Of a stretch of 41,897 bases of DNA, positions 1-41,897 are shown in pieces. The notes under the pieces are model-generated. The model made no database searches. It was given only the letters and a program-made list of their open reading frames with translations, and was not told the origin of the DNA. Each line of letters starts with the position of its first letter. Positions within the stretch are counted from its first letter, which is position 1. Origin of the DNA: a virus. The translations under genes were made by a program, and so were the position numbers. The stretch lies in the IMG/VR virus record IMGVR_UViG_3300027826_000012, positions 1 to 41,897 of that record. One strand, given 5' to 3'.

Positions 1-420
1 GAGCTGTACCAGGCCATCAAGGACCTGCTGCCCGCCACAAAGCAGTGGAGCATCGACGAGAGCGTGCGCTGGGCCGAGAAGCTGCCCCCGCGCGAGGAGC
101 GCCGCGGCAAGCAACCCCAGCAACGCCCAGGCCCAGCAACGAAAGCCGAGAGCTTTACGCCGCCAGCACCGGCAGAGGCGGTTGATCCTTCGCCAGCCGA
201 ACCAAGACAGCCGCAGCCAGCCGCCCAGACTCAGGCCCCGGGCAAGCAGCCCACGCTCGAAGAGCTGGGCAAGATCGAGGGAACGGCCAGGGCGCAGCAG
301 CGCCTGGCGCTGTGGAAGCAGGGGCATCACGAGGCGGCGCTGCGCCCCGGACTGACCCGCGAGAAAGCGGGCGACATCATCACCGGGAAGGACAAAAAGG
401 CTCCCGCGGCCGCACGCTAA
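1..420 (+). CDS. C-terminal part of an unknown protein (5' end outside the window)
   Basis: The frame is open from the first base and ends at a TAA at 418-420, so only the last 139 residues are visible. An in-frame GTG at 64 exists, but nothing suggests a start there and the frame runs on upstream. The middle (about residues 35-85) is a low-complexity linker rich in Pro, Gln and Ala. It is followed by a short charged segment with the motif PTLEELGKIEG and a basic, Ala-rich end. This looks like the tail of a larger early protein with a flexible linker, but no family can be named. A hairpin that could terminate transcription follows directly. Confidence 0.6.
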   Translation, partial: ELYQAIKDLLPATKQWSIDESVRWAEKLPPREERRGKQPQQRPGPATKAESFTPPAPAEAVDPSPAEPRQPQPAAQTQAPGKQPTLEELGKIEGTARAQQRLALWKQGHHEAALRPGLTREKAGDIITGKDKKAPAAAR

Positions 421-443
421 AACCCCAACCAAAAGTACTAGAG

Positions 444-482
444 ACTGTGCGGAGAGTTTTGCCCTTCGCACAGTTCGTTTTA
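444..482 (+). terminator. Probable rho-independent terminator
   Basis: A perfect 8-bp stem, ACTGTGCG (444-451) with CGCACAGT (467-474), encloses a 15-nt loop and is followed by TCGTTTT. It sits 24 bases after the stop of the first gene and before the strong ribosome binding site of the next small gene. The loop is long and the T run is interrupted, so its strength is uncertain. Confidence 0.5.
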
Positions 483-523
483 CGATATGTTGAGCCTATT
501 TTTATCACACATCTGGAGGCGTT

Positions 524-649
524 GTGAGCGATTTTCCCAAACCTCCGCCGCAGCCCGAGCCGCCCTTTCCCTGGATAGGATTCTGCCTGTTGCTGGTGGA
601 GATGGCCGGGCTGCTCTATTGGATTTGCCATTTTCCTGTCTTGCATTAA
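524..649 (+). CDS. Small membrane peptide, 41 aa
   Basis: A GTG start at 524 lies 5 bases behind a GGAGG at 515-519, so translation is likely although the product is only 41 residues. The N-terminal 17 residues are Pro-rich (FPKPPPQPEPPFPW). Residues 18-40 are hydrophobic (IGFCLLLVEMAGLLYWI and on), consistent with a single membrane span. The stop at 647-649 is 17 bases before the TTG start of the next gene, so the two probably share a transcript. Small single-span proteins of this kind in phages include holin-like, exclusion and membrane-anchoring peptides. Nothing here selects one of these roles. Confidence 0.5.
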   Translation: MSDFPKPPPQPEPPFPWIGFCLLLVEMAGLLYWICHFPVLH

Positions 650-666
650 TTGATTGGAGAACACCA

Positions 667-1377
667 TTGGATATCACGAGAGACGACCCAGCCGCATCGT
701 CGGCTGATCCGGCTGAGACAGCGACTTACGCTGATTTTGAACGGCGCATGGCCACGGCACTGGGATCGCTGGCCGAGGCGGTTGCCTATGGGGAATTTGC
801 CAAAGACCTGGCGCATGATTCTCAGCAGGCCTGGCTGTACGGCATGCTCTGCGGCATCTGGGGAGAGGACCCGCAGGCACTGATGAGCTACCATCCCTGG
901 TGGGATGAGGCCTATCGCCAGGCGCTGCGCACCTATCACGAGATGGTGCGCGAACTCTGCCAGCGCTATGACATTCAGGTGACGCCGCCCCTGCGCCGCC
1001 AGCTCGAACAGGCCATCTGCCAGGAGCGCCAGGACGATACGCACATCCTGACCGATGTGACGCCCATGCCCCACCTGGTGGAGGCGCTGGACCTGCCGCT
1101 GGGCGTGACGCGCATCTGGCTGGTGACGACCCACCGGCTCAACTGCGAGCACACCCCACGCTGCGCCTGGCATGACCTGGTGATTGCGCATGGGCGCTTT
1201 CGCAGCGCCGGAGGCCAACCCGAAACACCGGTCGCATGGCTTGCGCCCGACTGGCAGGCGCAGACCTGGACGGTGCTGCGGCAGGCAGAGGTGATGGGGC
1301 TGGGCTTCGACCAGCTGGTCGAGCACGTGCGCGCCGCCCTCAAGGCGGAAAAGGAAGAGCAGCTTGCCACAGACTGA
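667..1377 (+). CDS. Unknown early phage protein, 236 aa
   Basis: The frame is open from about 487. The TTG at 667 is preferred because it follows a GGAGA at 655-659 and the upstream part overlaps a separately supported small gene. The protein is mostly helical and acidic, with many Trp (LYGMLCGIWGEDP, SYHPWWDEAYR). A segment near residue 145-165 carries NCEHTPRCAWH, where two Cys and two His could bind metal. I do not recognise a family. The 3' end overlaps the DnaQ-like exonuclease gene by 14 bases, so the two are probably translationally coupled and may belong to the same DNA metabolism block. Confidence 0.7.
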   Translation: MDITRDDPAASSADPAETATYADFERRMATALGSLAEAVAYGEFAKDLAHDSQQAWLYGMLCGIWGEDPQALMSYHPWWDEAYRQALRTYHEMVRELCQRYDIQVTPPLRRQLEQAICQERQDDTHILTDVTPMPHLVEALDLPLGVTRIWLVTTHRLNCEHTPRCAWHDLVIAHGRFRSAGGQPETPVAWLAPDWQAQTWTVLRQAEVMGLGFDQLVEHVRAALKAEKEEQLATD

Positions 1378-1999
1378 TGCCCGCCAGTTGCATGACCGCA
1401 AGGTAGCCCTGGCGCGGGCCGCCCGGCTGCTGCGCCACCAGGACCTGGTGATTCTCGACACGGAGACAACAGGATATGGCAAGAACGACGAGATTATCGA
1501 GATCTGCGTGATCGACCTGCAGGGAGCAGTACTCTTCGATACGCTGCTGCATCCATCACGCCCTATCCCAGAACGAGCAACGGCCATTCACGGCATTACC
1601 GATGAGATGACAGCAGGCTGCCCGACCTTCGCGGAGATCGCCGGCGATCTCCTGGCCATCCTGAGCCTGACGCCCATCCGCGCCATCGCGACCTACAACG
1701 CCGAGTTCGACCGGCGCATGCTGTTGCAGACCGCGCTGACCTGGCAGCGCCCCAACCAGGTCGGAACACATTTTACGGAATGGCACTGCCTGATGCGCCT
1801 CTACAGCGCCTATCACGGCGAGTGGCAACAGTATTTCCACAACTACAAATTCCAGAGCCTGGAGCAGGCTGCCGAGCATTGCGGCGTGGCGCTGCCCGAG
1901 GGACTGCGCCCACACCGGGCGCGCGCCGATGCGCTCCTGGCTTTGGGCGTGCTCAAGGCTATGGCGGCCAGGGCAGAGCAGGAGGGTATCGAGCTGTGA
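1364..1999 (+). CDS. DnaQ-like DEDD-family 3'-5' exonuclease
   Basis: The 211-aa protein has the three Exo motifs of the DnaQ/RNase T superfamily. Exo I is DTETTG in VILDTETTGYGKNDEIIEI (about residues 29-47), Exo II is TYNAEFDRRML (about 108-118), and Exo III is HRARADALLAL near the C terminus, where His and Asp fit the DEDDh type. The expected activity is metal-dependent 3'-5' removal of nucleotides from DNA or RNA. Possible roles are proofreading, recombination or turnover of host nucleic acid. The TTG at 1364 is used because AAGGAAGAG lies just upstream and no in-frame ATG precedes Exo I. The gene overlaps both neighbours (14 bases upstream, GTGA downstream). No polymerase is visible, so a stand-alone nuclease is more likely than a proofreading subunit. 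Confidence 0.9.
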   Translation: MPQTDARQLHDRKVALARAARLLRHQDLVILDTETTGYGKNDEIIEICVIDLQGAVLFDTLLHPSRPIPERATAIHGITDEMTAGCPTFAEIAGDLLAILSLTPIRAIATYNAEFDRRMLLQTALTWQRPNQVGTHFTEWHCLMRLYSAYHGEWQQYFHNYKFQSLEQAAEHCGVALPEGLRPHRARADALLALGVLKAMAARAEQEGIEL

Positions 2000-2613
2000 G
2001 CGAAAGCGAGATAGCGCCCCCGACCTCGGATGGTCAGCAGCAGTACATCGACCTGCTGGTCAGGACAACCTATGATGGCGCAGCGCTCGACGCGCTCATC
2101 GCCAGCCTGCCGGTGTGCGTAGCCGCCCTGCTGCACGACAGCGCCACAAACGAGCGCTATATGCAGCGCGACGGCTGTTTCGTCGTGCGCGTCTTCGAGG
2201 ACGCCGAGTTCTTCAAATACGCCATCGAGCAGCAAGGCTATGGCCAGGTGATACTCTCCGATCACCTGGTCGAACCGACGCCGACAACGGAGACTGAGCA
2301 GGAGCAACAGGTTCACTGGGTGCCTCTGGCAGGCGGCAGCGCGAACACGGTGGCCATCACCCTGGACGCACACTCGCTCTCGCAGGCGCTCACTTCTCTC
2401 CTCGGCCAGGAGCGGGCCACCGGACATCCCCACCTGCTTCAGATCATGATACAGGCGGTCCCCGACGGCGCCAGCGTCGAATTCACGCGCTTCGCGGTCA
2501 CGGTGGTGGCGCGCGGCGAGGATGTCGTCTCCAGCATGCAGGCAGCGCCCGATGCGCAGGAGCACGAAGATCTACCGCCAGCAGAACAGAAAGAGGAAGA
2601 ACATGGACAATAA
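1996..2613 (+). CDS. Unknown acidic protein, 205 aa
   Basis: The GTG at 1996 overlaps the stop of the exonuclease gene as GTGA and has AGGAGGG about 10 bases upstream, so it is chosen over more upstream starts in the same frame. The protein begins with a polar tail, then has two alpha/beta-looking segments (YIDLLVRTTYDGAALDALI and FVVRVFEDAEFFKYAIEQQG), and ends in a highly acidic tail (PPAEQKEEEHGQ). No enzyme motif is seen. Its coupling to the exonuclease suggests a partner or accessory role in the same early operon, which is inference only. Confidence 0.7.
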   Translation: MSESEIAPPTSDGQQQYIDLLVRTTYDGAALDALIASLPVCVAALLHDSATNERYMQRDGCFVVRVFEDAEFFKYAIEQQGYGQVILSDHLVEPTPTTETEQEQQVHWVPLAGGSANTVAITLDAHSLSQALTSLLGQERATGHPHLLQIMIQAVPDGASVEFTRFAVTVVARGEDVVSSMQAAPDAQEHEDLPPAEQKEEEHGQ

Positions 2614-2977
2614 CAACGAGCAAGAGCTGCCCGGATGGGTCACCAGCCACACGCTTTCGCCTGACCTCCAACGGAAGCTCGAGCAGTCTGCGGAAGGCAC
2701 AGCGCGGCAGGCCCGCGCCGCTGAGACGCGCATGCGCATGAACCCGCCCTTTGTGGTCCAGGAGGCCGACGCCGTCGTTACGCCGAAGGAGCTAGAGCAG
2801 GCCATCAAACGTCAGGAGCGGGATCTACAGTACGTGCGCGTCTCAACCGGCGTGCTGCTGTTGGTTGGAGTGCTTGGCGCGCTCGACCTGCTCGTGCGGG
2901 CCAGGGAATTCTGTAAGATGCTGGGCGTGATTCGCCGGCGGCTCTCCGGGGACGGCCCCCGGCTGAAAGGGAAGTAG
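2603..2977 (+). CDS. Small protein with one membrane segment, 124 aa
   Basis: The ATG at 2603 follows AGAGGAAG and overlaps the end of the previous gene by 11 bases. The first 90 residues are polar and charged, with a likely coiled or helical stretch (TPKELEQAIKRQERDL). Residues about 83-103 are hydrophobic (VSTGVLLLVGVLGALDLLV) and are followed by a strongly basic tail (RRRLSGDGPRLKGK). This gives a tail-anchored topology with the large N-terminal part and the basic end flanking one span. The function is unknown. A role at the membrane, for example in exclusion or anchoring, is possible. Confidence 0.65.
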   Translation: MDNNNEQELPGWVTSHTLSPDLQRKLEQSAEGTARQARAAETRMRMNPPFVVQEADAVVTPKELEQAIKRQERDLQYVRVSTGVLLLVGVLGALDLLVRAREFCKMLGVIRRRLSGDGPRLKGK

Positions 2978-2979
2978 CC

Positions 2980-3579
2980 ATGGAAGGCTTTACGCTCCAT
3001 CTGGCCGGCGACAACTTCGCCATTGTCAACCGCCTGGTGATCTTCGAGCAGATCGCCGAGGCCTTCGAAGAGGTCTTCGGCTCGCCGCTCTCGCCGCTCT
3101 CGCTGGTCTATGAGATCAGCCACAACCTGGCACAGATAGAGTGGACCGGAGAAGAGTTCGGCCTGGCCTGGGTGCATCGCAAGGGGGCGACGCGCGCCTT
3201 TCCCGCCGGACATCCCCACCTGAGAGGCACGCCCTGGGAACGCACCGGCCACCCGGTGCTCATTCCCGGCAGCAATCGCGATTATAGCTTCATCCTGCAG
3301 CCCGCGCCAGGGGCGGAGAAATGCGCCTTTTCCGTCAATCACGGGGCTGGGCGCTGCATGTCGCGCGGCCAGGCCAGGAAGGCGCTCTCACAACAGGCCG
3401 TCAATGAGGACTACGCGTCCGCCGGCATTCTGGTCAACGACATGGACGATGTTCCTCTCGACGAGGCAGGCCCTGCCTACAAATCGTCCGAGCTGGTGAT
3501 CGACGCGGTGCTTCAGGCCGGCCTGGCAACGATCCAGTACACGCTGTGGCCGCTGGCCTCGCTCAAGGGATTGAACTGA
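2980..3579 (+). CDS. rtcB-like: RtcB-type RNA ligase, C-terminal part only (199 aa)
   Basis: RtcB joins RNA 2',3'-cyclic phosphate (or 3'-phosphate) ends to 5'-OH ends using GTP and Mn2+. This protein matches the last 40% of that family: NFAIVNR (12-18), the metal-binding His of YEISHN (His48), HRKGATRAF (66-74), HPVLIPGS (91-98), the guanylylated His of NHGAGRCMSRG (His121) and the terminal ASLKG lysine. The N-terminal half of RtcB, with the Asp, the Cys and two His of the metal site, is absent, and it is not encoded by either upstream gene. The ATG at 2980 follows GGGAAGTAGCC, and the conserved block starts only about 10 residues after it, so the truncation looks clean. A tRNA gene follows 58 bases downstream, which suits a tRNA repair theme. 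Whether this is a remnant, half of a split enzyme or an RNA-binding derivative cannot be told. Confidence 0.88.
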   Translation: MEGFTLHLAGDNFAIVNRLVIFEQIAEAFEEVFGSPLSPLSLVYEISHNLAQIEWTGEEFGLAWVHRKGATRAFPAGHPHLRGTPWERTGHPVLIPGSNRDYSFILQPAPGAEKCAFSVNHGAGRCMSRGQARKALSQQAVNEDYASAGILVNDMDDVPLDEAGPAYKSSELVIDAVLQAGLATIQYTLWPLASLKGLN

Positions 3580-3593
3580 GCCCGGCGAGGGGA

Positions 3594-3623
3594 TTGACAG
3601 CGCCAGGACAGGTGTAATACAAT
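3594..3623 (+). promoter_or_regulatory. Sigma-70-type promoter of the tRNA gene
   Basis: A perfect -35 TTGACA (3594-3599) is separated by 18 bases from a -10 TACAAT (3618-3623). The predicted start of transcription falls at about 3630, seven bases before the first base of the tRNA. It begins just after the stop of the RtcB-like gene. Confidence 0.75.
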
Positions 3624-3636
3624 CCCCTCGATGTGA

Positions 3637-3709
3637 CGCGACGTAGAGCAGTTGGCAGCTCGCCAGTCTCATAATCTGGAGGTCACAGGTTCGAGTCCTG
3701 TCGTCGCTA
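3637..3709 (+). tRNA. tRNA-Met(CAU) type
   Basis: A full cloverleaf can be folded. The acceptor is CGCGACG with CGTCGCT (six pairs, with a C1/U72 mismatch). The D arm is GAGC-AGTTGGCA-GCTC. The anticodon arm is CCAGT-CTCATAA-TCTGG with anticodon CAT at 3670-3672, and the T arm is ACAGG-TTCGAGT-CCTGT. The discriminator is A and CCA is not encoded (ACCT follows). The anticodon stem lacks the three G-C pairs of initiator tRNA, so it is elongator Met or, if C34 is lysidine-modified, Ile. The first-pair mismatch is unusual for an elongator. The gene has its own promoter and lies downstream of an RtcB-like gene. The 277 bases between it and the next tRNA hold no gene that I can support. Confidence 0.85.
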
Positions 3710-3988
3710 CCTATCCCTTAAAAATTGAGACAGCACCGGCAGGGAGCAGGCCGGCTCCATCTCTTTCGGCCGAAGAGGTGGAGGAAAGGGTTTCACGTCA
3801 CTGGCTCGTTGCGCAGCATCGGCTCTGAGGGCTGGCGGTATCGATGCGTTTCGCCGCTAACAATGGTAGTCGGCTGCGGGTGATGGATGCATGTCGCGCG
3901 TAGCACATACGGCTATCAGCCAGGGATAGAGCAAAAACGTGAAGCCCAGCTTCCACTTTCGCAGGCGTCCCGACAGGGACATAAGGCT

Positions 3989-4075
3989 TTGCCCGATAGC
4001 TCAGTGGTTAGAGCGATAGGAACATACTTGATTGCTGTTCTGACAGGTGCGTGGGTTCGAGTCCCTCCGGGCAAA
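3989..4075 (+). tRNA. tRNA-like gene of uncertain isotype
   Basis: TTGCCCG (3989-3995) pairs perfectly with CGGGCAA (4068-4074). The D arm GCTC-AGTGGTTA-GAGC and the T arm GTGGG-TTCGAGT-CCCTC (one U-U mismatch) are typical. The part between them is 36 bases and does not give a normal 5-bp stem with a 7-base loop. One fold is GGAACA/TGTTCT with an 11-base loop containing TTGAT. Another puts CAT in an AACATAC loop on a weak stem, with a CTGT/ACAG variable-arm hairpin. The isotype therefore stays open, and the gene may be decayed or non-canonical. The strand is set by the T arm. CCA is not encoded. Confidence 0.6.
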
Positions 4076-4170
4076 CTTTTTCACAGCCGATAGTACCCCT
4101 TCCATTGACTGAGGTTGAATCACAGTGTAGTCTACGTGCATTCTTTGTATGTAGAAAGTGAGGCAATCCC

Positions 4171-4449
4171 ATGCAGCAATCACCACTGGCACCCTACCAA
4201 CAAGGTCTTCCATCACAAGCATCCCCCTATCAGCAACAGATGCCCCAGCAGTCGCAGCCACTCGCGACCCAGACCCAGCAGATCGTCAAATTTTATAAGA
4301 GTGGCCTCTTCCTGTTCGCCTCGGCTGCCGGCCGCATGCAGCGCGACGCTGCACAGATGCAATCCCAGGGCTGGCGTTTACAGTACGCCGCCTCGCTGGG
4401 CATGAACATCTTCCTGCGGCGCATCATCGTGGCGATCTGGGTGCACTGA
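4171..4449 (+). CDS. Small Gln/Pro-rich protein, 92 aa
   Basis: The ATG at 4171 has a GTGAGG at 4158-4163. The first 37 residues are a low-complexity tail of Gln, Pro and Ser (for example SPYQQQMPQQSQPL), probably disordered. The remainder is a folded-looking basic and hydrophobic part (QIVKFYKSGLFLFASAAGRM, and NIFLRRIIVAIWVH at the end). A weak promoter-like pair (TTGACT, 17 bases, TAGTCT) lies upstream at 4109-4137. The gene converges with the leftward HerA-like gene, only 3 bases apart end to end, with no obvious terminator between them. The function is unknown. Confidence 0.55.
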   Translation: MQQSPLAPYQQGLPSQASPYQQQMPQQSQPLATQTQQIVKFYKSGLFLFASAAGRMQRDAAQMQSQGWRLQYAASLGMNIFLRRIIVAIWVH

Positions 4450-4452
4450 TCC

Positions 4453-5880
4453 TTAAAAGAGGCGTTTGATGAGCGCCTCGATATCCTGCCCCGGAAACTC
4501 CTGCGCGAGGTACCAACGCAGCTTCGAGCGATAGCGGTAGCCGTCGTCGTGCAGCTCGCGCTCGATCACGTGCAGACGCAGGAGATTCATGGGAGGATGC
4601 CCCGTAATCGTCTTCTCCTGAACCTGTAGCCAGGCCGCGATTTCCTGGCGGGGAAGCAGGCGCTCTTCGCCGTGGTCGACTAATACTTGCAAGATACGAC
4701 GCTCCTGGCCGGGCAGGTCGGCCAGGCGCTTCACCAGCGTGGCAAACTTCCGTTCGTTGAGCGGTGGAGGCGGGGGAAGTGATGGGCTGGCCGGCGACTT
4801 CGGCGCAACGGAGGCGCTGGCCTGATCCGCCACCTGGCGGCGCAGCGCCTCCTGCGTGTCCAGCAACTTCTCGATCATCTCGCGCTGATGCGCCACCTGC
4901 TCGCGCAGTTGCGCAATCTCCTGATCCTTCGCCGCCATCTGCTTTTCCAGTTCGATGATGAACTGCTTCCCGAATGCTCGTCCACCGCCATAGATGCGCA
5001 CCGCCTGACCATCATCTGGCGAGTTTGCTTCATCCTCTGATTTGGCCAGCATCGAGCGCAGCTCCTCAAGCGTGGCGGCATCGATGGAACGCAGCTGGGG
5101 CGCGGCCTCCGCGTCTAGGGTGGGGGTCGCGCCGGCGTGGAAGGTGGCGCGCCGCCGGATCTGGACGAGCTGCGCGGCGTGCTGGTAGAGCACAATGACC
5201 TGCCCCTGGGCGAGGCCCCCGACCATCTCTTCGACTCTCGCTGGCGGCAGCGGCAGCAGGTCCTTGTAGACCTTGACGTCAATGGGATGCACGACGCGGT
5301 GCAGGAACAAGAGCGGCACCTGCGTCAGCACGTCCTTCTCGACCTTGGCCGAGCGCTGCGACGCCAGGATGATGCCCAGGCCCCGCTTGCGCCCGCGCAG
5401 GGCGATGCGCGTCAGCACGGCCTTGAGCGGGCTGCTGGCCGACTGGGGGATGAACTCGTGGGCCTCCTCCAGCACGATCTGATAGGGCTTGCGCTCTTTG
5501 CCAGCTACTTCCCACAGGCGGCTGAAGTAGGCCAGCAGGAAGGCGTGCTGCTCGTCGCTGCTGTAGTCGGAGAGGTCCAGGATGATGGAGATGCCGCGCG
5601 TGATGGAGATCTCCGCCAGCGCCGCGGCGTTTTCCGGTCCGATCTCCAGTTCGGCGTGCTCGCTTCTCCCGGCGATGAGCAGGTCGAAGCGTTCTTTGAG
5701 GCCCCAGTACTCGCCCTCAATATCGACGATCGTCATGGGCAGATTGCCGAGCAGTTCCTCGATCAGCACGGCGACCGTGTTGGTCTTGCCGCTGTCGGTG
5801 ATGCCCAGCACGCCGACGCTGCGCCCAACGAAGGTGGAGGTCTCGAAGGCGAGCGCCCCCTGCGTGTCGATGCAGAGCAT
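4453..5880 (-). CDS. HerA-like P-loop ATPase (DUF87 type) with coiled coil and winged helix
   Basis: The 475-aa protein has a Walker A motif GITDSGKT (26-33), a Walker B VLEEAHEF (136-143) and an ILASQR sensor stretch around 178. This is the signature of HerA/FtsK-superfamily ring ATPases that pump or translocate DNA. It lacks the N-terminal beta-barrel of archaeal HerA and starts almost at the P-loop. A coiled coil follows at about 308-352 (ELEKQMAAKDQEIAQLRE), then a Pro-rich linker and a C-terminal winged-helix-like domain (about 378-475). It is the last gene of a leftward three-gene set, overlapping the previous gene by ATGA. No NurA nuclease is adjacent. Likely roles are DNA handling or phage defence, which is inference. 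Confidence 0.85.
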   Translation of the reverse strand: MLCIDTQGALAFETSTFVGRSVGVLGITDSGKTNTVAVLIEELLGNLPMTIVDIEGEYWGLKERFDLLIAGRSEHAELEIGPENAAALAEISITRGISIILDLSDYSSDEQHAFLLAYFSRLWEVAGKERKPYQIVLEEAHEFIPQSASSPLKAVLTRIALRGRKRGLGIILASQRSAKVEKDVLTQVPLLFLHRVVHPIDVKVYKDLLPLPPARVEEMVGGLAQGQVIVLYQHAAQLVQIRRRATFHAGATPTLDAEAAPQLRSIDAATLEELRSMLAKSEDEANSPDDGQAVRIYGGGRAFGKQFIIELEKQMAAKDQEIAQLREQVAHQREMIEKLLDTQEALRRQVADQASASVAPKSPASPSLPPPPPLNERKFATLVKRLADLPGQERRILQVLVDHGEERLLPRQEIAAWLQVQEKTITGHPPMNLLRLHVIERELHDDGYRYRSKLRWYLAQEFPGQDIEALIKRLF

Positions 5881-6557
5881 CAGGCTACCTCGTATCCTTC
5901 AACTTCGATGCTGGCGACATCGAGGGCGTCATTCCAGACATGCACGACCCGGTACAGCTCCTTCTGATAGGCGATGATGCTGCGCGCAGGGTAGGGGAAC
6001 GCGCCGTGCATATAATCGAGCTTCCAGGTCTCAGGGGCGTCGTTGGCGCGCACGTCCCAGGCAATGTTGCCGATGGCCAGGTGTTCGGGGGTGGCGTGGT
6101 ACAGCTCTTGCAGCGTCAGCACCTCGGAGGGCGCGCCGACGCGCTTGCGCCGGGCAGGCTCAGGCGCGCTGGCTTTGTCTGCGTCTGCGTCCCCTCCCTG
6201 CGCCTGCGTGAGTTTCTGCGCGTAGATCTGCGCTGAGGTCGAGGTGACCGACCAGTTGTGGCGCAGCGCAATCTCCCGCGCGATCTCCGCCACCGGGCGA
6301 TTGGCATCCGCGCGGCGCGCGTCCAGGAACTCGCGCCGGATTATGGCGCTTTTGGTCATGCCGGTGGCCGGGGCGGCCTGCTCAGCCTGCGCGGAAGGGC
6401 CTGGTTCTTCCACCGGCGAGCGAGGCGCGGCAGAGATGCCTGGCCCAGCCTCGGTCGTTTGTTCAACGAGGGTGGGAGACGCCTCGAAGCGAAAGGTCTG
6501 CGAGCCGGCACTCGCATCGGTATCGATGGTGATGGTGAGTGAGATCGTGATAGCCAT
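5880..6557 (-). CDS. Unknown 225-aa protein, possible DNA-binding partner of the HerA-like ATPase
   Basis: The start is the ATG at 6557, because GGAGG lies 11 bases upstream on this strand. More upstream codons in this frame have no such site. The N-terminal strand-rich piece (MAITISLTITIDTD) is followed by a Pro/Ala/Glu linker to about residue 65. A helical region with a helix-turn-helix look follows (EIAREIALRHNWSVTSTSAQ, about 88-107). The C-terminal third (about 145-225) is a globular, aromatic-rich domain with IAWDVRANDAPETWKLDYM. The stop overlaps the start of the HerA-like gene (ATGA), so the two products are probably made in fixed ratio and act together. No family is recognised. Confidence 0.7.
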   Translation of the reverse strand: MAITISLTITIDTDASAGSQTFRFEASPTLVEQTTEAGPGISAAPRSPVEEPGPSAQAEQAAPATGMTKSAIIRREFLDARRADANRPVAEIAREIALRHNWSVTSTSAQIYAQKLTQAQGGDADADKASAPEPARRKRVGAPSEVLTLQELYHATPEHLAIGNIAWDVRANDAPETWKLDYMHGAFPYPARSIIAYQKELYRVVHVWNDALDVASIEVEGYEVA

Positions 6558-6573
6558 GATGCCAGGTCCTCCA

Positions 6574-6846
6574 TTATGAGCCGTCTTGGCAAAGAGTTTG
6601 ATAATCGCCGGGAAAGACAATCCTTGCCTGTTCTATAGCTGCCTTCAGTCTTGCGAGCCGGTCCTGCTTGACCTCAAAGACTCTCAGAGGTTTCATGTCA
6701 AGATCATAGATCATCGCCAAGACCGTATGCGAGAGATCGGGAGGCAGGGGAAGCACGGTATACTCGTCTTCGTAAAGCGCCGCAGCGCTGACATCCTCTG
6801 ACGGTCTGGCCGGATCCCAGGCAACGATGATTCTCTTGTGATCCAT
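6574..6846 (-). CDS. Unknown 90-aa protein, first gene of the leftward HerA cassette
   Basis: The ATG at 6846 has AGGAGGGG a few bases upstream on the minus strand. Starts further upstream in the frame lie in the promoter region and are discarded. The protein MDHKRIIVAWDPARPSED has alternating beta strands and helices (TVLPLPPDLSHTVLAMIYDL) and ends with a helix containing RLARLKAAIEQARIVF. It is 16 bases ahead of the next gene of the cassette, so the three genes form one operon read from the promoter at 6873-6901. The function is unknown. It could be a regulator or a cofactor of the ATPase. Confidence 0.65.
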   Translation of the reverse strand: MDHKRIIVAWDPARPSEDVSAAALYEDEYTVLPLPPDLSHTVLAMIYDLDMKPLRVFEVKQDRLARLKAAIEQARIVFPGDYQTLCQDGS

Positions 6847-6872
6847 AACACCCCTCCTGCGAGATTTGCTCA

Positions 6873-6901
6873 AGTATAGCACAGTCGTGTGCGCGCGTCT
6901 A
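6873..6901 (-). promoter_or_regulatory. Leftward promoter of the HerA cassette
   Basis: On the minus strand, TATACT (6873-6878) is preceded 17 bases upstream by TAGACG (6896-6901). The -10 is close to consensus and the -35 weak. It lies 27 bases ahead of the ATG at 6846 and is back to back with a strong rightward promoter. Confidence 0.55.
6879..6892. promoter_or_regulatory. Possible operator: inverted repeat between -10 and -35
   Basis: GCACA-GTCG-TGTGC is a perfect 5-bp inverted repeat with a 4-base centre. It lies exactly in the spacer of the leftward promoter and about 15 bases from the rightward one. The position suits a repressor binding site, but the repeat is short and could occur by chance. 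Confidence 0.35.
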
Positions 6902-6907
6902 CAACCC

Positions 6908-6936
6908 TTGACAGGAGTACTTTTGGCAAGTAGAAT
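6908..6936 (+). promoter_or_regulatory. Strong rightward sigma-70-type promoter
   Basis: TTGACA (6908-6913), a 17-base spacer and TAGAAT (6931-6936) give a near-consensus promoter. It reads toward the gene starting at 6996, leaving a leader of about 50 bases with a GGAAAGAGAG ribosome binding site. Confidence 0.7.
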
Positions 6937-6995
6937 AGGGGGAGAAATTGGGTGTTTTATCTCCCTATCGGTTTTTGTAGGAAAGAGAGTCAAAT

Positions 6996-7484
6996 ATGCT
7001 TGGCGTTCACGTCGGGGGCATCTACACCATCCGTTTCAAGACTTCCGTAACGTGCTCCTGCATCTGCATCTCGGGTATGGGATTGGTATCCTACCCGGCA
7101 GGCGAGGTTATCCAGGGAGTGACTGTTACCTCTCTTGAACACGTAGAGCATCCAGGGCTATCCACATACGGCCTGCGCTGGCCACACACCATCGAGCCAG
7201 GGATCTCCGCCACGATCGACACAAAAGTCTCTGCACAGATTATTGATCTCTTTGTGGAGGAGATGCGGGTCATGGATGAAACTTGCCTGCATACTCCAAC
7301 CTTTGAAGCGTTGCTCAAACAGGATGGAATGCTTTATCTATCCGGGTCAGCGCTGGCCGAGGGCTTCTCTGTCAGCGACGTGCAGGCGCTGACTCGTTTC
7401 CTCTCAGAACGAGTCAGCGCCTGCACGTCGCTCGAACCACTGTACAATTTTGAAGACTTCACCCCTAAACGGGTAGAGGAGTAA
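6996..7484 (+). CDS. Unknown 162-aa protein whose 3' part contains a perfect inverted repeat
   Basis: The ATG at 6996 follows GGAAAGAGAG and a strong promoter. The N-terminal part is strand-rich with three Cys close together (TSVTCSCICISGMG), then a stretch with EPGISATIDTKVSAQIIDLF. Near the end, residues about 127-146 (SDVQALTRFLSERVSACTSL) are encoded by both arms of a 25-bp perfect inverted repeat, so the peptide there is dictated by the repeat. This may mean that the natural C terminus was altered by insertion of the repeat. The next gene starts 3 bases after the stop. No family is recognised. Confidence 0.6.
   Translation: MLGVHVGGIYTIRFKTSVTCSCICISGMGLVSYPAGEVIQGVTVTSLEHVEHPGLSTYGLRWPHTIEPGISATIDTKVSAQIIDLFVEEMRVMDETCLHTPTFEALLKQDGMLYLSGSALAEGFSVSDVQALTRFLSERVSACTSLEPLYNFEDFTPKRVEE
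7374..7432. repeat. Perfect 25-bp inverted repeat with 9-base centre, inside a gene
   Basis: The left arm 7374-7398 begins AGCGACGTGCAGG, and the right arm 7408-7432 is its exact reverse complement, beginning AACGAGTCAGCGCC. The centre is TCCTCTCAG. No T run follows, so it is not a normal terminator, and it sits inside an open reading frame. It can form a very stable hairpin in RNA or a cruciform in DNA. Confidence 0.95.
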
Positions 7485-7487
7485 CTG

Positions 7488-7931
7488 ATGAAGCAACCAC
7501 CACTCCCGTCAGAAGAGTCCCTGGCCGCCATGACCGCCATCATGGTCGAGGCCAGGCGGGCAAAGCTCGATCTAGGAGAGATCATCGCAGCAGCACTGCA
7601 TACCGCTGCCGAAACGCTGGGGGATGTCGAACGCCTTGTCGCCGGACGCCCCGGCAGCTGGGAAGCCGAGATCGTTCGCCGCATGGCTTCTGAACGATTC
7701 GGAAGCAGGTGGACCGACCAGTACGCACACTACATTGAGCGATTGACACCGCTCTTTGTTGAGATGGGCAAAGCAGGAGAGGATGGTGGAGATGTGTTGA
7801 GTCAGGCGATGGGTCCGGCGGTGGATGAGTTGGGCGGCTTAGCTGAATTCGCTGGCCACAGTTACTGGTTCCATGATTTGGTCAACATTGGACGGCAGTA
7901 TTCAGAGCATGTGGCTGATAACATCTACTAG
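7488..7931 (+). CDS. Unknown helical protein, 147 aa
   Basis: The ATG at 7488 has GAGGAG 7 bases upstream, formed by the 3' end of the preceding gene. The protein is mostly helical and acidic: EESLAAMTAIMVEARRAKLD, then EIIAAALHTAAETLGDVERL. Its C-terminal segment is GHSYWFHDLVNIGRQYSEHV. No catalytic signature is apparent. It is transcribed with its neighbours from the promoter at 6908-6936. The function is unknown. Confidence 0.65.
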   Translation: MKQPPLPSEESLAAMTAIMVEARRAKLDLGEIIAAALHTAAETLGDVERLVAGRPGSWEAEIVRRMASERFGSRWTDQYAHYIERLTPLFVEMGKAGEDGGDVLSQAMGPAVDELGGLAEFAGHSYWFHDLVNIGRQYSEHVADNIY

Positions 7932-7946
7932 AAAAAGGGAAGTGGT

Positions 7947-8450
7947 ATGAGCAAACATACCTTGTACGTGCCACGGAGCGATGAGAACCCCTGGCGGCGC
8001 GATCTCGATAGCTGGCTGACCATAGCTGAGTGGAAAGAGATATCGCGCTGGTACCCATTCTCGCTGCGGTCGCTGATGTACGATGGTCGTTGGTATGAAC
8101 ATGGACGCTACGGCTCGCGAGACCAGGCCTACAGCACCATGCGCCTGCGAGCCGAATCCCGGAGGTATGACTACTACGTGATTGTGCATTGTACTCTGAT
8201 CGGCAAAGCAGGCAGAGAGAAAGCCGTGGTCTTCTCAGGAGGCAGCGAGCAGACTATCCTGGCTGAGCGCCGACGGCGATTGGCCGAGGCGGGTTTCCAC
8301 CGGGAAGCAGAGGACCCTCTGAGGCCGCAGCCGGATCGCGAGCAGGAGTTCCGGCAGCTCGTCGAGGGCCTCCTGGAGATCGCTGCGCCTGGCAACGTCA
8401 AGGCATCGTTGTGGTCGAGGTATCAGGAGCTGACGCAGGAAGAACCATGA
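7947..8450 (+). CDS. Unknown basic protein, 167 aa
   Basis: The ATG at 7947 follows AAAGGGAAG. The first half is rich in Trp, Tyr and Arg (NPWRRDLDSWLTIAEWKEISRW), which suggests a compact nucleic-acid or protein binding fold. The middle holds a strand region (YDYYVIVHCTLIG) and the end is a charged helix (REQEFRQLVEGLLEIAAP). No known family is recognised. Its end overlaps a small open frame leading up to the integrase, so it is part of the same rightward operon. Confidence 0.65.
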   Translation: MSKHTLYVPRSDENPWRRDLDSWLTIAEWKEISRWYPFSLRSLMYDGRWYEHGRYGSRDQAYSTMRLRAESRRYDYYVIVHCTLIGKAGREKAVVFSGGSEQTILAERRRRLAEAGFHREAEDPLRPQPDREQEFRQLVEGLLEIAAPGNVKASLWSRYQELTQEEP

Positions 8451-8550
8451 ACCATTTGGTGAGGTGTTTTATTATGAGCACTGGCAGCGCTACCGGGAGA
8501 TGTATCCGGAGGTGGACGCGCCTGCGCCAGCAGAACAGGAGACGCCATGA
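8447..8550 (+). pseudogene. Possible frameshifted small gene ahead of the integrase
   Basis: An ATG at 8447 has a good AGGAAG site but leads into a frame with unnatural composition. One base later in phase, the codons from 8455 to the TGA at 8548-8550 read FGEVFYYEHWQRYREMYPEV and then an acidic, Pro-rich end, which looks like real protein. One extra T in the TTT at 8455-8457 would join the ATG to this frame and give a 34-aa protein. The stop overlaps the integrase start as ATGA. It may be a true frameshift mutation, a homopolymer sequencing error or chance. Confidence 0.35.
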
Positions 8551-9521
8551 GCGAACAGACCCGTGCCCTCGTCACCACTGCGCCGGCGTACTATCCGGGC
8601 ATGCCGGTCCAGGAGTTTGTGTACGTCGATCTCTCTACCGTGCTGACGCAAAGCCAGAGAGATTCGACGCAGCGCGAGTACCGGCGGCGTATCAACCAGT
8701 ATCTCGCGTTCTGCGCGACGCACCATGTGTTGCCGGAGGAGCCCAAGAGCCTGGCGCTGTGGCGCGATCACCTGGTGATTGCCACCAGGCAAAGCCCGCG
8801 CACCATCCAGGGCAAGCTGGCCGCCGTGCGCAGCCTGATGGCCGAGGCGGCCAGCCGCGAGGCCATCTCGCACGAAACGGCGCAGCGCTTTCGGGCCGTC
8901 AGAGGCGTCAAGGTCAAGGCGATGCGCCACCGGCTGCGCCAGCACAACAAGACTTATCTCTCGCCGGAGCAGGTGCGCGCCCTCTGCACCGCGCCTCACT
9001 CGGAGACGCTGGTCGGCGTGCGCGACCGGGCGCTGCTGGCGGCGCTGGCCTCCTCCGGCTGTCGCGAGAGCGAGATAGCCGGCCTGCTCATCGAGAACCT
9101 GGTCATGCGCGACGGCGGCTACTTCTGCCGCGTGCTCGGCAAGACCGATGAGGACCCGCGCGAGGTGCATCTCTCCAGCGAGGCGTACTGGATGATCCAG
9201 ACCTGGCTGTTTATCAGGAAATCCCATAAGATAAACAGCCCCTACGTCTTCACCTGCTTCGATGGCCGCGGCGACAGCCGCATCACCAATCGGCCCATGA
9301 CCGGCAAAGATGTCTGGAAGCTGGTGCGCAAGTACGCGCGCCGCGTCGGCCTGGCGCACGTCAAACCGCACGATCTGCGGCGCTTCATGATTACCCAGCT
9401 GGCCCGCAAACGCGATATCTTCGCCGCCAACCTGGCGGCCGGGCATAGCAAGCTGGAGACGACACAGGAATACATCCTGGATCGCAGCCTCGAACCAGGA
9501 GTGACCGACGACCTCTATTAG
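8547..9521 (+). CDS. int: Tyrosine recombinase / phage integrase
   Basis: The 324-aa protein has an N-terminal core-binding domain (about 30-125, with STQREYRRRINQYLAF) and a C-terminal catalytic domain carrying the family residues. These are Arg173 in SSGCRESEIAGL, Lys199 in LGKTD, His275 and Arg278 in PHDLRRFM, His300 in AAGHSK and the nucleophile Tyr309 in TTQEYI. All six are present, so the enzyme should be active. It would cut and rejoin attP and attB to integrate or excise the element. The ATG at 8547 follows AACAGGAGACGCC. A strong terminator lies downstream. The arm-binding N-terminal domain of lambda-type integrases is not evident, so it is closer to the short XerC/D-like class. Confidence 0.95.
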   Translation: MSEQTRALVTTAPAYYPGMPVQEFVYVDLSTVLTQSQRDSTQREYRRRINQYLAFCATHHVLPEEPKSLALWRDHLVIATRQSPRTIQGKLAAVRSLMAEAASREAISHETAQRFRAVRGVKVKAMRHRLRQHNKTYLSPEQVRALCTAPHSETLVGVRDRALLAALASSGCRESEIAGLLIENLVMRDGGYFCRVLGKTDEDPREVHLSSEAYWMIQTWLFIRKSHKINSPYVFTCFDGRGDSRITNRPMTGKDVWKLVRKYARRVGLAHVKPHDLRRFMITQLARKRDIFAANLAAGHSKLETTQEYILDRSLEPGVTDDLY

Positions 9522-9552
9522 TACTTTTTACCTAACTTGACCCAAAAACACG

Positions 9553-9612
9553 CGAGGGCAGTGATGACGCACAAAATAGCCCACTCAGGCGCTCATCGCT
9601 GCCCTCGTTTTT
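9553..9612 (+). terminator. Strong rho-independent terminator after the integrase
   Basis: CGAGGGCAG (9553-9561) pairs perfectly with CTGCCCTCG (9599-9607). The stem extends partly inward (GATGACGC with GCGCTCATC), and TTTTT follows at 9608-9612. It separates the integrase transcript from the next transcription unit, which has its own promoter 20 bases further on. Confidence 0.85.
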
Positions 9613-9631
9613 ATCGTCAAGCGAAGAGTGC

Positions 9632-9660
9632 TTGCATAGATCGATGAACTTGAGTATAAC
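9632..9660 (+). promoter_or_regulatory. Sigma-70-type promoter
   Basis: TTGCAT (9632-9637), 17 bases and TATAAC (9655-9660) lie directly after the terminator and 40 bases before the ATG at 9701. It should drive the Cys-rich protein gene. Confidence 0.65.
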
Positions 9661-9700
9661 TCACCTAACCGCTTTTATTGTTTAGTAGCGAGGAGAAGAT

Positions 9701-10546
9701 ATGCAGTCCGCGGTTATTCGACATCGTCACGTCATTCCCCCCATCGATCCAGTCGCCCCACTGCCAGCTATTTCTCCCGAGTTCGATACCAGCCCGGATG
9801 AAGGCACGCCCCGTCAGCACGTGCGCATCAACCAGGCCACTCGCACGTTCTTTGCGCTCGAGTCGGACCCATCGGTGCGCTACGCGCTCGACAGCGCGCC
9901 GACTGTGCAAACCATCGCCTTCCTACGGCGCGCCGGCTACACGGCCTACTTCGAAAAACCAGGCGGGCAGCCGTTGCTCCAGCGGCATCACGCAGTCAAT
10001 GAGCTGCTCAACCTGGGCAACCTCGCCCTGCGCGAGGGGTCGGTGGAAGAAGGCACCTACCTGCTGGAGATCACCGAGCCTATCCAGCCCTATCCGCCAC
10101 CGCGCGACCCGGTACTCGGCCTGGTCGCACCCCACAGCCGCTACTGCGTGGCGTGCGGCGGGCCCTCACCGCACAAGATTCTCTGCGACCTGTGCCTTGC
10201 CGCGACCGAGTGGCAGCCGGCGGCGTTCTGCAACGCTTGCGGCGATCCGCACTGCCATCAAAGCAATGCCCAGTTCTACTGCCCGGCCTGCTGGAGGACC
10301 ATCTCCCAGCAGCTGGCCGCTGAGCAACCAGCGCCGATGCGCTGCGAGCAGCTGGTGGCGCTCGGCTACTGGCAGGCTGAGCGTTGCTGCTCTGAGTGCC
10401 ACGCAGGGAGCGATGAGCAGCTCTATGGTCTGCAGCTACGAGGAAACAGTGACACGCTCAGAACGCAAAGAAGCCGCATCACCCATGCTGGATGCGACTC
10501 TTCTCTCCCTCCATTCTTTCCCACCTCCATCGTTTCGGGTATGTAG
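9701..10546 (+). CDS. Unknown 281-aa protein with several Cys-rich zinc-binding-type motifs
   Basis: The ATG at 9701 has GAGGAGA 6 bases upstream. The first 145 residues are Pro-rich with a mixed alpha/beta part (VQTIAFLRRAGYTAYFEKPG), which resembles small viral or repressor-like domains only vaguely. From about residue 148 it has CVAC, CDLC, CNACGDPHC, CPAC and a late CCSEC, spaced as in treble-clef or zinc-ribbon folds, so two or three zinc ions are likely. The C-terminal 35 residues are low-complexity and may be read-through. Such proteins usually bind nucleic acid or protein. It is the first gene after the integrase terminator. No family is recognised. Confidence 0.7.
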   Translation: MQSAVIRHRHVIPPIDPVAPLPAISPEFDTSPDEGTPRQHVRINQATRTFFALESDPSVRYALDSAPTVQTIAFLRRAGYTAYFEKPGGQPLLQRHHAVNELLNLGNLALREGSVEEGTYLLEITEPIQPYPPPRDPVLGLVAPHSRYCVACGGPSPHKILCDLCLAATEWQPAAFCNACGDPHCHQSNAQFYCPACWRTISQQLAAEQPAPMRCEQLVALGYWQAERCCSECHAGSDEQLYGLQLRGNSDTLRTQRSRITHAGCDSSLPPFFPTSIVSGM

Positions 10547-10665
10547 CTCTTTGGCTATAAGAATACCCCTCTTTCGCGTCAGGAGACGATTCTACGCGCC
10601 TCTCGTTTGAGCCATACATGCACTCATCTTTTCTCGCATAGCGCAGGCGGCGGTAAGCTAGTCTA

Positions 10666-10689
10666 GCCAGCAATTGCTATACTGCTGGC
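10666..10689 (+). promoter_or_regulatory. Extended -10 promoter within an inverted repeat
   Basis: TGCTATACT (-10 TATACT at 10678-10683, with the upstream TG) lies between the arms GCCAGCA (10666-10672) and TGCTGGC (10683-10689). This is an operator-like palindrome over the -10 box. A third copy of the half site, GCCAGC, is at 10870-10875. Transcription would begin near 10690. No good -35 is seen. Confidence 0.4.
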
Positions 10690-10956
10690 ATGGGTAAAGT
10701 GCATCGCATCAAACGGCGCTTCTCGAAAATCGTCGAGCGACAGCCATGGAAGATGCTCAAGCCGGGTAGCAGTCAGAACTTCCGGCTTCCTGACCATCTG
10801 AGCTTTTACATCGGAAAGCGAATCGCGCGAGAATGCGGGTGCAAATCCCGCCCCCGGCTCTCTCGACATGCCAGCCCAACTGTGTTATCATTTCATCAAT
10901 CCAGGAAACTGGAGGTGGAAGGTATTTGCCTTCGCGGCCTTTATGGCCGTTTTTTT
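10690..10956 (+). ncRNA. Candidate structured RNA with a tRNA-3'-end-like part
   Basis: The stretch lies between an extended -10 promoter and a clear terminator and contains several perfect hairpins. These are AAGCCGG/CCGGCTT (10759-10765 with 10782-10788), GCTTT/AAAGC (10802-10806 region with 10815-10819) and GCGGG-TGCAAAT-CCCGC (10835-10851). The last looks like a tRNA T arm and is followed by CCCCGGCTC. No complete tRNA can be folded. An open frame from 10690 crosses the region, but it also crosses the terminator and has no natural composition. It could be a small RNA, a decayed tRNA or a phage att site copied from a tRNA 3' end. The identity is uncertain. Confidence 0.35.
10935..10956 (+). 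terminator. Rho-independent terminator
   Basis: CGGCC (10935-10939), loop TTTAT, GGCCG (10945-10949), then seven T (10950-10956). The stem is short but G+C-only and the T run is complete. It lies between the putative RNA and the promoter of the next gene. Confidence 0.75.
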
Positions 10957-10971
10957 ATGGAAGCCATGCAG

Positions 10972-10999
10972 TTGAATAAAGTAGAGAATATGCTAAAAT
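10972..10999 (+). promoter_or_regulatory. Sigma-70-type promoter with extended -10
   Basis: TTGAAT (10972-10977), 16 bases, then TAAAAT (10994-10999) preceded by TGC. It lies 33 bases before the ATG at 11033 and just after a terminator. Confidence 0.6.
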
Positions 11000-11032
11000 G
11001 TGCATGTACACTTTTCTGAAAGGATACATGCT

Positions 11033-11593
11033 ATGCCTTCCTCTCCAGCGCTGATCCGTCGCGGCAAAGTGGCCGAACAACGTCACTGCATTGACTGCGA
11101 CAAAGCATTCTCCACGATCAACAAGGCAACGACGCGCTGCCGGGCATGCCTGAATAAACGGCGAGCAGAGTTCGAGGCGCGCAAAGCCGATGGCCTCTAT
11201 CCGCCACGGCCCTGCCTGCTCTGCGGCGCGCCCTACGTCTCATCGGCCATCCGCGTGTTGTGCTGCGAGGAGTGCGAAGGCAAGCGCAAAGCCGACCCCG
11301 CTACCGAAGAGCGCTTCCAGAAGCGCGCCAAGGCCCGCCGGGAGGCGCACGCCAATCACTCCGCCCAGCTCGTCTTCGCCTATGCCGAGTTGCACCGTAC
11401 ACAAGAGGGGCGCTGCCCGATCTGCGCCCAGATACCTGAGCAACAAATGATGCTTTACCCCTCCGACCAGGAGCCCAGGGCTTTACTCTGCCAGGCCTGC
11501 GCTACCGCTGCCGCGGCGCTGGCTCACAATGCACAGCGCACCAGGCGGCTGCTATCGCTGCTGCTGGTCGGGCATGTGGTGGAAGGCTCATGA
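11033..11593 (+). CDS. Small zinc-finger protein with a degenerate endonuclease VII-like end, 186 aa
   Basis: The ATG at 11033 follows AAAGGA. Cys pairs occur as HCIDC, CRAC, CLLC and CCEEC, consistent with two or more treble-clef zinc sites in the first 85 residues. A basic helix follows (RFQKRAKARREAHANHS). The last part, GRCPICAQIP and then RALLCQACATAAAAL, has the layout of recombination endonuclease VII / HNH proteins (CxxC, loop, RGLLCxxC). The DHDH-type catalytic residues expected between the Cys pairs are replaced by MMLYPSDQ, so nuclease activity is doubtful. It may be a DNA-binding regulator. The next gene overlaps as ATGA, and the repeat array starts beyond it. Confidence 0.65.
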   Translation: MPSSPALIRRGKVAEQRHCIDCDKAFSTINKATTRCRACLNKRRAEFEARKADGLYPPRPCLLCGAPYVSSAIRVLCCEECEGKRKADPATEERFQKRAKARREAHANHSAQLVFAYAELHRTQEGRCPICAQIPEQQMMLYPSDQEPRALLCQACATAAAALAHNAQRTRRLLSLLLVGHVVEGS

Positions 11594-11868
11594 ATTCGAT
11601 TCCGATGGCTCCAGAGCAACAGGCGCGCCGCCTGGCCTGCCTGCCAATGGACCGCACGGTCACCTATTGCCGACTCTACCAGCGCCGCGGTGCCTGGGTC
11701 TACGCTGCTTACTGGAGAGATAACGATGGTAAACAGCGTAGTCTCTTCCTCGGTCGAGATGGCGAGGGCAGGATCGCTCGTCATGTTGCAACGCATCGGC
11801 CTCCTCATCCATGGCGACACAAAAGGGCAGGAAGGTCAAAAATCCTGAAGTATGCGGCTAAAGTGTAG
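11590..11868 (+). CDS. Small basic protein, 92 aa
   Basis: The ATG at 11590 overlaps the stop of the zinc-finger gene (ATGA), so translation is coupled. The core VTYCRLYQRRGAWVYAAYWR followed by DGKQRSLFLGRDGEG has the strand pattern of small DNA-binding or recombinase-arm-like domains, but this is only a resemblance. The C-terminal tail is very basic (HRPPHPWRHKRAGRSKILKY). The stop codon TAG is the centre of the first AAGTGTAGTG repeat, so the gene runs into the repeat array. A protein encoded next to such an array is a natural candidate to bind it, which is inference. Confidence 0.6.
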   Translation: MNSIPMAPEQQARRLACLPMDRTVTYCRLYQRRGAWVYAAYWRDNDGKQRSLFLGRDGEGRIARHVATHRPPHPWRHKRAGRSKILKYAAKV

Positions 11869-12344
11869 TGGCATGTAGTGCCGTAGAAGTGTAGAGAAAC
11901 TTGCTTTTTCTCTACACTTTTTGTTTGCCTGGCAGGAAGTGTAGTGATCTGTAGTTACGTAGAGTGTAGAGATGTAGTATATACGCCATATCCTTCATTT
12001 TTCTCTACACTTTCTCCCCAGGAGCCTGCTCTATAAGAAAGTGTAGTGGATTATATATTACTCTCTACATATCTACACACACTACATCTATACAGAACTA
12101 TATTTTATTACACTTTTCTGAGGCTAATTGGCTTCTCTCCATTCTCTACACTACACCAGCATTACAGGTCACTACACTTTTTGAGCACGAACGCACCGAC
12201 CTTCCTGCTTGAAGAGGCAGAATCGGAAGTGTAGAGATTTCTCTACACCAGAATACCCCACGTCGCGGGAGAAAAAATCAATTGATTGCATTTTCTCTGC
12301 TTCGCTTGCCTCCTGTAGATGGTGTAGAGAGCTTCTCTACACTT
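11861..12344. repeat. Array of about 13 AAGTGTAGWG repeats in both orientations; possible origin, operator or packaging site
   Basis: About 600 AT-rich bases (11869-12469) carry no gene. Direct copies start at 11861, 11887, 11937, 11962 (GAG variant), 12039, 12227 and 12320 (GGTGTAGAG). Reverse copies (CWCTACACTT) are at 11910, 12003, 12144, 12170, 12241 and 12335. Several degenerate ones (TGTAGTG, CTCTACAT, CTACACAC) lie between them. Three close pairs form hairpins: 11887-11919, 12227-12249 and 12321-12344. Spacing is irregular. Such clusters are known as iterons of replication origins, multi-operator arrays, or terminase-binding sites such as the R sites of lambda cos. The terminase small subunit gene starts 126 bases later. 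Confidence 0.9.
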
Positions 12345-12391
12345 CCCCTGCCGAGTTTTTTCAGTTATTTCCCCTGCTGAGGCTGCTGTAC

Positions 12392-12421
12392 TTGATTTTC
12401 CGCCTCCCAAACAGCTATTGT
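12392..12421 (+). promoter_or_regulatory. Possible late promoter in front of the terminase genes
   Basis: TTGATT (12392-12397), 18 bases, TATTGT (12416-12421). The match is moderate, but the position, after the repeat array and 49 bases before the first packaging gene, fits the start of the late operon. A phage-specific activator could be needed. Confidence 0.35.
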
Positions 12422-12469
12422 CGCTGTAAGGCTGACCGTATGACCGTACAAGATTGAGCAGGCAGGCGC

Positions 12470-12955
12470 ATGGCGACGAAGAGGACCAGGCATCCGGGTG
12501 GGCGACCTGCGAAGCTCACTCCAGAGGCGCAGGCATCCATCGTTGAGGCAATCGATCAAGGCTGCTTTGACTACATTGCTGCCGAGGCTGCCGGCATCAC
12601 GGCGCGCACCTTTCGCAACTGGATAGAGCGAGGCGAGAAGGCTTCGAAAGGACCGTATCACGATTTCTACCTGGCAGTGATGCAGGCGCGGGCGAAGGCG
12701 CGAATAACGGCCGAGAAGCGTGTCTGGCTGGAGGATCCATTCAAGTGGCTGCGCTTCGGTCCGGGGCGCGAGAAAGCCGGGCGGCCAGGCTGGACCGACG
12801 GTACGGAGGAAGCCGCCGACGCGCTGGCCGGTATGGCCGATACGGTCATCAAGACGGTGTGGGGCCGTGCCGATCGCGATCCGCCGCCTCAACCCAGGCA
12901 GGAGGACCCTGCCGAAACATCACCCATGCAACAGGAGGGCCCAATCAGTGGCTGA
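12470..12955 (+). CDS. terS: Terminase small subunit-like DNA-binding protein
   Basis: The 161-aa protein begins with a basic tail and the motif GGRPAKLTPEAQASIVEAI, then an HTH region (DYIAAEAAGITARTFRNWIERG, about 36-57). This is the usual N-terminal architecture of small terminase subunits. A helical middle follows (YLAVMQARAKARITAEKRVW), then a Pro-rich polar tail. It recognises the pac or cos site and brings the DNA to the large subunit. The ATG at 12470 has only a weak GCAGG upstream. It is the first gene of the late cluster, with the large terminase five genes downstream. The AAGTGTAGWG array just upstream is a candidate target for its HTH. Confidence 0.8.
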   Translation: MATKRTRHPGGRPAKLTPEAQASIVEAIDQGCFDYIAAEAAGITARTFRNWIERGEKASKGPYHDFYLAVMQARAKARITAEKRVWLEDPFKWLRFGPGREKAGRPGWTDGTEEAADALAGMADTVIKTVWGRADRDPPPQPRQEDPAETSPMQQEGPISG

Positions 12956-13484
12956 GCAGACAGCAAAGAATCCTTTTTCAGGCCGAGTGCGCATAGAGAG
13001 CTCCGATGGCATCTTTTACAATACGCGGGTCACCGACCTGGATTCTGGTGCGAACATTCCCTTTGTCTACGCTTATGAGTTCCGGCTCGGCGGTGATTCT
13101 CACACCGGAAACAAGGTCACGTTGACCTGCATTGCCGCGGTCGATGTGGTAGCTGAGGCTTCTTTTCGCCTGCTTTGTCCTGGCTGCTTCCAGGATGCGC
13201 TTGACTCGCATTTCATGGAAACTGTTTCGCCAGACTGGCCTCTCTGCCTCATCTGCAATCGGCCTATCGTCCCGCCTCATCATCGTGACTGCATTTGCAA
13301 TTCCTGCCACCAGGCGCGCGCTGAACAAGATGCGCAGGGCGCGGATATGTATACATGGGATGATCTCCAGCAGGCGATGATTGTCTACGACAAGGTGCGC
13401 AGCAAGCGGCAGGCTGATATCCTCGCGCAGGAGTATCTGGCACCCATCGATGGAGAACTTCTTGCAGAGGAGGGCAATCCATGA
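12948..13484 (+). CDS. Unknown 178-aa protein with a Cys-rich domain
   Basis: The GTG at 12948 has AGGAGGG nearby and overlaps the small terminase gene by 8 bases. The N-terminal part is strand-rich (RVRIESSDGIFYNTRVTD). The middle holds CPGC, CLIC and CNSC pairs (about residues 77-128), with HH and H residues in between, which fits one or two zinc-binding knuckles. The end is helical and acidic. Its position between the two terminase subunits suggests a packaging-associated factor, possibly an HNH-type helper, but no catalytic His pattern can be confirmed. Confidence 0.65.
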   Translation: MAEQTAKNPFSGRVRIESSDGIFYNTRVTDLDSGANIPFVYAYEFRLGGDSHTGNKVTLTCIAAVDVVAEASFRLLCPGCFQDALDSHFMETVSPDWPLCLICNRPIVPPHHRDCICNSCHQARAEQDAQGADMYTWDDLQQAMIVYDKVRSKRQADILAQEYLAPIDGELLAEEGNP

Positions 13485-14029
13485 CCTGCATTGTCGGCCT
13501 GGTCGATGGTGACGGCACGATCTATATGGGCGGCGATAGCGCCGGTGTGGGCGGCTACGCGCTCACTGTTGTCAAAGCGCCGAAGGTCTTCCGCAATTGC
13601 GCGTACCTGATCGGCTTCACGGCCAGCTTCAGAATGGGCCAGCTCCTGGAGTACGCCTTCTCTCCCCCCACCTTCGACGGATATTGCCTGGAGCGCTTCA
13701 TGGTGACGACCTTTGTCGACGCGCTGCGCGACTGCTTCAAGCAGGGCGGCTACGCGCAAAAAAACAACGAGGTGGAATCTGGCGGGACGTTCCTCATCGG
13801 CTGCTATGGTCGGCTCTTTACGATTCACAGCGACTACCAGGTGACCGAGGCGCTTTGTGGCTATGACGCCGTGGGCAGTGGCTGCGACCTGGCGCTGGGT
13901 GCGCTGCACGCGACACGTGATCTGCATCTTCCCCCGGCCAGGCGGATTGAACGCGCCCTGGAGGCTGCGCAGGCGCATAACATCGGTGTGCGCGGACCGT
14001 TTATCGTCGAAGAGCTGAGGAGCCTATAA
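13481..14029 (+). CDS. HslV / proteasome-beta-like Ntn hydrolase
   Basis: The N terminus MTCIVGLVDG then MGGDSAG aligns with HslV (MTTIV and IAGDGQ). Thr2 would be the nucleophile after Met removal, Asp19 sits in the conserved turn, and Lys32 lies in VVKAPKVF. LIGFTASFRMGQLLEYA (43-59) matches the HslV GFAGG region, and DAVGSGCDLALGAL (129-142) matches the GSG-YALAA motif. The 182-aa length is like HslV (about 175). It would form a ring peptidase in the cytoplasm. No HslU or other unfoldase is encoded nearby, so it may use the host's or act alone in capsid maturation or host protein turnover. ATG overlaps the previous stop. Confidence 0.8.
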   Translation: MTCIVGLVDGDGTIYMGGDSAGVGGYALTVVKAPKVFRNCAYLIGFTASFRMGQLLEYAFSPPTFDGYCLERFMVTTFVDALRDCFKQGGYAQKNNEVESGGTFLIGCYGRLFTIHSDYQVTEALCGYDAVGSGCDLALGALHATRDLHLPPARRIERALEAAQAHNIGVRGPFIVEELRSL

Positions 14030-14036
14030 GAGCATC

Positions 14037-14573
14037 ATGAGTTTGCACGAACACATTCCGATGGAACATCGCCCGGCCAACATCAACGACGTTCACAGGT
14101 CCGAACGCGCAGAGCAGGAAGGCTTCAATCAGCACATCGCCGATGTGCTCACCACCCGCGTCGGCACGATGATCTGCGCCTATATCTTCGTCGCGATCGC
14201 CGTGATCGGGCTGCTGGGTGTGCTGAATATTCTGCCCGCCGAGGTTTACCTGCTGGTTGCCTGGGCCTCGCAGACCTTCATCCAGCTGGTCATGCTGCCC
14301 GTCATCATGGTTTCGCAGAACGTCATCAATCGCAAACAGGAGCTGCAGGCCGACGAGCAGTTTGCCACCACGAAGAAGATCTATCACGACATCGAGCAGA
14401 TCGCACAGCACCAGGCCAAGCAGGACGAGGTGCTGATACAGCTACGCTCCATCTTGGAGAAAGATCAGAGTGTGGCGCGCGTGCTGATGAACGTGGAAAT
14501 GCTGTCGCGGCGTCAGAGCGAGCAGAAAGCTCTGTTGGAGCAGATCGCGCAGAAGTTGGGGATCGGCGTATGA
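14037..14573 (+). CDS. DUF1003-like membrane protein
   Basis: The 178-aa protein has two hydrophobic spans, MICAYIFVAIAVIGLLGVL (about 45-63) and VYLLVAWASQTFIQLVMLPV (about 70-89). These are followed by MVSQNVINRKQELQADEQFATT, which resembles the MSQNRQ-DR-raehDYE signature of DUF1003 proteins. The C-terminal half (about 115-178) is a long coiled-coil-like helix (IEQIAQHQAKQDEVLIQLRS). DUF1003 proteins are cytoplasmic membrane proteins of unknown role found in many bacteria. Finding one in a late cluster between the two terminase subunits is odd and suggests a host-derived accessory gene. GAGGAG lies about 15 bases upstream of the ATG. Confidence 0.7.
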   Translation: MSLHEHIPMEHRPANINDVHRSERAEQEGFNQHIADVLTTRVGTMICAYIFVAIAVIGLLGVLNILPAEVYLLVAWASQTFIQLVMLPVIMVSQNVINRKQELQADEQFATTKKIYHDIEQIAQHQAKQDEVLIQLRSILEKDQSVARVLMNVEMLSRRQSEQKALLEQIAQKLGIGV

Positions 14574-15031
14574 GCGGCGACTACATCGAGAGCATCCTCT
14601 CGCACAAAGAACAGGTGGCGCGGCTGCTCGCAGATATGGTCCGCGCGCTCTGCATGCGCGCCGCCCAGCACGATGACTCCAAGTTTTCCGATGAAGAGGC
14701 CGCTGCCTACGAAGAGGCGCTGCCAAAGTTCAAGGATGTGGCCTACGGATCGCCCGAGTACATCATCGTATGCCAGAGCATCAGGCCAGCTATCCAACAT
14801 CACGTGAACGTGAACCGACATCATCCCGAGTATTTCGGCGAGGATGGCGTGAGCGGCATGAACCTGATCGACCTGGTCGAGATGACCTGCGATTGGATCG
14901 CAGCGGCCAAGCGCAGCGGCAGCGATGTGGTGGAAGCGCTGCAGGTCAATCGCAAGCGCTTTGGTCTCAGCGACCAGCTCTATCGCATCATCCTGCAGAC
15001 CGTTCTCTTCCTGCTGGACGCGGAGGATTAG
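14570..15031 (+). CDS. DUF5662-like protein
   Basis: The 153-aa protein has an HDDSKFSDEE stretch (34-43), then HHVNVNRHHPEYF (about 77-89) and MNLIDLVEMTCDWIAA (about 97-112). These regularly spaced His and Asp residues resemble an HD-type metal site and are the hallmarks of the DUF5662 family, common in phages and bacteria. The family's activity is not established; a phosphohydrolase role is a guess. ATG overlaps the previous stop (ATGA). The next gene, the large terminase, starts within 6 bases. Confidence 0.75.
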   Translation: MSGDYIESILSHKEQVARLLADMVRALCMRAAQHDDSKFSDEEAAAYEEALPKFKDVAYGSPEYIIVCQSIRPAIQHHVNVNRHHPEYFGEDGVSGMNLIDLVEMTCDWIAAAKRSGSDVVEALQVNRKRFGLSDQLYRIILQTVLFLLDAED

Positions 15032-15036
15032 TGCCC

Positions 15037-16425
15037 ATGCCGAGAGAACTCACCGTCCAGCTCTACACACCGCACGCCGGGCAGATTCCGATGCACATGT
15101 CGGCGGCCAGGTTCAAGGTCGCCAACTGCGGGCGCAGGTTCGGCAAGACGCTGATGGGGTGTAACGAGCTGCTCAAGGGCGCGCTGGAGAATCCCAGCCA
15201 CCGCTACTGGTGGGTCTCTCCCTCCTACAAGCAGACCAAGATGGCCTTCGAGATGATGGCGCTGGCGGCCAGGCCGGTGCTCAAGAAAGACCCCAACTGG
15301 ACCGATTTCCGCATGGACTTCATCAACGGCAGTATCATCGAGGGCCGCTCCGCCGAGCGCTACAACAACCTGCGCGGCCCGGGTCTCGACGGGGCTGTGC
15401 TCGACGAGTGCCGCGACATCAAGCGGCAGGCCTGGTACGAGTCCATGCGCGCCATGTTCTCGGATACCAACGGCTGGGCGACGTTCATCTCGACGCCGCG
15501 CGGCCACGACTGGTTCTGGGAAATGGCGATGATCGCGCAGCAGCCCGGCGAGATCAACTACGAGTATTTCAGCTTCCCGACGGCGGCCAATCCCTATATC
15601 CCGCGCGAGGAGATCGAGGAGGCGCGCAGCAAGCTGCCTGCCGACGTCTTCGCCCAGGAGTACCTGGCGGTCTTCCTGGAGGATGGCGCGACGGTCTTCC
15701 GCGGCGTGGATCGCTGCATCGGGGGCGTGCTGGAGCCGCCCCAGCCGGGTCATTTTTACGTCATCGGCTACGACCCGGCCAAGTACCAGGACTACGCCGT
15801 GATGACGGTGGTCGATTGCTCGGTGCGTCCGCTGCGCGTGGTGGCCTGGTTCCGCTACAACGGCGTGGAATACGGCACGCAGATCAAGCGGCTGATCGCC
15901 CTCGGCCACCTCTACAACAAGGCCGGTATCACCATGGACGCCACCGGCGCGGGCGACCCGCTGCTGGAGCAGCTGCGCGAGGTCTCGGAGCTGACCATCG
16001 AGGGCTACGTGTTCACCAACACGTCGAAGAAGGACCTGGTGGAGGGCTTGCAGATCGCCATCGAGCAGGTGCAGGTCATGTTCCCCAACATCCCCGAGCT
16101 GGTCGGCGAGCTGAAGGCCTTCGGCTACCACATGACGCCTGCCAGGACCGTCGTTTACAGCGCCCCCGATGGCCTGCACGACGATTGTGTGATCAGCCTG
16201 GCGCTGGCGCTCTACGCCGCGCGCAGCGGGGGCGAGGTGGCTTTTGCCGTGGCGGGCGGCCAGGCCCCCTGGGACGCGCAGGGCCCGCAGCATATGCACG
16301 ATGCGGCGCTGCGCGACATGCGGCCCGAGCAGGCGGCGGAGATCAGGCGGCGAGAGCGTGTGGCATCGCGCATCCTGGGCCAGGCCGAGCAGCCCTGGAC
16401 GATTCCGATTCGCATGGAGCAGTGA
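15037..16425 (+). CDS. terL: Terminase large subunit
   Basis: The 462-aa protein carries both halves of the packaging motor. In the ATPase, Walker A is CGRRFGKT (31-38), Walker B is AVLDEC with Asp123-Glu124, and the coupling motif is FISTPRG (150-156). The RNase H-like nuclease has Asp246 in IGYDPAKYQ, Asp301 in MDATGAG and Asp382/383 in LHDDCVIS. It cuts concatemers and pumps DNA into proheads through the portal. The ATG at 15037 is 10 bases after GGAGG; a GTG at 15031 is also possible. The portal gene follows. The small subunit lies 2 kb upstream, separated by four unrelated genes, which is unusual spacing. Confidence 0.95.
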   Translation: MPRELTVQLYTPHAGQIPMHMSAARFKVANCGRRFGKTLMGCNELLKGALENPSHRYWWVSPSYKQTKMAFEMMALAARPVLKKDPNWTDFRMDFINGSIIEGRSAERYNNLRGPGLDGAVLDECRDIKRQAWYESMRAMFSDTNGWATFISTPRGHDWFWEMAMIAQQPGEINYEYFSFPTAANPYIPREEIEEARSKLPADVFAQEYLAVFLEDGATVFRGVDRCIGGVLEPPQPGHFYVIGYDPAKYQDYAVMTVVDCSVRPLRVVAWFRYNGVEYGTQIKRLIALGHLYNKAGITMDATGAGDPLLEQLREVSELTIEGYVFTNTSKKDLVEGLQIAIEQVQVMFPNIPELVGELKAFGYHMTPARTVVYSAPDGLHDDCVISLALALYAARSGGEVAFAVAGGQAPWDAQGPQHMHDAALRDMRPEQAAEIRRRERVASRILGQAEQPWTIPIRMEQ

Positions 16426-16441
16426 AGCGAGGGAGGAGAGC

Positions 16442-18526
16442 ATGGGCAAAAAGCGCTATAAGTACCCGGTCACGCGTAAGCCGCTGGGGATCGAAAGAAA
16501 ACAGGCTCTGGATCGCCATGCCTGGGAGGAGCTGGCGGCGAGTCCCGCCGAGCGCGAAGCTTACCTGGAATTCACGCTGGAGATGCAGCGCGCCAACTCG
16601 GTTGCGCAGCTCTACGCCGCGCGCACCGGTCGCTCCGCCTCCGAATTCGTGGATATGCGCCGCGCGCTCTCGGTCGTGGCCCAGCACCCCAACCTGACGC
16701 GCTACATCCGGGCCGCGGCCCGCGCCCAGCACCGCGACCACCTGCTCGCCGAAACCTTCATTCCCGAGCTCCTGAAAAACGGCAGCCCGACGCAGAGCAA
16801 TCCCCAGGCGTCCTCCGGCCTCGGCGCGGCCTGGGCGGGCAGCCAGAACGCGCCCCTGTCCGTCACCAACGCCAAGCGGCTGCGCGACCTGTCAGAGCAG
16901 TGCGAGTGGGCGCGCGGAGCCATCAACCTGCGCCGCGACCAGATCGGGCGCGCCGACATCGCCGTGCTGCCCATGGACGAGACGAGGCCGTTCAACCAGA
17001 AGGCGCAGAAGCAGACCATGCTGATCCTGGAGCAGCCCAACGAGCTGCGGCAGAACTACACGGAAATGATGGCCTCCTCAGTCGAGGATCTGCTGGTGCT
17101 CGACCGCGGCGTGCTCTCGAAGAACATGACGCTGGGCAGCCGGCAGCCGGTGGCGCTCTACGCCGAGGACGGCTCGACCATCGCCATCTACCCGGCCTGG
17201 TCGGGCGACCCGGATGAGCCGCGCTACGTGTACTCCGAGCCTGGCACCGGTCGCAAAGTGCCTCTGCGCAATGATGAGGCCATCGTCATGATGATGAACC
17301 CGGCCACGTACCGCTTCGGCCTCTCCATCATGCAGGTGCTTTTCAATACGGTCGTGGCCAGCATCCGCTCGGCGCAGATGGCCAGCCAGATCGTGGAGCA
17401 GAAGCCGCCGACGCACCTGGTGCAGATTCCCGGCATCAGCCTCACCCAGGCTGAGCAGCTCGCCGAACTGTACCTGACGACCATCGCCGGCCGCAAGGAG
17501 CTGTTCTTCCTCGGCGGCCAGGACAAGGCCAACGTCACGGCGCTGGGCTTTTCCGCCAAGGACAACCAGTTCCTGGAGATCCAGTTGTGGCTGGCGCGCA
17601 TCATCTGCGCGCTCTTCCGCTGCATGCCGCAGCAGCTCGGCATCACCATGGACGTCAACAAGGCCACCGGCGAGACGCAGAACGACATCCAGGAGGACAC
17701 GGGACTCATCCCGCTGCTGCTGACGGTGGAGATGTATCTCAATCGCGAGTTCCTGGCCGATTTCGCGCCCAAGCTGCCCTACGGCCGCGTCGATCTGACG
17801 GCGCTCAACCTGCGCGTGGTCTTTCCGCAGATCAGCGAGGCGGCGCGCATGTTGCACGCCGAACGCACCATCGCTTTAGCAAGTGAGGCGCTGGCCGGCC
17901 TGCCCTCCATGACGATCAACCAGGCGCTGGCCATGCGCGGCGAGGAGCCGGTGCAGGGCGGCGATACCTTCTACATGGCGAGCATGAACGGGGCCATTCC
18001 GTTCCTGTCGTACAACGGCGAGCTGGGCGATTTCGTCAAGGACCCGACCGCCATCGACCCGGCGCTGGGCGGCCAGGACGCGGCAGGCGGCCCGGAGGAG
18101 AACATGGAAGGCCCGCATCATCTCGATAACGATGATCCGGTGCCGCCTGCGCCCAAGCCTGGCTCGGGCGGCAGTGACGATGATGCTGATGACCAGGGCC
18201 AGCAGGATTCTGGCGCTGCGAAGGGCAAAGGGAAATCGGCTGCACGCCAACGGCAGCCGCGCCAGCGCAAGACCTTCGTCGATGTGCGACCGGCGGGCAA
18301 GGCGTGGCGCCCCGGCCATATCCAGCATCGCAGCGCCAGCGGCAAGCCGGCCAGCCGAGGGCGCCTACCGGCTGACCTGGCCGAGCATTTTGGCAGGACG
18401 CCGCATGAGATCGTGCAGGCGCGCATCACGCTGGCCGCGCAGGTCGCACAGACGTTCGAGGGCGCGGCGAAACGCGGCGCGGAGTCGCTGCGCAAGTTGG
18501 AAGAAACGGAAGGAGGCAACCCATGA
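16442..18526 (+). CDS. Phage portal protein
   Basis: The ATG at 16442 follows GGGAGGAGAG. The 694-aa protein has an N-terminal extension of about 130 residues. The core then matches the HK97/SPP1-type portal family, with CEWARGAINLRRDQIGR (about 155-171), ELRQNYTEMMASSVEDLLV, the stem-to-crown segment NDEAIVMMMNPATYRFG and ALFRCMPQQLGI. The last 120 residues are low-complexity (Asp/Gly/Pro) and then basic. It forms the dodecameric ring through which DNA enters and leaves and to which the connector attaches. Its length is above the usual 400-550 because of both extensions. The next gene overlaps as ATGA. Confidence 0.92.
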   Translation: MGKKRYKYPVTRKPLGIERKQALDRHAWEELAASPAEREAYLEFTLEMQRANSVAQLYAARTGRSASEFVDMRRALSVVAQHPNLTRYIRAAARAQHRDHLLAETFIPELLKNGSPTQSNPQASSGLGAAWAGSQNAPLSVTNAKRLRDLSEQCEWARGAINLRRDQIGRADIAVLPMDETRPFNQKAQKQTMLILEQPNELRQNYTEMMASSVEDLLVLDRGVLSKNMTLGSRQPVALYAEDGSTIAIYPAWSGDPDEPRYVYSEPGTGRKVPLRNDEAIVMMMNPATYRFGLSIMQVLFNTVVASIRSAQMASQIVEQKPPTHLVQIPGISLTQAEQLAELYLTTIAGRKELFFLGGQDKANVTALGFSAKDNQFLEIQLWLARIICALFRCMPQQLGITMDVNKATGETQNDIQEDTGLIPLLLTVEMYLNREFLADFAPKLPYGRVDLTALNLRVVFPQISEAARMLHAERTIALASEALAGLPSMTINQALAMRGEEPVQGGDTFYMASMNGAIPFLSYNGELGDFVKDPTAIDPALGGQDAAGGPEENMEGPHHLDNDDPVPPAPKPGSGGSDDDADDQGQQDSGAAKGKGKSAARQRQPRQRKTFVDVRPAGKAWRPGHIQHRSASGKPASRGRLPADLAEHFGRTPHEIVQARITLAAQVAQTFEGAAKRGAESLRKLEETEGGNP

Positions 18527-18747
18527 GAACGCCAGGCACTTTTTCGAGGCAAGAGCAGAAATTTCTCGATCACGCGCGCTTGTACGCATCGATGATCTGC
18601 GATCTGTTCGGCATAAGCGACCAGCTGCTCAGAGGCCCTACGATCATCGATTCGACTCTGAGCTATGTCGATCCTGAGTCGGCAGCGGTTTCGCCGGTGC
18701 TGTTGCTGGCGGGGCCGGAAGGCGCTGATGTGCGCTCTGATCGATGA
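18523..18747 (+). CDS. Small unknown protein, 74 aa
   Basis: The ATG at 18523 overlaps the portal stop (ATGA) and has GGAGGC upstream. The protein is RQEQKFLDHARLYASMICDL, then a strand-rich end containing LSYVDPESAAVSPVLLLAG. It is probably translated with the portal and made in proportion to it. No known family is recognised. It may be a small head accessory protein. Confidence 0.6.
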   Translation: MRTPGTFSRQEQKFLDHARLYASMICDLFGISDQLLRGPTIIDSTLSYVDPESAAVSPVLLLAGPEGADVRSDR

Positions 18748-18765
18748 GGCAAGGGAGGCGGGTCT

Positions 18766-19434
18766 ATGTCGCTCACCAGACAGCAGATTCTCGAAACAAT
18801 CCTGCTGGCCTACGCGCTCTCAGACACCGATCTGAGCGCGCTGGGAACTGGCCTGGCGGCGGCGCAGATCACGGCCATGTCGGCGACGTATCGCCAGGCA
18901 GCCTCGACGGCGGGCGCATCAGCCGCTGACTGGCAGCCGTCGGACGAGGTGCAGCAGAGCATCCAGGATCAGGCGGCGGCCATCGCCTCCGGCATCGGCG
19001 AGACCTTTCTGGAGCTGGTGCAAAACGCGGCCTCGGCCTTCCTGGATGGCTGGGAGGCGCTCAACGACAACCTGGATGGCGCAGCCGCAGCGCTGGCCTC
19101 GGCCTTGACGGGCGCGGTCAAGACGCTGACCGGCTGGAAGTCCGACCAGGTCGTCGATACGACGCTGGTGACGGGCATCGACGATGGCACAGGGGTGTTT
19201 TGCGGGGACTACCTGGCGGGCGATCTGCTGGCCGGCGACGAGATCGACCCGTCGCTGCTCAAGGTGGCGGTGCTCCCGAGCGACGCGGTTGGAGAGGACT
19301 GCGAGCCGTATGCCGGCGAAACGTTCGATATCGAGGAATATCAGCTCATCCCTGAATTCCCAAGGCATCCCTTCTGCCCGCACCACAAAATCGTGGTGTA
19401 CCTGGGCAGTGAGGACAATCAACAGGCCGCCTGA
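18766..19434 (+). CDS. Unknown head-region protein, 222 aa
   Basis: The ATG at 18766 follows GGAGGCGGGTCT. The N-terminal 130 residues form long Ala-rich helices (AIASGIGETFLELVQNAAS, AALASALTGAVKTLTGW). The C-terminal part is acidic with three spread Cys, ending PFCPHHKIVVYLG. The C/H motif near the end recalls the metal-binding tail of minor head (Mu F-like) proteins. Its place right after the portal is where a head morphogenesis protein is usually found, but the similarity is weak. The function is inferred only from location. Confidence 0.6.
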   Translation: MSLTRQQILETILLAYALSDTDLSALGTGLAAAQITAMSATYRQAASTAGASAADWQPSDEVQQSIQDQAAAIASGIGETFLELVQNAASAFLDGWEALNDNLDGAAAALASALTGAVKTLTGWKSDQVVDTTLVTGIDDGTGVFCGDYLAGDLLAGDEIDPSLLKVAVLPSDAVGEDCEPYAGETFDIEEYQLIPEFPRHPFCPHHKIVVYLGSEDNQQAA

Positions 19435-19462
19435 GAAGCGGCGCAGAAAAGAGGAAAAACCT

Positions 19463-19891
19463 ATGTACTACAACGGACGCAACGACATCTTCGAGATGGA
19501 GGATGTGATTGGCGTGGAGAGCATCTCGCTCTCGACCAATGCATCTGATGGGCGGCGTTTTGTGACACTGGACCTGGAAATTTCCCCCGATCTCGACCTG
19601 GCACCGGTGGAGAAACTGATGGTCTGCCTGCCTGATGGCGCCACCCCGCGCCTGTTCATCCCCAAGCAGGTGCTTCCGATTACGCCAGCAGCTCCGGCTG
19701 CGCCTGGACAGCAGGCACCGAGCGGCGATGGCAGCGTGCCGCTCGATGCGCTCAATGCACTGGCCGACCAGGCCGCGGCGAGCGGAGAGCCGGTTGCGGC
19801 AGCTCCCGTGGAGGAGACGGACCAGACAACGCAGGAAGTTCCGGTGGTCACTGCGACGGCGACAGCAGCGTTGCCGCTCATTGGCGGCTAA
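19463..19891 (+). CDS. Unknown 142-aa protein before the prohead protease
   Basis: The ATG at 19463 follows GAGGAAAAACC. The first 80 residues are strand-rich (IGVESISLSTNASDGRRFVT, then LEISPDLDLAPVEKLMVCLP). The remaining 60 are an Ala/Pro/Thr/Gln-rich, probably disordered tail. No motif is recognised. It is 25 bases upstream of the protease-scaffold gene, so it should be a head assembly protein expressed at the same time. Confidence 0.6.
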   Translation: MYYNGRNDIFEMEDVIGVESISLSTNASDGRRFVTLDLEISPDLDLAPVEKLMVCLPDGATPRLFIPKQVLPITPAAPAAPGQQAPSGDGSVPLDALNALADQAAASGEPVAAAPVEETDQTTQEVPVVTATATAALPLIGG

Positions 19892-19916
19892 GCATTAGCA
19901 AGGGAGTACGCGACAC

Positions 19917-22406
19917 ATGAAAATCAGGACCTGGGACGGCGCGGTGCCAGCGCCGGGGACGCTCTTGCGTGACATCGGGCTGGCCGAGCCTGACTTTCAG
20001 ATGTTTACCTCGTCCATGCAGGTCGACCCCGATCATCCGGATACCATCCGCATGATCGGCAGCTCGACGGAGCGCGACATGCAGGGCGACACCATGACGG
20101 TCAACGCGCTCGCCGACATGACGAACGCACCCGTCGGACTCACGATCTTCCTCAATCACGACTACACCCTGCCAGGCTCGCTCTTCGGCAGCCTGGTGGA
20201 GCAGCCCAAGCTCGTGCAGCAGGGCGGCATCGCCGACATCCACATCGCCTGCGACTACGAGAAGAGCAACCCGGCGGCGGCGCAGACCTACGGCTATATC
20301 AAGAATGGCCGCAGGCTGGGCTGCTCCGTCGGCTGTATGGTGCTCGAATACGAGATCGACGAAGAGAACGACGATGGGCGCAGCTGGTGGCCGCCCATTA
20401 TCATCACCTCCGTCTTGACGATGGAGTGGTCGGTCGTCGGCATCCCCGCCAACCAGCGCTGCTGGGTCGAGCAGGGGCTGAAGGGTCTCTTCACGCGCAC
20501 CTTCGACAAGCGCCTGGCGGCGGCGGTCAAGGGCCTCTATCCGCGCCAGTACAGCGATATCATCGAGGGCTGCCCGGATGCGGCGCTGCGCCGCGACCTG
20601 GCGCGCGTGGTGGCGCGCCCGACCTCGCCGTCGCGCATGGAGTGGGTGCCGCTCAGCAAGACCTTCGTGATGAACACCAAGGGGCGTATCCACGAAGTGG
20701 GGCGCGACCTGGTCGGCACAGCCGTGGCAACCCAGCAGGTGCTGCTGAACAACCTGAAGATGGCCGGCGGCGGCGCTGGCTCGGATGCCAGCTGGAGGCG
20801 GCGAGCTGCCGCGTCTGAGGAGCAGCAGCAAGCTGAGCCGGATGTGACGAAAGGGGCTTGCGGCAAGACGACCTGGCCGCTCGCAGATCGCAACGCTGCC
20901 TGGGATAGCGGGGAGGCGCACGCGCGCCTGGTGGAGTGGGCCGGTGGCGCTGATGACTTCAGCGTTGCCAAGCTCAAGCAGGTGCATTTCTGGTGCGCGG
21001 AGGACGCTGAGAAGCTGGGCGATTTCAAGCTGCCGTTCTGCGATGTGGTGGACGGGGACGTCAAAGCCATTCCGCACGCCATCTTCTCGGTGGCTGGCGT
21101 GCTGCAGGGCAGCATGGGTGGCGCTGATATCCCCGACGAGGATGCCGACGCGGTCAAGAAGAAGGTCGAGACCTACTACAACCGCATGGCCGACGAATTC
21201 AACGACACGGACATCAAGGTTCCCTGGGCCGACGATGATGGCAAGGAGAAGGCGGGCGCGCCTGCCATGGCGGGATCTGTCGCTTCCCTACGCAGCGAGT
21301 CTGCGGGGGCACACTCGCCAGGAACGCCCGCTGCTCCCACTACTGAAACGAAAGGACACCCGACCATGGGCGACAAGGTAGCCACTTTGGATGAGACACA
21401 ACGGCTCATCCTGAAACAGATGAACCAGGCGGGCGCGGCGCTCGGCCTGCCTGCGGTGACGATGAAGGAGGATGGCTCCTTCGTCTATGCAGCTGGCGCG
21501 CCGGTGGCCGAGGATGCCTGGGCCGAAGCGATGATCGAGCGCGTGCTGGGCAAGATGTTCGAGATTGAGAAGGCCGGCGCTACCTTCTCGAAGGAGAACA
21601 TGGCGCATCTGTGTGCCATCCACAAGTGCCTGCACAAGATGACCGAGGGCAAGATCTGCGCCATGGACGAGGCGCTGAGCGGTGAGGGCGACGATGATGA
21701 TCACAGCGATCCAGATGGCGATGGCGACAATGATGATAGCGACCAGAAGGGCATGCAGGCCTTCATCGAGGCGACCATCAAGTCGACGGTGGCGCTGTAT
21801 ATGGCCCCTATTGCGCAGGGCCTGGGCGAGGTCAATACCTCGCTGGCCGGGCTGGGCACCAGGAGCCTGGAGCAGAGCGTGGGCGTGGCGCAGGCCCAGC
21901 TGGTTGGCTTGATGCGCAAGATCGCCGGCGCGGAAGAGCAGATCGCCCAGACGGCGCGCAACGCCGCGGCGCTCTACGATATGCCGGTCGGCCGGCCCAC
22001 GGCGGTGACGCGCAGCACGCACGAGGCGGAGAACGGCACTGCCGCGCCTGGCACCGTGTCGCGCGAGGAGCTGCTGCGCCTGGCCGCTGCGCCTGCCACC
22101 GGGCAGAACGGCACGTGGGATGGCACGCTGGAGATGGCGCGCCGCCAGTGTCGCTACGAGGAGCTGGACGCCGGTGGCTACAAGATTAAGTATCGCGTCT
22201 GGCCGGCCGGTGTGGGCGGATCCGTCGCCAAAGGCGTGCGCCCGGCGCTGACCACCGATGAGAAATCGCTGATGCGCCCGGCCTGGATCCTCGCCTACCA
22301 GGAAGGCGGCGAGGCCTCGGTGCCGTTGCTCTCTCTGGGAGAGATCAACGAGGCCGACACAGCACTGGCGGCGGCCGCAGCTGCGCAGCAGCAATCGGCT
22401 GTCTAA
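19917..22406 (+). CDS. Prohead protease fused to scaffold, with an inserted domain (829 aa)
   Basis: Residues 30-185 are an HK97-family (U35/S78-like) prohead protease. The catalytic His81 lies in FLNHDYTLPGS, Ser137 in LGCSVG, and MEWSVVGIPAN follows at 169-179. A second domain at about 318-428 (WPLADRNAAWDSGEA, KLPFCDVVDG, VLQGSMGGADIP) is a module I know from other phage protease proteins. An acidic Asp/Gly-rich linker (about 590-615) and a helical C-terminal part (about 620-829) look like scaffold. The protein is far longer than a simple protease (about 200 aa). The protease part should cleave the scaffold and capsid delta region during maturation. A possible second start inside the gene is listed separately. 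Confidence 0.88.
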   Translation: MKIRTWDGAVPAPGTLLRDIGLAEPDFQMFTSSMQVDPDHPDTIRMIGSSTERDMQGDTMTVNALADMTNAPVGLTIFLNHDYTLPGSLFGSLVEQPKLVQQGGIADIHIACDYEKSNPAAAQTYGYIKNGRRLGCSVGCMVLEYEIDEENDDGRSWWPPIIITSVLTMEWSVVGIPANQRCWVEQGLKGLFTRTFDKRLAAAVKGLYPRQYSDIIEGCPDAALRRDLARVVARPTSPSRMEWVPLSKTFVMNTKGRIHEVGRDLVGTAVATQQVLLNNLKMAGGGAGSDASWRRRAAASEEQQQAEPDVTKGACGKTTWPLADRNAAWDSGEAHARLVEWAGGADDFSVAKLKQVHFWCAEDAEKLGDFKLPFCDVVDGDVKAIPHAIFSVAGVLQGSMGGADIPDEDADAVKKKVETYYNRMADEFNDTDIKVPWADDDGKEKAGAPAMAGSVASLRSESAGAHSPGTPAAPTTETKGHPTMGDKVATLDETQRLILKQMNQAGAALGLPAVTMKEDGSFVYAAGAPVAEDAWAEAMIERVLGKMFEIEKAGATFSKENMAHLCAIHKCLHKMTEGKICAMDEALSGEGDDDDHSDPDGDGDNDDSDQKGMQAFIEATIKSTVALYMAPIAQGLGEVNTSLAGLGTRSLEQSVGVAQAQLVGLMRKIAGAEEQIAQTARNAAALYDMPVGRPTAVTRSTHEAENGTAAPGTVSREELLRLAAAPATGQNGTWDGTLEMARRQCRYEELDAGGYKIKYRVWPAGVGGSVAKGVRPALTTDEKSLMRPAWILAYQEGGEASVPLLSLGEINEADTALAAAAAAQQQSAV
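21366..22406 (+). CDS. Possible nested scaffold protein from an internal start
   Basis: An ATG at 21366, in frame with the protease gene (residue 484), has AAAGGA 9 bases upstream. It lies after a Pro/Thr-rich linker. A 346-aa product would contain only the scaffold-like, helical C-terminal part. Lambda makes its Nu3 scaffold from an internal start of the protease gene C in just this way. It could also be simply part of the long protein, as nothing in the sequence proves separate translation. Confidence 0.4.
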   Translation: MGDKVATLDETQRLILKQMNQAGAALGLPAVTMKEDGSFVYAAGAPVAEDAWAEAMIERVLGKMFEIEKAGATFSKENMAHLCAIHKCLHKMTEGKICAMDEALSGEGDDDDHSDPDGDGDNDDSDQKGMQAFIEATIKSTVALYMAPIAQGLGEVNTSLAGLGTRSLEQSVGVAQAQLVGLMRKIAGAEEQIAQTARNAAALYDMPVGRPTAVTRSTHEAENGTAAPGTVSREELLRLAAAPATGQNGTWDGTLEMARRQCRYEELDAGGYKIKYRVWPAGVGGSVAKGVRPALTTDEKSLMRPAWILAYQEGGEASVPLLSLGEINEADTALAAAAAAQQQSAV

Positions 22407-22423
22407 CGTAGGAAGATGACGAG

Positions 22424-22459
22424 AGCGCCGCTCCGGAGCAGGTGGGCGGCGCTGTTTTT
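22424..22459 (+). terminator. Rho-independent terminator after the protease-scaffold gene
   Basis: AGCGCCGC (22424-22431) and GCGGCGCT (22446-22453) form a perfect 8-bp G+C-rich stem with a 14-base loop, followed by G and TTTTT (22455-22459). It may reduce read-through, so capsid genes may need their own promoter or anti-termination. Confidence 0.75.
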
Positions 22460-22475
22460 CTCTGGAAAGAAGAAT

Positions 22476-22904
22476 ATGCAGCAATCTACTGGTACGACGA
22501 TGGATCAGCGCCAGCCGCATATGCTGGACTACGCGATCGAACATCCGGGATGTGCCTGCGTCTGGGTCAGCCGAGATCATCGCACGGGCGTCGAGGCATT
22601 CAGGGCAGTGGTTGACTTTCTCAAAAATACCCCCGACACGGCCTATTGGAAGCGTATCGATCGCATCAATTATGTGTCGCTCATGCTCACGCTGAAAAAT
22701 GGCAGCAGGCTCTATTTCTACGACGGTCTTTCGCCGCAGCAGATGCGAGGGATGAAGATACACTGGGCCGGTATCAGTAGAAATGTTGAGGACATTGAGA
22801 CGCTCTATGCAGACGTTATTCGACCTGCTCAATTGGGGGTGGAGGATACCGTGGCGGTGCAGGCCCACGCGCCGCTCGATTGCTACATGACTTCCCTGAA
22901 ATAG
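22476..22904 (+). CDS. Small protein resembling part of a terminase ATPase fold, no P-loop (142 aa)
   Basis: The frame opens at 22416, but the terminator at 22424-22459 makes the ATG at 22476 (GGAAAGAAG upstream) the likely start. The segment CVWVSRDHRTGVEAFRAVV, then LTLKNGSRLYFYDGL and QQMRGMKIHWAGI, follows the same order as the large terminase in this window (YWWVSPSYKQTKMAFEMM, MDFINGSIIEGRS, NLRGPGLDGAVLDE). Walker A and the DE of Walker B are absent. It may be a decayed or repurposed helicase-like domain, or a chance resemblance. Its place between the protease and the capsid genes gives no further clue. Confidence 0.55.
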   Translation: MQQSTGTTMDQRQPHMLDYAIEHPGCACVWVSRDHRTGVEAFRAVVDFLKNTPDTAYWKRIDRINYVSLMLTLKNGSRLYFYDGLSPQQMRGMKIHWAGISRNVEDIETLYADVIRPAQLGVEDTVAVQAHAPLDCYMTSLK

Positions 22905-22924
22905 GAAAGGTAGGAAGAGATCGT

Positions 22925-23563
22925 ATGGCACGCATTCGCTGTTTTCTGGTGGTGCCGACCGAGCGCGTGCGCGTCTCGCTGCGCCGCTACAGTCGCGAGA
23001 ATACCCCCGACTGCTGCTTGCTCTATCCGGGCAAGTACAGCTATCACACGACGATGGTCTTCCTCCGCGAGGAAGAGGCGCGCCGCGATGAGCAGGGGGC
23101 GCTCATCAACGGGCTTGGCCCAACGCTGCCTCGCGACGATCCGCGCTGGCCGAGGCGCTGCGGGTGCGGCTACACCTTCACGGAGGCAGACACCTACCAG
23201 CACTTCGACGAGCTGATCTATCGCCGGGCCGATAGCGGCGAGGAGATGCCCTTGCGCGATGCGCCGGCAGGCGCTATGTGGGAAGCGCCCTGGCTCGATC
23301 GCTTCCACCGGCCGCAGGGCGCGCACAACCTCCTGGTGAAGCTGCCCGATGGCTCTGATTGGGCGGTCGATGGGCCGGCCAACAACTGCAACTGGCCAGG
23401 CGATGACGCCAGGCAGGAGCTGCATCACTGCTGGCCGCGCCGGGGAGCGCCGCCCGACGTGGATGTCAGCAAAGAGTATGGCCTGACCTGCACTGCCGGG
23501 GCCGGGAGCATCATGACGGCGCACTGGCACGGCTTTTTGCGCAACGGCTATCTCGAGGGGTAA
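22925..23563 (+). CDS. Unknown 212-aa protein with CGCG and several His/Cys residues
   Basis: The ATG at 22925 follows GGAAAGGTAGGAAGAG. The protein has strands at the start (ARIRCFLVVPTERVRVSL), a Cys motif RRCGCGYTF near 80, an aromatic central part (AHNLLVKLPDGSDWAVDGPA, about 141-160) and CNWPGDD. The C-terminal part includes EYGLTCTAGAGSIMTAHWHG. It resembles small conserved phage proteins seen near head genes, but I cannot give a function. The 274 bases after it up to the capsid start hold no gene and only a G+C-rich imperfect hairpin (GGGCGC/GCGCCC near 23634-23660). Confidence 0.6.
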   Translation: MARIRCFLVVPTERVRVSLRRYSRENTPDCCLLYPGKYSYHTTMVFLREEEARRDEQGALINGLGPTLPRDDPRWPRRCGCGYTFTEADTYQHFDELIYRRADSGEEMPLRDAPAGAMWEAPWLDRFHRPQGAHNLLVKLPDGSDWAVDGPANNCNWPGDDARQELHHCWPRRGAPPDVDVSKEYGLTCTAGAGSIMTAHWHGFLRNGYLEG

Positions 23564-23837
23564 GGCAGGAGCTGTCCTTGATTTTTGCGCAGCCGTTCTG
23601 CTATCTTCGCCTGTAGCAGGCTAGTGCGACATCGGGCGCGGCGGACGCGCCGGCGCCCGGTGCGACGAGCAACTTTACAAAACTTTACTGTGACACACCA
23701 GTGAGCAGCACGCTGCCACCTGCGCCACCTCACCACGGGTTTTCTGGCTGAAGAGAAGAAGCTAGAGGGGCCGGAGACGATGGGGACAGAAGCGAGCCAA
23801 GGCACGGTCGGTCGAACTTTCGAAAGGATCACCAGCC

Positions 23838-25049
23838 GTGAATACGTTTACGACTGTCGGCCATCCTCACGACCCCGTATGGCAGATGGCCCGACGCAAA
23901 CAGATCGATGAGCTGCTCACCCTCTCGCCGACGCAGCTCGATCGTCAGCTGCGCTACCTGGCGCAGCAGCCCGCCCCCAAAGACGACCACGAGATGGTCA
24001 AACGCATCATGGGCGAGATGCACACCGCGCCCTACATCCCATCGGCGCTCAAGGGCATCCTGGATTCCACCGGCGGCACCACCGGTAACGTGCTGATCCG
24101 CCAGGACCTGGAACCCACCCTGTACGCGCTCTTCGTCAAGAAGTTTCCGGCCTTCGACCGCCTGGCCAAGGGTCCATCCAACGGCCTGGTGCATGCCGCG
24201 ACGCAGATGACTGCGCCCGACGGCCTCTCGCTGGGCAGCTCGCTGATCACCGAGCTGGGAACCGTGAGCTTCACCAACACGGCGTACAACCGCGCCACCT
24301 TCCCGATTGCGGTCTTCGCCACGGGCAGGGGCGTGTCGTTCAAAGAAATCGCGGCCGTCGCCCAAGGCGGCGCGCCGTATGACCCCACCAAGACCGAGAT
24401 GGCGAACGGCATGACCAGGCTGGCCACCGACATCCAGTACTACATCATGCAGGGCAACGCCTCCTCGTCTGGCGGCCTCTCGACCAACGAGGGCGGGGTG
24501 TACAACACCAACGGCATCGATGGATTCCGCGAGGTGCTGGGAGCCTATGGCACCTTCTCCGGCAACAACACCATCCAGGCCGACATCAACTCCCTGAACT
24601 ACATGGAGTCCATGCAGTTCGTGGCTGCCAAGGCTGCGGCCAACGGCGGCAACCCCTCGCTGGCCTTCATGAGCATGACGGGCAAAGAGTCGCTCGATAC
24701 CGAGCAGCAGGGCAATGTGCGCTATACCGATGACCTCTCGGACCTGATCCCCGGCGTGCGGGTGAACAAAATCACCTGGGCCAACGGGCAGCTCGAGATC
24801 GTCCCGGTGCCCGGCAACACCATCGGCAGTTACAACCGCACGAGCGACAACCAGCTCGTCGAGGATACCTACATCATCGACGAGAGCACGGTCACCCTGC
24901 GCTGGCTGTACTCCGAGAGCTTCACCGTCCTGGAAATCCCTTCCGGCTATGACAACACCCTGTCGAGCAAGTACATCATCTTCGCGATGTATGGCCTTGA
25001 GCTGGCCGCGCCGTTGTTCTGCGGGAAGGTGCGACGCCTGGCCTCCTAA
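23838..25049 (+). CDS. Major capsid protein (HK97-fold type)
   Basis: The GTG at 23838 follows GAAAGGATCACC. The 403-aa protein has an N-terminal helical delta-like segment (about 1-65). Then comes the extended arm and core: GGTTGNVLIRQDLEPTLYAL, then TYRVGS-like KKFPAFDRLAKGPSNG, FPIAVFATGRGVSFKEI and ATDIQYYIMQGNAS. A C-terminal part includes LSSKYIIFAMYGLELAAP. Length and order after protease/scaffold and before connector genes are typical for a major capsid protein. It makes the shell, and the N-terminal segment may be removed by the prohead protease. A strong 11-bp hairpin follows the stop. Confidence 0.85.
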   Translation: MNTFTTVGHPHDPVWQMARRKQIDELLTLSPTQLDRQLRYLAQQPAPKDDHEMVKRIMGEMHTAPYIPSALKGILDSTGGTTGNVLIRQDLEPTLYALFVKKFPAFDRLAKGPSNGLVHAATQMTAPDGLSLGSSLITELGTVSFTNTAYNRATFPIAVFATGRGVSFKEIAAVAQGGAPYDPTKTEMANGMTRLATDIQYYIMQGNASSSGGLSTNEGGVYNTNGIDGFREVLGAYGTFSGNNTIQADINSLNYMESMQFVAAKAAANGGNPSLAFMSMTGKESLDTEQQGNVRYTDDLSDLIPGVRVNKITWANGQLEIVPVPGNTIGSYNRTSDNQLVEDTYIIDESTVTLRWLYSESFTVLEIPSGYDNTLSSKYIIFAMYGLELAAPLFCGKVRRLAS

Positions 25050-25073
25050 CGGAGCCTGAGTAAATCCCATGCG

Positions 25074-25102
25074 GGCAGCGCCGCTGTGATGGCGGCGCTG
25101 CC
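25074..25102 (+). terminator. Perfect G+C-rich hairpin after the capsid gene
   Basis: GGCAGCGCCGC (25074-25084) pairs perfectly with GCGGCGCTGCC (25092-25102) around a 7-base loop. No T run follows, so it may stabilise the capsid mRNA 3' end or only slow the polymerase. Its core AGCGCCGC is the same as in the hairpin at 22424. Confidence 0.6.
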
Positions 25103-25123
25103 TCTCCAAGGAGCAAGAAACGT

Positions 25124-25624
25124 ATGTCTGAGACGAAAAAGATGAGTGGCAGCGCGGCGGTCGCTGTGCCACCCTCGATTGATGAGCACGAGCCGGCGGC
25201 GCAGGCACCGGCGCACGAGTTCAAGGAGACCGACCTGGTCACTGTGCTGCACGGCTGGGGCCGGCTGCATCCCAGGGAAAAGCACTACATCGACAAGGTG
25301 CTCTTCGAGGGCGGCGTGGCGCGCAACGTGCCCTGGCCTGTCGCGAGACACTGGCTGAACGGGACAAGGCCGCAGCCCAACCCCCAGCGCACCTACGAGC
25401 AGCACGGGCGCGTCATCGTGCAGGTGCTGGCCAACGATGCCGATGAGGGCGACTTCATCAGGGCGACCGGTATTCAGCCGATGGCCCCCGAGCGCCTGGC
25501 GGCCATGATCAGCGCCGCCGATCTCGATGCCGTCTTCGAGGCGCTGGGCGCGGAGAAGGCGCTGGCGCTGGCCATGGGCCTGCAGCAGCGCATCGGCACG
25601 ATGGGCAGCAACAAAGAGAAGTAA
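25124..25624 (+). CDS. Unknown helical protein after the capsid gene, 166 aa
   Basis: The ATG at 25124 follows CAAGGAGCAAG. A disordered Ala/Pro/His-rich start is followed by a helical body (ETDLVTVLHGWGRLHPREKHY, FEALGAEKALALAMGLQQRI). It could be a head accessory or decoration protein, a common type after a capsid gene, but no motif is recognised. The stop is followed by a short G+C-rich hairpin. Confidence 0.6.
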   Translation: MSETKKMSGSAAVAVPPSIDEHEPAAQAPAHEFKETDLVTVLHGWGRLHPREKHYIDKVLFEGGVARNVPWPVARHWLNGTRPQPNPQRTYEQHGRVIVQVLANDADEGDFIRATGIQPMAPERLAAMISAADLDAVFEALGAEKALALAMGLQQRIGTMGSNKEK

Positions 25625-25626
25625 AT

Positions 25627-25643
25627 CCGCCCCGCCGGGGCGG
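25627..25643 (+). terminator. Small G+C-rich hairpin between head genes
   Basis: CCGCCCC and GGGGCGG pair around a CGC loop, just after the previous stop. There is no T run; the next ribosome binding site (GGAG) follows directly. It may be an mRNA stability element. Confidence 0.35.
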
Positions 25644-25655
25644 CTGGAGCAACCA

Positions 25656-26348
25656 ATGAGAACAGAACGAACCATGGGCCGCAACCTGGATATGCACACG
25701 ACGGGCGCGCGCGGCATCTGGGTCGCCTCGGCAGCGGCAGGTACCGCGGCTGACTTCGAGCGGCCGCTCTTCACCATCCCACCGCTCAGCCTGCTGGCGG
25801 GCTCCGGCGAGGCGGGCAGCATGCCCTACCAGGCCATGACGCTGCGCATGATCTCGCTGGTCTACGAGGCGCTCATCACCGGCTCCTCGACGCACTACTT
25901 TACCTGGAACGTGCGCCAGCTGCGCGGAGGCGCGATCCTGATCAATACGACCGGCTCGGCCATCGCCTCGACGGGCTTGCAGACCTGCACGCCGGCGGCC
26001 ATGACCAATATCGCGGTGGGCGTGCCGCTGCTGTGCGATACGGGGGCCAGCCAGGAAACGGTCGTGCCGATCTCGGTGACGGCGACGACCTTTACGGCGG
26101 TCTTCGCCAACACGCACTCGGCCAGCTTCGCGATCGTCTCGCAGCCGCTGGTGACCATCGCCTACAAGACCGGCACCAACGAGGCGGCCTATACGCCGGA
26201 CAACCTGAAGGCGGTGCAGAAGAACCTGATCCTGCCGGGCGATGTGATCACCCTGCAGCGCGTCTCGAGCGACGCGACGGGCCTGGCGCAGCCAAACGTG
26301 CTGGTCGATCTGGACTTCGACGCCGTGATCGGCAGCGTAGCGGCGTAG
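25656..26348 (+). CDS. Unknown strand-rich head protein, 230 aa
   Basis: The ATG at 25656 follows GGCTGGAGCAACC. The protein is strand-rich with many Thr, Ser, Ala and Val (GGAILINTTGSAIASTGLQT, PISVTATTFTAVFANTHSAS) and has a C-terminal QRVSSDATGLAQPNVLVDLD. This looks like a beta-sandwich decoration or head-fibre protein. It lies three genes after the capsid and before the head-tail adaptor. No specific family is recognised. Confidence 0.6.
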   Translation: MRTERTMGRNLDMHTTGARGIWVASAAAGTAADFERPLFTIPPLSLLAGSGEAGSMPYQAMTLRMISLVYEALITGSSTHYFTWNVRQLRGGAILINTTGSAIASTGLQTCTPAAMTNIAVGVPLLCDTGASQETVVPISVTATTFTAVFANTHSASFAIVSQPLVTIAYKTGTNEAAYTPDNLKAVQKNLILPGDVITLQRVSSDATGLAQPNVLVDLDFDAVIGSVAA

Positions 26349-26360
26349 GAGAAGGCAGGC

Positions 26361-26666
26361 ATGGCGCAGCGCTATAGCAGATCGACGAACGTGGGCGGCT
26401 ACCTGCCCATGCATTTCAATGCGTCGCAAGCCAAGACGGCCATCGATGGCAATTCGCATGGCCATGTGCTGGGCTATGTTACCGCGGGGACGCTCGGCAG
26501 CGGCCTGGTGATTACGCTGTATAACGGCACAACGGTGATCGGCGTCCTGACGCCGACGCAGGCGCAGACCTTCTTGTTCGACCAGGTCTGCGACCAGGGC
26601 CTCTCGGTGCAGCTGGCCGGGTCCGGCTTCGATGTGAACCTCGGCTACCTGCCCAATAGCGTCTAG
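26361..26666 (+). CDS. Small strand-rich protein, 101 aa
   Basis: The ATG at 26361 follows GGAGAAGGCAGGC. The sequence HVLGYVTAGTLGSGLVITLY and TPTQAQTFLFDQVCDQGLSV is rich in beta structure and Gly, resembling small decoration or cement proteins of siphoviruses. The gene is 12 bases before the head-tail adaptor candidate. The role is inferred from position. Confidence 0.55.
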   Translation: MAQRYSRSTNVGGYLPMHFNASQAKTAIDGNSHGHVLGYVTAGTLGSGLVITLYNGTTVIGVLTPTQAQTFLFDQVCDQGLSVQLAGSGFDVNLGYLPNSV

Positions 26667-26678
26667 GAGCGGTGATCG

Positions 26679-27632
26679 ATGCCCAAGTACCTGACGGTCA
26701 ACCAGTACAAGCTGCGCGATGACGGTGTGCTCGACAAGGGCGTCACCGACTTCGCGCTGGCCGGGTTTATCAGCCGGGCGGAGACGGCCATCGACACGCA
26801 CATGGGCTTCGATCCGCGGCTCGGTGGGTTCGAGCCGCATATGATCACCTGGCAGGAGAAGTGGGACGGCCAGACGCTGCGCGCGCGCAATCCGATCTTT
26901 CCGGTGCCGCCGCGCGTGACGGTGCGCTACCGGGTGCAGACCTCCAACGATACGAGCGGAGGGGCTTACGGGGCCACCATCAACAATACCGACGTGACGA
27001 TCAACGCCTTCGATGGCTACCTGGAGATCGTTCCGCTGCAGAGCGTGACCTTCTCGCTCGCGCCGGTGCTGCTCAATTTGAGCTTGAAGGACCCGATCAT
27101 CGACGCGGATGTCAATGTCGGCTACTACATCCCGTTTCTGTCCGAGCCGCTCTTCAACAGCGGCGAGACGACCGCCAACGGGGCGAACACCCTGTACTAT
27201 GCGACGCGCGGCTTCTGGGCGCAGAGCTACAGCGTGGCGCTGCACCTGCAGCCCTCCGTGCTGCCGCCGGTGCCGCCGGTGGTCTACAAAAACGGCGTGG
27301 TGGTGTCATCGAGCAACTACACGCTCAACTATAACGAGGGGTCGGTGCTGTTCAACGCATCCAACGCCAACAGCGATCTCATCACGGCGGATTTTACGGC
27401 GCAGGTCCCGGACCAGGTGCGCGATGCCTGTGTCGAACAGGTGTCCTACCTGCTCGGCAAGCGCAAGCTCAATCAGGCGGGCATGCAGGGGCTGATGATG
27501 ATGCAGGCGGGCGACATGCGCATCCAGCGCCCGCTGGACAGGGGCAAGCTGTCGGGGACGCTGCTCGACGTGCTCTGCCCCGAGGCGGCCAAGTACCTGT
27601 CGCGCCTGGTACCGATCCCGATCGCGGGCTAG
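26679..27632 (+). CDS. Probable head-tail connector (adaptor) protein, 317 aa
   Basis: The ATG at 26679 follows AGGAGCGGTGATCG. The N-terminal part has an adaptor look: VTDFALAGFISRAETAIDTH (about 22-41) and a long helical C-terminal region with VRDACVEQVSYLLGKRKLNQ (about 246-265), as in gp6/gp15-type connectors. A beta-rich central domain of about 150 residues (NNTDVTINAFDGYLEIVPLQ) makes it longer than usual (100-200 aa). It would dock on the portal ring and close the head. Two copies of a GGTCGGAGAGGAGG sequence follow. Confidence 0.65.
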   Translation: MPKYLTVNQYKLRDDGVLDKGVTDFALAGFISRAETAIDTHMGFDPRLGGFEPHMITWQEKWDGQTLRARNPIFPVPPRVTVRYRVQTSNDTSGGAYGATINNTDVTINAFDGYLEIVPLQSVTFSLAPVLLNLSLKDPIIDADVNVGYYIPFLSEPLFNSGETTANGANTLYYATRGFWAQSYSVALHLQPSVLPPVPPVVYKNGVVVSSSNYTLNYNEGSVLFNASNANSDLITADFTAQVPDQVRDACVEQVSYLLGKRKLNQAGMQGLMMMQAGDMRIQRPLDRGKLSGTLLDVLCPEAAKYLSRLVPIPIAG

Positions 27633-27633
27633 G

Positions 27634-27710
27634 GTCGGAGAGGAGGCGGGTGTTCTTGTTCCGACCGGCAACGATGCTAGCGTATCTACACGAAGTGTCA
27701 GCCGGTCGGA
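27634..27710. repeat. GGTCGG/CCGACC direct and inverted repeats in an intergenic region
   Basis: GGTCGGAGAGGAGG occurs at 27634 and again at 27703, both including a ribosome-binding-site-like GAGGAGG. The second is preceded by an inverted copy: TCCGACCGGC (27660-27669) pairs with GCCGGTCGGA (27701-27710). The 76-base duplication may come from a past rearrangement, or it may be a regulator site before the next gene. A similar hairpin occurs at 29407-29424. Confidence 0.75.
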
Positions 27711-27726
27711 GAGGAGGAGAGTATCT

Positions 27727-28107
27727 ATGCCGGTTGGGGCAAACGTGCTGGTGTGGACCGCGCGCAGCCTGTACAGCGCGGCGAGCGGCACCGGACCGGC
27801 GACCAACCCGGTGCTGGAGGGCGAGCCGGCGACCTATACCGCGCCGGGGCAGCTCGACCCGCGCGCGCTGCCGGAGGGGGCGCTGGTGACCGATTTCCAG
27901 CTGCGCATGGACTACGGCACCGACATTGTGGACAGCGATGTCATCACACAGATGACGGAGCTCGACGGGGTAACGCTGGTGGCGCAGTCGCCGCTCAACC
28001 CCAACGAGATTCTGCGCGTGGTTCACGCGCGCGACGTCTCTCCGCTCTTCCTGCCGCACCGGCGCGTGCTGGTCAGGCAGGCAACCGGCGGCGGCGAAGC
28101 GTACTAA
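27727..28107 (+). CDS. Probable head closure protein, 126 aa
   Basis: The ATG at 27727 follows GGAGAGGAGGAG. The protein is strand-rich with GEPATYTAPGQLDPRALPEG and TDFQLRMDYGTDIVDSDVIT and ends in a basic strand (HRRVLVRQATGGG). The size and place after the adaptor fit a head-completion or stopper protein (gp16 type) that seals the connector and binds the tail. The similarity is structural guesswork; no sequence motif is diagnostic. Confidence 0.5.
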   Translation: MPVGANVLVWTARSLYSAASGTGPATNPVLEGEPATYTAPGQLDPRALPEGALVTDFQLRMDYGTDIVDSDVITQMTELDGVTLVAQSPLNPNEILRVVHARDVSPLFLPHRRVLVRQATGGGEAY

Positions 28108-28133
28108 GCAATGAGAAAGGCGGGTGAGGAGCG

Positions 28134-28382
28134 ATGCGACATTCTCGCGGGCATCACGTGCGCCACCATACGCACGCGGTGCATCACGCGCATAAAACGC
28201 ACCGGACGCACCATGTGCGGGTCCATCACCACGCCTTGCACCGGCATACGGCGCGCAAGCATGCGCGCCATCACACGGTCAAGCATCATGTGCATCACGT
28301 GCATCATACCAGGACGCTGCGCCCGCACCGGCATCACAAGCTGGGGCACCTGGCACGGCTCTATCGCGAATTCGGAGGCTAG
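28134..28382 (+). CDS. Histidine-rich protein, 82 aa (30 His)
   Basis: The ATG at 28134 has GAGGAG 4 bases upstream. The product consists mostly of His, Arg, Thr, Lys, Ala and Val, with HH or HHH clusters spaced 2-4 residues apart (HHTHAVHHAHKTHRTHHVRV). It ends in a normal-looking YREFGG. With 37% His and 15-20% Arg/Lys it should bind divalent metals (Ni, Zn, Cu) and nucleic acid, and it is strongly basic at acidic pH. It sits between head closure and gp10-like genes. The other frame over the region has unnatural composition, so this frame is preferred. The function is unknown. Confidence 0.7.
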   Translation: MRHSRGHHVRHHTHAVHHAHKTHRTHHVRVHHHALHRHTARKHARHHTVKHHVHHVHHTRTLRPHRHHKLGHLARLYREFGG

Positions 28383-28389
28383 GCAAGGT

Positions 28390-28905
28390 ATGTTTCGATT
28401 TTTGTCGACCGGCAATATCGCGCTCCTGCGGCGGCGGCTGGCCAACGCGCGCGCCGAGCTGGTGGCCAGCCTGCCGCGCATGGAAGCGGAGCTGGGCTTC
28501 GAGGCTACCTCCGACCTCGCCAGCGCTTCCCCCAAGGGCAAGAGCAGCGGGGGCGGCCAGGCGTTGCCGGGCGATGCGCCGGGTCCGCTTGCCAGCTCCT
28601 TCGTCTTCGCGGTGGAGGAACAGGGCGAGGGCGTAGCCACCCTGACCGTCGGCACGACGCAGCCGACCAAGCTGAAATTCGTCACGGAGGGCACCGGCAT
28701 CTATGGGCCAACCGGCAGCCGCATCGTGCCGACGAGCAAGAAGGCGCTGTTCTGGCCACAGGCCGATCATCCCTACGCCAGCGTCAAAGGCATGCAGGCC
28801 AACCCGTTTGTGGAGCCGGTGCTCAAAGAGGCGCAGTCCGCCGCCCTTGAGCGCCGCGACGCGCTGGTCGAGAGCGTCCTGAGCGGCCTGGAAATGGGGG
28901 TCTAG
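28390..28905 (+). CDS. HK97 gp10-like tail component
   Basis: The ATG at 28390 is chosen because the natural composition begins there; the upstream part of this frame overlaps the His-rich gene. The 171-aa protein has a helical N-terminal segment (LLRRRLANARAELVASL) and then TGIYGPTGSRIVPTSKKALF (about 101-120). HPYASVKGMQANPFVEPVLK (about 126-145) is typical of the HK97 gp10 / tail completion family (YG--G--I-P---K-L-F, RG--ANPF). These proteins work at the head-tail joint. Its stop is 3 bases before the next GTG. Confidence 0.85.
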   Translation: MFRFLSTGNIALLRRRLANARAELVASLPRMEAELGFEATSDLASASPKGKSSGGGQALPGDAPGPLASSFVFAVEEQGEGVATLTVGTTQPTKLKFVTEGTGIYGPTGSRIVPTSKKALFWPQADHPYASVKGMQANPFVEPVLKEAQSAALERRDALVESVLSGLEMGV

Positions 28906-28908
28906 TCA

Positions 28909-29397
28909 GTGAACCCGTATCCGGCGACCGCCATCATGCAGCGCATGGCCACGCTCATCCCGCTCGGACTGGACGGCGCTATCCCGTCCTTTGTGCAGAA
29001 GGGCGGCCAGGTGTACGTGCAGAATCGCTTTCAGCTCTCGCAGGGGAGTTTTCCCGCCATGCACCTGGAGAGCGGCGTGCAGTCGCACACGCGCTATAGC
29101 GGCGGGTCGTCGTTCATCGGCAAGCTGCAGGTCATCATGAGCCTGTACGATCGCTCTGATGCCAACACGCAGACGATGGACGCCATTCGCGCGTCGCTCG
29201 ATAGCGATATCGAGCTGGTGATGGCGCTCTTTCAAGACAACGAGAACCTGGCCTACAACGGCACGGCCATGGCCACCAGTATTCCAGGCTTCTCCGTCTC
29301 GGCCTACCGGGGCGAGATCGAGACGGAACTCATTCCAGGGGTCAAGCTGGTCTATCGCACGCTGGTGCCGACCCTGAACATTTTGCCCTACGACTGA
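28909..29397 (+). CDS. Probable tail terminator / neck protein, 162 aa
   Basis: The GTG at 28909 lies 3 bases after the gp10-like gene. The protein starts with PYPATAIMQRMATLIPLGLD and continues RSDANTQTMDAIRASLDSDI, then a strand-rich end (IPGVKLVYRTLVPTLNILPY). Size, mixed alpha/beta nature and position between gp10-like and tail tube genes fit a tail terminator of the gpU/gp17 type. No motif proves it. The intergenic hairpin TCCGACC/GGTCGGA follows 9 bases after the stop. Confidence 0.55.
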   Translation: MNPYPATAIMQRMATLIPLGLDGAIPSFVQKGGQVYVQNRFQLSQGSFPAMHLESGVQSHTRYSGGSSFIGKLQVIMSLYDRSDANTQTMDAIRASLDSDIELVMALFQDNENLAYNGTAMATSIPGFSVSAYRGEIETELIPGVKLVYRTLVPTLNILPYD

Positions 29398-29406
29398 GGC
29401 TACTGC

Positions 29407-29424
29407 TCCGACCAGCCGGTCGGA
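29407..29424. repeat. Hairpin TCCGACC-AGCC-GGTCGGA
   Basis: Perfect 7-bp stem with a 4-base loop between the tail terminator candidate and the next gene. The stem sequence is the same as that of the repeats at 27634-27710, so the motif recurs in two intergenic regions of the connector block. No T run follows. Confidence 0.75.
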
Positions 29425-29445
29425 ATTTCGAGGAGTGACATACGC

Positions 29446-29922
29446 ATGACCGAACAAGAAGACATCCGAAAGCGGAAGGTGCCCTGCCTCTATATCGGCG
29501 AGCATCCCATCCGGCTCTCTCCGATGGGTCGGCCCTACTTCGATGCCCGCGGGCGGCTGCTGAAGAAACTGGACCTGGTGGCGGGCGACACGCTGATGCT
29601 GCCGGAGGTCGAGGTGGCGGGCATGACCTACTGGCACGATCCGAGCGGGGTGGCCGAGTCCGAGTTGATCGGCGTTGGGAAAGCGGTGAAGGCCGAGCAC
29701 GCCGATATCGGCGAGCAGGAGGTGCTGCAGGCGCTCGGCTACGAGTTCCACGACGGACGCCCCGATTTCCTGCAGCTCGATGCCTCGCAGATCGTGGCGT
29801 TGTCCGACGAGGAGGCGACAGCGCCAGATGCGCCGGTTCCTCCTGTTCCTCCGGCTCCATCCTCGTCTTCATCTTCTTCTAAGAAAGCCGCGGCGGCTCC
29901 CGCCGCTGAGGAGGTGTCCTGA
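29446..29922 (+). CDS. Unknown protein before the tail tube, 158 aa
   Basis: The ATG at 29446 follows CGAGGAGTGACATACGC. The first 110 residues are a compact alpha/beta part (RKVPCLYIGEHPIRLSPMGR, DLVAGDTLMLPEVEVAGMTY). The last 45 are a low-complexity tail with a poly-Ser run (SSSSSSSKK) and Ala-rich end. The stop overlaps the tail tube start (TGATG), so expression is coupled. The name is unknown; a tail-tube or initiator chaperone is possible. Confidence 0.6.
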   Translation: MTEQEDIRKRKVPCLYIGEHPIRLSPMGRPYFDARGRLLKKLDLVAGDTLMLPEVEVAGMTYWHDPSGVAESELIGVGKAVKAEHADIGEQEVLQALGYEFHDGRPDFLQLDASQIVALSDEEATAPDAPVPPVPPAPSSSSSSSKKAAAAPAAEEVS

Positions 29923-31448
29923 TGGTAGTTGTTCCAATCCGGGGCGATAACGCCTATGTCGGCCTGGCCAAGCAGACCAGCGGCCAGGGCATAGCGGCCG
30001 CGCCGAACGTGTTTCCGCGCTGGCTCGATGGCTCCTCGCTCGAGTTCAACACGTCCAATTCCGATGTGTGGGAAGGCGACGGCAGCCGCCGCCTCTCGCA
30101 GGTCATCAAGACGCGCCAGTCGGTCAAGATCAAGCTGGTCTTCAACCCGCGCCCAGTCGAACTTGGCTTTGTGGCGCGCGCCGCCATGGGGCAGAACTCC
30201 GATACGCTGGTGGCACCCGCCGACCAGGGAGGCACGCTCAACGCGGGCGTCACCGGCGGGACTTCGACCTCGATCGTGGTGGCCTCCGGCTACGTCGGGG
30301 GAGCTTCGCTGGTCGCGCCTGCCACTGGGAGCATTCAGCTGGCGGTTGGCAGCGCCGCGGGCGGCACAAGCGGCTACGAGGTGGCGACCTTCACGCTGCC
30401 TGCCACCGGCACGGGTCCCTGGACGCTCAACGTGGCGGCCGGCTACAACTCCGGCAAGATCAAGAATACCTACGCCTCGGCCTCGCCGGTCAACGGCGTC
30501 TCGACCATCAATACCTCGCTGACCAGCGCTGCCACCAAGGGCGCGACGACCATCGTCGTTGGCAACCAGCTCGGCATTACCGGGACACCGGTGGTGATGA
30601 TCGATCCTGGTCTCTCGACCGAGGAGATCGTGACGATCAATGCCGGATCTGTGACCGGTACCGGCCCCTGGACCTATACGCTCAACGGCGGAGCAACGCT
30701 GCAATTCGCGCACTCCATCGGCGCGCTGGTCGAGAGCCCGGTTGGTCACACGCTGACCGACCAGTACGATGGCGACTACTACACCACCGAGGTGTGTATC
30801 GGCGGACTCTCCGGCGGCGCTGGCCCGACCCTGCGCGTGCGCGACTGCAAGGTCAACAGCCTCAAGCGCAGCAGCAAGGCCGGCGAGCTGCTCACCTACG
30901 AGGTCGAGCTGGAAGGCATCGCCACGACCTCGACCGGCGCGCCCGCCACAGTCACGCTGGAGAATCACAACCCCTTCTTCTTCACATCCGGGGTCTGGAC
31001 GCTCAACGGCTCGGCGACCGGCGACGCGCTGCAGATCGATTCGTTCGATGTGACGCAGAAGAACAACCTGGACACCTCGATCCAGACCGAGGCGATCACG
31101 CTGGCCGCCATCATCTTCGGCAACGTGCAGGTGGACGTGGCACTCAACATCGTCATGCAAAACGCCAACCTGATCAACCTGACCTACTTCGGCTCGACGG
31201 CCGGCGCGGCCGACGCGCAGGCCATCGGCTCCGGGTCGCTGGCGGTGACCTTCACGCAGGTGGACGGCTTCCACAGCGTGCAGTACACCCTGACGACCCT
31301 GCACTACACCAAGACCGGTGTACCGCAGCCCAAGAAGGACGGCAAGGCCTTCCGGATCCCGATCTCGGCCTCGTCGGTCTCGAACCAGGGCGCGAATACC
31401 TTTGTGTTGCAAGAGATCATCAGCAACGGCCAGACGGCGCTGTACTAA
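29922..31448 (+). CDS. Major tail tube protein, with extra beta-rich insert (508 aa)
   Basis: The ATG at 29922 overlaps the previous stop (TGATG) and has GAGGAGG upstream. Start and end fit a phage tail tube: GDNAYVGLAKQTSGQGIAAA, then SVKIKLVFNPRPVELGFVAR, and later RVRDCKVNSLKRSSKAGELL with a conserved beta core. Residues about 105-285 are an added Thr/Gly/Ala-rich beta-sandwich (TKGATTIVVGNQLGITGTPV, TEEIVTINAGSVTGTGPW), a module often found in phage surface proteins. It probably protrudes from the tube. The protein is therefore longer than the usual 150-350 aa. It is directly followed by the tail assembly chaperones, as expected. Confidence 0.8.
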   Translation: MVVVPIRGDNAYVGLAKQTSGQGIAAAPNVFPRWLDGSSLEFNTSNSDVWEGDGSRRLSQVIKTRQSVKIKLVFNPRPVELGFVARAAMGQNSDTLVAPADQGGTLNAGVTGGTSTSIVVASGYVGGASLVAPATGSIQLAVGSAAGGTSGYEVATFTLPATGTGPWTLNVAAGYNSGKIKNTYASASPVNGVSTINTSLTSAATKGATTIVVGNQLGITGTPVVMIDPGLSTEEIVTINAGSVTGTGPWTYTLNGGATLQFAHSIGALVESPVGHTLTDQYDGDYYTTEVCIGGLSGGAGPTLRVRDCKVNSLKRSSKAGELLTYEVELEGIATTSTGAPATVTLENHNPFFFTSGVWTLNGSATGDALQIDSFDVTQKNNLDTSIQTEAITLAAIIFGNVQVDVALNIVMQNANLINLTYFGSTAGAADAQAIGSGSLAVTFTQVDGFHSVQYTLTTLHYTKTGVPQPKKDGKAFRIPISASSVSNQGANTFVLQEIISNGQTALY

Positions 31449-31498
31449 ACGCTACAGCGCCTGCCCAGGCCAGATCATAACGAGGAGGAACACAACCC

Positions 31499-32026
31499 AT
31501 GCCAAAGCGAACCATCGTGGTGGATGACCGTGACCCAGAGACGCCGATCGCGCCGGTCGAGGAGCAGCCGCCGCAGGAATCGATGCAGGAGGCCAACCTG
31601 CGGCTGCTGCTGCCCGAGACGCTCGACATCACCATCATGGAGGAGGTCAACCTGCGCGCCGAGATCGACGAGGAATCGGGCATCGAGGTCGAGCTCTCCG
31701 ACTGGATTCCGCGCACGGCCCACATCAAGGTGTGGGTGCCCATGGCGGTCTTCCACCAGATGCTGGCCGGGCGCAAGAAGATCACGCGCCTGCGCTCGAT
31801 GGTGGCGGGTACGGCGGAGGATATGGAGGCCGAGGAGTCGGAGGCGCTGATCGACTGGGTCTTCGAGCAGGTGTTCAACGTCTGGCGGCTGACCGAGCGC
31901 AAGATGACGCCCGAGCGGCTGCGCAAGGGCCTCAACTTCGAGCAGGCGCTGGAGCTGTTCGACCGTTTTTTCGGCGCATTGCTCAAGCGCATGGCCGAGC
32001 GCAACAAACGGCAGCAAGGCAAGTAG
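31499..32026 (+). CDS. Tail assembly chaperone, short form (gpG type)
   Basis: The ATG at 31499 follows CGAGGAGGAACACAACCC. The 175-aa protein has a strand-rich N-terminal part (LDITIMEEVNLRAEIDEESG) and a helical body (SEALIDWVFEQVFNVWRLTE, ALELFDRFFGALLKRM). It lies between tail tube and tape measure and carries the slippery site near its end, so it is the counterpart of lambda gpG. Such chaperones coat the tape measure protein and guide tube polymerisation but are not in the finished tail. Confidence 0.8.
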   Translation: MPKRTIVVDDRDPETPIAPVEEQPPQESMQEANLRLLLPETLDITIMEEVNLRAEIDEESGIEVELSDWIPRTAHIKVWVPMAVFHQMLAGRKKITRLRSMVAGTAEDMEAEESEALIDWVFEQVFNVWRLTERKMTPERLRKGLNFEQALELFDRFFGALLKRMAERNKRQQGK

Positions 32027-32550
32027 CGGCCTCGCTGCCACGCCCGGCGCAGCAGGAGGAGGCCATCGAGGACCTGGTGTGGGATGTCGATGCGCAGGAG
32101 ACGGCCCTCGCCCGCGCGCGGGCGCTGAGCCAGCGCGATCCGGAGGCGGCGGCGGCCCTGCTGGCGCAGCTGGCGTTCAGCCGCGCGCGCTACGAGGCGG
32201 CGCGCGCCGAGGAACGCCAGCGCGCGCCGCTTGCTCTGATCGAGGAGGTGGATGCCGGCGACGATGCCTACGATCCGCTGGACCTCTACACGCGCCTCGT
32301 GCGCGAGTTCCACTGGACGCACGAGTATCTCGACGGCCTCGATTATGTGCTGGTCTTCGGCTATGTTGACCGGTTGACCGCACAGAAGCGTCGCGAGCAG
32401 GACGATTACGACCAGCGCCTGGCCGAGGCGCGCGCCGGCCGGGCAGCTGGCAGCGGCCAGGAGGTGGTCGAGGCCGAACACATCAACTGGTATAGCTGGG
32501 CGCCGACCCCGGCGACCTACCAGGGGGAGACGCGAGCATATCATGGGTGA
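31499..32550 (+). CDS. Tail assembly chaperone, frameshifted long form (gpGT type)
   Basis: The long product joins codons 31499-31972 (158 residues) to 31972-32550 in the -1 frame (192 residues), about 350 aa in all. The added part starts RRIAQAHGRAQQTAARQVAA and has a helical, acidic body (EEAIEDLVWDVDAQETALAR, DPLDLYTRLVREFHWTHEYL), ending WYSWAPTPATYQGE. The -1 frame has no good independent start near the junction, which supports production by frameshifting. As in lambda, the T part should bind the tube subunit while the G part binds the tape measure. The gene end overlaps the tape measure start by 8 bases. Confidence 0.85.
31966..31972 (+). promoter_or_regulatory. Programmed -1 ribosomal frameshift site (T TTT TTC)
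   Basis: In the chaperone frame the codons are CGT TTT TTC, giving the canonical heptamer T-TTT-TTC. A -1 shift puts ribosomes into the open frame that continues to 32550. The site is 54 bases before the 0-frame stop. Confidence 0.85.
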
Positions 32551-35500
32551 GGACAGTAGCGTCAGCACGCTGTGGACCTTCGAGGGCGACGTCTCGCCGG
32601 CGCTGGATGCGCTGGACGAGATGGATGCCGCCATGGCCTCCATCGACGAGGCCTTGCAGCAGCTGAGCAGCTCGGCCGATAGCCTCTCCTCGCTCGAAGA
32701 CATGTTCTCCTCGCTCATGGAGATGGTCTCGGGTCTGGCCGACTCGGTCAGCAATCTCGAGGCCGATATGTCGACGCTGGTCGAGTCCTCCGACTCGGCT
32801 GCCGAATCGCTCAAATCTGTCGATGACACCCTGGCCACCATGTCAGAAAGTATGGCCACGGTGGCCGAGGCCTCTACCTCGGCGGCTGAGAGCCTGCAGG
32901 AAATGGCCGGGGCCGAAAACGAGGTCAAGGACGGCGGCGAGGGCCTGGGCATGGGGCAGGTGGCCGGCATCGCCATGATCGGCATGGCCGCCGTGGGGGC
33001 TGCCAAATCCTTCTTCGACCTGGGACTCAAGGCCCAGGATGCCTTCTCGCTCGTCACCGGCATGGCCGGTACGACGCATGACGAGCTGGCCTCGCTGATG
33101 CCCGGCTTGCAGCAGCAGGCCATGCAGTACGGCGAATCGCTCGACCAGGTGGCTTCCGGCCTCTATCAAGTCGAGAGCGCCGGCTACAGCGGTAAGGACG
33201 CCCTCACAGTCGAGTCCGACGCCATGAAGGAGGCCCAGGCCTCCGGCGCCCAGTTCGCCCAGGTCGCCTCGGGCCTCACCAGCGAGCTGCATGCCTATCA
33301 TGCCTCCGCGCAGCAAGCAGGCGGCTATACCGACATCATGACCGAGGCCGTGGTGCGCGGGAAGCAATCCTTCCAGGACTTCGTCTCGGCCATCGGACCG
33401 CTCGCGGCGGCCGGGGCCAACGTGGGCATCTCCTTCGACCAGATCTCAGCGGCCGAAGCGACCATGACCCAGATCAACCCCCACGTGCGCCAGGACGCCA
33501 CGCAGCTGACGCACATGCTGAACGCCATCGCCCTCAACGCCGACGCGGTGAGCGCCTCTGCCCATAAGATGGGGCTGAAATTCAACGAGACGACCTACAA
33601 CTCGCTCGACCTGATCGGCAAGCTGCAATATTTGCAGCAGGTCAGCGATGGCAACAAGTCGGATTTCGAGAAGCTGGTGGGGGGCGCATCCGGGCTGGCG
33701 GCGGCGCTCGACCTGCTGAACGGCAAAGGGGCGACCTACGCGCAGAACCTGGATGCCATGAAGCACGCCTCGGGGGCCACCGACGCGGCCTTCAAGGAGC
33801 ACGACCAGACCATCAAGGCGGCCACCGACCATATCGGGGCGGCGCTCTCCGTGCTGTCCTACAACCTGGTGACGGCCATCACGCCCCATATCCTGCCCAT
33901 CATCAACGATATATCGGATGCTCTGGGCAACTTTGCCGATTTTGTCTCGACGCATTTCGACCAGGTGCTGCCCATCATCATCGGGCTGGCCACGGCCATC
34001 GGCGTGATCCTGGTGGGCGCGCTGGTGGCCTTCGTCGGTCCCATGCTGGCCGCCGCTGCGCCCTTCCTGGCCGTGGCGGCCGCCGTCGGCGTGCTGGCCG
34101 GGGTATTGTCAGGTCCCATCCTGGGCGCCTTCCACATCATGAGCCAGACGGCCGAGGCCGACTCGCTCAAGGCCAAGCTGGCCTCTATCCAGCACACCAA
34201 GGAGCAGGCCCAGCAGACCATCGCCAACATCCAGGACGAGCGCATCGGCATCCTGCGCCAGCTGGAAGAGACGCGCAGCGCCTCCGATCGCGTCCACCTG
34301 GAGATGAAGCTCAAGGCCCTCAACCTCTCGCAGGAGCAGGCACAGGGCGTTATCAAGAATGCTGAGCAGGAGCGCAAGGGCGTCGAGGCGCAGCTGGAAG
34401 CCATGGACCCGGCCACGCGCCTGCACGCCGAGCAGCGCAAGAACGCCGATATCTCGGCGGCCATCGCCCAAAAAGAGGGCGTGCTGGCGCAGTACCGCGA
34501 GCAGGCGCAGCGCCTCCAGATCATGATCGGGGAGACGAGCAGCGCCCAGGTGCGCGCGGCGCTCGAGACGCGGCTCAAGACCGTCGAGCACGCCGAGGCC
34601 CAGGCGCAGGGCGTCGTCTCCGCCATGCGGAAGCAGCAGCAGGGCGTTGTCTCGCAGATGAAGGAGGCGCAGGCGGCGCTCTCGGCGCAGAACAGCAACC
34701 CTATCGTCAACATGATCCACGGCATCGGCTCGGCCTGGCAGTCGATCCAGCCCGGCTTGCAGGCGGCTGGCAAGCTGATCCTGCAGGTGCTCGGTGAGGT
34801 GGGCGGCTACCTGAAGAGCGTCTTTATGCCGCTGTGGGGTGAGCTGACAAGCCTGTGGAAGGACGACCTGCAGCCGGCCTTCTCGCAGCTGGGAGGCGCG
34901 CTCAAGCAGATGGAACCACTCTTCCTGGGGGTGGCGGCCGCACTCGGAGCCATCGCCTCGCTGGCGCTGGGTTCGCTCGTCGGGGCGCTCAAGGGGACGG
35001 TGGATGCCATCGAGTCGGTGATCTCCGGAATCGCCCTGGTCTTCACCGGCATCGTCCAGTTTGTGAGTGGCCTGGTGCAGGTCATCGCCAATATCCTGGG
35101 CTTTTTCGTCGATCTGTTCACCGGCAATTTCTCCAAGCTGGGCTCCGATCTGCACGGTATCTGGCAGGGCATCCTGTCGATGTTCTCCGGGCTGGGCCAC
35201 GCCATCCTGGGCATCCTGCGCGCCACCTTCGGGGCCATCTTCTCGGCCCTGGGTGGCTTCATCTCCGGCTTCATCGGGTTTTTCAAACACCTGTTCGATA
35301 TGCTGGTTGGCCACTCCATTATCCCCGACCTGGTGCGTGGCATCATCTCCTGGATCGCCTCGCTGCCCGGCAAGGTGCTGGGGCTGATCGAGGGGTTGGT
35401 GAGCGGGTTCGTCTCGACGATCGCCCAGCTGCCCGGCAAAATCGGCTCGGAACTGAAGACGCTGGTCTCCGACGCGCTGGGGATTCTGGGCAACCTGGTC

Positions 35501-36370
35501 GGTGGGGCCATCTCCATCGGCAAGAATATGATCGGCGGGCTGTTCAGCGCCATCAAAAATGGGGTTGGTGGGTTCCTGGGCGGCATCAAGGATGTGGCGG
35601 GCAATATCGGCGGGGCCATCGCCTCCTTCCTGCATTTCTCCAGGCCGGAGGAGGGGCCGCTGTCGTCGGTGGATGAGTGGATGCCGCATTTCGGCGAGAC
35701 GCTCACCTCTGGACTGCAGCAGATCGTCCCCTCGGTCACCAGCGCGCTGACGCTGCTCACCAACGAATTCCAGCGCTTCGACACGAGCGTGCTGACGCGC
35801 GCGACCTCGACCTTCACAGCGCTGATCGCCATGAGTCGCACGTGGGGCCAGGACCTGGTGCTGGGCCTGACCAGGGGCATCAACGCGGCCTCGCCCCAGC
35901 TGGACCACTCGGTGCAGCAGCTGGCGCAGACCGTGGCGCAATACCTGCACTTCACACATCCCGACGTGGGGCCTTTGAGCGACGTCGAGACCTGGATGCC
36001 GCATTTCGGCGACGTGCTGGCCAGCGGCCTCTCCCAGCAGATCTCCAAGCTGCAGAGCGCCTCGACCGGCATCGCTCAGACGCTGGCGCAGGGGGCGCTG
36101 TCGGCCTCCTCGCGCCTGGCCGCCGCGCCGCAGGGCGGCGGCGGCGAGGGACTGAACGGCAGCCAGATGATCGCGCTGCTGACCGATATTCGCAATGCCG
36201 TCCAGCAGGGTAATCGCAATGGCGGCCCAGGTGCCATCGGCATCAACCAGTCCTTTGGCGGGATCACCCTCAACGGCGTCAACGATCCGCAGCAGCTCTA
36301 CCAGATGATGAACACCTATGGCGGCCTGGCGCTCGAGAACGCCCAGCGCGGCGCGACGAAAGGACTGTGA
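32543..36370 (+). CDS. Tail tape measure protein, 1275 aa
   Basis: The ATG at 32543 overlaps the chaperone end. The order is: Ser/Met-rich helices (1-130), the conserved TMP core (KSFFDLGLKAQDAFSLVTGM to about 450), a hydrophobic stretch (about 473-525, with VLPIIIGLATAIGVILVGAL), long coiled coils (about 541-719), and more hydrophobic Gly-rich segments (about 790-1030). Near the end are two copies of a motif, GPLSSVDEWMPHFGETLTSG (about 1035) and GPLSDVETWMPHFGDVLASG (about 1140). The length sets the tail length; with the usual rule of about 1.5 angstrom per residue the tail would be near 190 nm. The hydrophobic parts probably enter the host membrane at DNA injection. Confidence 0.93.
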   Translation: MGEDSSVSTLWTFEGDVSPALDALDEMDAAMASIDEALQQLSSSADSLSSLEDMFSSLMEMVSGLADSVSNLEADMSTLVESSDSAAESLKSVDDTLATMSESMATVAEASTSAAESLQEMAGAENEVKDGGEGLGMGQVAGIAMIGMAAVGAAKSFFDLGLKAQDAFSLVTGMAGTTHDELASLMPGLQQQAMQYGESLDQVASGLYQVESAGYSGKDALTVESDAMKEAQASGAQFAQVASGLTSELHAYHASAQQAGGYTDIMTEAVVRGKQSFQDFVSAIGPLAAAGANVGISFDQISAAEATMTQINPHVRQDATQLTHMLNAIALNADAVSASAHKMGLKFNETTYNSLDLIGKLQYLQQVSDGNKSDFEKLVGGASGLAAALDLLNGKGATYAQNLDAMKHASGATDAAFKEHDQTIKAATDHIGAALSVLSYNLVTAITPHILPIINDISDALGNFADFVSTHFDQVLPIIIGLATAIGVILVGALVAFVGPMLAAAAPFLAVAAAVGVLAGVLSGPILGAFHIMSQTAEADSLKAKLASIQHTKEQAQQTIANIQDERIGILRQLEETRSASDRVHLEMKLKALNLSQEQAQGVIKNAEQERKGVEAQLEAMDPATRLHAEQRKNADISAAIAQKEGVLAQYREQAQRLQIMIGETSSAQVRAALETRLKTVEHAEAQAQGVVSAMRKQQQGVVSQMKEAQAALSAQNSNPIVNMIHGIGSAWQSIQPGLQAAGKLILQVLGEVGGYLKSVFMPLWGELTSLWKDDLQPAFSQLGGALKQMEPLFLGVAAALGAIASLALGSLVGALKGTVDAIESVISGIALVFTGIVQFVSGLVQVIANILGFFVDLFTGNFSKLGSDLHGIWQGILSMFSGLGHAILGILRATFGAIFSALGGFISGFIGFFKHLFDMLVGHSIIPDLVRGIISWIASLPGKVLGLIEGLVSGFVSTIAQLPGKIGSELKTLVSDALGILGNLVGGAISIGKNMIGGLFSAIKNGVGGFLGGIKDVAGNIGGAIASFLHFSRPEEGPLSSVDEWMPHFGETLTSGLQQIVPSVTSALTLLTNEFQRFDTSVLTRATSTFTALIAMSRTWGQDLVLGLTRGINAASPQLDHSVQQLAQTVAQYLHFTHPDVGPLSDVETWMPHFGDVLASGLSQQISKLQSASTGIAQTLAQGALSASSRLAAAPQGGGGEGLNGSQMIALLTDIRNAVQQGNRNGGPGAIGINQSFGGITLNGVNDPQQLYQMMNTYGGLALENAQRGATKGL

Positions 36371-37698
36371 GCGGCATGGTCAACGCCTATTTCTACGGTG
36401 CATTTAATCTCAATAATATTCCGCAGACCGTGCTGCTCGACAAGCCGCTCGATTTCCCGACCGTCAAGGAGGCGCTCTTCAAGATCGCCAAGACGGAGGG
36501 CATGAAGAAGACCGGCGAGGATGTCTCGGCCAAGCAGATCCAGGTGCGCGTGCAGCTGATCGCTTCCTCGCGCAGCGGCCTCGAGGCGCTCATCGATACG
36601 CTGTTGCAATCGCTGGCGCTGCGCCAGCAGCAGCTCGTGCTGCACGCCGACGGGCGCTACTGGATCGCCGACTGCACCGACGCCAAGATTCCACTGGGGC
36701 CGCAGAACACCGTCTCGACGATCGTCACGCTGACCTTCCTGGCGCAGAACCCCTACGCCTACGCCGCGCTCTCCACCAGCGACGATACCGGCTCGGTCGC
36801 CATGACCTTCCTGTCGGGGACGACCTACCAGCTCAATCGCGTCATCACCGGCGGGGGCAACATCTACGCCTACCCGCACCTGCAGCTCAGGTACCAGACC
36901 CCCGGCGCGGCTGTCACACTGACAGCCCAGCTGAACCAGAGTTCGACCTATACCTCGCTGGCGGTCACCGCCACGCCGGTCAACCTGACCAATAACAGCA
37001 TGCTGGTGGTCGGCTATGGCACTTCCAATATGCAGATGGCGGCGGTGACGTCCGGCGGCGGCTCGGCCGGCATCACGAGCATCCCCATCCTGAACGGGTC
37101 GGGCGGCTCGTTTGTGGCGGCCACGACGTTTCCGGTGGGGACGCCGGTGTATATCTGCACGATGCTTGGCGCTTCGCTGACGAACGGGACGAACTATACC
37201 TCGATCACGCTCGACTCACCAGGGCTGCCCTCGGCCTGCGCCAACGGCGATACGCTCATCATCAATTTCCTGGGCGGGACCAGCCAGAGCGTTACTGTCA
37301 ACAAGGCCGGTGGCTATGCGGCTGGCGCGACCTCGATCACCGTCAATAGCTTCAATGCCAACGCAAATTATAGCGGAGGGGCCATCAGCAACGTGGCGGT
37401 CGTGCGCGACATCCGCCCCACCGCGCTCTCGCTGGCCGAGGTCACCGACAGCCGCACCATCACGCTGTCAGGGTCAGCTAGCCTGCCGCAGAACTTTGGC
37501 GACATTCTCGATATCTACTGCGATCCCTTTGACTCGACCAACGGTCTGACGGTGCGGAAAAATAACGTGCCGGTGGCCTTCTCCGGCGCGTTCCCGGTGC
37601 TGCAGCCCTTCTCGACGACCTTTCTGCTGCAGTTGTCCTGCCCCTCGCAGCCGACGGTGGAGCTGATTACGACCTGGACGCCCAGGTGGGTTTCTTAG
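36367..37698 (+). CDS. Distal tail protein (Dit type), 443 aa
   Basis: A GTG at 36367 overlaps the tape measure stop (GTGA), and an ATG at 36376 is equally possible. The N-terminal 140 residues have the Dit pattern (FDFPTVKEAL-like PLDFPTVKEALFKIAKTEG, IQVRVQLIASSRSGLEALID, HADGRYWIADCTDAKI). After about residue 165 come beta-rich modules, including AAGATSITVNSFNANANYSG, which resembles the insert of the tail tube protein. The C-terminal part resembles a galectin-like domain. Dit forms the hexameric hub of the tail tip to which receptor-binding proteins attach. It is the first gene after the tape measure, as in most siphoviruses. Confidence 0.8.
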   Translation: MSGMVNAYFYGAFNLNNIPQTVLLDKPLDFPTVKEALFKIAKTEGMKKTGEDVSAKQIQVRVQLIASSRSGLEALIDTLLQSLALRQQQLVLHADGRYWIADCTDAKIPLGPQNTVSTIVTLTFLAQNPYAYAALSTSDDTGSVAMTFLSGTTYQLNRVITGGGNIYAYPHLQLRYQTPGAAVTLTAQLNQSSTYTSLAVTATPVNLTNNSMLVVGYGTSNMQMAAVTSGGGSAGITSIPILNGSGGSFVAATTFPVGTPVYICTMLGASLTNGTNYTSITLDSPGLPSACANGDTLIINFLGGTSQSVTVNKAGGYAAGATSITVNSFNANANYSGGAISNVAVVRDIRPTALSLAEVTDSRTITLSGSASLPQNFGDILDIYCDPFDSTNGLTVRKNNVPVAFSGAFPVLQPFSTTFLLQLSCPSQPTVELITTWTPRWVS

Positions 37699-37713
37699 GA
37701 GGAGAAAAGAGAC

Positions 37714-39939
37714 ATGGCCTTTATCCAACTGGTGCCGCCGGTCTACTACAACATCGTGCAGTACGGGGCGGATCCCACCGGGGCGACCGATTCGACGCTG
37801 GCCATTGCGGCGGCCATCAGCGCAGCCTCCGGCCTGCGTAACGGCACGGTCTACTGCCCGCCTGGCCTCTATATCGTCTCGTCCGACCTGGCTGTTCCAT
37901 CCAACGTCAGCATCCTGGGCTCCGGGCGCGCCACCATCTTCCAGGCCGCCAACAGCAGCCAGCCCAATATCTTCAACCTCAGCAGCTCGTCGCACATTAC
38001 GATCTCGGATCTCCAGATCAACGGCAACAAGAGCGGCGTGACTGTACTCGGAACCCAGTACACGCACGAGAACGGCATCTACATGCGCGGATCCGACGAT
38101 ATTACCATCTCGCGCTGCTACATCCACGACTGCATGGTCTCCGGCATCATGGCCGATGGCGGCTCGACCAACATCATGGTCTCCAACTGCCGCATGGTCA
38201 ACAATTACGACAATCAGATCTACATCCGGGCGCAGGATACCTCGCCCTACACGCCCTGCGACTACATCACGGTGACCGGCTGCATCTGCTCGGGCGGCTC
38301 CTTCAGCGGCATCCAGATTCTGGGGAGTTCCTACTTTTCCATCACCGGCAATACCTGCTACAGCAATGGCCCGACCTCCGCGCAGGGGGATGGCATCGGC
38401 TCCGAGGGGGCGAGCTACGGTACCATCGCCGGGAACACCTGCTACAACAATGGCATTCAGGGCATCAATATCCGCTTCACCAGCGAGACGGGCGGCTCGC
38501 AGTCGAGCAGCCACATCGTGGTCTCGGGCAACACGTGCTACAACCACACCTCGACCAACGGGGATGCGGGCGGCATCTCGATAGGCGATACCGACGACAT
38601 CCAGGTCACCGGCAACCTGTGCTATGGGAACGGCTTTGGCATCAATATCAATGGCGGCAACGGCAACGGGGTGCAGCACTGCCACCTGGTGGGCAACTCG
38701 GTGCGCGGCAACTCCAACACGGGCCTGCGCATCTCCCCCGGAACGGGCAGCGTCGATTTCCTCCTGGAGAACAACTACCTGGCCGATAACGCCGGCGATA
38801 ACCTCTACGCCACCGTGCCGGTCATCATCATCGGTGGGGCCAGCCTGCGCGCCGCCGCCAGCAAAGAGGGCATCCACCTCTCGACCGGAGCAGGCGGCTC
38901 CTTCCTGCGCAATGTCGTGGTCGCCGACAACGGCGATAATGGCGTGCTGATCGACTCGACCTGCGGCGCTGTCAACATTCGCGAGTGCCATTTCGACAAT
39001 TTCACCACCAGCAGCCAGAAGCGCGCCGTGCAGGAGCAGTCAGGCGGCGGTCCGACGCTCATGTTCGACTGCCGCATCCTCAACCAGGCCAACAACCTCT
39101 ACACCTTCAACAACTCGGGGTCGAGGTACTATGACCCCCAGACCAAAGGGACGGTGACAGTGACCGGCAGCTACACGCTGCTGGCGCAGGACGAGGTGGT
39201 GCTGTGCAACCAGAGCGCCGCCATGACGCTCACCATCCCGTCCGGCATCCTCGCGAACGGGCGCATCCTGACCGTCAAGGATATCAGCGGCAACGCCTTT
39301 GCCCACCCTATCATGCTCAGCCCGGCGTCGGGAAACATCGACGGCCTCTCATCGAGGACGCTCTCGATCAACTACGGGGTGATCCGCCTCATCTCGGACG
39401 GCACCAACTGGTACGTGCTGGATCTCACGCCCACGCCGCCCATCGCGCTGTACAGCGATCAGGGCATCGCTACGACCAGCTCGCAGGGGGCTGGCGCGAC
39501 CAACACGGTCTACTTCGTCTTGCTGCCACCCCTGCAGGCGCAGGTGGTGGCCAGCGCCATGCGCGTGCGCTTCTCATCGGGTGGCGCGGGGAACTACGAC
39601 CTGGGCATCTACGACTCGACAGGGGCCAACGGCAAGCCGGGCAACCTGCTGGGTCACTGCGCCTCGACGGCCACGAGCCTGGCGTCCTCGTCGGCGACGC
39701 TCTCGCCGGCGCTGCTGGCCAACGTGACGCTGCCGCCGGGGGTGTACTGGCTGGCCTTCTGGATCTCGGATACGACGGACACCTGGAACAAGCAATCGAT
39801 CTCGGGCAATATGGCGCCGGTGATGAGCGGGACGATCACGGCGGGGCCGCTGCCCGCCAATGCCTCGTCGGTGACCGGCCTGGGCAATGCCTCGGTCATG
39901 CCGATCATCGAGGCGCTGCTGAACAACGAGTGGAGCTAG
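37714..39939 (+). CDS. Tailspike with pectate-lyase-like beta-helix (741 aa)
   Basis: The ATG at 37714 follows AGGAGGAG. The start VQYGADPTGATDSTLAIAAA followed by GTVYCPPGLYIVSSDLAVPS is the classic entry of pectate-lyase-3-like right-handed beta-helices. Many coils follow, with repeated SGNTCYN-type turns, up to about 400. A second beta-rich part (VTVTGSYTLLAQDEVVLCNQ) and a C-terminal jelly-roll-like domain (about 575-720, with NYDLGIYDSTGANGKPGNLL and PPGVYWLAFWISDT) follow. Such proteins bind or cleave host surface polysaccharide. Catalytic acids cannot be assigned from sequence. The location in the tail-tip block supports a receptor-binding or depolymerase role. Confidence 0.85.
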   Translation: MAFIQLVPPVYYNIVQYGADPTGATDSTLAIAAAISAASGLRNGTVYCPPGLYIVSSDLAVPSNVSILGSGRATIFQAANSSQPNIFNLSSSSHITISDLQINGNKSGVTVLGTQYTHENGIYMRGSDDITISRCYIHDCMVSGIMADGGSTNIMVSNCRMVNNYDNQIYIRAQDTSPYTPCDYITVTGCICSGGSFSGIQILGSSYFSITGNTCYSNGPTSAQGDGIGSEGASYGTIAGNTCYNNGIQGINIRFTSETGGSQSSSHIVVSGNTCYNHTSTNGDAGGISIGDTDDIQVTGNLCYGNGFGININGGNGNGVQHCHLVGNSVRGNSNTGLRISPGTGSVDFLLENNYLADNAGDNLYATVPVIIIGGASLRAAASKEGIHLSTGAGGSFLRNVVVADNGDNGVLIDSTCGAVNIRECHFDNFTTSSQKRAVQEQSGGGPTLMFDCRILNQANNLYTFNNSGSRYYDPQTKGTVTVTGSYTLLAQDEVVLCNQSAAMTLTIPSGILANGRILTVKDISGNAFAHPIMLSPASGNIDGLSSRTLSINYGVIRLISDGTNWYVLDLTPTPPIALYSDQGIATTSSQGAGATNTVYFVLLPPLQAQVVASAMRVRFSSGGAGNYDLGIYDSTGANGKPGNLLGHCASTATSLASSSATLSPALLANVTLPPGVYWLAFWISDTTDTWNKQSISGNMAPVMSGTITAGPLPANASSVTGLGNASVMPIIEALLNNEWS

Positions 39940-39942
39940 GCC

Positions 39943-41610
39943 ATGTTCTACTATTCGACGGTCGTGCTGGATGACACTCCGCAAGCCTACTACCGCTGCG
40001 ACGAGAGCAGCGGTAGCGTGGCGCACGACCTGACGAATAATCACTACGACGCGCAGCTCTCGGGCGGCTTCACACTCGACCAGCCGGGCGCCATCGCCAG
40101 CGACCCGGATACGGCCCTCTCGCTCAATGCCATCACCGGCCTGCTGGTGCTGCCGGTCTCGATGAACATTCCGAGCTGGTCGGCCATCTCGCTGGAGTTC
40201 TGGATCAAGACCTCCTCCGGCTGGCAGTACGTGGTCATCACCTGCAATGCCAGCAGCCAGGTGCTCTACCTCAACGGCTCGCCGGTCGCCAGTGGAGCGG
40301 GCAGCGGGGATGAGATCGTGCTGGGGCAGGACATGAGCTTCGGGGGCAGCAATGCGACGGTGGTGGTCGACGAGATAGCCGTCTACAGCTATGTGCTGCT
40401 GCCAGGCCAGGTGCAGACGCACTACCGGGCGGGGCTGCTGGCCGTCTCCGGGCTGCCGACCGACCTGTCGGTCTACAAGTACCAGCTCGTGCAGGTCTAC
40501 GCGCCGGGGGTGAGCGGCTATGGTTCGATTGGCGCCTACATCGATACGTGGCGCGATGCGCCGGTCATTTCCAATCTCAAGGAGTCCATCAACGCCGGGG
40601 CCGACCTGCTGCGCATCACCCTGCCGAGGCCGTACAACAATCCCGATCCGAACGGCCGCATCACCATGGCGGCGGGCAACGTCGTGCAGGTCTACATCTT
40701 CGGTCCGGGGCTGCCGAGCACAGGCAAGCTCAGATTTCAGGGCGTCATCGACAAATATGAGCCGAGCCTTTCGGCCAGCGGAGCGCAGCAGATCACGGTA
40801 ACGGTGACGCCCTACAGCGCGATCATCGCCGACAATGGCCAGGCCAGCACAAATACCTACGTAGGAGTGGATCCGCTGGTGATTGTCCAGGGACCGGCTG
40901 TGGGAAGCGGTACGATACTGACGCTCGATCCGGGCAATCCGAGCAGTTCGGGCCTGCCGAGTGTGAACTATACGGCCTCCTATAGCAACTGGAAGCAGCA
41001 GATGGATGATGCTATGCTCATGCTGCAGAGCGGTTCGGTGGGCTGGTTTTACCGCGTCAATACCGATAAGACGCTCACGATCAATCAGACACCGGTGACG
41101 GCCCAGCACGTGCTGGTGGTGGGCCAGCACCTCATGAGCTATCTCTACAGCTCAGACTGGACGCTGCTCAAAAATGCCATCTCATTTTTGGGCGGTGGCT
41201 CGCCGCCGGTATCGGCCTTCGTCAATGGCTCGGATATTACGACCTATGGCGAACGCATTTACTTCAAACAGGACAGCCGCGTCACACGGAGCGCCGATGC
41301 CACGACACTGGCCAACGGCATCCTGGCCTTCTACGATCGCGCCATTCTTCGCTCGACCATCGAGATTCCCGATTATCGCGGCTCACCCGGCGGCCTGGGC
41401 TATGATATCGAATCGATCAAGTCGGGCGACTCGATACAGGTCATTGATCCCTCGGTGGAACCCGAATACGTCTCGCCGGTGGCGCAGATCGTCACCGTTA
41501 CCTACAACTTCGACATGGTCAAGATCGAGCTGGGGCAGATTCAGCCCAACGAGAGCAGCGCCGTGTGGGCGCTGCAGGCACAGTTCCAGGACTTCACGAT
41601 GGTGAGCTAG
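39943..41610 (+). CDS. Tail-tip protein with N-terminal LamG-like domain (555 aa)
   Basis: The ATG at 39943 is 4 bases after the tailspike stop. Residues about 10-150 are a concanavalin A/LamG-like fold: AYYRCDESSGSVAHDLTNNH, PSWSAISLEFWIKTSSG, VDEIAVYSYVLLPGQ. This unit typically binds carbohydrate. The remaining 400 residues are a hub-type baseplate protein (YKYQLVQVYAPGVSGYGSIG, RPYNNPDPNGRI, DSIQVIDPSVEPEYV) like those following the Dit gene in Gram-positive-infecting siphoviruses. The LamG unit comes first, an uncommon order for hub proteins. The product probably forms the tail tip and helps recognise the host. Confidence 0.7.
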   Translation: MFYYSTVVLDDTPQAYYRCDESSGSVAHDLTNNHYDAQLSGGFTLDQPGAIASDPDTALSLNAITGLLVLPVSMNIPSWSAISLEFWIKTSSGWQYVVITCNASSQVLYLNGSPVASGAGSGDEIVLGQDMSFGGSNATVVVDEIAVYSYVLLPGQVQTHYRAGLLAVSGLPTDLSVYKYQLVQVYAPGVSGYGSIGAYIDTWRDAPVISNLKESINAGADLLRITLPRPYNNPDPNGRITMAAGNVVQVYIFGPGLPSTGKLRFQGVIDKYEPSLSASGAQQITVTVTPYSAIIADNGQASTNTYVGVDPLVIVQGPAVGSGTILTLDPGNPSSSGLPSVNYTASYSNWKQQMDDAMLMLQSGSVGWFYRVNTDKTLTINQTPVTAQHVLVVGQHLMSYLYSSDWTLLKNAISFLGGGSPPVSAFVNGSDITTYGERIYFKQDSRVTRSADATTLANGILAFYDRAILRSTIEIPDYRGSPGGLGYDIESIKSGDSIQVIDPSVEPEYVSPVAQIVTVTYNFDMVKIELGQIQPNESSAVWALQAQFQDFTMVS

Positions 41611-41629
41611 CGCAAGGAGGAGACACGCT

Positions 41630-41897
41630 ATGACCTTGTATGGCAATTATCCGCGCACGATCCGCTTCGAGGTCCACCAGGTGCGGCGCATTCCGGTGGA
41701 GATGGACGAGGCCACGCGCCGCTACATCGTCGAGAGCCACGAGCACGGGCGGCTGCTGCCGCAGACCATCGCCGAGCTGTTCGGCGAGCACGAGGAGGTC
41801 GAGCGCGCCCGGCTCACCTACGACCCGGAGAAGCAGCAGCTCGTCGTGCTGCTCGAGCACAGCGCCGCGTCGGGCCTGCCTCCCTACGGTTGGATGA
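41630..41897 (+). CDS. Tail-region protein, cut by the right edge (89 aa visible)
   Basis: The ATG at 41630 follows AAGGAGGAGACACGCT. The frame is open to the end of the window, so only the N-terminal part is visible. It begins with a strand-rich stretch (YGNYPRTIRFEVHQVRRIPV) and continues acidic and charged (ESHEHGRLLPQTIAELFGEH). It belongs to the tail-tip block by position. The family cannot be told from this fragment. Confidence 0.6.
   Translation, partial: MTLYGNYPRTIRFEVHQVRRIPVEMDEATRRYIVESHEHGRLLPQTIAELFGEHEEVERARLTYDPEKQQLVVLLEHSAASGLPPYGWM

Follow-up and report, generated by a model that had tools for sequence, protein, structure and literature searches.

An opposed repeat array with an AT-rich core as a candidate replication origin of an uncultured phage

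We present here a dense array of short repeats, in both orientations, at positions 11861 to 12344 of a virus record from IMG/VR. The array is probably an iteron-type origin of phage DNA replication. This reading is favored because the array has a central AT-rich core and two inverted repeat sets, and because a like layout recurs behind replicative helicase genes, as judged from Chloroflexota elements and one related phage (L187).

The window, meaning the whole stretch of DNA analyzed, is the 41,897-base record and is probably a fragment of a virus genome. Its genes are in phage order, with a tyrosine integrase, small terminase, and large terminase followed by portal and tail genes, and its right end falls inside or just past the tail genes. 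Judged by its integrase gene, the phage is temperate. The features used below are as follows, with the strand given where one was assigned.

1-41,897: IMG/VR virus record IMGVR_UViG_3300027826_000012, linear, 41,897 bases
4453-5880, minus strand: HerA-type (DUF87) ATPase, with a homologue in relative L317
8547-9521, plus strand: tyrosine integrase, a marker of a temperate phage
11033-11593, plus strand: 186-aa cysteine-rich (zinc) protein with weak endonuclease VII similarity
11590-11868, plus strand: 92-aa basic protein, stop codon within the first repeat, no family match
11861-12344: whole repeat array, AAGTGTAGWG with core TGTAG, both orientations; 9 exact copies, 21 TGTAG cores
11861-12048, plus strand: left iteron set with 10 TGTAG cores (right-pointing, 8; left-pointing, 2)
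11887-11899/11907-11919: head-to-head copy pair, hairpin with a 13-bp stem and a 7-nt loop
about 12050-12110: AT-rich core (77% AT), candidate DNA-unwinding element
12063-12179, minus strand: inner right iteron set, 6 TGTAG cores, 6/6 pointing left
12227-12344: outer right group of 5 mixed-orientation cores, including two pairs that form short hairpins
12227-12250: short hairpin, copy pair of the outer right group
12320-12344: short hairpin, copy pair of the outer right group
12470-12955, plus strand: terminase small subunit (TerS) with HTH, 126 bp past the array
about 15037-16425, plus strand: terminase large subunit (TerL), P23-45/G20c-like, 30-35% identity

The call of a small terminase at 12470, made earlier from sequence, is backed by a match to PHROG 4102 (E = 2e-14). 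Between terS and terL lies an HslV-family peptidase-like gene (13481-14029; PHROG 1040, E = 5e-21). Near the left end of the record, positions 2980-3579 encode the C-terminal part of an RtcB RNA ligase, and two tRNA-Met genes (3637-3711 and 3989-4076) adjoin this partial gene; the region is possibly cargo or host sequence. In an identity comparison of the RtcB fragment, the best match reached 67%, and a clear host was not indicated.

Statistics and layout of the array

All nine exact copies of AAGTGTAGWG in the 41.9-kb record lie within 11861-12344, five in forward and four in reverse orientation, and the reversed control pattern has 0 matches in the record. Between 11850 and 12360, the motif is present 9, 11, and 17 times at 0, ≤1, and ≤2 mismatches, respectively, against 0.01, 0.15, and 1.5 copies expected from dinucleotide shuffles (maximum, 1, 2, and 6). 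The 21 TGTAG cores compare with 1.9 expected (maximum of 8 in 1,000 dinucleotide shuffles). The sequence-only reading of this DNA had counted at least 13 nearly complete copies, a fair number, and the comparison with shuffled sequence, named beforehand as a check, confirms the array (11 copies with at most one mismatch versus 0.15). Its structural details were likewise found in place: the TAG stop codon of the upstream open reading frame (ORF) lies inside the first copy (11861-11870), three hairpin-forming pairs are present (11887-11919, 12227-12250, and 12320-12344), and the approximately 480 bases of the array hold no convincing gene. The array strand folds much more strongly than shuffled sequence (z = -9.1). 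An Rfam search of the region matched no family, promoter and terminator scans of the array found nothing, and BLASTN searches of phage and plasmid sequences with the array gave no matches.

Two properties are additional to what had been observed before, namely, the AT-rich central core and the opposed halves. The core, in the middle of the array, surpasses every other 60-bp segment of the record in AT content. The orientation of cores in the left set differs from that in the inner right set (8 right- and 2 left-pointing versus 0 and 6; Fisher p = 0.007) and from that of all right copies (3 right- and 8 left-pointing; Fisher p = 0.03), p-values that lend mild support only, because the split point was picked after the data had been seen. 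Two points weigh against an origin here: the outer right copies break the symmetry of the array, and the GC skew near 12 kb shifts weakly.

Arrays in Chloroflexota elements and related phages

Helicase-gene flanks were surveyed in a sample of 400 Chloroflexota genomes, taking the 350 bp 3′ of the stop codon and scoring an array where one 7-mer was present at least 6 times in this flank. Arrays were found behind 10/15 DUF927 genes (Fisher, 4e-16 versus controls) and 6/28 DUF3987 genes (Fisher, 2e-7 versus controls), although the effective number is smaller because some loci are near-duplicates (L276/L277, L275/L282, and L301/L303/L304/L305). Among control genes, which were drawn from other contigs, 2/435 had a 3′ array, one being the L187 DUF3987 helicase gene, so that 1/434 remain without it. 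The helicase-flank arrays often start 3 to 40 bp past the stop codon. Two opposed sets around an AT-rich core are the common form (>>>>><<<<<< in L283 and L301 and <<<<<>>>>> in L316), and the repeat word in DUF927 and DUF3987 flanks is element specific. In one genome of 1.5 Mb (G053 C1), what is apparently the same DUF927 element, with the same iteron array, is present three times (L277, L281, and L284).

L029 and L286 are one and the same DUF927 element, which repeats GTGTAGA, nearly the word of the window (AAGTGTAGWG), in the arrangement >><>>>>><< with an AT-rich core. It resembles the window in this near-identical word, in its two opposed sets and AT-rich core, and in an array that runs from the stop codon; it differs in that its array adjoins a DUF927-like helicase gene, and the two have no common protein neighborhood that was found. 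A word common to such unrelated elements may be a coincidence, because the same six bases occur in unrelated Bacteroidales tandem repeats. Scans of viral contigs and genomes for two- or three-copy patterns returned mostly microsatellite-like tandem repeats beside unrelated housekeeping genes, and the shared GTGTAG word alone was therefore rejected as evidence. A strict three-copy pattern scan of genomes gave no matches.

When the 92-aa protein, TerS, and TerL were each searched singly against viral contigs, no close relatives of the phage were found. More distant contigs were reached through the product of 15037-16425, by alignment of large terminases. In viral contig L187, with a TerL 44% identical to that of the window, a DUF3987 gene is followed directly by an array and then by HTH genes, terS, and terL; the array consists of nine TGGTTGC copies, some forward and some reverse, that surround a 93%-AT core. 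This phage contig is like the window in its related terminase, in the place of its array, with early genes on one side and terminase genes on the other, and in the mixed orientation of the copies around an AT-rich core. It differs in the iteron word (TTGGTTGCAA array), in the helicase gene directly upstream of the array, and in the three small ORFs that separate the array from terS. In L261, a short array of TGTTGCC copies, forward and reverse, comes after an AAA_25 helicase-like gene and over 2 kb ahead of terS. A search of related phages for the motif beside terS had been named as a check. In L187 and L261, the only two relatives informative on the linkage, the arrays adjoin the helicase gene instead and lie 1.5 to 2 kb from terS.

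Repeats of other kinds were seen in further contigs and genome regions. At 4620-4875 of L172, opposed GGTGTCAGGT-type repeats stand behind a non-helicase gene near terL. The array signature is thus not perfectly specific, and the occurrence of such dense opposed arrays without an adjacent helicase gene is a point against the origin reading. The phage contig L186 (TerL 45% identical) has 11 TGCAAG copies in both orientations over an 85%-AT stretch (3000-4080) that has an integrase gene and a tRNA-like sequence next to it; the rest of this locus is also fairly rich in TGCAAG. At about 2700-2850 of L186, three GGGATTGAAAC-type repeats resemble a miniature CRISPR array within the phage contig. L179 and L180 are regions of two 10.7-Mb Chloroflexota genomes, with noncoding stretches of at least 1 kb (2700-4100 and 3160-4930, respectively) that hold palindromic GTTCAnnnnnnTGAAC arrays about 6 kb upstream of the terL gene. 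L180 also carries blocks of further short repeats (TGTCTGTCTGG and GGGCTGGTGG).

Known replicons and candidate initiators

The origins of SaPI and other PICI elements lie directly downstream of rep and consist of two iteron sets flanking an AT-rich region, an organization that, among known replicons, has been ascribed to PICIs alone (PMC6092414). In SaPI Rep, iteron recognition resides in the C-terminal domain, and SaPIbov1 Rep has a relative in Cch, a DUF927 protein (PMC7581432). Both DUF927 and DUF3987 proteins have been predicted to be helicases of mobile-element replication (PMC5862659). The window shares with these origins dense short iterons in a noncoding stretch, two iteron sets that flank an AT-rich region (p = 0.03 for all sites and 0.007 for inner sites), and an array that begins at the end of the upstream gene. 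It differs in that this gene encodes the 92-aa protein rather than a rep helicase, no Rep was recognized in the record, the iterons are of mixed orientation inside the sets, and the window belongs to a phage with capsid and tail genes rather than to a satellite. Because the array does not adjoin a rep helicase gene, we class it as working like a PICI-type replicon and not as a member of that group. The putative origin at SCCmec cch2, where short iterons are bound by the helicase C-terminal domain (PMC7581432), likewise has short iterons, downstream of the helicase gene, but these are only three and direct, with no large opposed array.

In the favored reading, an initiator, which would be a helicase equipped with a DNA-binding domain or else a small protein that binds origins, would attach to the TGTAG iterons in their two mutually facing sets and melt the AT-rich core that lies between them (about 12050-12110). 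Two helicase complexes would then load facing apart, giving bidirectional copying. Initiator binding, melting, and origin activity at the array are inferred. The gene for the initiator would lie outside the fragmentary record, or else the initiator would be among the unrecognized proteins, of which the 92-aa one encoded at 11590-11868 is an example.

No DUF927, DUF3987, AAA_25, or other replicative helicase and no initiator were recognized in the scanned ORFs of the record, and the gene directly before the array encodes the 92-aa protein, which matched none of the protein families searched; both observations count against the origin reading. The helicase gene of the phage may be situated past the left end of this record. 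In L317, the homologue of the HerA-type ATPase adjoins a DnaB-like helicase gene, and the replication module of the phage may therefore be of the DnaB type. Within the gene just upstream of that DnaB-like helicase gene (L317, 4539-5999), AATTAGAA occurs seven times, recalling the iterons within lambda gene O.

The 92-aa protein is an unproven candidate for binding the array. A single-sequence fold gave a four-strand beta model of low confidence (pLDDT, 61), for which the best PDB match was a PUR-alpha domain (E = 0.08), to be taken as a lead only. Three weak genome matches of the protein were rejected as reading frames unlike relatives. It would be surprising, though conceivable, if the protein were a new kind of initiator, small, beta-rich, and without a helicase domain, that recruits a host or distant phage helicase to a SaPI-like origin.

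Alternative functions and significance

With early genes before it and the late operon, headed by terS, after it, the array would also be well placed for a multisite operator, at which a phage regulator bound to the repeats controls the early-to-late switch or the transcription of terS, and opposed copies fit a dimeric regulator. We consider this unlikely: some 20 copies over 480 bp with a central AT-rich core exceed the usual needs of an operator, the scan of the array found no sigma70-like promoter, and comparable arrays elsewhere come after helicase genes. A terminase recognition (pac) region, where TerS binds the repeats and starts packaging, would explain why terS starts 126 bp beyond the array, and the SPP1 pac region likewise has repeats near terS (PMC4737164). 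Yet the arrays of L187 and L261 are next to a helicase gene and at a distance from terS, the DNA-binding domains of SF6 and SPP1 TerS ignore repeats, and other pac TerS proteins bind weakly and without sequence preference. The pac-type small terminases that have been studied bind DNA with little sequence preference (PMC4737164, PMC9611059). Since the arrays of the relatives are not with terS and pac-type TerS proteins show so little preference, a pac function appears quite improbable. Of the candidates listed from sequence (iteron origin, operator, and terminase site), the origin is thus the one now favored, and the terminase site is disfavored.

Two further readings find little support. One is a phage-plasmid partition centromere, to which a ParB-like or RHH protein would bind. 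Relative L317, which has the HerA ATPase in common with the window, carries a ParA-like gene together with a likely RHH partner, and short repeats in both orientations make up some centromeres. In the scanned ORFs of the window, a fragmentary record, no ParA or ParB gene was recognized. The presence of an integrase in the window and the AT-rich center of the array, which a centromere would not be expected to have, speak against this role, and a centromere is highly doubtful. The integrase gene itself could point to attP arm sites, as some integrases bind 10-bp arm sites, but the array is 2.3 kb away from int and has neither a tRNA nor an attachment core as a neighbor (the two tRNA genes lie at 3.6 to 4.1 kb), and twenty copies are far above arm-site needs; such a role is extremely improbable.

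As a probable replication origin, the array gives a testable origin for an uncultured phage. Opposed, element-specific iteron sets that enclose an AT-rich core and stand at the 3′ end of an early gene offer a simple signature by which the origins of mobile elements may be recognized from sequence alone. The survey extends the PICI-like organization to DUF927 and DUF3987 genes across Chloroflexota, and the finding that each element has its own word points to fast coevolution of initiator and origin.
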